Source: Candidatus Peribacteria bacterium (GTDB taxonomy: Bacteria > Patescibacteriota > Gracilibacteria > Absconditabacterales > Absconditicoccaceae). From it: DNA of 32,123 nt. The notes beneath the pieces were generated by a model. That model did no database searches and was not told where the DNA came from. It saw nothing but the letters and a program-made list of their open reading frames with translations. A program made the position numbers and the translations under genes. The stretch is taken from the NCBI GenBank assembly GCA_031276875.1, contig JAISMG010000027.1:1-32123 (forward strand), read 5' to 3'. Positions 1 to 32,123 of this stretch are shown here, one piece after another (the first letter of the stretch is position 1; each line of letters begins with the position of its first letter).

Positions 1-246
1 TCCTGTATACACAATTTCCCCTGCTACAGATCACGTTCTCCAAAACAAATGAGCTACCGTTTCTTTCCATTCTGCAAACGTTAATTGATAGTCATCATTT
101 ATACTTTTAAATCACGGCAGAGTCGTTGCTGCATACACAAATAATGCACTTAATCCTACTACTGTACTAGTAAAGATTACTCCACTTACCATGAATCTAA
201 ACGCCCATTGCTTCAAATTTTTAAACCAAGTTTGTCTTTTTTTCAT
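1..246 (-). CDS. Exported or membrane-anchored protein, N-terminal part (runs off window)
   Basis: The reading frame starts at an ATG (244-246 on the minus strand) and stays open to base 1 under code 25, giving 82 residues. It begins MKKRQTWFKNLKQW, a basic head, followed by a hydrophobic segment (about residues 18-40, FMVSGVIFTSTVVGLSALFV) ending in YAA, which reads as a signal peptide or N-terminal anchor. Two in-frame UGA codons give glycine in TTLPGFKS and FWRTGSVAGE. The mature part contains an LTFAEWKETV stretch resembling segments of surface or pilin-like proteins in related genomes, but I cannot name the family. The neighbour on the same strand is a sortase, which fits a cell-envelope role (inference). 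The C-terminus lies outside the window, so a sorting signal cannot be checked. Confidence 0.6.
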
Positions 247-555
247 TGCAATAAAAAGAAGAAAATAAAAAATTCCTACTATTTGAGGAGTAAAACTATT
301 GACAAATGTATATGTATTATTCTTTTACCTACTGTTAAAATTTTTAACGTATATATATATATCGATTTTACGCATTGCTGATACAGACTGGAGATGCGGT
401 TTCTCTCTGGCATTACTAGATGAAAAAATAAATACGTTGTGTGTATATTCTTTTCTATATGAAATGCAAATGTTTTTTAAGAAAATCTTTTAAGCTAATA
501 CTCCTATTTTACGGTTACCTTATAACTTATAGTACCTCTTAAAAATAATCTCCTT
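247..555. other. Gap between two minus-strand genes, no gene recognised
   Basis: This stretch is AT-rich. The only sizeable open frame on the plus strand begins with a TTG near 299 and encodes a low-complexity hydrophobic product with no recognisable motif, so I treat it as chance. The part next to 246 should hold the promoter of the downstream minus-strand gene, but no convincing -35/-10 pair stands out. Confidence 0.4.
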
Positions 556-1401
556 CTATGTAATCCTTTCAGCAAAAACCATTATTCTTTTGTCGGTACG
601 TCCAATAGGATAACATCCCATCAAGGTAAGATATTCTTTCCCTTCTGCTGCATACTGTAAATACGTATCATTGACGTATTTTGGAGCAACGATTTCTGTT
701 TGGATAACGCGATATTCATACAGTTCTCCTTCTCGTACGACTTGGATAAGGTCGCCCGCTTTCAATTGAGGAATATTACGAAATACGGTACCATATTTGT
801 TGTTTTTCCAATATTCTTGTGAAGTATGCCCAAACAGAAACGTATTGCCTCCGTCTCCGGGATTGGGAGTAGTAGGATATTTTACCACTCAGTTTTCTAG
901 TTCTTTATCAAAACTTCCATCAGTAAATTCTGCATAATCTTTTACTTGGGTCTGTATCACTGGCACATCTAAATTGATGGAAGCAATCACCAATCTATTT
1001 CCCGGTGGTAACAAATTAAAATCAAAAGGATATTCATCTAAACGAGTTCTCAACAGCTGCTGTATCTCCGGAGCGATTTCTTTTTCTACGGAAAGCACAG
1101 ACGCATATTTTTGGAGCAATTCCTCGGCAATCTTAGATTTTTCTTGCTCTTTGGAAGCAAGGATTGCAGTCATAGAAACTTCTGTCGTACGAAGCACTTC
1201 TACAGGAGTCGGAGCAAATTTATCTTGGAAGGTATCCATAATCAGCTGAGCATTGGTAATCAGATACATCCCCAGAAAAATGGAAATAAAAATAATCAGT
1301 AAGGTTTTTATCTCTCTAAAAAAAGTCTTGAGAGAAAATTTTGGAGTTCTCAATTGGTCATATACACACTGAATTTCAAGGTCTTCTAGTGTTTGATACA
1401 T
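556..1401 (-). CDS. Sortase family transpeptidase
   Basis: A 281-residue membrane-anchored transpeptidase. One in-frame UGA (889-891) gives glycine in ELENGVVKYP, the position of the conserved glycine in sortases (family pattern xxxGVGHYPGT). An N-terminal membrane segment (about residues 35-55, TLLIIFISIFLGMYLI) is followed by an extracytoplasmic region and the catalytic beta-barrel. The catalytic His is in FLFGHTS, the catalytic Cys in LTLMGCYPIG and the Arg in TDKRIMVFAER. The architecture is that of class D/E-like sortases with an N-terminal anchor. Sortases cleave sorting signals and attach proteins to the envelope or polymerise pili; in a CPR cell the substrate is unknown. I chose the ATG at 1401; a TTG six codons upstream is possible. 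A standard-code reading would wrongly split this gene in two. Confidence 0.9.
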
Positions 1402-1568
1402 AATAATTGCGGGGAACAAATAAAGGGAAACAACTATTGTCTTCTCTAAGTATATTCAAGAAAGAAAAAAAGTAAAAAAAAGCAGACTTTTTTCGCCACT
1501 TTGGATTGACTTTTTAAGTAGAAATTTCCCAATTTGTTTTTCGGGCATATTTAAGCCAAAAAAATCTC
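1402..1568. other. Intergenic region between divergent sortase and purE-purC
   Basis: AT-rich spacer with no open frame. It contains TTGACTTTTTAAG near 1507, resembling the core of the promoter box at 1550-1574, so it may hold a second promoter or a degenerate copy. The sortase promoter should lie here on the minus strand but cannot be assigned. Confidence 0.35.
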
Positions 1569-1597
1569 TTGACTTTACTAATATATATATTTAAAAT
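1569..1597 (+). promoter_or_regulatory. Predicted sigma-70-type promoter of purE-purC
   Basis: TTGACT (1569-1574) and TAAAAT (1592-1597) are separated by 17 bases, a good housekeeping-type -35/-10 pair. The preceding bases (TTTAAGCCA, A-rich run, TCTTGACTTT) are nearly repeated before the lipoprotein gene at 28636. Confidence 0.55.
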
Positions 1598-1637
1598 TCA
1601 CAACATAAAATAAAAGTTTAATTATTTAAAAATAAAA

Positions 1638-1710
1638 AGGAGGTGATAAATAAAACATCTAACCTGAGATGTAAAAGCAGGTAGTCCGAGAACCGAAAAA
1701 GGGACTTTAA
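1638..1710 (+). promoter_or_regulatory. Structured 5' leader of purE-purC, possible riboswitch-like element
   Basis: Three pairings can be read by eye. ACATCT (1655-1660) pairs with AGATGT (1667-1672), leaving a six-base loop AACCTG. Loop bases ACCTG (1662-1666) are complementary to CAGGT (1678-1682), making an H-type pseudoknot. Directly adjacent, AGTCC (1683-1687) pairs with GGACT (1702-1706). A very strong Shine-Dalgarno-like AGGAGGTGAT sits just upstream at 1639-1648 with no start codon at normal spacing; it lies about 100 bases before the purE start. Position ahead of a purine gene suggests a metabolite- or translation-controlled leader. It does not match a riboswitch consensus I can recall (ZTP, purine and preQ1 considered). 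Confidence 0.4.
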
Positions 1711-1747
1711 AGAAAAAAGTAGGAAAAAATTAAAATAAATATTTAAA

Positions 1748-3229
1748 ATGAAAAAAAAACCTTTAGTTAGTATTGTAATGGGCAGTATTTCCGACAAAAA
1801 AATAATGGAAAAAGCTGCAGTCTTTTTTGGGGAAATAGGTGTCCCCTTTGAAATGAGTGTGCTATCCGCTCATAGAACACCCGATGAGACAGTAAAATTT
1901 GCAAAAAATTTGAACTCTCAAGACATTCAATATGTAATTGCTGGAGCTGGAATGGCTGCTCATTTAGCAGGAGTCATCCAGTCAAATGCACCTTTTGTAA
2001 GTGTATATGGGGTTCCTATTGGTGAAACAGCATTTAATGGTATGGAAGCACTGCTTTCTACCGTTCAAATGCCTCCTGGTGTTCCTGTCGCTACCGTTGG
2101 TGTTGATGGAAGTTTAAATGCTGCTATTTTGGTAGCGAAAGAACTTTCCAAATCTGACAAAATAATTCGTCACCATCTTGAACAGTACTTTGCTACACAA
2201 AAAATGAAAGTTCTTAATGCCAATAAACAATTAGAAAGAACATATTATCGTGGGAAAGTTAATTATCCAACAAATACTGTTCCGTACACACTATGGCAAA
2301 CAAATTTTGATTGGGGTAAACAATATGTTGGGAAAGTTAGAGATGTTTATTTTATCTCCAACGAGAGATTAGTAATGATTACTACAGACCGCATTTCCTC
2401 TTTTGATGTGGTACTTCCTGAAGCTATTCCCCATAAAGGACAAATTCTCAATCAAATATCTACATTCTTTTTAGATGCAGTATCCGATATTTGTCCAATA
2501 TGGAAAATAGCAACACCACACCCAATGATAATGATTGGATATCAATGCAACACTTTCCCTGTTGAAATGATTGTTCGTGCATTCCTTGCTGGTAGTTCTT
2601 GGAAGGACTACAAAAATGGAAAGCGAACTAAAAGTGGCGTTATAATCCCAGATGGGATGAAGGAAAACGAAAGATTTTCTTCATCAATTATTACTCCAAC
2701 AACAAAAGCTGGAGAAGGTGAACATGACGAAGATATTTCTCGTGAAGAAATCATCAATCATGGACTAGTATCAAAAGAAGATTATGAAATCATGGAACAA
2801 TATTCGTTGGCTTTATTCCAACGAGGACAAGAAATTGCTTCCAAAAGAGGATTAATCCTCGTTGATACCAAGTACGAATTCGGCTGGCGTATGGAAAATG
2901 GTAAAAAAGTCATTTACTTGATTGACGAAGTTCATACTCCTGATAGCTCGCGTTATTGGTACGCAGATACGTATGAGGAACTCTTTGAAAAAAGAGAACC
3001 ACAACGACAGTTGTCCAAAGAATTTGTAAGGGAATGGTTAATGGACAACGGATTTCATGGTAAAGAAGGGGAAATTATCCCTGAAATAACGCCAAAGATA
3101 GCAAACGAAATCAGTCAACGATACATTGAGCTGTTTGAAATATTAACTTCTCAATCATTTGAAAAAATGACAACAACTAATCTCCTTTCCGAGATTAAAA
3201 ATGTCATTGTTACAAACTATCTGGATTAG
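1748..3229 (+). CDS. purE-purC: PurE-PurC fusion: N5-CAIR mutase / SAICAR synthetase
   Basis: A 493-residue two-domain purine biosynthesis enzyme. Residues 1 to about 150 are PurE, which forms CAIR: VMGSISDKKIMEKA, the SAHRTPDE active-site segment and AGAGMAAHLAGVI are visible. After a linker (about 151-172), residues 173-493 are PurC, which condenses CAIR with aspartate using ATP: GKVRDVYF, ITTDRISSFD, HKGQILNQIS, RAFLAGSSWKDY, ILVDTKYEFG and IDEVHTPDSSRYW. Fusing the two would pass CAIR directly between active sites (inference). The domain order is PurE then PurC, the reverse of the animal PAICS enzyme. No other pur gene lies nearby. The gene has 31 glycines and no UGA, and its own promoter, leader and terminator, which is compatible with acquisition, although other housekeeping genes here also use few UGA codons. 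Confidence 0.95.
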   Translation: MKKKPLVSIVMGSISDKKIMEKAAVFFGEIGVPFEMSVLSAHRTPDETVKFAKNLNSQDIQYVIAGAGMAAHLAGVIQSNAPFVSVYGVPIGETAFNGMEALLSTVQMPPGVPVATVGVDGSLNAAILVAKELSKSDKIIRHHLEQYFATQKMKVLNANKQLERTYYRGKVNYPTNTVPYTLWQTNFDWGKQYVGKVRDVYFISNERLVMITTDRISSFDVVLPEAIPHKGQILNQISTFFLDAVSDICPIWKIATPHPMIMIGYQCNTFPVEMIVRAFLAGSSWKDYKNGKRTKSGVIIPDGMKENERFSSSIITPTTKAGEGEHDEDISREEIINHGLVSKEDYEIMEQYSLALFQRGQEIASKRGLILVDTKYEFGWRMENGKKVIYLIDEVHTPDSSRYWYADTYEELFEKREPQRQLSKEFVREWLMDNGFHGKEGEIIPEITPKIANEISQRYIELFEILTSQSFEKMTTTNLLSEIKNVIVTNYLD

Positions 3230-3248
3230 AGACATATTTTGTCTCAAA

Positions 3249-3284
3249 GGGAGGAAAAACGTATTGTAAACGCCTCCCTTTTTT
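3249..3284 (+). terminator. Rho-independent terminator after purE-purC
   Basis: GGGAGG (3249-3254) pairs with CCTCCC (3273-3278), with an inner CGT/ACG pairing, followed by six T. A smaller hairpin GAGAC/GTCTC (3229-3245) overlaps the stop codon just upstream. Confidence 0.85.
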
Positions 3285-3375
3285 CATTCTCTCAAAAAAT
3301 TCTTCCCCACTTTCTGTTGCAACCACTCATTAAATCCTTATATCATAATTATCTTTATTTTTTACCTCTCTACCG

Positions 3376-5082
3376 ATGTACAGAAAAATCCTTCTTCGAA
3401 ACAAAGTCGCAAGTGCCATCCTGCGAACTATTTCCACTCGGCTTCTACTGGCAAGTTATAACTGTTTTATTTTTGGCAATGTGAAAGGCGGACTAATTTT
3501 GCTCTGATTTGCAGTTGCATTTATTCTCTCCGGTATCGGAGTATATGCGGAAAAGAAGCGAACATTTATAGGAATTAAAGTATTTTTCACTGTCCTCATC
3601 ATCCTCGGCATAGGATTTGGAATGCTCGTCAAAATCCGTCATCAACCCCTTTCCTTTGGAATGCAAGAACTACTTTGGATTGCTGGACTGCTTCTTTTGA
3701 CCAGCTTTATCATCACCTTGGAAATCCAACAAAGAAGACTGAAAACCTCTCTGCCAGAGCTCCCAACCCATCAAACATCTCATACTAAACAGCGAATTTC
3801 TGCATTGGTGGTCTTTATTGTCATAAGTGTGCTAACGGTAGTCTATTTTATCATCGGGAAACACGCTCAAACCGTGCCAGAAGTGCCAGACTCTTACTTT
3901 GATAAAACACGAGAACATCCCAACTTACTTGACGAAGAAAATGGATATGAACAGCTGAGAAAGCTGATTGGAGACGTGGACACTCCCCTAGAAGAACAAA
4001 AAGTCATTATGGAGAAGTATCCGTTTAAGTATCAAATAGACCAACAAGAATCAAGAGAACTCCGACCTCAAGTGCATTATGGAAACAAGCTTTCCGTTAC
4101 CGACCCAGCATATTTCACTACACCAAAATATCGAATACCGGGAAATAATGAACAATATACTACTCTGATGGAATATCTCGCCACACGTCCAGACGAAATG
4201 AACACAGAGAAGCTTGAAACCTTGATGCATTCAGATTTTTTCCCTCGTTTATCCGAAATCGTAGAAATGGAGCGAAAAAACACCGACATCACCATTCCAA
4301 AAATTCAAAATATCCAATCACTAGAAAGAGTACTGCAACGTTTAGTAGCCTACTATGCAGATACGGGAAATTTGGAAACTGCGGTGAAGCTGAATATCAT
4401 CGCCCTCAAACTCGGCGACAATTACCTTTCCACCTATGGCTCACTCACACACGGACTTATTGGAATTGTTAATTTCAATTTGGCAGTCAATGCTACAGAG
4501 TATCTCTTGAGTCGCTATGAACTATCTGAAGACCAGAGACTTGCATTACTTGAAACCTATCAAAACATTCTGACGACTGACAAAGAAGAAGCACTGAGAA
4601 ATATTTTCAGAGGAGAGTATCACGCAATGCGAGCAATGACCAATGGATTTAATTTTATTGACCCTAACGAAATTGCAAACGTTGGTGGAAAAACTGAAAA
4701 TCTTTCTGCTTTGGGAGCATTACTCTTGAGAAAACCCTTTTATGATAGAGAGGCAACTATTGCCCAGTATCAATATGCTTTACAAAAAGGAAGTGAACTG
4801 GTTTTGCAAGGAGTTTCAAACGATGAAATGCTGACACAAATCGGTGTCAATCCTCAGGGAGATTTCTTTCAGAGGCCACAAGCTCGAAATCGATATAATA
4901 TTGTTGGGAATATTACCATTTCAACTCTTTTTCCACGTTTAATAGGAAGCTATGCAATGTTAGAAGCTCTTTACCACCAAAAAGAACTTATGCTCCAACA
5001 GCTCCAATCCCCATCTTCTGTAATCTCAGACAACACAATCTTGGATGACACGAACAACGCAATTCCAGACAATCCTCTGTAA
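3376..5082 (+). CDS. Multi-pass membrane protein with large extracytoplasmic helical domain, paralog A
   Basis: A 568-residue protein under code 25; one UGA (3505-3507) encodes Gly44 inside the first membrane segment. Four hydrophobic segments are visible at about residues 38-58, 64-82, 97-116 and 138-157. The remaining 400 residues are soluble and mostly helical, with pairs such as LMHSDFFPRLSEIVEM and NLETAVKLNIIALKLGDNYLSTYGSL that suggest tetratricopeptide-like or other alpha-helical repeats (inference). The start at 3376 was chosen because the tandem paralog downstream has a nearly identical first 17 codons (MYRKILLRNKVASAILR) and upstream bases. The family is not recognised. It opens a co-directional block with paralog B, an SMC-like ATPase and a secreted cell-wall protein. 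Confidence 0.8.
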
Positions 5083-5124
5083 TCTTGCCAACTAATCTTC
5101 TCTTTATCTTTTACCTCTCTACTA

Positions 5125-6876
5125 ATGTACAGAAAAATCCTTCTCCGAAACAAAGTCGCAAGTGCCATCCTGCGAATACTCGCCTCACGACTATTCCTCG
5201 CGAGCTATAATCTTCTCAGTGTAGGACTACGAAAGATGGGAAGTATCACTCTTTTCATTGCCCTTGTTTTCACTATTGTTTGAATAGGTATCTACAGCAA
5301 CAAATCGTGAATACTTATCTGCATAAAACTCCTGTTAGCCATCACCACCTTAGGTTCCATCGCAGGAAGTATCCTTATGTTAAGAGAACGACGAATAAGA
5401 AGATTATATACTACTCCCTTTGATATATCCCTTATTTTACTGTGCGTGATATTCTGCTTGTTAATCAGCTTTATCTTCTCATTAGATGTACAACAAAAAA
5501 GGCTCACAACTCCTCTAAATGAATTATCACCAGAAAAAAAATCTGACCACAAACAACGAATACCTTGATTTCTCGTCTTTATTGGCATCACGCTTACAAC
5601 CGTTATCTACTTCATCATTGGGAAACAAGCTCAAACTGTTCCTTTCGTCCCTGAAGCATACTTTGAAAAAACACGAATTAACGCTCATCTCTCTGACGAA
5701 GAAAACGGAGCTGAACAACTAAAAGCTTTAATAGAACCCATCTATCGTTCTTATCCTACTCCTGACGAAGCCCCTGCACCTTACCCTCTTAAAAAACAAA
5801 CAGCAAATGGACGAACAAATCTAGGATACGATATCACCTTACAGAGGGAAATACCGCTCAATAATATCACAGAACTTAACACTATCACAGAACACTTACA
5901 ACAAGATATAAAACGGAGATTGTATGTGACTTGAAGTCCGTTTCAAGAATACGATACACTCGCTGAACTTTTAGCAGAACATCCAGAATTTGATGAAGCA
6001 ACAGCCATTCAAATATTGGAACAATCAGACTTTTTCACCCGTATAGAAGAAATACTAAAGATGGAGTGGAACATTAGCGATACGCTTCCTAGCTTATGAG
6101 ATATACAACTCCTAGAAAAAAGTCTGCAATATATGGTAGCCTATCACGCTAACAAAGGGGAACTCTCCACAGGAATATATTACAATACGCTCGCCCTGAA
6201 ACTCGCCGACAAATACCTTTCTACTTATGTTTCATTGGTAAACGCATCAATGGCTGCATCGTGTCTTAACACGGCAATGGACACAACACAATATCTCTTG
6301 ACACATTACGAATTGAGTTCTACTGATAAAGCAACATTACTGGACACCTACCATACGCTCTTACATACCGATAAAATCACAGCTTTTCAACATATCCTCA
6401 AAGGAGAATATCACACAATGACGGACTTTCTTCATCAATTTACCGTCACTGCACCTGATGAAATCGGAATAATAGACTCAACAAATTCTCCGATGAGGAG
6501 TTTTACTTCCAATAATATATTTTCTATACGATTATTTAAACCCCCTTTTTATGATGCTCAAGCAACCAAAACAAGATTTGCATACGCCCTGAAAGAACTC
6601 GCAGAAGGTATTCGCAATGGAAAAAGTTCTGAGAAAATCCTAAAAGAAGTCTGAATAATCACTGAAAATCACAATATTAGCAAAGCTCAACTGCGAAATC
6701 TCTACAATATTATCGGAGATACTTATATAATGGCTCTCACTCCTCGTTGAGGATACACCTTACTTGACCGTACCTACCAACAGCACGCTCTCATCATCCA
6801 ACAGCTCCAATCTGCTGTCACATCAGACCGTGTTTCAAATGTTTCCCTTGGAGAACCAACAAAAAGACCTATTTAG
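5125..6876 (+). CDS. Multi-pass membrane protein, paralog B of the tandem pair
   Basis: A 583-residue paralog of the preceding gene, 42 bases downstream of its stop. Seven in-frame UGA codons (near 5281, 5308, 5566, 5932, 6097, 6652 and 6748) would fragment it under the standard code. It shares with paralog A the N-terminus MYRKILLRNKVASAILR, the segment VYFIIGKxAQTVPxVP, YLSTY, FKPPFYDxxAT versus RKPFYDREAT, and a C-terminal YxQxxLxxQQLQS. Four N-terminal membrane segments and a long helical soluble region are seen. The proximal DNA (about the first 50 bases of the coding region and 20 bases before it) is almost identical between copies although the rest has diverged, suggesting gene conversion or a constrained signal. 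Function is unknown. The stop codon TAG overlaps a dispersed repeat motif that starts here. Confidence 0.8.
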
Positions 6877-6900
6877 TACATTTTGCTTAAACATTAACCA
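6875..6900 (+). repeat. Dispersed intergenic motif, copy 1
   Basis: AGTACATTTTGCTTAAACATTAACC lies directly at the stop codon of paralog B. Similar stretches occur at 16801-16825 and, on the minus strand, at 31968-31991. No function is evident. Confidence 0.5.
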
Positions 6901-7025
6901 ACTCAATTTCTCTGTTGAAATCCTCTGCAAAAAACATACCTTATACTATGCTAATAATGGATTTCTACTCCTCTGAAATCTTCTGCAATCTTGCCAATAA
7001 ATCTTCTGAAATCATCCGTAATCCT

Positions 7026-9596
7026 ATGCTAAACCTTCACGCCATCTACTACCGCAATATCTGACCCTTTGAAGACAAAGAATGCTCCCTTACGTTTAAT
7101 CAAGGGAAATTTCTCATCAAAGCCCCCATTGGAAGCTGAAAATCTTTCCTCTTTTTTGATGGACCTACCTATGCACTCTATAGAACCGCCAATAGAAATA
7201 TGCTCAATATCCAGAGTACCGAAGGAGAAATAAGTCTGATTTTTTCCGTTGATGAACAATACTACCTAATAAAAAGACTTCTAAAAACCGGAAAAAGCAA
7301 AGACAGTTGCAGTAGCCAACTCTTTCAAGTCATTCTGAACGAAGTGAAGAATCCAGATAATAGCGAAATCTTTACTGGATTCTTCGGCTCCGCCTCAGAA
7401 TGACTTCTCCAACGAAACACCAACATCATCCACGAAATCGCAAACAATCCCGCATTTCAACTTGAGGAAATCGTGATGAAAAATGAAACTGACCTGCAAC
7501 AAACCCTTGACCAATTACTCCCCCCAAAACCCGTTTTCCTTTCGACTATTTTTCTCCTCCAAGACGCAGACAATATCTTTGAACTCCAGCCTGCTGAAAG
7601 ATTGACCGTTTTAAAAAACGTCTTTGGACTACTCGGTATCGACGAAGCAAAAGAACAAGTCCAAGACAAAAAAAGAGAAATCTCCTACAAACTCAAAGCC
7701 TTACAAGACCATTCCCACCAAGACACCAGATTGAGAAAACTTTTGAAACAACTCCACAACGACTACATTAACATCAGTAGCATTCCCCTCTGACACAATC
7801 ATAGTAGCGTTTCCCCCTGACAAGGGGGAGGGAGCAAAGCGGAAGGGGGTTTGTGGCAAAAAAACTCCGCCTTCTTCACCGAAATCGAGCCCTTCTTTGA
7901 CCAAATCACTCTCAATGATTTCACCCTGAACGGACTTGATATTCAGTTTTTTCTTTCTCTTCAAGAACATCTCCAAACCGAAGAAAAATCTCTCCTTTCC
8001 AAACACACCAGCAAATCTCATCTCGAACAACAAATCAACGAACAAACCCAATACATCGCCCAGCAAGAACAAGAGAAAAAAAAGCTGATTGCCAACATCG
8101 CCCAGCTTGACCAACATATCGCCAGCATTGATACCAGTAAAATTCAGCAATTGAAATACGAAAAAACCAAGCAGTACGAAGCACAGCAGGCTTTGGAAGC
8201 CGAAGTCCAACACATCACCATTCCTCTGGATACAACAATAGTAGCGTTTTCCCCTGATAAAGAGGAGGGAGGACACTGGGCGAAGCGAAGGGAACGGAAG
8301 GGGGTTTCTCTCGCAGAACTTATCACCCTCATCCAAACCCTCAAAGAACGCTGAAAAGACCTCACCAACCAACTGCAACAAGCCCAACTCCAACTCAAAA
8401 ACCTTGAACTTGAAGCCAAAAACCAACAAATCAAACTTGACCAACTCCAGCAAGCAAAAAAAAGACTGGCAGACTTTGAAGTAAACATCACCCAACAAGC
8501 CACTTTTTTCTGTAAAAAAACCTGAAGCAATTGCCAATATATCAAAATCATCAATAAACAGCATTTTGACCAATTGGAAAAACAGAAAACTACATTGAAG
8601 ATGGAAATTGAACAATTGGAAATCCCTCTGACGAAGGAGGAAATAGGAGGAACGAATACAGACAATATATGTAGGGACGGGGCTTGTACCCGTCCGAACG
8701 ACGAAGCCGTTATCCAACAAATCCAACACCACAAACAGCAAATTGAAAACATCAAAACCTTTCTCACCAACCTTGACTACAAATCCCGAGAAGAAAAATA
8801 CGAACAAAAAAACCGCATCCAAACCACCATCAACCAACTTGACCAAACCATTATGAAATTGGAAGCCGAAACCCAAAAATTACAAGACTACCAACAGCAA
8901 AAAACAGCTTTTCAAACTTCTTTAGACAATATCCAACAACAAATCGCACAGGCCGAAACCACTAAAAAAAAGCTGAATGCAGACCACGACCAACTCCAAC
9001 AGCAACTTCAATCCCAGCCTTTGGAAACACTCAAAACCCAATTGCAAACCGTAGCAAATTTCTTGCAAACTGTTCACGATATTCAGCAACTTATCGCAGA
9101 CGCCACCGCGAACAAAAACCTCATCAAAGACTTACAGCAACAAGAGAAACTACTGATGAACTTATATACCATCTTGAGTAAAGAAATTCTCCTCATCGCT
9201 CTGGATGAATATTTGCCCGTTCTGAGTGAGATTATCAACAGTTTTTTGGTACAAGTCGTAGCCTATCAAATCTCAATGAAAATCACTGAAACCGCAGAAA
9301 AACTGGAATTGGAAGCGAAAATCTATGATGAAAAAGGAGAAAGAGAAGTGAAAAGTCTGAGTGGTGGACAGAGAACGATTTTGAAGCTGGTGCGAATGCT
9401 GGCGATTTCATCATATTTGCATACACCGCTACTCTTTTTGGATGAAACGATTAACAATTTAGATACCGAAACCGTTGGGAAAGTCAGCGAAATGCTCAAT
9501 AATTTTGTGAAGCAAAGGACGATGAAATTTTATACCGTTACCCACAATACGGAAATTCAGGAAATGGACATTTGGGATAGTGTGGTGGAAGTATAA
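7026..9596 (+). CDS. SMC/Rad50/SbcC-like ATPase with in-frame palindromic insertions
   Basis: An 856-residue ABC-type chromosome or DNA-end processing ATPase. The N-terminus reads LHAIYYRNIGPFED, like the SbcC/Rad50 NFGPF start, then Walker A GSGKS at residues 36-40 in which Gly38 is encoded by UGA (7137-7139). A long glutamine-rich coiled coil follows, with CKKTGSNC (residues 496-503) near its middle, a possible but non-canonical zinc hook (CX6C rather than CXXC). The C-terminal lobe has the ABC signature SLSGGQRT (about residue 777), Walker B PLLFLDETINNLD and the H-loop FYTVTHNTE. Seven UGA codons are in frame. At least four GC-rich palindromic repeat elements (7328-7405, about 7786-7851, 8224-8311, 8623-8706) sit inside the reading frame. 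No SbcD-like nuclease gene is adjacent; the preceding genes are the membrane paralogs, so the role could be repair or something specific to this block. Confidence 0.88.
7328..7405. mobile_element. Palindromic repeat element A, in frame inside the SMC-like gene
   Basis: A 78-bp imperfect palindrome: AGTCATTCTGA (7328-7338) matches the inverse of TCAGAATGACT (7395-7405), and GAAGAATCCAG (7346-7356) the inverse of CTGGATTCTTC (7375-7385). The same element lies in an intergenic region at 27502-27585. Its length is 26 codons, so the frame is kept, and it contributes one UGA glycine (7401-7403). Confidence 0.75.
7786..7851. mobile_element. Palindromic repeat element B, in frame inside the SMC-like gene
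   Basis: The core TCCCCCT (7812-7818) pairs with AGGGGGA (7823-7829), flanked by AATCATAGTAGCGTTT on the left and GCGGAAGGGGGTTT on the right. The same flanks occur in element C. It brings two UGA codons (7791-7793, 7818-7820) that would be stops in the standard code. Borders are approximate. Confidence 0.65.
8224..8311. mobile_element. Palindromic repeat element C, in frame, sister of element B
   Basis: It shares CCTCTG, AATAGTAGCGTTTTCCCCTGA, GAGGAGGGAG and CGGAAGGGGGTTTCTC-type segments with element B 430 bases upstream, with a longer right half. Both copies are entered after an encoded Ile-Pro-Leu. Borders are approximate. Confidence 0.65.
8623..8706. mobile_element. Palindromic repeat element D, in frame inside the SMC-like gene
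   Basis: After another CCTCTGAC (encoding Pro-Leu-Thr) comes a stem GGACGGG (8675-8681) / CCCGTCC (8689-8695) with loop GCTTGTA. This TGTAGGGACGGGGCTTGTACC-type repeat looks different in core from B and C but has the same left border. It encodes a Gly/Arg/Cys-containing stretch unlike the surrounding Gln-rich coiled coil. Confidence 0.55.
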
Positions 9597-9723
9597 AAAA
9601 TTATCCATATCACATTTCCAAAAAAAAGGAAGAAGATACTACACCATTCATCAACGAAAATTCGCCTTTTTTTCATTAAATGCATATACTTAGAAGAGCT
9701 TTTATTTCCCCTCTGAGTACACG

Positions 9724-11589
9724 ATGAAAAAATTCCTTTCGCTTCTGATTATCAGCCTTTTGCTCCCTCATATCCTTTTGGCTCAAAGTGCTACTTCCGA
9801 ACCAAATATCAGTCTTGCCCTCCAAGGCGTAAAAGACCTCAAAAGCTGACTCGACCAAATCACGCAAGAACTTTTTGATTTGGATGCGGTAGAAAGAGCA
9901 AAAAATGAACATCTCGACGAAAAATACAGACAAGCTAGAAATGAAATTGTCAGAGTGATTAGTAGTATTGATGAAGCAACAACTAATATCACGCAAGCAG
10001 TCGCAAAACTTGCCGTCTATCAAACCCAAATGAGGAATACCTTCAACGAACTCAATGACCTCAGAGACTCCTCTAGTAAAGCGAAAGCATACCTCGCCGA
10101 ATATCTCAATTTGCTCTATAAAATGCAAAGAGAACTCTATCAAGATGAAGGTGATACCATCAATGAAATTAGACTGTTGGTTAATACGGATAATGTAAGC
10201 AAAACCTTAATTGGTTCAGAAATCACCACGGCAATGACGCTCCAACTCCATGACCTTATCCAACAGACAGACAAAGCTGAAGACAATGATATTGCTCTCC
10301 TGAGTAAACTCGGACAAATGAAACAGCAAGCTCAACGCACTTTTACGGCATATCGTGATGAAATCGAAAAACTCCAGCAAAAAAAGCAATATCTCATCAA
10401 CTTTATCGCCTTGTACAAAAATAAACAAGTAGAACTTTCTCAGAGATTTGATAAAGTCTTTGCAAGCAAAAAAGAAGTATATCTCAGCATTCAGAGCTTT
10501 TTGGATGAAATAGTAAAAAGAAATTATAAATCTGTGGAAGGAATTTCGCTCAAAATCGCCGAGCTTTCTCTGCTTCCCGACGCGAAAAATGCGGACACGA
10601 TTGCTCCTATTGCACGACCTGTCTATCCTATCGAAAACATTCTCCGTTATTTCAATGACCCCAAATTTGAAGAGGAAAACGGATTTAAACATCAAGCTAT
10701 CCAAATTCAAGCGGCACAAAGGTCGCCTGTGTATGCTGCCAGAGATGGCGTGGTGTATCACGTGTTCGATAATATGGACAGTATCAGCCGAGTATTGCTC
10801 GTCCACCAAAATGGCTACGTTACCACCTATCAATATTTGAACCAAATTATTGTTCAACCCGGAGAAATTGTCAAAAGAGGACAAATTATCGGATACAGCG
10901 GAGGTGAACCGTGAACCAAAGGAGCAGGATTTGTATCAGAAGGAGAAAATCTGACCTTCGGCGTGTACAGATACGGATTGCCGGTAGACCCATTAAGTGT
11001 GTTGGATTTGAGTGTGATTACCCATTGGGAAAATGTACTACCAGAAGAATATAGAATTAAATATTTGAATGATACCATTGTAAGACCTATTGACGTAAGT
11101 AGTTTAGAATTTTCTGAAGGAGCCACGGTTGATGAAAGAGCTCAGCATTTTATCAATAGTTATGCTAAAGGTATTTATAGAGACGTAAACTTTTGGAATT
11201 CTGTCGTACACGCTACCAATATTGATAGAGATATGGTAATCTGTGTAGCTTTCGCAGAATCTACTTTGGGAAATTATTTATCTACGAGTAATAATATTGG
11301 AAATGTAGGAAATAATGACCGTGGAGATAGGATTGCATATACCACTCCGTTTGAAGGAGCAAGATTGATAGCACTGACACTCAATAACCAATATCTCGGG
11401 AAGTATCATACCATCAATCAGCTTTCCAGATATGGAAACACCGACGGAAAAATTTATGCTTCCAGTCCTATCAATTGGCAAACCAATGTGCTGAAATGCT
11501 TATCCAAAATTAAAGGCTACACCATCCCTGAAGATTTCCCTTTTAGAACAGGTCCTAATCCCAAAGTAGCATCTGTTGAGGAAATGTAA
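9724..11589 (+). CDS. Secreted coiled-coil protein with degenerate M23 domain and lysozyme-like domain
   Basis: A 621-residue exported protein. The signal peptide MKKFLSLLIISLLLPHILLAQS precedes a long coiled coil (about 30-290), then an M23/LytM-like fold (about 315-425: SPVYAARDGVVYHV, VLLVHQNGYVTTYQYL, VKRGQIIGYSGG). The zinc-binding HxxxD appears as HQAIQ and the C-terminal HxH as NLTFG, so the peptidase site is lost, as in EnvC/NlpD-type amidase activators. The UGA at 10912-10914 gives glycine in GGEPGTKG. A C-terminal domain (about 470-600) contains CVAFAESTLGNYLS and SNNIGNVGNN, resembling the catalytic Glu region of lysozyme-like or glucosaminidase enzymes. A plausible role is peptidoglycan remodelling, for example in division or host attachment (inference). 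The last 114 coding bases and 16 bases downstream are duplicated at 15613-15742. Confidence 0.85.
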
Positions 11590-11605
11590 TTAGTACCTTC
11601 ATAGA
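11476..11605 (+). repeat. Left 130-bp direct repeat (3' end of the M23/lysozyme-like gene)
   Basis: This stretch, starting at TGGCAAACCAATGTGCT and running past the stop codon to CCTTCATAGA, matches 15613-15742 with no gap and about eight mismatches by hand count. The two copies bound a 4-kb accessory island. Confidence 0.85.
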
Positions 11606-12147
11606 AGTAGCTTCTTTTCAAAAAGGATATATAATCAAATAAGCTAAAAAGCAGTTGATAACCGTAATATATTGAATGATAATTTTTATGTGAAAATTCC
11701 CTTGATTTTTGATTTCATTTTCGTATCTCCGTACACGTTCAACTTTTGAAAACGAAACATATTACAAATAACAAGCATTACAACGAATAACCAAGAAGTA
11801 CGTGAAAAATCCAAGTAGAGAACAAATAAATATCTAATGGATTTTTTTTAAGATAGAGAATAGAGTGACACTTTGCAAAAAAGCAGTATTTTCTGCGACC
11901 TTAAAATGGTAAAATAAAAATTATATATGTCCCCGTAAAAAAAACAAAAAAAAGCTAATTTCTTTTCAAGGAAGAGGAAGAAGCCGAAGTGTGAGACCAG
12001 CTTTGAAACTCAATGTCTCCGAGGTTATCACTTGTCTTGTAGGGAAACCTGCGAGAAAACGATAGTAGGGAGATAGCCCTACAAGTAAAGTAAATGGTTG
12101 ATGACGCTATCTCGTCAAAGACAAAAATAAAAATAATTTATTTCAAA
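11606..12147. other. Long gap: AT-rich spacer then a GC-richer, structured block
   Basis: No code-25 reading frame of note was found. The first 330 bases are AT-rich. From about 11955 the sequence becomes GC-richer and full of complementary segments. GAGAC/GTCTC bracket 11994-12020. CTTGTAGGG (12036-12044) pairs with CCCTACAAG (12077-12085). GAGATAGC (12070-12077) pairs with GCTATCTC (12106-12113). The last pairing starts inside the loop of the previous stem, so a pseudoknot is possible. This could be an untranslated leader of the secreted protein at 12148, a small RNA, or a palindromic repeat. It does not look like RNase P RNA, SRP RNA or tmRNA to me. Confidence 0.4.
12036..12085. repeat. 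Palindrome with 9-bp arms
   Basis: CTTGTAGGG (12036-12044) and CCCTACAAG (12077-12085) are perfect inverse complements. The TGTAGGG arm resembles the edge of element D in the SMC-like gene. Confidence 0.6.
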
Positions 12148-12597
12148 ATGAAAAAAGTAAAAATTTTAGTAGGTGTACTTTTATTGTTTGTTATAGTTGG
12201 AAACTCCAATGTATATGCGTTATCTCTTGAAGAGATACACGAAAACTCCTTTTCTAAAGAAAAAGTGGTTGAATATCTGAATAATATCAATGATGAATAT
12301 TATTCTGGCACTTCTTTTGACTCCATCAAAAGTGATTTGAGTAATCTGAATTCAGATTATGATTTGAATGTTGCAGTTGTTATCTTTGAAGAATATTTAA
12401 AATTTTTAAAAACTTCTTCGGTATCAGATAATGACAAAAATGACAAAGTAATGAATGCAGGTGTTCAAGCCACTAAGTGGAAAAGGAATTGGTGTACATT
12501 AGGTGTTGCATCTTGGAGTCAGTGCGATAGCAATTGCGATAATTGTACAGGAAGTACTTGGGCGTTATGTGATAGTTATCCTATAGACTGTCCATAA
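12148..12597 (+). CDS. Small secreted protein with cysteine-rich C-terminus
   Basis: A 149-residue exported protein of unknown family. I start it at the ATG at 12148 (MKKVKILVGVLLLFVIVGNS) because this gives a clean signal peptide ending near VYA; an ATG 18 codons upstream is also in frame but would bury the signal. The mature protein is acidic (DDEY, SDLSNLNSDYDLN, SVSDNDKNDK), and the C-terminal 35 residues contain six cysteines (CTLG, SQCDSNCDNCTG, WALCDS, DCP), suggesting a disulfide-bonded tail. No UGA codons are used. It is the first gene of the island flanked by direct repeats, and lies downstream of a structured GC-richer block. Small secreted Cys-tailed proteins in such islands may be surface or antagonistic factors, but nothing in the sequence shows that directly. 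Confidence 0.7.
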   Translation: MKKVKILVGVLLLFVIVGNSNVYALSLEEIHENSFSKEKVVEYLNNINDEYYSGTSFDSIKSDLSNLNSDYDLNVAVVIFEEYLKFLKTSSVSDNDKNDKVMNAGVQATKWKRNWCTLGVASWSQCDSNCDNCTGSTWALCDSYPIDCP

Positions 12598-12756
12598 CTT
12601 AAAAGTATTAAAATGATAAGAGGAATTTTTATTCCTCTTATTTTTCTTTTAAATTTAGAAGATTGCTTTAGATTTATCGAAAAAAGTATGTTTTTTTTTG
12701 CATTTTTTAAATTATTGACTATAATTAAATTGTTTTTATTTCTTATTACTATTATT

Positions 12757-13068
12757 ATGAAAAACGTTCTTAATGCGGTAATACCTTTCATTTATGGAAT
12801 TGTTGTAGGTTGCATAATTTGTACTTTAATTTGAACTTATCAACTTTCAAATGAAATGTGGAATGTTGTAATGACAATAAATACTACAACCTTCATATTG
12901 CTATGAGTAGCTTGTATTATCAGTGTAATACAGTTTTTTCTGAGAAAATCTTGGAAATTGCTCATTATCCATCTTCTCATTATTGTTAGTCTTTTTGTTC
13001 TTGTTAAGTTTTCATTTTTTTTAGGACAAGCTTTGCTTTGTGGTAGTTTTTCTCTCGGTTGTATATAA
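12757..13068 (+). CDS. Small three-segment membrane protein
   Basis: A 103-residue hydrophobic protein that appears only under code 25, with UGA codons at 12832-12834 (LIGTYQ) and 12904-12906 (LLGVAC). Three membrane segments are visible: VIPFIYGIVVGCIICTLI, TFILLGVACIISVIQFFL and LLIIHLLIIVSLFVLVKF. The ATG at 12757 starts the protein a few residues before the first segment. Family unknown. It sits between the secreted Cys-rich protein and an LRR remnant in the island. Confidence 0.65.
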
Positions 13069-13072
13069 GTCA

Positions 13073-13240
13073 TTCGCAAAAAATAAACTTTCAACCATAG
13101 ACCCCAATATTTTTACTCATCTAAAAAATTTAAAATATCTGGATATTGGAGGAAATCCCTTTGGAAAATTACCGCGTTCTTACTTCAAAGGATTAGAACA
13201 ACTCAGTGATGAAGGAGATTTTCCAAGTTTTAAGTCTTAA
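13073..13240 (+). pseudogene. Leucine-rich-repeat protein remnant (C-terminal fragment)
   Basis: The frame encodes NKLSTIDPNIF, LKNLKYLDIGGNPF and GKLPRSYFKGLEQL, a textbook leucine-rich-repeat pattern (LxxLxLxxNxF). It covers only about one and a half repeats, has no start of its own outside the preceding gene, and ends at TAA (13238-13240). I read it as the 3' end of a former LRR surface protein, truncated when the island was rearranged. A short expressed fragment cannot be excluded. Confidence 0.55.
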
Positions 13241-13455
13241 AAGTAGTATCTTCAAACGATATTCTCAATCTTCATTTTTGCTCTTATTTCTTGGATTATA
13301 AACTGACTAAACTATTATGTTATGACTGCTTTTTCAAGTGTTTTTATTTGCAACAGAGGAAAAGATAGTACTAAACTGATAAATTGTTATGTAAACTATC
13401 TTGAATTTTAGTGGTGCATTTTGAATTATAATTTTCTTGTTTGAAGAGGTTCTTT
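13241..13455. other. AT-rich spacer with an exact 29-bp repeat
   Basis: No gene is seen between the LRR remnant and the convergent lipoprotein gene. It contains the 29-bp repeat at 13410-13438, listed separately. Confidence 0.4.
13410..13438 (+). repeat. 29-bp direct repeat, left copy
   Basis: The segment beginning AGTGGTGCATTTTGAATTAT is identical to 14264-14292. It contains TATAAT and shares GGTGCATTTTG with the dispersed motif seen at 6875, 16801 and 31968. The two copies flank the minus-strand lipoprotein gene. Confidence 0.8.
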
Positions 13456-14163
13456 TTATATATCAAAAGTCAAAAATCCTGCTGTAAACGCATCAATTAA
13501 CCAACACTTCACGGGAACTCCTTCTTTCTTACAAGAGAATTCTTTTTTGTTATTTGGAAAAAATGACTCAAACCACGTTGTACTAGCACTACCTAATGTC
13601 AAGGTAAAATAATACGTATTGTTGTGTCCTATGTTTGCTTCTTCCAGTCCTTTTCTATCTCCAAAATACATCCAATCAGGCATATTTACGTAAGTAGAAT
13701 GTTTCATAATTCCTAACGTAATAGGATTTCATCGTCAAATAGGAAGAAGCTCTCCATCTGATATTTTCCATTCTTTGTTCATTTCAGAGAAGAAATTTAG
13801 CGTAAAGTCAACCAATATCGTGTTATCAGGAGCAATAAATACATTACGAATAAGTTTACAATTATTCCACTCATCGGGTAAAGTAAGTTGAAATCCATAT
13901 TCCTCATTTCTATAAGAACTACAATTCCCTTCTTGAAGTAGTGTTAGGTAATTAGTACCATATCCTTCATCTTCTATCAGGTCAGCTTCTCCAGAAAGTA
14001 TTATTTTAAATTGTTCAAGAGATTGCTCATTTTGGATGAGAGAATTTTCTGTATTGTTTCCCGTAGCAGTGGTTGTATCTCCTTCAAATAGAGGAGAACA
14101 TCCTCCCAAAGCAATGCCTAATCCACCAAGGAGAAATCCCATTCCATATATTTTACTCTGCAT
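13456..14163 (-). CDS. Lipoprotein of unknown function
   Basis: A 235-residue lipoprotein. The N-terminus MQSKIYGMGFLLGGLGIALGGCSPLF carries a lipobox (ALGGC), so it would be a substrate of the Lgt encoded downstream at 16825-17691. Two closely spaced UGA codons (13735-13737 and 13729-13731) give PIGRGNPITLG; a standard-code reading splits the gene here. After the lipid-anchored Cys comes a Thr/Asn-rich linker (GDTTTATGNNTENS) and a domain with EYGFQLTLPDEWNNC, a pattern seen in small secreted domains of CPR genomes (PsbP-like or DUF-type folds are possible; not established). Four further cysteines may form disulfides. It is oriented against its neighbours and flanked by 29-bp direct repeats. 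Confidence 0.75.
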
Positions 14164-14263
14164 AAGATAGCATAAAAAGATAAATATGTATCAGTAGAGT
14201 ATGTTTCTTTCACCAGAATACAATATAAAATAAAATGTAAAACGAACACTTATCTTCCTGCTG

Positions 14264-14292
14264 AGTGGTGCATTTTGAATTATAATTTTCTT
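14264..14292 (+). repeat. 29-bp direct repeat, right copy
   Basis: Identical to 13410-13438. Here it lies 72 bases before the start of the next plus-strand gene and includes TATAAT, so it could serve as that gene's promoter. Confidence 0.8.
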
Positions 14293-14364
14293 TTTCTCAA
14301 CTATCCTTGATTTTCTTCATTATAAATATATAAATAATCCATCTTTTATATATTCTGTTTTACA

Positions 14365-15606
14365 ATGAAAATCTCTCTCTCACTCTTCGCCGTTTCTGTT
14401 CTTTTCGGAGGAAGTGTCCTCTTTGCAACCACACCTACAGAACCAGCACTAGAAGTACAATTTTTAGACCTTTCCACAACCATTATACAACAAGCCTGAG
14501 AGAGAAACGACACCTTGCAACAGCTTAAAAAACTCTTTACCTCTTGTGCAAATCACCACAAAAACCCATCAATACAACAAGCCTGTACTAATTTTTTGGA
14601 AACCAGCTTTCCTCTCCTTGAACATCAACGAAGAAGCTACAGAGCAGAAGAATTACAAATTCCCATTTCGTGAACCGTAGAAGTCCAAGAACTCGGATAT
14701 CTTTCTCCTGAACAGGTACAAAAAGCTGTAGGAATTTACCAAGCTTTAAGCTGACAAATGCAAGACTTGAATTATTTTGGAGCAATGAACGAATGGCGAA
14801 GATGAAATCATCCTTATGTACCCAAAGAAGACATCAAATATTACCTTGTTTCGCTTCCAGCAGAACATTTTTCATTTTTGCTAGCAACGGAAACGCAAAC
14901 CAGTGATGGAGCAATCCAACAGATTATCGCTCAATTGCCAACCAATTGGGGATTTGATAAAAAAAGTACAGACCATCTCAAAACATCTCCTTTACAAATT
15001 CAGCAGACAGGAGGGAAAATAAGCATAGAAAGCTATAGATTAGCAGGAGCAGATAATATATCAGGAGGAGCAAATCTAAGGTTTCAAAATGATATAGATT
15101 TTCTTATCACCAAATATCAATTACCAGCAAAAGCAACTTTTGAAGAGACCGTAAACAAAATGAAATTTTCTCATACCGTTAATGATTATGTATGAATAAG
15201 AGAAGTACTACAATATAAACAACGAACAGGTGAACTAGGAAGTTTGACACAATACTTTACTCCAGAAGGCACGGCAATAGGAAATGGTTCTATAGATGGT
15301 ATGTTGAATATTTTAAATACGAGACCGTTATATACAGGAGATACAACGTGATGGGTAAGTCGAGTATTTCCCTTTGGAAAGAATACTAATACACTTCTCC
15401 AGCACGGAGAAATAAAAATTTTAATATGAGGAGTTGGAGGATTGGGAATAGAACTTTTTGTATGGAACAAAAAAACTCCGCAAGTATGTTACCAAATAAG
15501 CCCCACAACGTTTTGATTTCTTACTAGTGCTTTTTTGGGAAGCTATGCTATAGAAATAGATAATGAAAATGAACCTTCATCATTCATACATAATGAAACC
15601 TCTTAA
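14365..15606 (+). CDS. Secreted protein of unknown family, UGA-rich
   Basis: A 413-residue exported protein that exists as one frame only under code 25: eight UGA codons are in frame (for example QAGERND, PISGTVEV, ALSGQMQD, WRRGNHPY, YVGIREV, TTGWVSR, LIGGVGG, TTFGFLTS). The signal peptide MKISLSLFAVSVLFGGSVLFA is clear. The middle contains YLSPEQVQKAVGIYQALSG and two cysteines in CANHHKNPSIQQAC. Two weakly hydrophobic stretches near the C-terminus (ILIGGVGGLGIELFVW and FLTSAFLGSYAI) may anchor it or pack internally. No family is recognised. The UGA density is the highest of the window, fitting a fast-evolving accessory gene. It is the last intact gene of the island and ends seven bases before the right 130-bp direct repeat. 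Confidence 0.75.
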
Positions 15607-15612
15607 TACTAC

Positions 15613-15742
15613 TGGCAAACCAATGTGCTAAAATGCTTACCCAACATTAAAGGCTACACCATCCTTGAAGATTTCCCTTTTAGAACAGGTTCTAATCCCA
15701 AAGTAGCATCTGTTGAAGAAATGTAATCAGTACCTTCATAGA
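15613..15742 (+). pseudogene. Right 130-bp direct repeat: duplicated 3' end of the M23/lysozyme-like gene
   Basis: It copies the last 114 bases of the coding region ending at 11589 plus 16 bases downstream, including the reading frame for WQTNVLKCL, KGYTI and NPKVASVEEM followed by TAA. There is no start codon or signal, so it is a non-coding remnant. The gap-free match implies a recent duplication, recombination or insertion event. Confidence 0.85.
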
Positions 15743-15897
15743 GATACCTAGACTTGGGGATATGTTATGTATATCTAACACAGAGTGACTAGGATATATA
15801 GCTATTATTATAGAGTTCTTAATGAAAAATTTGTTGATTTTCTCAAAGAGAACATTACAAGTAGGAGTACAAATTTTATTTCGAATTTTTTTCTCTG
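15743..15897. other. Spacer before patatin gene
   Basis: AT-rich sequence with no gene. It should contain the promoter of the patatin-like gene; nothing decisive is seen. Confidence 0.35.
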
Positions 15898-16719
15898 ATG
15901 TTCGATTTTTTTTATAAACTTTTTTCTCGTAGTTCTTCCTCCTCTCATCAGCCACCGAAAAAAGGGCGTTTTGTGCTTGTACTGTCTGGTGGAGGGATGA
16001 GAGGATTTTATACGTTAGGAATTTTAAAAGCAATAGAAGAAAGCTGACTCAAACAGCAGATTGATGCCATTTACGGAGTAAGTGCAGGAGCTATAGCAGC
16101 AGCCTACCGAGCCGCAGGACGAAAAGCTCAAGATATTTTTGAAAGGCTATTTAGTCTGGATATTTCGCCTACAAAATGGATACATTTTCCGCCTACCGCA
16201 CATCTCCTCAAATCCACGTTACCTAAAAAATACTTTGAGGCAGATTTGCCAAAAACCTTTGAAGAGCTTTCTATCAAAACGTATTTGGGAGCTACTGATA
16301 TGTATACTGCAAATTTTATCTTGTTTGACCAAGGCGAGATTATTCCTCCACTTTTGGGAAGTACAGCATTGCCGGGAGTATTTCCGAGCGTGAAATATCA
16401 GCAGTATTTACTCAATGATGGAGGAATTATTGATAATTTTCCTACCACTATTGCAAAAAAAGCTTATCCCCAGCACCATATTATCGGTGTCGCACTCAAT
16501 AAATTTAAAGAACATCAAGAACCCAAAAACATCATAGAAACACTTAGTTTGGCTCTGGAAGTGATGATGAGAAAAGATATGGTAAAAAGAACTAAAGATA
16601 TCACTATTGCTTTTTATGAAGATATGGATTGCAAAAGATTGGAAAGAGACAAAGAAAAGTGGAAGAAAGCATTTGACCAAGGATATTATTCAGGGATGAA
16701 AAAGTTTATGGAAATATAA
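15898..16719 (+). CDS. Patatin-like phospholipase
   Basis: A 273-residue cytosolic-looking lipase with no signal peptide. The oxyanion-hole loop is SGGGMRGFYTLGIL, the nucleophile elbow is GVSAGAIAAAY (GxSxG) and the catalytic Asp is in NDGGIIDNFP (DGG). One UGA (16024-16026 region) gives Gly in EESGLKQQ. Patatin-fold enzymes hydrolyse acyl chains from phospholipids. In a small symbiont that probably scavenges host lipid, this could feed membrane turnover or act on host membranes (inference). The basic, Ser-rich N-terminus (FYKLFSRSSSSSHQPPKK) precedes the fold. It begins 155 bases after the right direct repeat, so it is just outside the island, and converges on lgt. Confidence 0.9.
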
Positions 16720-16800
16720 TATGGTGTCTCCTTAGTATTGCTATTATTTATTATTGCTTAAATAAAATTCCTAGTTTTCATCTTACTTGATTACCTTTTT

Positions 16801-16825
16801 GGTACATTTTGTTTAAAAATTAACC
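16801..16825 (+). repeat. Dispersed intergenic motif, copy 2
   Basis: GGTACATTTTGTTTAAAAATTAACC; its last base overlaps the TAG stop of lgt on the other strand. See copies at 6875 and 31968. Confidence 0.5.
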
Positions 16826-17691
16826 TACGTTTCCTTTTGGGAGGTTCAGGAAACAGAAAGAGGAGTAGGGGAAAAGAAAAAAATAGTGATAATGCCGATA
16901 ACAAATACTCCCATAAAAAACCACTGACTTTTGGTAAACATTCCCACAAATTCTGCCTGTGTATCATTTCTCAGATATTCCAAAAAAAATCTGCATACGC
17001 TATATCCTATCATAAATTGACTACTAATTTTCCCTACGTGGAATATCTGCTTTTTTATCATTTTGCAAAAAAGTATACTATTTCCTATCAACAGCAATAA
17101 TCCTTCAAAGAGCATTGCAAGCAAATTAGTATTTATCCTTAATGCGGTATCCACATTTGAATACACGTGAAGAAAATGTGTAGTTTTCAAAAATTGTACT
17201 ATACTATCCGAAAATCACGGATTGACAAAGATAATACCATAAAGTTCTTGATTGAGAAAATTTCCCAGTCTCCCAAAAAAAATGCCCAAAGGCACCATCA
17301 CTAACAAACAATCCAAAAGCATTACAAATTCTTTTCGAGAAAGTTTGAAAAAAAATCTGCATACTAATAATGCTAGTAGTACACCTATAATGCCTCCTAT
17401 GAATGACATTCCACCTTTCCAAACTTCCAAAATTGCTCCCCAATTGTTTGCAAAACTTCCCCAATCATAAATAAAGACGTGTCCAAGTCTTCCTCCTATC
17501 AATACTCCAAATAGTAGAGCTATCATCAGTGTTTCCAAATGTTGGGTCAAGGCTACCTGTAAAGCGGGAAAACTTTTGAAGTATCCTTTTTTTCCTAAAA
17601 ACGAAAGAAAACAATATCCCAGAATAAAAGAAATACAATAAAAAATTCCATACCAATAAATACTCAATCCAAAGAGTTGAAATGCTACCAT
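16825..17691 (-). CDS. lgt: Prolipoprotein diacylglyceryl transferase
   Basis: A 288-residue inner-membrane enzyme that transfers diacylglycerol from phosphatidylglycerol to the lipobox Cys of prolipoproteins. UGA codons at 17215-17217 and 16846-16848 are glycine; because the second is not a stop, the protein continues six residues to a TAG at 16825-16827. The family signature is present as GRLGNFLNQELYG (Arg, Asn, Glu and Gly conserved), together with GGRLGHVFIY and the late CRFFLEYLRND (Arg and Glu conserved). In the GGMSFxGGxIG segment the residue usually His is Ile. The HPSQLYE-type motif is degenerate (TNLLAMLFEG). Several membrane segments span the length. Start chosen at the ATG 17691; a TTG three codons upstream is possible. 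It would process the lipoproteins at 13456 and 28636. Confidence 0.92.
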
Positions 17692-18064
17692 TATAAACAA
17701 ATAATGAACTAAAGCAATGTAGATAGTAAAGATTGTAAGGAGTTTTGCAAATGGATATTATAAGGTAAAAAGTAGATAATGAACATTGCGGATTATACTA
17801 CAATTTAACAAATTTTTAACAATAGATAATACTCATTCTAATTTTTTTATCAGGTTTCTAACGTTTTTACACTCTTTCAACATCATTATTTTCATACATT
17901 TCCCAAAACAAAAGGACGTTTTTCTCTATTTAACATCTTTTCCATATATTTATATTACTATTATTATTAATCTTTATATAGTTATTATATTATATATTAA
18001 TAGAAAAAATCTGATAAAAACAAACCATATTTTTAAATAAATAATATATTTTCCTTATAATTGC
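17692..18064. other. Very AT-rich gap between lgt and gpmI
   Basis: No convincing gene. A plus-strand frame (17786-18040) encodes only low-complexity Ile/Phe/Tyr-rich sequence expected of AT-rich DNA. It must hold the lgt promoter on the minus strand. Confidence 0.4.
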
Positions 18065-18092
18065 AAAAAATTTCACTTTTTATCTGTGAAAT
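18065..18092 (-). terminator. Rho-independent terminator of the ackA-gpmI operon
   Basis: Read on the minus strand, ATTTCAC (18092-18086) pairs with GTGAAAT (18076-18070) and is followed by a run of T (18069-18065). It lies about 30 bases after the gpmI stop. Confidence 0.7.
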
Positions 18093-18120
18093 AGTGGGTA
18101 GCTAATGCAAACGATGATTA

Positions 18121-19659
18121 TTATGACGAGAGGAGAAGACTTTTTCCTGTCATTTCATTTGGCTTTTCAATCCCAAATAATGCCAATACGGTTGGTGCGA
18201 AATCATATAATGCTCCCTGTTCTCTAATAGCTTCTTGTACTACCCCTTGCTTGATGTACCAAAAAGGCACAGGATTGGTGGTATGGGATGTTTTTGGTGC
18301 TTCTGGAGTTCCCATTTCTTCACAATTTCCGTGGTCGGCAGTGAGCAAAATATCTACATCAAATGCTTTACTCACCGTCAAAAGCTGTTCCAAAATACTA
18401 TTCAGCTTTTCTACTGTTTGGATAATAGCTGTAGGTATGCCGGTATGTCCCACCATATCTCCATTAGCGAAATTGATAATAAAAAAATCAAAATGCTGAA
18501 TTTCCCTTTTAAAAGTATCCATAATCTCTTGAGCGGACATTTCAGGGTCGAGGTCGTAAGTTGCAACTTTATGGGAAGGAATGAGAATATTTTTCTGTCC
18601 ATCATAGACTATTTCTTTTTCTGCATTGAAAAATTTTGTCACGTGAGCAAATTTTTCTGTTTCTGCCAAATGAAGTTGTCTCATTTCGTGTTGAGAAAGT
18701 ACTTCGGAAAGGGTATGTGCTATTTCCTTTTCTGCTAAAAAAGTATCTCCTTCATATTCTTGGTAATATGTAGTCATTGTTGCAAGGTAGAGATGTTGTA
18801 ATTTTTTGGTCATTACTCCTTTTCCTCGTTTTTCATAACGTTGTGCCTGTTCTGGAAATTGAGAAACTACTAATGCTTGTGTAAATTGTCTGGCTCTATC
18901 TGTTCTAAAATTCAGATAAAATACTGCGTCTCCGCTTTCAATAGGTGCACCTTCCAAAAAGCTTACCGGCAAAATAAATTCATCTGTTTGCCCTGCTGCA
19001 TATGCTTTTGCAATATATTCACTGGGAGTATCGCTCGTTTGTGATTGTTGAAAGACAATTTCATCATAAGCTTTTTGTATTCTTTCCCAATTATTGTCTC
19101 TATCCATCGCGAAATATCTGCCTCCAAAGGTGGAAATTTTTACCATTGGATAGGACTGGAGAAATTTTTCAAAGGTTTTCATCAATGCTAAAGCTGACTG
19201 TGGAGGGACATCTCTTCAGTCACCAAAGAGGTGAAGATAGGTTGGAATATCTTTTGGTATCAGCTTTATAATTTCTTCTAAATGATGCTGGGAAGCGTGT
19301 ACTCCTCCGGGTCCAAAGAGGCTTAAGAGATGGAGATTTGAATGTTGAGCTTTTACGTGGGCAATCCCTTTTTGAAAGGCTTCTAATGACGCAAATTTTC
19401 CTTCTTCCAAAAGGTCGTCAATAGCTACTAATGACTGTTTGATAATTCTGCCTGTTCCTAAGGTCATATGTCCGACTTCTGAATTTCCCATTTGTCCTGC
19501 TGGAAGACCTACAGCTTTTCCTGAAGTATCAATGATGGTATGTTTTTGAGTGAAAAGTTGATGAATGGTGGGGGCATTTGCGAGAGTAATGGCGTTTTCG
19601 TTGGGTGTTTTGGTGTTGATACCAAATCCATCGAAAATAATTAAGGCGACTTTTTTCAT
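18121..19659 (-). CDS. gpmI: 2,3-bisphosphoglycerate-independent phosphoglycerate mutase
   Basis: A 512-residue glycolytic enzyme interconverting 3- and 2-phosphoglycerate. The metal-binding start is IIFDGFGIN, the phosphorylated Ser is in GNSEVGHMTLGTGR, and the substrate-binding DGRDVPP is restored when the UGA at 19216-19218 is read as glycine (FGDGRDVPPQSAL). The later metal ligands are visible in FANGDMVGHTG and LLTADHGNCEEM. Length matches the family (about 510). It is the last gene of the minus-strand operon after the membrane protein at 19766 and before a terminator. Together with acetate kinase in the same operon it supports a fermentative lower-glycolysis and acetate ATP-yielding route. 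Confidence 0.97.
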
Positions 19660-19765
19660 ATGCTAAGGAGTATGGATAAAAAATAGGCGTATACATCAGC
19701 TCTTGTCTTATTATAAGATATTGAAAAGCGTTTGCAAGGGAGAAATGGTAGAAAATTTATATACA

Positions 19766-20368
19766 TTACTCTGAAATGGTTATAGTGAGATGTGTCCCCG
19801 TTCCTTGCTGTGAGTAAGCACTGATGAGATAACATATTGCGAAAGGAGTATCAAATATAAAGGTTCCATACTTTTTAGGCAAAAAGGCAGGGACTGTTTC
19901 TCCGAGAAAATGAGTAGTTCACGTTAGTATTTTCAATGTGAGATGTTCGTTGGGATGAAGAATTTTGAATGGTTCTGACTGGAAATACGAAGGTCAAGAA
20001 ATGCTTGGAGTTTGGCTATTACGAGTGCTATAGATGAGAATAGGGGAAATTTTTATCTCTCCTTCTTTTGCTATGACTTCTAGCTTTTTTTTACTTTTGC
20101 AGTAGGATGTATCACATTTTACAGCAAGGTTAATTGCTATACGCTTATTTTCCCCAAAGGGGAAATGTACGTCCTTTGAAGAAGTGGTTTCATCAAATTT
20201 TTCTCCTTGATAACAGAAATTATTGAGTGTATATTGATGAAGTATTCACGTGTCTAAAGTATAAAGAAGATGGTTTATGTATCCTATACTTATTCCTATG
20301 ACGAATAGTATTCCTAATATTCCTCGAGTGTATCGCAGTTTATAGCGTTGTAGGTGGCGGTTTTGCAT
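19766..20368 (-). CDS. Membrane-anchored protein of unknown function
   Basis: This 200-residue gene is missed by a standard-code search because of three UGA codons (LDTGILHQ, SISGPSYF, ILTGTTHF). The frame runs from the ATG at 20368 to a TAA at 19766. After a basic head (MQNRHLQRYKLRYTR) there is one membrane segment (GILGILFVIGISIGYI) and then an extracytoplasmic domain of about 170 residues with three cysteines near its start (NNFCYQG, VKCDTSYCKSKKK) and a beta-rich tail (HLTLKILTG, THLTITISE). Family not recognised. It starts 13 bases after the tatD stop, so it is co-transcribed with ackA-tatD-gpmI. Confidence 0.75.
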
Positions 20369-20381
20369 AGCTAGAAGGAAG

Positions 20382-21185
20382 TTATAAAGAACATAAAGCT
20401 GAAAAATTTTCTTCTATTTGCTGTTCCAAAGCTTCTTCTGCTATTCCCAAAAGTTCAGCACCAGAGGCATATGCATATTTCACATAGGCAGGATAATTTC
20501 TTTTGCCACGAAAGGCTTGCGGAGGGAGAAATGGAGCGTCGGTTTCCATCAGCCTTTTTGCCTTTTTTACTGCTAAAAATGCTGCTCTGGTGGAATGAGC
20601 ATTGGGGTAGGTTAAAATATTGGTAAATCCTAGTCGAACCTTTGGAAAAAGCTCTTCCACTATTTGCACTTCCTCAGCACCATATCCTCGACAATGAAAA
20701 TACAATTTAAGGTCTGGAAATGCTTTCAATATTTCCAATGTTTCTTCAAAGGCATCTCTGGAATGGATGACCAAAGGCAATTGCAATTTGCGGGCAAGTT
20801 CTGCGTGGAGTCTGAAGAGTTCCTGCTGGTGGGCAAGATTGGCGTTGTCTGTTCTGTGTAAATCAATGCCACATTCGCCGATAGCGATGACTTCATCAGG
20901 ATTTTGGAGATATTGTTGCTCCAATTCGTTTATCAGGGTTCAAAAATCTGAAGTTGCAATATTGCGTGCGTCTTCTGGATGAAAGCCCACCGTCGCTTTC
21001 ACGGTCAGCTTTGGAAATAATTTTTTCGCTTCCTGAGCAATGCGTATGCCATTTTGGTTGTAGTCGGTGTGAGCTCCTGCATTGACCAAAATTTTTCCAC
21101 CAGCGGTTTGAAAATCGGTAAGGTGAGTTTTCCAGTCAATGAACAGGTCTTCAAGGTTGAGATGAGTATGTGCGTCAATGAGCAT
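20382..21185 (-). CDS. tatD: TatD-family metal-dependent DNase
   Basis: A 267-residue TIM-barrel hydrolase. Metal-binding motifs are HTHLN at the N-terminus, GECGIDLH, VIHSRDAFEE, YFHCRGYGAE and the terminal ETDAPFLPP. The UGA at 20940-20942 encodes glycine in SDFGTLINE; family length is about 260. TatD proteins are 3'-5' exonuclease or deoxyribonuclease enzymes acting in DNA repair or degradation; in a nucleotide-scavenging symbiont a role in DNA salvage is possible (inference). It lies 31 bases downstream of ackA and 13 bases upstream of the membrane protein gene in one operon. Confidence 0.95.
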
Positions 21186-21216
21186 TCCAAGAAAACAAGA
21201 AAATTAAAACTAGACG

Positions 21217-22413
21217 CTATTTCACCAATTCATACGTATCTTTTGCAATCATATATTCTTCATCTGTAGGAACGACAATGACGGTAATTTTGCTCTCAGG
21301 AGTGGTGATAACTCTTTCTTGTTCTCTAAAATCATTTTTGGTTTCATCAAAACTTGCTCCCATTCGTTCCAATTGTTTCATTATCAACGCTCTGGTAAGA
21401 GGCGACCTTTCCAAAATTCCCGCTGCCATTACAATTACCTCCACTCCGTTCATCAATGCAGCATATCCTCCAATATATCTCACAATTCTATTTACATACA
21501 TTTTTAAAATCTGCGTTTCTGGCTCTTTTCCTGCTACATATCCTTCTTCAATATCTCTCATATCGCTAGATTTGCCATTGTAGAGTCCCAAAACACCAGA
21601 TTTTTTGTTCAGGATGGTATCTATTTCATCAGCAGACAGTCCTTCATTTTTTATCAGAAAGGGTACAATAGCAGGGTCAATATCTCCACATCTGGTTCCC
21701 ATAATCAATCCTTCCAATGGTGTAAATCCTAATGAAGTTTCCAAGGCTTTTCCATTCTGAATACACGCAATACTTGCACCATTTCCTACGTGGCAAGAAA
21801 TAATGTTGGTGGTGTTGTAATCTTTTCCCAGTAATTCACAGGCTCTCTGTGTAATGTACTGGTGAGAGGTTCCGTGAAATCCGTATTTTCTGATTTTGTA
21901 TTTCTCATAATATTCCATAGGGAGGGCATAGAGGTAATGTTCAGGGGTCATACTTTGAAAGAATGCGGTATCAAATACCACTACATTTGGTACTCACGGA
22001 AGTATTTCTTGTACTGCTTCAATTCCGATAATGTTTGCAGGATTGTGCAGAGGAGCCAGAGGAATGAGGGAATGTAGAATTTCCATTATTTTTGCGTTGA
22101 CCAATGCGGAAGTTTTAAAGATTTCTCCTCCGTGTACCATTCTATGTCCAACGGCGTTAATGTCTTCCAAACGTTCTAATGCTCCGTGCTGTGGATTTAC
22201 TAGGATTTCCAGCACTTTTTGGAGAGCTTCACGGTGATTGGCTAAATTTCCGGGGAATTCAGATTTATTTCCCTCGTGGTTTTTGTGCTTGATAAATGAA
22301 CCTTCTATTCAGATTTTTTCGACATTTCCTTTGGCTTCTACTTGCTGATTATCCCAATTAAAAAGCTGATACTTAAGGGAGCTACTCCCGGCATTGAGGA
22401 CTAAAATTTTCAT
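21217..22413 (-). CDS. ackA: Acetate kinase
   Basis: A 398-residue kinase converting acetyl phosphate and ADP to acetate and ATP. The ATPase-fold motifs are [68 protein letters not shown] and [12 protein letters not shown]. Two UGA codons (22309-22311 EKIGIEGS; 21994-21996 [12 protein letters not shown]) are glycine, the latter in the conserved segment before the active-site FDT. The ATG at 22413 gives the family N-terminus exactly; the frame is open further upstream but that part is low-complexity. It is first in the operon. No phosphate acetyltransferase gene is next to it. Confidence 0.97.
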
Positions 22414-22606
22414 TAGCATAGGTGTATAAAAAATAAAATACAATACGTGAAGTATACGTAAAGGGGGGGTAAAAAACAAGAGCAATTGCTTTTTTTCACT
22501 CTTCCATCGAAATGTTCTCCAAAAATCCCTTCCAAAATTTGCAAAAAAATAAAAAAACAGTACTATTAGATATACCAACTTTTTATCTTATTTTGTAATA
22601 GACATA
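22414..22606. promoter_or_regulatory. Divergent promoter region, ackA operon and small-gene cluster
   Basis: A 193-bp AT-rich region between divergently transcribed genes, so both promoters must lie here. On the plus strand TTTTTATCTTA at 22580-22590 precedes the start at 22607 by 16 bases; the identical 11-mer precedes tsf and the FISUMP gene. Confidence 0.45.
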
Positions 22607-22912
22607 ATGCATCCTAACAAAAAACAAGCTCTTATTGAAATTTTAGAAAAGTTGAAGGGACATCGAGAACTCGCAGAAGGTTTTCTCATTCTGGTAAAAG
22701 AAGCCCAAGATGATAGATTAGCTGATGACCTCTTAAATCTAATCTATGACCAAATGAAAAAAATTGAAAATAGAGAAAAACAAAAACGTATTTATGAACA
22801 GTTGAAAGTTATTAAACAGCATAATTTAGAAATGGAAAAAGATAGAAAAGAAGCAGAAAGTCTTTTGGACTCTTTACTTTCTACACTTGAGAAAGAATGT
22901 CAACAACGTTAG
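22607..22912 (+). CDS. Small coiled-coil protein
   Basis: A 101-residue, highly charged, helical protein (IEILEKLKGHRELAEGFLIL, IYDQMKKIENREKQKRIYEQLKVI) with no signal peptide or membrane segment. No UGA. Family unknown. It overlaps the next gene by 16 bases in a different frame, indicating translational coupling, and is the first of three small genes in a row. Confidence 0.65.
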   Translation: MHPNKKQALIEILEKLKGHRELAEGFLILVKEAQDDRLADDLLNLIYDQMKKIENREKQKRIYEQLKVIKQHNLEMEKDRKEAESLLDSLLSTLEKECQQR

Positions 22913-23208
22913 AAAAAAATCACATTTATGAACAAGCAGAAGAAGAATTGAAACTTAATTCTATTAGAAAAAGTCAGGAAGTTCAATGATTTTTAAATGA
23001 AGGAAATCCTAGTTTACATTGGTCTCCAGAAAAAGCTTTGGATGAATTATCTAATGAGCTTGGAACCTGAGAAAATGCTCAAAGACAAACTTGTGCTACA
23101 ATGAATAGTCTTTATTACAGAGAACCATCTCATCATCAAAAAGAGGCTCATAATGCTCTTATATTAACTCAATTAGTACCTAATATGAAACGTGGTATGT
23201 GGGCATAA
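22897..23208 (+). CDS. Small cytosolic protein of unknown function
   Basis: A 103-residue gene that standard-code searches miss, since it contains two UGA codons (EVQGFLNEGNPS and ELGTGENAQR). The ATG at 22897 lies within the preceding gene and the frame ends at TAA 23206-23208. The sequence is polar and mostly helical (YEQAEEELKLNSIRKSQE, PEKALDELSNEL, HHQKEAHNALILTQLVP). No motif recognised; overlap with the preceding gene suggests the two work together. Confidence 0.6.
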
Positions 23209-23239
23209 TAAAATATTTACTTATTTAATTTATAAAACA

Positions 23240-23449
23240 ATGACGACAATACCTTGATTTAAAGAAAAATTACCTCCAGAAGTATTTGAAACTTTTAAAA
23301 TTGGTTTGATGATTAACACTTGAAATCAAAGTCCTACTGATGAAGAAGTAGAAAGATATATATATGCATTACTCGATACTTCCGATACCCAACATAGCCA
23401 CGACCGAAAGAAAATGCACACCAAGCCCACCTTTCGTCCCGCTGACTAA
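23240..23449 (+). CDS. Small protein of unknown function
   Basis: A 69-residue frame with two UGA glycines (TTIPGFKEK, MINTGNQSP) and a polar C-terminus (SHDRKKMHTKPTFRPAD). It follows the previous gene by 31 bases. Its last four bases overlap the 3' end of the convergent racemase-like gene. The PPEVFETFKIGLMI segment looks like a folded helix. Support is only codon structure and context. Confidence 0.45.
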
Positions 23450-24249
23450 CTTTTCTCTATCTGTAGTTCAATTGCTTTTCCCCTTTGCAAGAGCCAGACG
23501 AGCTCTTTTTCTTTGAGCAGAAAATTGGGTGATTGGTTCGTCCAAAGCTGAACACGATACGGAGAAGTATTCACCTTTTCTGTCAGCTTTTTAAAACAGC
23601 TATCTATCGCAGACATATCGTGAAATCTCGTTTTGTGAAAGTTGAAAAATCCTTTTATCGTTCTCTGCATTGTAAAGTAGTGGTAGTGGAGAGGGATAAG
23701 TGTATCGATATTTGCGTCTTTGAAATATTTCATATCATTTTTCAGCGTTCTAATCAGATACGGATTATGCACTCCCAAATCACGAATGCCTGCGGGTCGT
23801 GCATTTGCCACTTTCACCCAATACTGAAAAGGAAAGCTGAATGCTTTGGTGCGGGATTGGATTTCTGTGGGGTGATAGGTTTGGGCGAATGTGGTCATCA
23901 AGGCTTGCAGGTGGTTTTCACTCCCGACGTCCGTCAAAAGTCAGATTTTTCCTATTAATGAATATTTGAATGCATAGGTTTGCAAATAGGTAGTAAAGAG
24001 CGGTAAAATGAGTGGTTCCTTTGGACGTAAAGCAAGTTCGTACACGGGGTCTAAAAGTACGATTTCTGCTCATTGCTCTCTGAGAAATTGGATAGTCTTT
24101 TGGATTTCGTGAAGGATAAAGTCCAAATCTTTCTGTCCAAAAGGAAAAAAAGTCTGGTCGTGGTACACGAGATATTGGTGGTCATACTTGGTCAATACTT
24201 TCCAGAGAGCGAGGGTGTCATTTCCAGAACTTACAATGCCTATTTTCAT
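23446..24249 (-). CDS. Glutamate racemase-like protein lacking both catalytic cysteines
   Basis: A 267-residue protein with the length and layout of MurI/aspartate-glutamate racemases. The N-terminal IGIVSSGNDTLALW corresponds to the family's DSGxGG start, and YLVYHDQTFFPFGQKDLDFI to the YxxDxxxxPYGxKS segment. The place of the first catalytic Cys (CNTAS) reads LDPVYELAL, and that of the second (LGCTHYP) reads IPLHYHYF, in DTLIPLHYHYFTMQ. UGA codons encode Gly in REQGAEIV and IGKIGLLTDV. The fold may have been kept for a non-racemase role, such as binding a partner (inference). It is third in the operon after holA and an exported protein, whose 3' end it overlaps by 10 bases. An alternative is a diverged member of another Asp/Glu-racemase-superfamily group. 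Confidence 0.6.
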
Positions 24250-24851
24250 TCTAATGCTTGTTTCAAATAAAGATAATTGGGGATGAGATTCATCATTTCA
24301 TCCAGAGAAGTTGTCTGCAAAATGGCTTCAATGGTGAGTATTTGTTGATGTACTTGCTGAATAATACTGGTTCATGTGATGGAAGTTGGAGGTGGGAGTT
24401 GTTCCAGATTTTTGCTGAGTGTGGATAGTTTGGTGAGGTAATCATTGAGATGTTGAGAGAGGCTAGACTGATACTGAAGAAGAAATTTTTGTTCAAAGGA
24501 TTGGATGTTTTCTTTGAGCATAGTTCTATAATTTACGAGCTTGAGAAATGTTTGTTTGGTCAGTTCAAAGACTTCTTTTCGATAGATGACATCATCTCCT
24601 TGACTGATATATTGTGCTACTAAGAGGATTTCGTCATATTTTTGTTTCATAAGTTGTTCCAAGGCATTGACATAGATTTCACATTTGCGGATGCCTTCCT
24701 CTTTTTTGAGATATAAGGTCAATTGTTGTCCTTCCTCAAATGCACAATAGATTTTGTCTTCTAAATACGCAAAACTTTCTCCTCTTCCTATCCAGGAAAT
24801 CATTGCCAACATTACAAGTCAAATACTGAAAGAGAAAACATATTTTTTCAT
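24240..24851 (-). CDS. Exported helical protein of unknown function
   Basis: A 203-residue protein under code 25. Three UGA codons are in frame: SFSIGLVML in the signal peptide, SITGTSII and LEGK at the end. The signal peptide MKKYVFSFSIGLVMLAMISW is visible only when the first UGA is read through, which explains why the ATG at 24851 is chosen. The mature part is helical with a cysteine pair (YCAFEEG, KCEIYVNA) and a long amphipathic region (LLQYQSSLSQHLNDYLTKL). Family unknown. It starts 26 bases after the holA stop and ends 10 bases inside the racemase-like gene. Confidence 0.7.
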
Positions 24852-24877
24852 AACAATGAGGAAAAAAATAAAGGCTT

Positions 24878-25864
24878 TTATCCTTTGATGACCAGTTCTT
24901 TTACCGCCAATCGGAAATATTCAGCTGGCAGTATTCCATTTTTGATATCGTACTCTAGAGCAATCAGCTTTTTGAAAAAGTGGCGAATAAACGCTGATTT
25001 TTCTTTGAGCGTTGCTAGCTGTTTGAGGAGATTGCTTGCGGTAAAAGGGGGCATTTTCCCTTCACTGGCAATTTGTTTGCTTTCGTGGATACCTTGACGG
25101 TCAAAATCCAGCACTATCAAATAATTTCTCAGTCCTCGATACAATAGTCCTCCCACTTGGTTTCGGTCGGTGTTGTCGCTTTGCATATCGGCGAGAATTT
25201 CACACGCGTGCTGAGGAGCAGAAAACACATAGTCAAAAAAGCTGAAACTTTCCGCTGCTACCATTCCAAATGTCACTTCTTCCACGACGGCTTCCGTAAT
25301 CGTTTTGGTAGGGTTGGTCTGTTTCCAATAGCGGAGTTTTTCTATTTCATTCACCAAACGAAACTGGTCGTTTCAGACTTTTTTAATCAGTGCTTCTATT
25401 GCTGGATTTTCCAGTTCCAATCCTTCGGCCTGTTGTTTCACAAACAGTTTGAGTTCATTTTTGTCCAGTGGTCTAAATTCTTTGGTTTGTCCTTCTTTGC
25501 TTATCCATTTATAAAAGCGTCCTCTTTTGTCCGGTTTGTATGCCACGCAAATCATAATCGTATCACTGGAAATCCCGTTAGCACGTGCCATTATTTCTTC
25601 TGTAAGTTTCCCATACTGTTCTTCTTTGAGTTTATTGGTCGGTTCGGTATCTAGGGGTATGCCTTCCAAAATGAGCAATTTTTTACTCACAAAAAGTCCG
25701 CCTCCGGAGAGTTGCTGAAGGATAGCACCTGCATTTCGATTTTCCATATGATAAGCAAAAACGCTGTCTGCACCAAATTTCTGAGCAAATTGTTCTTTCC
25801 ATCTTTGGAGTTCTTTGGAGAGTTCGTAGCGATTTTCTCCAGTAAAGAGGTAGAGATTTTGCAT
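24878..25864 (-). CDS. holA: DNA polymerase III delta subunit
   Basis: A 328-residue clamp-loader subunit that opens the sliding clamp. The start is QNLYLFTGENRYELSKELQRW, typical of HolA, with LLILEGIP and DTIMICVAYKPDKRGRFYKW in the first domain and the GNDQFRLVNEIEKLRYW signature in the second; the UGA at 25373-25375 supplies the G of that signature. A C-terminal helical domain (NQVGGLLYRGLRNYLIVL, KLIALEYDIKNG) follows. Length matches the family (about 330). The ATG at 25864 is preferred to an in-frame start 36 codons upstream. It leads a three-gene operon. Confidence 0.9.
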
Positions 25865-26275
25865 AGCCGGGAAAGAAGAGTAAAAAAGCTGTAGCGTTTT
25901 GTGTGTTGGAGAGTGTAGTGATTTAGAAAAAATTTGCAAGAGAGGAAATGAGGAAAAATGCTTAAGGTTCAAGCAAAATCTACTAAAAAGCTCATCAAAT
26001 AAGCTAAAAACAGGGATGACAACGGCACACTACCTATGCACAACAAAACATTTGCATTCCATATCCAAAAACATATACCTTTCAGCGAACAGCAACTACT
26101 TTACGTGAAATCCTATCCCATACACCAAACAGCAATGCAGAACGTGAACAGCGAATAATTTTTATTTCTGCATTTCGTTAGAGTAATGTCCTTTCCAAAT
26201 GGAACCATCTCAATAAATCTCGATATATATATCACTATTTTATAACGTTTTCGACACTTCGTAATACGTTTCATT
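25865..26275. other. Long gap between divergent holA operon and FISUMP gene
   Basis: It holds the holA promoter on the minus strand. A 40-codon frame at 26036-26158 (MHNKTFAFHIQKHIPFSEQQ...) is possible but unsupported. CATCAAATAAGCTAAAAACAG (25994-26014) resembles AATCAAATAAGCTAAAAAGCAG near 11632, just outside the left direct repeat. Nothing else is recognised. Confidence 0.4.
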
Positions 26276-26306
26276 CCTTTTTGTCAATGCAAAAAGGGAT
26301 TTTTTT
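26276..26306 (+). terminator. Hairpin plus T-run just upstream of the FISUMP gene
   Basis: CCTTTTTG (26276-26283) pairs with CAAAAAGG (26290-26297), loop TCAATG, followed by GA and seven T. It looks like an intrinsic terminator but stands 33 bases before a start codon with no plus-strand gene upstream, so it may end an unseen transcript, insulate the gene, or act as an attenuator. Confidence 0.6.
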
Positions 26307-26315
26307 ATGAAAAGT

Positions 26316-26326
26316 TTTTTATCTTA
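26316..26326 (+). promoter_or_regulatory. Recurrent TTTTTATCTTA motif upstream of a start codon
   Basis: Identical 11-mers are found at 22580-22590 and 30229-30239, each 12 to 16 bases before an ATG. Possibly a -10-like or translation-initiation signal; no Shine-Dalgarno sequence is present at these genes. Confidence 0.35.
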
Positions 26327-26338
26327 CTAGCAAATAAT

Positions 26339-27409
26339 ATGATGAAAAAAACAACACTAATACGAACGTTAAGCGTTCTAGCCATAGGAGGAATAGTGCT
26401 ATGGTGAGCCAAAAGTTTAGCAGGCGGGGAGATGCATATTCAGCATAAAGCGGTGTGTAGAGCCATACTTCCTGCCAATGCTGTTTGGAATACAGCTCTT
26501 AATAAGACAGGAGATGTAGCACTTGTAGACCAAACAGAGACGAGTCATAATGTTTGGGAACCAGACGCAGGAGTAGCTACTTTTAGTGGTGATTATCGAG
26601 ATGGAGGATGTACGTTTAGTTGTGCAAGTAATTACAATTGGAATGGAAGTAGTTGTGAAGCAGCAAATATATGTGATATGAGTGTAACATGTAATGAGCC
26701 AGACATTACAATAGGAAGTTTTACGATAAAAGCATGTAATGTAGGTGCTTCAACGGCAGGAACCGGCGCATCTTCTTACGGATGTTACTTCCAGCGAGGA
26801 AATAACTATGGATTTGCAAACTCAGGAAGTATTGCTACAAGTAATAGTTTAGTACCTAATGCTTCTAGTTATGGCCCTTTACCATTGTCTTATTATAGTG
26901 GGTCTAACTTTATTACAGAACCTGGAGTAAGCAGTAGTAGTAAGTATGACTATTGGATAGGTGCTCAGAATAACAATTTGCGATGAGGAAGTGGGGATAT
27001 ACAAGCTAATGGACGAGATAGTGGAAATGCCAGAACAGAGAGACAATGACCGTGTCCAGATGGTTATCATGTACCAAGTGCCGGAGAATGGAGTGGGGTA
27101 GTGATGACACGATGGAATGCAGTAGGAAGTGGAGGAGCATCTATAAATACAAGTAGTTGATTGCCTTACTTTAATGATTCAAGCAAAGCTACTCAATTCA
27201 GGAACGACTTCCGTCTACCGTATGCAGGGTACCGCAATTACGATTCGTCCGCGTCGGTCAATTATCAGGGCAGCTACGGCCGCTACTGGTCATCCAGTCC
27301 GCGTTCTACCTACGCTCGTAACCTGAGCTTGTATTCGTCTTACGTGTACGCGTACGACAACTACAATCGCGCGTACGGCTTCTCTCTGCGTTGTTTCCAG
27401 AATTCCTAG
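26339..27409 (+). CDS. Secreted FISUMP-domain protein, probable DGR variable (target) protein
   Basis: A 356-residue exported protein. The signal segment TLIRTLSVLAIGGIVLWGAKSLAGG contains a UGA glycine; three more UGA codons occur (NNLRGGSGD, ERQGPCPDG, TSSGLPYF). The N-terminal part has Cys-rich CTFSCASNYNWNGSSCE. The C-terminal half is a Fibrobacter succinogenes major paralogous (FISUMP) domain: CPDGYHVPSAGEWSGVV, FRNDFRLPYAGYR, GRYWSSSP and the terminal RAYGFSLRCF. From about 27200 to the stop the DNA abruptly changes to about 53% GC (hand count for 27241-27420, against 37% for 26881-26940), with TCG, GCG, CGC and TAC codons rare elsewhere. Tyr, Ser, Asn, Asp and Ala alternate with fixed residues, as in DGR variable regions. 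ATGATG gives two equivalent starts. Likely role: surface ligand binding, possibly host adhesion (inference). Confidence 0.85.
27200..27409 (+). other. Probable DGR variable region (VR)
   Basis: This covers AGYRNYDSSASVNYQGSY, GRYWSSSPRSTYARNLSLYS and SYVYAYDNYNRAYGFSLRCF. The fixed frame (GYR, GRYWSSSP, ARNLS, R-x-x-GFSLRC) is that of C-terminal DGR variable regions in CPR proteins, while the interspersed Tyr, Asp, Asn and Ser codons are of the kind adenine mutagenesis of AAY codons yields. The template repeat is not in this window, so A-specific changes cannot be shown here. Confidence 0.65.
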
Positions 27410-27438
27410 CTTGACCCTTTGGCTGTTCGCTTTCCCAT

Positions 27439-27456
27439 TCGCTTTCATTAAAGCGA
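27439..27456 (+). other. Hairpin/cruciform downstream of the variable region
   Basis: TCGCTTT (27439-27445) pairs with AAAGCGA (27450-27456) around a four-base loop CATT. A short-stem, four-base-loop hairpin just downstream of the VR is a known target-recognition element of DGRs (described in the Bordetella phage system). The preceding bases 27410-27438 would then include the initiation-of-mutagenic-homing site. Confidence 0.55.
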
Positions 27457-27477
27457 GCAGAGCGAGCGTTCCGCTAT

Positions 27478-27625
27478 CGTCATTCTGAGCCCGTCCCACG
27501 TGTCATTCTGAGGAGCGAACGTAGTGAGTGAGGAAGAATCCAGACATCTAACACACACTGGATTCTTCGCTCCGCTCAGAATGACTGACCATCACGTGTC
27601 ATTCTGACCCCGCAGTCCTGCGGGG
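27478..27625. mobile_element. Cluster of palindromic repeats, including a copy of element A
   Basis: GTCATTCTGA (27502-27511) and GGAAGAATCCAG (27532-27543) mirror CTGGATTCTTC (27558-27568) and TCAGAATGAC (27576-27585), the same palindrome as 7328-7405. Further GTCATTCTGA starts occur at 27479 and 27598, and CCCCGCAG/CTGCGGGG (27608-27625) forms another hairpin. This is a nested or tandem array of the element. Confidence 0.75.
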
Positions 27626-27803
27626 GAAGGCGGGATTCGATTATATAAGTTTCAATTATACGTTTTCACTTGCAAATGCTCGGCAAATCCATAAAGTACA
27701 ACTAACCAACAAAGACAAAAGCCAAGCCCCCGTCCTTTAAGCACATGATGTATGAGGCGGTCAGCTTTCTTTCTCTTTGCTTTATCTTCTTATTTTTCTT
27801 ACT
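27626..27803. other. Upstream region of rpsB
   Basis: No gene. It should carry the rpsB promoter; TTTATCTTCTTATTTTTCTTACT precedes the rpsB start and resembles the T-rich motif before tsf. Confidence 0.35.
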
Positions 27804-28466
27804 ATGACAGTTACTGCACAACAAGTGATGGACGCCAAAGTTCATCTCGGTTCCCTTAAAAATGAATCTCACCCAAAGACTTCTCCTTATTGGGCGGAAG
27901 TATCTAGAGGATTGGTGATTATCAATCCTGAAATTATCGCCACACAAATCAACACCGTACGTGAAGCTCTCCAAGAGGCAAAAAAGGCTGGAAAAGAAAT
28001 CTTGGTAGTATCTGAGAAGAAAATGTATGCTCAGGATTTAGAAGATTTCTCCAAAAAAGCAGGATTTTCTTATCTTAATTACAAAATCCCTGGAGGATTT
28101 TTGACTAACTTTGCTACGTTTAAAAAGAGGATTGACACCATCAACGATATGGAAAAATTTATGGGAAGTGAAGCTTACAGCTCTCTTACCAAAAAGGAAC
28201 AATTGATTTACAAGAGAAAATTTGCGAGAGTAAACAAGATTTACAAAGGAGTGACAAAATTAACCAAAAAGCCTGAAGTAGTGATTGTGCTTGATGGAAC
28301 AATGCTTGGAGTGTTATTGGATGAAGCGAAAAAAATTCCCAATCTGGAAACCTTTGTGATAACTTCTACCAATTTTCCGAGATATTGGAATGAAGACCAT
28401 ATTATTATGGCAAATGTAAATTCTCATAAAGCGATGGATTTTGTGGTAAAAAGTATTTTGGGATAA
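27804..28466 (+). CDS. rpsB: 30S ribosomal protein S2
   Basis: A 220-residue small-subunit protein. The S2 pattern is visible in VMDAKVHLGSLKNESHPKTSPYW (family: LLEAGVHFGH...WNPKM), GGFLTNFATFKKRI (RWxGGTLTNF), LTKKEQLIYKRKF and VIVLDGTMLGVLLDEAKKIPN. The usual ND-x-ASI segment reads EDHIIMANVNSHKAMDFV. It is somewhat shorter than typical bacterial S2 (about 230-250). Start at 27804 (MTVTAQQV) rather than the hydrophobic in-frame extension to 27777. No UGA, as in other highly expressed genes here. It is followed by its own terminator, then two envelope genes, then tsf. Confidence 0.93.
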   Translation: MTVTAQQVMDAKVHLGSLKNESHPKTSPYWAEVSRGLVIINPEIIATQINTVREALQEAKKAGKEILVVSEKKMYAQDLEDFSKKAGFSYLNYKIPGGFLTNFATFKKRIDTINDMEKFMGSEAYSSLTKKEQLIYKRKFARVNKIYKGVTKLTKKPEVVIVLDGTMLGVLLDEAKKIPNLETFVITSTNFPRYWNEDHIIMANVNSHKAMDFVVKSILG

Positions 28467-28487
28467 TAAATAGGTGAATGGGAAATG

Positions 28488-28513
28488 AAGAGGTTATGAT
28501 GACCTCTTTTTTT
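28488..28513 (+). terminator. Rho-independent terminator after rpsB
   Basis: AAGAGGT (28488-28494) pairs with ACCTCTT (28502-28508), loop TATGATG, followed by a T run. Confidence 0.85.
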
Positions 28514-28529
28514 GTATGTTGTGATTTTG

Positions 28530-28582
28530 TACTTTTTAAGCCAGAAAGAAGTCTTGACTTTGTATTATTATTTATACTGACT
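28530..28582 (+). promoter_or_regulatory. Promoter box shared with purE-purC
   Basis: TTTTAAGCCAGAAAGAAGTC then TTGACTTT (28554 onward) closely repeats the box before purE-purC (TTTAAGCCA, A-rich, TCTTGACTTT at about 1550-1576). A clear -10 at ideal spacing is less certain: TATACT at 28573-28578 is close, TATATA lies further on. Confidence 0.45.
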
Positions 28583-28635
28583 ATATAAAAAATAAATAAT
28601 AATATTAAAAAAAGTAAATATTAAAAATTGAAAAA

Positions 28636-29412
28636 ATGTTAAATTCTAAAGAAAGTCGCCTGACCAGTATTGGAGGGTGCGTAATCCTGATAGGATTATT
28701 TGTGTTTGTTTTGTCGTGTGGAAATTCTTCTCATAGACAACTTGTAGTGGATAGTCAACCCGTAGAAAAAACGGAACTGCAAAGTACAAGAAGAATTGAT
28801 AGTACTTTGGTTGTTTGGAAACAAGAATTGATAGAGTCCTCACAGGCAATCTTGGAAGACATCAATAGACAGTTAGTTGGGCAAGAAAAAGCTGTAGAAA
28901 AAGTTGAGATGATTATATCTAACTACCAAGACAAGTCTCGGAGAATCAACAAATTGCACAATAATCATCTCTATGTGTATTGTGCTCATAATCCTCAATA
29001 TAAAATTGTAAAGGGTTATGCTAACTCCTCCGATAATGGCGAGTATGATCTGTTTCAGCAATCCGGATTTGTCAGATTATATTTAGAGCTTAATGGTGAA
29101 AAACCAGAAAGCTTTAAATTTATGTCTGAAATAGACGGTTTCGCAAAAGAAATTGGTATTGAGACTAGATTTATGAACGGAACTAAGTTCCGTAATATCA
29201 AAATCACTCCAGAAATGGACAAGTGTCAGAAAGACCGTGAAGATGAATTATTGTCTTTGTCCAATCAAACGATTGCTGCGTTAAGTATGGGCAATTTGGA
29301 AGAAGTGTTAGATTTGTTGGAACAAAAAGAAATCTATGAGATGAGAAAGGAAGAAGCTTCTGAAAAGATTAAAGAAATTCGTGCAAATTATGGGGAAAAC
29401 TTCCCATATTAG
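28636..29412 (+). CDS. Lipoprotein of unknown function
   Basis: A 258-residue lipoprotein. After MLNSKESRLTSIGG comes a hydrophobic segment (CVILIGLFVFVLSCG) ending in a lipobox-like VLSC, then a Ser/His linker and a helical region (VVWKQELIESSQAILEDINR, QLVGQEKAVEKVEMIISNYQ) that may form a coiled coil. The middle (HLYVYCAHNPQYKIVKGYAN, FVRLYLELNGEKPESFKFMS) looks like a small alpha/beta domain, and the C-terminus is charged and helical. No UGA codons; family not recognised. It has its own promoter box after the rpsB terminator, and overlaps the next membrane-protein gene by 23 bases, so the two are probably made together. Confidence 0.75.
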   Translation: MLNSKESRLTSIGGCVILIGLFVFVLSCGNSSHRQLVVDSQPVEKTELQSTRRIDSTLVVWKQELIESSQAILEDINRQLVGQEKAVEKVEMIISNYQDKSRRINKLHNNHLYVYCAHNPQYKIVKGYANSSDNGEYDLFQQSGFVRLYLELNGEKPESFKFMSEIDGFAKEIGIETRFMNGTKFRNIKITPEMDKCQKDREDELLSLSNQTIAALSMGNLEEVLDLLEQKEIYEMRKEEASEKIKEIRANYGENFPY

Positions 29413-30217
29413 TGTACGATCGGTATTCCGAAAAATAGGTATCATATCACTGATATCTATTTTTTCTTTCTTTACTATTTATATTTGGATACTCTTTATT
29501 TTCATCATAATAGATATGTATAAAAAAACGCTTTCACTTGCAAGCAATAAGGAAATAATTATACTCCTAACTATCAGCTTTATTTTTTGTTTTCCAATGT
29601 CTGAAAACCTGACTCCAAATACTTGGGAACATTATCTTCCGAGTAGTTCAGAAAAAAAACAAGCAGTGCTGATGTATATGTTCGTAGGACTTCTGCTTTC
29701 TCTGGGACAACAAGAAGTTTCCCCCTATATGCATCACCACATAAAACAATCAATGGGTTGGATAGTACTTTTGGTGACGACTATTTTTTTGGATGTGATG
29801 TTGTTTATTTTTGGGACTATTCTGTGGAGTGGATTTTCTGTATTAGCAGGACTGATTACTATTCCTATTTTGGTGTTGGGGATACTGTGTGTCAAGCAAG
29901 CACGAGATGGAAACTATCAACGAGACACCAACGGTGCGATGAAATTCTTTTCAGGATTTGCAGGATTGGGGAGTCGAGTGCTTAATCTCTTTGATGCAGA
30001 CCATTATCAAAAAATAGACCTACCTTCATCTTCTCCAATGTCTTCTGTTCCCTCTTCTCCTGTGCAACAACCAACTTCAGCTCAACCTGTCTCAGAAAAT
30101 GGACTTGAAAATCCCCAACAAATCCCTATAACTACTCCTGCCTCAGAGATTGACCTTTCGCAATATGCGATGAATGCGGGAAATGAAAGCCCCACTTCCT
30201 CTGAAAAAGCAGCATAA
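29390..30217 (+). CDS. Multi-pass membrane protein, DUF4870-like
   Basis: A 275-residue protein with about five membrane segments: IGIISLISIFSFFTIYIWIL, EIIILLTISFIFCF, AVLMYMFVGLLLSLG, IVLLVTTIFLDVMLFIFGTI and FSVLAGLITIPILVLGILCV. The region KKQAVLMYMFVGLLL...SPYMHHHIKQSMGWIVLL resembles DUF4870/TM2-adjacent small membrane families (tentative). The last 80 residues are a Pro/Ser/Gln-rich tail (SSSPMSSVPSSPVQQP). The start is ambiguous: ATG 29390 was chosen, with GTG 29381 and ATG 29516 also in frame. No UGA. It ends 37 bases before tsf, so tsf may be partly expressed by readthrough. Confidence 0.7.
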   Translation: MGKTSHISVRSVFRKIGIISLISIFSFFTIYIWILFIFIIIDMYKKTLSLASNKEIIILLTISFIFCFPMSENLTPNTWEHYLPSSSEKKQAVLMYMFVGLLLSLGQQEVSPYMHHHIKQSMGWIVLLVTTIFLDVMLFIFGTILWSGFSVLAGLITIPILVLGILCVKQARDGNYQRDTNGAMKFFSGFAGLGSRVLNLFDADHYQKIDLPSSSPMSSVPSSPVQQPTSAQPVSENGLENPQQIPITTPASEIDLSQYAMNAGNESPTSSEKAA

Positions 30218-30228
30218 TTATCAGATTT

Positions 30229-30239
30229 TTTTTATCTTA
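30229..30239 (+). promoter_or_regulatory. Recurrent TTTTTATCTTA motif before tsf
   Basis: The same 11-mer occurs at 22580-22590 and 26316-26326. It ends 15 bases before the tsf ATG. Confidence 0.35.
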
Positions 30240-30254
30240 TTAGAAATTATCTTT

Positions 30255-31049
30255 ATGAAAATTGATATGAACCTTATTAAAGAGCTGAGAGATACGACCT
30301 TTGCTCCGTTAGGAGACTGTAAGTCAGCTCTAGAAGTAGCAGAAGGAGACCTTCAAAAAGCTATAGAAGTATTGAAAGAAAAAGGTATAGCCAAAGCAGG
30401 AAAAAAAGCTGACCGTGAAACCAATGAAGGAATGGTGAAAATTGAAACCAAAGAGGGAAAAACGGTTGGGTTGAAATTACTCTGTGAAACGGATTTTGTT
30501 GTGAAAAACGAACATTTCCAAACCTTATTCCAAACGATTATGGATAAACTTTTTACGGTGCAAGAAAATGTAAATAGTTTTGAGGCACTTGCTCCTGAGT
30601 TGCAAACGGAAATTAACGGATTGATTACGGATTTTGTAGGAAAAATCGGTGAAAATGTGAAAGTGGGAGCGGTATTGATTACCACAGAAAACGTATACGG
30701 ATACAATCATCCCGGAAATAAAGTTGCATCAGTGGTATATTATACGGGAAGCGAAGAAATTGCCAAAGAACTTGCTCTCCAAGTCGCTGCGATGAACCCA
30801 ACCTATCTTACCTTTGACGAAGTATCAGCAAGTGAAAAAGAAACCCTAAAAGCAAAATTCACTGAAGAACTCAAAGCAGCTGGGAAACCTGAAGCAATGA
30901 TTGAAAATATTGTGAAAGGGAAACTGGATAAAGCTTTTGCTGAAGAGGTGCTTTTGGAACAAGAATATATTCGCGACTGTGCACAAAAAGTAAAAACTTT
31001 GCTTACTGATGGGTTTACCATTACCAAATTTGTCAGATTTGCTATCTAA
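30255..31049 (+). CDS. tsf: Translation elongation factor Ts
   Basis: A 264-residue guanine-nucleotide exchange factor for EF-Tu. The N-terminal UBA-like domain reads MNLIKELRDTTFAPLGDCKSALEVAEGDLQKAIEVLKEKG (family: LRExTGAGMMDCKKAL); the usual TGAGMM is TTFAPL. The core shows ETDFVVKNEHF, corresponding to the conserved CETDFVARNxxF, and the later ELALQVAAMNPTYLTFDEV. Start at the ATG 30255, with TTTTTATCTTA at 30229-30239. Length is near the norm. It follows the membrane gene by 37 bases and precedes the S6-S18 fusion gene by 93. Confidence 0.96.
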   Translation: MKIDMNLIKELRDTTFAPLGDCKSALEVAEGDLQKAIEVLKEKGIAKAGKKADRETNEGMVKIETKEGKTVGLKLLCETDFVVKNEHFQTLFQTIMDKLFTVQENVNSFEALAPELQTEINGLITDFVGKIGENVKVGAVLITTENVYGYNHPGNKVASVVYYTGSEEIAKELALQVAAMNPTYLTFDEVSASEKETLKAKFTEELKAAGKPEAMIENIVKGKLDKAFAEEVLLEQEYIRDCAQKVKTLLTDGFTITKFVRFAI

Positions 31050-31142
31050 TTACGTCGGCTAACGAACTACATAATGTATCTAACCCTCCATAATCTCTTA
31101 TGGAACGTCGCAGGACGACCTTTTATTTCTCCTTGTTAATCT

Positions 31143-31700
31143 ATGAAACAGTATGAATTGGTGTTGATGCTCAATGTTTCCGTTGCGGAAGCAGAGAGAA
31201 AAAAATTCTTATCTGAACTTGAAAGCAAATTCAATGTATTGGATAAAGATGAAATTTGACTGAAAGAAGTGCTTTTCCCTCTCAAAGGTGGAGCAAAGCA
31301 AGTGTACTTTCTTTCTTACAAGGTGGAACTTTCTTCCACAGACATTGCAAATTTGAAACAGTATCTTTTGTACAATCCAAATCTGATAAGATATGAAATC
31401 TTTGCGAGAAATGCAAATCAGGATTTTTTCCATTTTGATACATTGCAAACAGTCTTTCAGCAAGCGATTGAAGATATTAAGGAAAAAAAGTATGGACAAA
31501 AAGTAGACTTTTTTACGCATAAAGCCAACGAGAAATATCTCAACTGGAAATCTGTAGTGATATTAAAATATTATCTTACGAGATTTGGAGATATCAAACC
31601 AAGGATTTATACGGGAAATTCAGTAAAAATTCAAAAAAAGCTGAGAACAGAAATTTTGAGAGCAAGAGGATTTGGTCTATTGCCTTTCATTAGTAAATAA
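31143..31700 (+). CDS. rpsF-rpsR: Fused 30S ribosomal proteins S6 and S18
   Basis: A 185-residue protein with two ribosomal domains in one frame. Residues 1 to about 92 are S6: MKQYELVLMLNVSVAEAERK, then EIGLKEVLFPLKGGAKQVYFLSYKV (family: EDWGRRQLAYPIxKxxxAHYVLM), NLIRYEIFAR. The glycine of that WGRR position is a UGA (31257-31259). After a helical linker (QTVFQQAIEDIKEKKYGQ), residues about 126-185 are S18: YLNWKSVVILKYYLTRFGDIK (family IDYKDxxxLxxYITExGKI), PRIYTGNSVKIQKKLRTEI, LRARGFGLLPFI (IKRARxLxLLPF). S6 and S18 form a dimer on the 30S platform, so fusion places partners in fixed stoichiometry. The usual ssb between them is absent. It precedes rpmH by 36 bases. Confidence 0.92.
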
Positions 31701-31736
31701 TGTTTTCATCCCTTTATATCATCAATTTTATTACAA

Positions 31737-31889
31737 ATGGCTAGTAAACTTCGTAGAATTAGAAAATACAATCGAACGTCCAGAATGAGAAAACACGGAT
31801 TTCGTTCCAGAATGTCGGATTGGACAGGTCGTAGAGTGCTTGCAAGACGCAGAGCAAAAGGAAGAAAAAGACTGACGGTTCAGAGATAA
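31737..31889 (+). CDS. rpmH: 50S ribosomal protein L34
   Basis: A 50-residue basic protein too short for the usual gene-length cutoff. It shows the L34 signature: [28 protein letters not shown]. The ATG is at 31737 and TAA at 31887-31889. In most bacteria rpmH sits next to rnpA and dnaA; here it follows S6-S18, and no rnpA is seen before the terminator. Confidence 0.95.
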
Positions 31890-31922
31890 GTTTTGTTTTG
31901 GACAACAACAGTACGTTGGAAG

Positions 31923-31948
31923 AATAGCGATGCTTTTCGCTATTTTTT
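31923..31948 (+). terminator. Rho-independent terminator after rpmH
   Basis: AATAGCGA (31923-31930) pairs with TCGCTATT (31937-31944), loop TGCTTT, followed by T's. It closes the tsf/rpsF-R/rpmH transcript. Confidence 0.9.
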
Positions 31949-31967
31949 GTTTGTGGAAATAAAAAAA

Positions 31968-31991
31968 GGTTAATTATCAAACAAAATGCAC
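31968..31991 (-). repeat. Dispersed intergenic motif, copy 3
   Basis: Read on the minus strand: GGTGCATTTTGTTTGATAAT followed by TAACC, matching the copies at 6875 and 16801. Confidence 0.5.
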
Positions 31992-32123
31992 CAAAGAGGT
32001 AATTAAGTGAGATAAGAACTAGGAAACATTGTTTAAATAGTAAGTAAACAATATCAATGCTGAGGTATATTGAGGATTTTCCTCGGTTTACTATTTATTT
32101 TTGTTTCTACTTCTTTTATATAT
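31992..32123. other. Window end, inverted repeats but no gene
   Basis: ATTGTTTA (32028-32035) and TAAACAAT (32045-32052) are an 8-bp inverted repeat, and GAGGA/TCCTC (about 32072-32084) a second small hairpin. They could belong to a promoter, operator or terminator of a gene beyond the window. Confidence 0.35.

Follow-up and report, generated by a model that had tools for sequence, protein, structure and literature searches.

The window analysed here, a stretch of DNA of 32,123 nucleotides, is contig C9 of a 1.23-Mb assembly (G000) that consists of 38 contigs and is 67.8% complete. On its forward strand, at 26339–27409, lies a gene for a FISUMP (Fib_succ_major) protein, an open reading frame of 356 amino acids read with genetic code 25, in which four TGA codons specify glycine. 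The use of this code suggests that the host, a tiny uncultured bacterium, is one of the Gracilibacteria-like Patescibacteria. The FISUMP domain claimed in the first-pass annotation is borne out by profile searches; Pfam PF09603 matches the protein with an E value of 3.7e-10, and NCBIfam TIGR02145 does so with 3.9e-9, yet below its curated cut-off. The domain is C-terminal, with positions 62–185 of PF09603 matched at 27041–27394 (+), and the protein indeed ends in RAYGFSLRCF, as the same annotation had it. The N-terminus, MMKKTTLIRTLSVLAIGGIVLWGAKSLAGG, looks by eye like a signal peptide, and the protein is probably secreted and lectin-like. The leader and N-terminus of the gene are common to FISUMP paralogs on contigs C28 and C22. 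Two structure-model runs for the FISUMP domain were of low confidence (pLDDT 47 and 51), and the FISUMP alignment matched nothing in a PDB sequence search. No relative of the window protein was found among the viral contigs searched, three of which carry a short variable-region motif, none of them with a FISUMP relative. A Sortase-domain protein (Pfam) encoded at 556–1548 on the reverse strand of the window is possibly relevant to surface anchoring.

The 3' end of the gene has the features of a variable region (VR) of a diversity-generating retroelement (DGR), placed at 27215–27405 (+) by its VR family, the template-adenine pattern and adenine depletion. Its ends are approximate and were set from pairs of template repeats (TRs) and VRs in the same genome and its relatives; a codon-by-codon alignment covers the core, 27215–27397. 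A rise in GC from 37% to 53% had been noted at this end of the gene. The upper figure holds (53.3% in 27197–27406), whereas the lower one is the average of the whole window (36.6%), the remainder of the gene standing at 40.8%, that is 41% and not 37%. Only about 0.2% of 210-nt segments of the window reach the GC of the VR, and all of them start at 27180–27430. The change of codon choice that had also been claimed is confirmed: among residues having a synonymous A-ending option, A-ending codons fall from 107/208 upstream (51%) to 3/39 (8%) within the final 64 codons (p=1e-7), while GC3 goes up from 24% to 69%. This loss of A-ending synonymous codons would explain the GC jump. In a scan of the window's genes that left out the open reading frame 30218–31049, the 60-codon stretch poorest in A-ending codons was the VR (1/36), compared with 11/47 for the lowest stretch in any other gene of the scan.

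The window VR belongs to a family of eight homologous VRs on eight contigs (C9, C29, C20, C15, C21, C31, C28 and C2). A whole-genome search found no near-copy elsewhere in the window and revealed the seven sister VRs, which are 71–86% like the window VR in DNA. Judged by synonymous differences, the family appears to fall into two sub-groups, {C9, C29, C20, C15, C21} and {C31, C28, C2}, which possibly reflect two templates. Across the eight genes, A-ending synonymous codons drop from 50% upstream (915/1843) to 6% in the VRs (20/340; p=5e-61), and TGA-glycine from 43/322 to 0/55 (p=0.001), p-values that are too small to the extent that the VRs are paralogous and the column and codon counts, here and in the comparisons below, are not fully independent. 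Another FISUMP gene whose tail resembles a VR (L074, G000:C37:15260–15703) is absent from the DNA matches of the window VR and is not cognate to the template described next; its tail possibly represents a third template class.

The genome also has a DGR cassette, on contig C13, where a MutS_I-like (MSL) gene, a template repeat (TR1), a bAvd gene and a DGR-type reverse transcriptase (RT) gene follow one another. The MSL product matches PF01624 (E 9e-11), and bAvd matches PF22296 above the cut-off (E 5e-13) and the PHROG family ‘Avd protein of DGR’ (E 7e-20); a PDB sequence search with this Avd gave no match. The RT matches RVT_1 and carries the motif LPIGNLTSQ, kept in relatives, and its best PDB match is 8ub7, the Bordetella phage DGR RT, at E 3e-47 against 2e-15 for group II RTs. 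TR1, at C13:27670–27861, differs from the VR on C19 at 11/43 adenines and 9/149 other bases (p=8e-4) and from that on C10 at 14/43 and 16/149 (p=1e-3), a clear adenine excess that nevertheless makes up only about half of all mismatches. With RT, Avd and a TR having adenine-biased VRs all present, the cassette qualifies as a DGR, and TR1 is the template of the two FISUMP genes on C19 and C10, not of the window gene. Contig C13 ends within a FISUMP gene and shares an exact 119-base overlap with C10, into which that gene appears to continue. The other RT in the genome, on contig C22 (L001:1270–2769), has retron-like best matches below curated cut-offs and was rejected as a second DGR RT; a 405-aa open reading frame lies upstream of it. 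No second DGR RT or Avd was found in the 38-contig assembly.

The first-pass annotation had proposed that a genome-wide search might reveal an adenine-mismatched copy of the VR next to a DGR RT. Such an RT was found on C13 with a template repeat, TR1, that is not cognate to the window VR, and the cognate template, here called TR2, did not turn up in any of the 38 contigs, not even when the query was an A-rich sequence inferred from the VR alignment by placing AAC/AAT at hypervariable codons. VR pieces of 70 nt, scanned with tolerance for adenine changes against C13 and further contigs, revealed no TR2 either. FISUMP genes stand at or near the ends of many contigs (C10, C13, C19, C20, C21, C29 and C31), which suggests that FISUMP repeats broke the assembly, and such breaks may explain the missing template.

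Searched against its own and the family genomes, the inferred TR2 matches only the known VRs, TR1 and a locus in genome G020, a relative of another genus of the same family, besides weak matches in G001, G005 and G027. The TR of G020 is found at E 2e-28, in a search that was partly guided, the query having been built from VRs; with the window VR itself as query, it is not among the matches listed at E<=0.001. It belongs to an intact homologous cassette that also encodes a MutS_I-like protein, an Avd-like protein and a DGR RT. The two VRs of G020 differ from this TR at 19/50 and 23/50 adenines, but at other bases only at 2/145 (p=4e-11) and 5/145 (p=1e-11). When the template codons are taken from G020 alone, 19 of the 20 codons that are AAN in its TR prove variable among the VRs of C9, C29, C20 and C21, compared with 13/40 other codons (p=2.4e-6). 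In the window gene these 20 predicted template-adenine codons span 27230–27376 (+) and start at 27230, 27236, 27260, 27263, 27275, 27281, 27302, 27308, 27311, 27320, 27326, 27332, 27341, 27347, 27353, 27356, 27359, 27362, 27365 and 27374. In the G020 target (L046:7831–14001, G020:C4), both VRs are internal, not C-terminal: they lie in two consecutive FISUMP domains of a single code-25 frame that exceeds 2,000 aa and has InlB-type repeats after these domains. This frame contains 87 TGA glycines, all of them outside the two VRs.

Taken on this sequence evidence, the window gene is with a probability of about 0.88 a remote DGR target. That it is a target, as the first-pass annotation had suggested in proposing a trans-acting DGR, is strongly supported, and an RT, Avd and TR do exist on C13; TR1, however, is not its template, and present-day action in trans on the window gene is what we infer. 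In the mechanism we propose, TR2 would spell fixed residues almost without adenine and changeable residues as AAC/AAT codons. It would be transcribed and then copied by an adenine-error-prone DGR reverse transcriptase, and the cDNA would have replaced the 3' end (~27215–27405) of the window FISUMP gene, and likewise that of its seven sister genes, each on a different contig. The resulting proteins, probably secreted and lectin-like, would differ at about 20 positions. TR2 would reside in the third of the genome that the assembly lacks, perhaps accompanied by a second cassette, or perhaps served by the RT of C13, and the system would still be rewriting the window gene. By analogy with known DGR targets, the products may serve at the cell surface to bind ligands or neighbours that change.

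The same origin of the VRs is assumed by an alternative that differs only in whether the window gene is still served: the DGR behind the VRs has since lost its template and perhaps its cassette, and the gene is a relic target no longer rewritten. We consider this fairly unlikely. The absence of TR2 from the assembly would agree with it, but with the assembly only 67.8% complete and FISUMP genes at contig ends, a repeat-like TR2 may simply be lost. The C15 copy is frameshifted, whereas the C9 and C29 frames are intact. Non-adenine drift between the copies amounts to 8–20%, and some VRs have therefore not been rewritten recently; the VRs of the present TR1, however, drift similarly (9/149 on C19 and 16/149 on C10). 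A DGR RT match was obtained in 0/7 same-genus genomes searched, 6/7 of which have FISUMP genes, and in Treponema denticola leftover remote targets are retained after loss of the core DGR (PMC4891356).

Far less probable is an origin of the VRs by ordinary paralog divergence on a lectin-like surface under positive selection or with recombination, no DGR being involved. FISUMP proteins do occur in genus relatives where no DGR RT was detected. Nevertheless, the variable codons coincide with the AAN codons of a true TR, that of G020, and A-ending codons are nearly purged from the VR. Moreover, hypervariable and near-fixed sites alternate, a pattern that gene conversion would not produce. When C9 is compared with C20, differences amount to 24.4% in the gene just upstream of the VR, and within the VR to 45% (18/40) at template-adenine sites and 7.7% at all others. 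The VRs of C9 and C29, a pair closely related over their whole length, show 33 differences in ~183 nt, divided among the three codon positions as 19, 8 and 6, compared with 13 differences in 240 nt upstream (3, 5 and 5). Such interleaving of near-identical and hypervariable sites is what mutagenic retrohoming from one template produces, and not ordinary divergence or plain gene conversion. The weakest alternative, that TR1 directly templates the window VR, has in its favour the shared genome and homology to the inferred TR2 (75% over 141 nt), but it is refuted for the present VR by 54 non-A mismatches, next to 15 at A, over 179 nt, compared with 9 and 11 over 192 nt for the VR on C19.

A hairpin after the stop codon had been put forward as the DGR target-recognition site. 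The hairpin is present (27439–27456; a 7-bp stem and 4-nt loop, TCGCTTT CATT AAAGCGA), starts 30 nt past the stop and has P ~0.003–0.013 against mononucleotide shuffles. In phage DGRs, the hairpin has 7–10 bp and a GRNA loop (PMC3240598), a consensus that the CATT loop does not fit, and no comparable hairpin was found after several other VRs of the family. This role was rejected for lack of conservation among the VRs.

The depletion of A-ending codons is found in templates as well as in VRs. It is equally strong in TR1 (1/39) and the TR of G020 (2/38), weaker in that of G033 (4/23) and not clear in that of G019 (14/36). From these few loci we infer that residues meant to stay fixed have to be spelled without adenine in a template, and that the rise in GC follows. 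A literature search of incomplete coverage found no statement of such a rule. This footprint, to which the absence of TGA-glycine also belongs, may be useful for detecting orphan VRs, and a codon-usage scan for loss of A-ending codons at the C-terminus is suggested for finding other targets. In the widest form of this proposal, which we hold about as likely as not, a single code-25 Gracilibacteria-type cell would run a DGR network with several templates that acts in trans on about ten dispersed FISUMP surface genes. Except in the codons that are to vary, these templates would be purged of adenine, TGA-glycine included, and remote or orphan VRs would be recognisable by codon usage alone, with no need to find the template.

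FISUMP targets, remote targets, CPR DGRs and Avd/MSL accessories are all known already. The FISUMP domain has been reported among DGR targets in human-microbiome datasets, where, as here, Fib_succ_major is C-terminal in a secreted or lipoprotein target and is the part predicted to be diversified (PMC4159848); the present case concerns a code-25 Patescibacteria-type genome and a dispersed multi-gene family. A close parallel is the TvpA-type DGR of Treponema denticola, with several scattered paralogous targets carrying VRs, some of which have no matching TR in that genome; these targets are reported to have C-type-lectin-fold domains (PMC4891356). They are of FGE-sulfatase type and the accessory there is HRDC (PMC4891356), in contrast to the FISUMP targets, code 25 and MSL accessory found here, where there are at least two template classes, one of them missing from the assembly. 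Like clade 2 DGRs, the system is cellular and of a kind common in CPR bacteria, although clade 2 CPR targets usually have no recognisable conserved domain, whereas the window target has a FISUMP domain; the large survey concerned states that targets far from the RT would escape its detection (PMC8144416). Both Avd and MSL accessories of DGRs have been published (PMC10053308). Of 80 RT-bearing GTDB loci, 42 have a FISUMP-like ORF close to the RT (E<1e-3), a count that likely includes TRs read as protein and so exceeds the number of true targets. A literature search for FISUMP together with DGR found no paper, and one for Gracilibacteria with DGR yielded few mentions. The significance of the window gene is that a remote DGR target was recognised from sequence alone and then backed by the template of a relative, and that a FISUMP family in a recoded CPR-type bacterium is thereby linked to targeted hypermutation.

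Two further features of the window deserve mention. REP-like inverted-repeat units of the form TCATTCTGA...TCAGAATGA occur at 7330–7403 and at 27480–27607, just downstream of the VR gene, and also on further contigs of the same genome. At 1748–3229, PurE-type AIR carboxylase and SAICAR synthetase domains (Pfam) are fused in one 493-aa protein.

Follow-up and report, generated by a model that had tools for sequence, protein, structure and literature searches.

The window, by which the whole analysed stretch of 32,123 nucleotides is meant, corresponds to contig C9 of a draft genome (1.23 Mb, 68% complete). Near its end lies a single gene on the plus strand, in which the coding regions of ribosomal proteins S6 and S18 are joined head to tail, flanked by genes for an elongation factor and a further ribosomal protein. 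The features are as follows.

30255..31049, plus strand: tsf (EF-Ts), the next gene upstream (Pfam EF_TS, E 1.7e-44)
31143..31700, plus strand: rpsF-rpsR fusion gene (bS6-bS18), from the code 25 frame, Pfam matches and 30 relatives
31149..31403, plus strand: S6 domain, residues 3-87, beta-alpha-beta-beta-alpha-beta (Pfam PF01250, AF2, Foldseek)
31257..31259, plus strand: in-frame TGA encoding Gly39, a glycine invariant across the fused family (translation, alignment)
31404..31529, plus strand: linker, residues 88-129, consisting of the S6 tail and then the junction KKxGQKxxFF (alignment A1, AF2, codon-position bias)
31530..31682, plus strand: S18 domain, residues 130-180 (PF01084, genome and protein searches)
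31737..31889, plus strand: rpmH (L34), the next gene downstream (Pfam Ribosomal_L34, E 1.5e-13)

Further upstream, two uncharacterised ORFs occupy 28636-30217, between rpsB and tsf, which usually adjoin; one (258 aa) is lipoprotein-like and the other (about 280 aa) resembles a membrane protein.

The fused gene and its two domains

Translated with table 25, positions 31143-31700 form an open frame of 185 aa with an ATG start and a TAA stop. Codon 39 is the sole in-frame TGA of the gene, and reading with table 11 leaves just a 143-aa frame starting at 31269. As a practical warning, annotation with the standard code truncates the fused gene at codon 39 and yields an apparent fragment. The earlier note had placed both S6 and S18 signatures within this one code 25 frame, and the frame itself, Pfam, the relatives and profile comparisons all bear this out. 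In the Pfam check that it had proposed for the 185-residue protein, S18 scored above its cut-off; S6 was matched below its cut-off and became firm via the relatives.

Positions 1-89 of the 90 in the Pfam S6 profile (PF01250) align to residues 3-87 (E 2.2e-4), with a score of 21.8 bits against a gathering threshold of 27 bits, and the protein is likewise under the curated cut-off of the NCBIfam model TIGR00166. At the level of its sequence, the S6 domain is divergent. Its identity is secure because of the 30 aligned relatives, the predicted S6 fold and the Foldseek matches. For each of the 30 fused proteins, which make up alignment A1, both families give a match with E <= 0.01 (1.1e-17 for the best S6 match), and the profile of these proteins matches solved chains of bS6 at 4e-9 to 1.8e-7 and of bS18 at 5e-11. 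An AF2 model with two input sequences, the window protein and one relative, gave the S6 topology with pLDDT of about 80, with strands at residues 2-11, 31-42, 53-63 and 81-89 and helices at 16-29 and 65-76. In Foldseek searches with this predicted fold, bS6 chains rank top, with TMt of about 0.65-0.83 to most of the bacterial bS6 listed. The domain therefore resembles bS6 (rpsF) in its full-domain match and fold, but differs in that its C-terminal tail continues into S18 and its sequence falls below the curated cut-offs.

The S18 half passes both cut-offs, with 46.1 vs 21 bits for Pfam PF01084 (residues 130-180, E 5.2e-12) and 44.3 vs 38.75 bits for NCBIfam TIGR00165. The C-terminus is intact, as was originally noticed, with LRARGFGLLPFI in the region of residues 172-183. 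AF2 modelled this half with low confidence from the two-sequence input (mostly pLDDT < 50). In the window protein the Lys of the IKRAR motif is replaced by Leu; almost every aligned relative of the order, whether fused or unfused, has Leu or Ile there. R175, the final Arg of the motif, is invariant among aligned members. We take these Lys and Arg residues to be K60 and R63 of E. coli S18. Compared with bS18 (rpsR), the core, the RNA-binding C-terminus and the last Arg of IKRAR are thus kept, whereas the fused S18 has no start codon of its own, carries the linker in place of its N-terminus and has Leu or Ile for the IKRAR Lys. The hydrophobic residue at the K60 position prompts the question of whether the matching 16S site has also changed.

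Between the domains, AF2 predicts a helix at residues 98-113, inside the S6-tail part of the linker. The KKxGQKxxFF junction, conserved in the window's clade, takes the place of the S18 N-terminus; G118, K120 and F123 are kept in at least 90% of the fused proteins in A1, and the junction Gly is present in 28 of 30 fused genes. The share of changes falling on third codon positions in the fused set is 0.57 in the linker and 0.60 in both the S6 and S18 cores. This equal bias indicates that the linker is translated and selected in the joint frame.

Distribution and origin within the order

The sample of the window's order comprised 49 genomes, all of one family. S18 was detected in 47 of them, and the two without an S18 match are drafts from the window's genus. 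Each of the 47 has exactly one S18 match, and profile searches found a second S18 gene in none. A single-frame S6-S18 gene is carried by 30 of the 47 genomes, spread over 11 genera and including one assembled as a single contig (G280). In one further genome (G285, locus L064) the joined gene lacks one A from an A-run, which places S6 and S18 in different frames; we attribute this either to an error in the assembly or to a break that happened recently. The remaining 16 genomes are unfused, five having rpsF-ssb-rpsR and 11 having rpsF and rpsR adjacent without ssb.

A profile search of the window's own genome likewise found only one S18 match, the fused gene. Because that genome is 68% complete, the single-copy argument leans mainly on the relatives. 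The earlier note had named two findings that would speak against a fusion. The first, a separate rpsR combined with a sequencing error, is contradicted by the single S18 match and by the sharing of the fusion among relatives. The second, relatives with two separate genes, does exist in the 16 unfused genomes, yet these lie outside the fused clade and represent ancestral or intermediate states. As the genome's only copy, the S18 of the fusion must, judging from gene content, serve the ribosome. The fusion is a clade marker inside the order.

The known form of this operon is rpsF-ssb-rpsR or rpsF-priB-rpsR. The window locus shares with the former the order of S6 before S18, and basal relatives keep that operon, but at the window locus ssb is missing and both genes are joined. 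When rpoB trees were rooted with members of the class to which the order belongs, the lineages with ssb at the locus (G240, G265, G266, G269 and G270) lay near the base, followed by the adjacent state. The main fused clade contains 29 genomes (SH-aLRT 99), including the two without detected S18 and G285. All genomes without ssb at the locus are compatible with one clade (rpoB AU test, p 0.65).

Four of the five rpsF-ssb-rpsR genomes carry at least one additional ssb elsewhere, and in the window's own genome ssb is located on contig C20 and absent from the fusion locus. The suggestion that the intervening ssb was lost along with the fusion therefore holds: the gene is gone at the locus and found elsewhere. 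In several genomes (G257, G258 and G272 among them) the adjacent rpsF and rpsR share a frame with a single stop codon between them. An origin in two steps, ssb loss and then frame joining, is shown by comparative genomics of these loci. In the first step, ssb between rpsF and rpsR was lost while another ssb copy was kept, leaving the two genes adjacent; in the second, loss of the rpsF stop and the rpsR start joined the frames.

Recurrence of the fusion and the role of the TGA code

One origin for every fusion of the order is rejected by the AU test (p 3.5e-5). The fusion of G255 has a different linker, and its grouping with the main fused clade is rejected (AU p 2.2e-5). The linker of G262 is also a different one and carries an ATG close to the junction. 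Union of G262 with the main clade is allowed (AU p 0.49), for which reason it was left out of the count of independent fusions.

Outside the window's order, S6-S18 fusions of 192-199 aa occur in five of six genomes of an order in another class, that of G030 (loci L082-L086). Both domains exceed the Pfam cut-offs there, with PF01250 scores of 47.8-75.4 bits. In three of these five genomes the fusion adjoins a ruvX/yqgF-like gene. The G030 order is distant from the window's order on rpoB, and a common origin of their fusions would need ssb to have been reinserted, since basal members of the window's order keep rpsF-ssb-rpsR. The separate positions of G255 and of the G030 order bring the number of independent fusions to at least three. 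It is likely that S6-S18 fusions arose separately at least three times in the phylum, in the main SR1-type clade, in G255 and in the G030 order, each a permanently covalent unit of the 30S platform, with ssb loss having been permissive in the window's order. Among the S18 frames listed from 379 genomes across the phylum, those outside the fused groups have at most 140 residues. One candidate, a 262-aa frame in G120, was rejected as an S18 fusion, being an ordinary rpsF-ssb-rpsR locus with ssb and rpsR in frame around a TAG.

Code 25, the single family and the genome size suggest that the window's order is Absconditabacterales (SR1). UGA encodes glycine in Absconditabacteria (PMC8080830, PMC8629427). 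Reassignment of an old rpsF TGA stop to Gly was considered as a cause of the fusion and rejected, as TGA already occurs within genes of unfused relatives in the order, whose rpsF genes stop at TAA or TAG. The G030 order uses the standard code, having no TGA within rpoB frames and TGA at the expected stops of neighbouring genes, so the UGA code is not required for fusion. Gracilibacteria BD1-5 are a sister code 25 lineage; a search for them among those members of the phylum sample that have larger genomes found none with in-frame TGA in rpoB.

The probable fate of the fused chain on the ribosome, and its possible regulation

To our knowledge, a ribosomal protein is almost always a chain of its own. 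Heterodimerisation of S6 and S18 is among the classic steps in the assembly of the 30S subunit. In E. coli the two proteins heterodimerise before binding the rRNA-S15 complex (PMC4647458). We consider it most likely, with a probability of roughly 0.8, that in the window's genome S6 and S18 form one chain of two-step origin that is a whole covalent heterodimer on the 30S platform. The chain would stay whole and assemble as this S6:S18 unit, with the linker of roughly 40 residues bridging the cores of S6 and S18. The same two partners form one unit in the E. coli S6:S18 heterodimer, but there they are separate non-covalent chains that act on leader RNA, while no such leader was found at the window locus (PMC4647458). 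If the chain is whole, a fixed 1:1 stoichiometry follows logically; that the ribosome contains the chain intact, and that stoichiometry or assembly gains by it, is what we infer.

The long linker of about 42 residues, flanked by two compact domains, could instead mark a precursor, in which a protease cuts the linker and releases separate S6 and S18 into the ribosome. This appears improbable, given that S6 contacts S18, making a cut unnecessary, that a helix is predicted in the linker, and that the linker sequence, conserved inside the main clade, has no motif in common with the linkers of G255, G262 or the G030 order. It is very unlikely that S18 is also made alone, whether through initiation inside the gene or because some ribosomes terminate at a TGA in the junction and then restart. 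The junction Gly codon is TGA in 11 of the 30 fused genes, and an ATG is present in some linkers, but most of the other junction codons are GGN, and TGA is an ordinary Gly codon across the fused genes (56 of 225) that is already sense in the order's unfused relatives. In addition, 10 of the 30 fused linkers contain no in-frame ATG, GTG or TTG, and no start codon is conserved across the set, so a means of translating S18 by itself is not conserved; in the window gene the single possible start in the linker is a TTG within the S6 tail. In a draft genome that is 68% complete, one might suspect faulty assembly or sequencing, or a degenerate extra copy beside working genes elsewhere. Such an explanation has a negligible probability, as the same fusion is shared by 30 genomes from 11 genera, among them the single-contig one, and a second S18 is present in none.

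Both families are known; what is new is their joined form, its recurrence and the route through ssb loss. No description of an S6-S18 fusion was found in the open-licence literature, and protein databases may already contain the architecture uncommented. A normally separable pair of the ribosome has repeatedly been turned into one permanent part. A natural covalent S6:S18 in dozens of genomes with close unfused relatives offers a test of whether dimerisation limits assembly, and lets one ask how stoichiometry holds and why joining recurs in reduced genomes.

The S6:S18 pair of E. coli represses rpsF through a leader RNA, and K60 of S18, which touches C719/C720 of 16S rRNA and the rpsF leader, matters for the leader (PMC4647458). 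The idea that the fusion might alter such autoregulation has so far gained no support: Rfam families gave no plausible match at 30900-32123, and the K60 position is Leu. A separate observation is the pattern TCGGC(G/T)...TATCTA, with a variable middle, at 31054-31083 and in the gaps between tsf and the fusion in relatives (L033-L040). It recurs in the window's genus and in g215, and a stricter form of it has one other site only in the window's own genome. This pattern is possibly a leader or promoter element.
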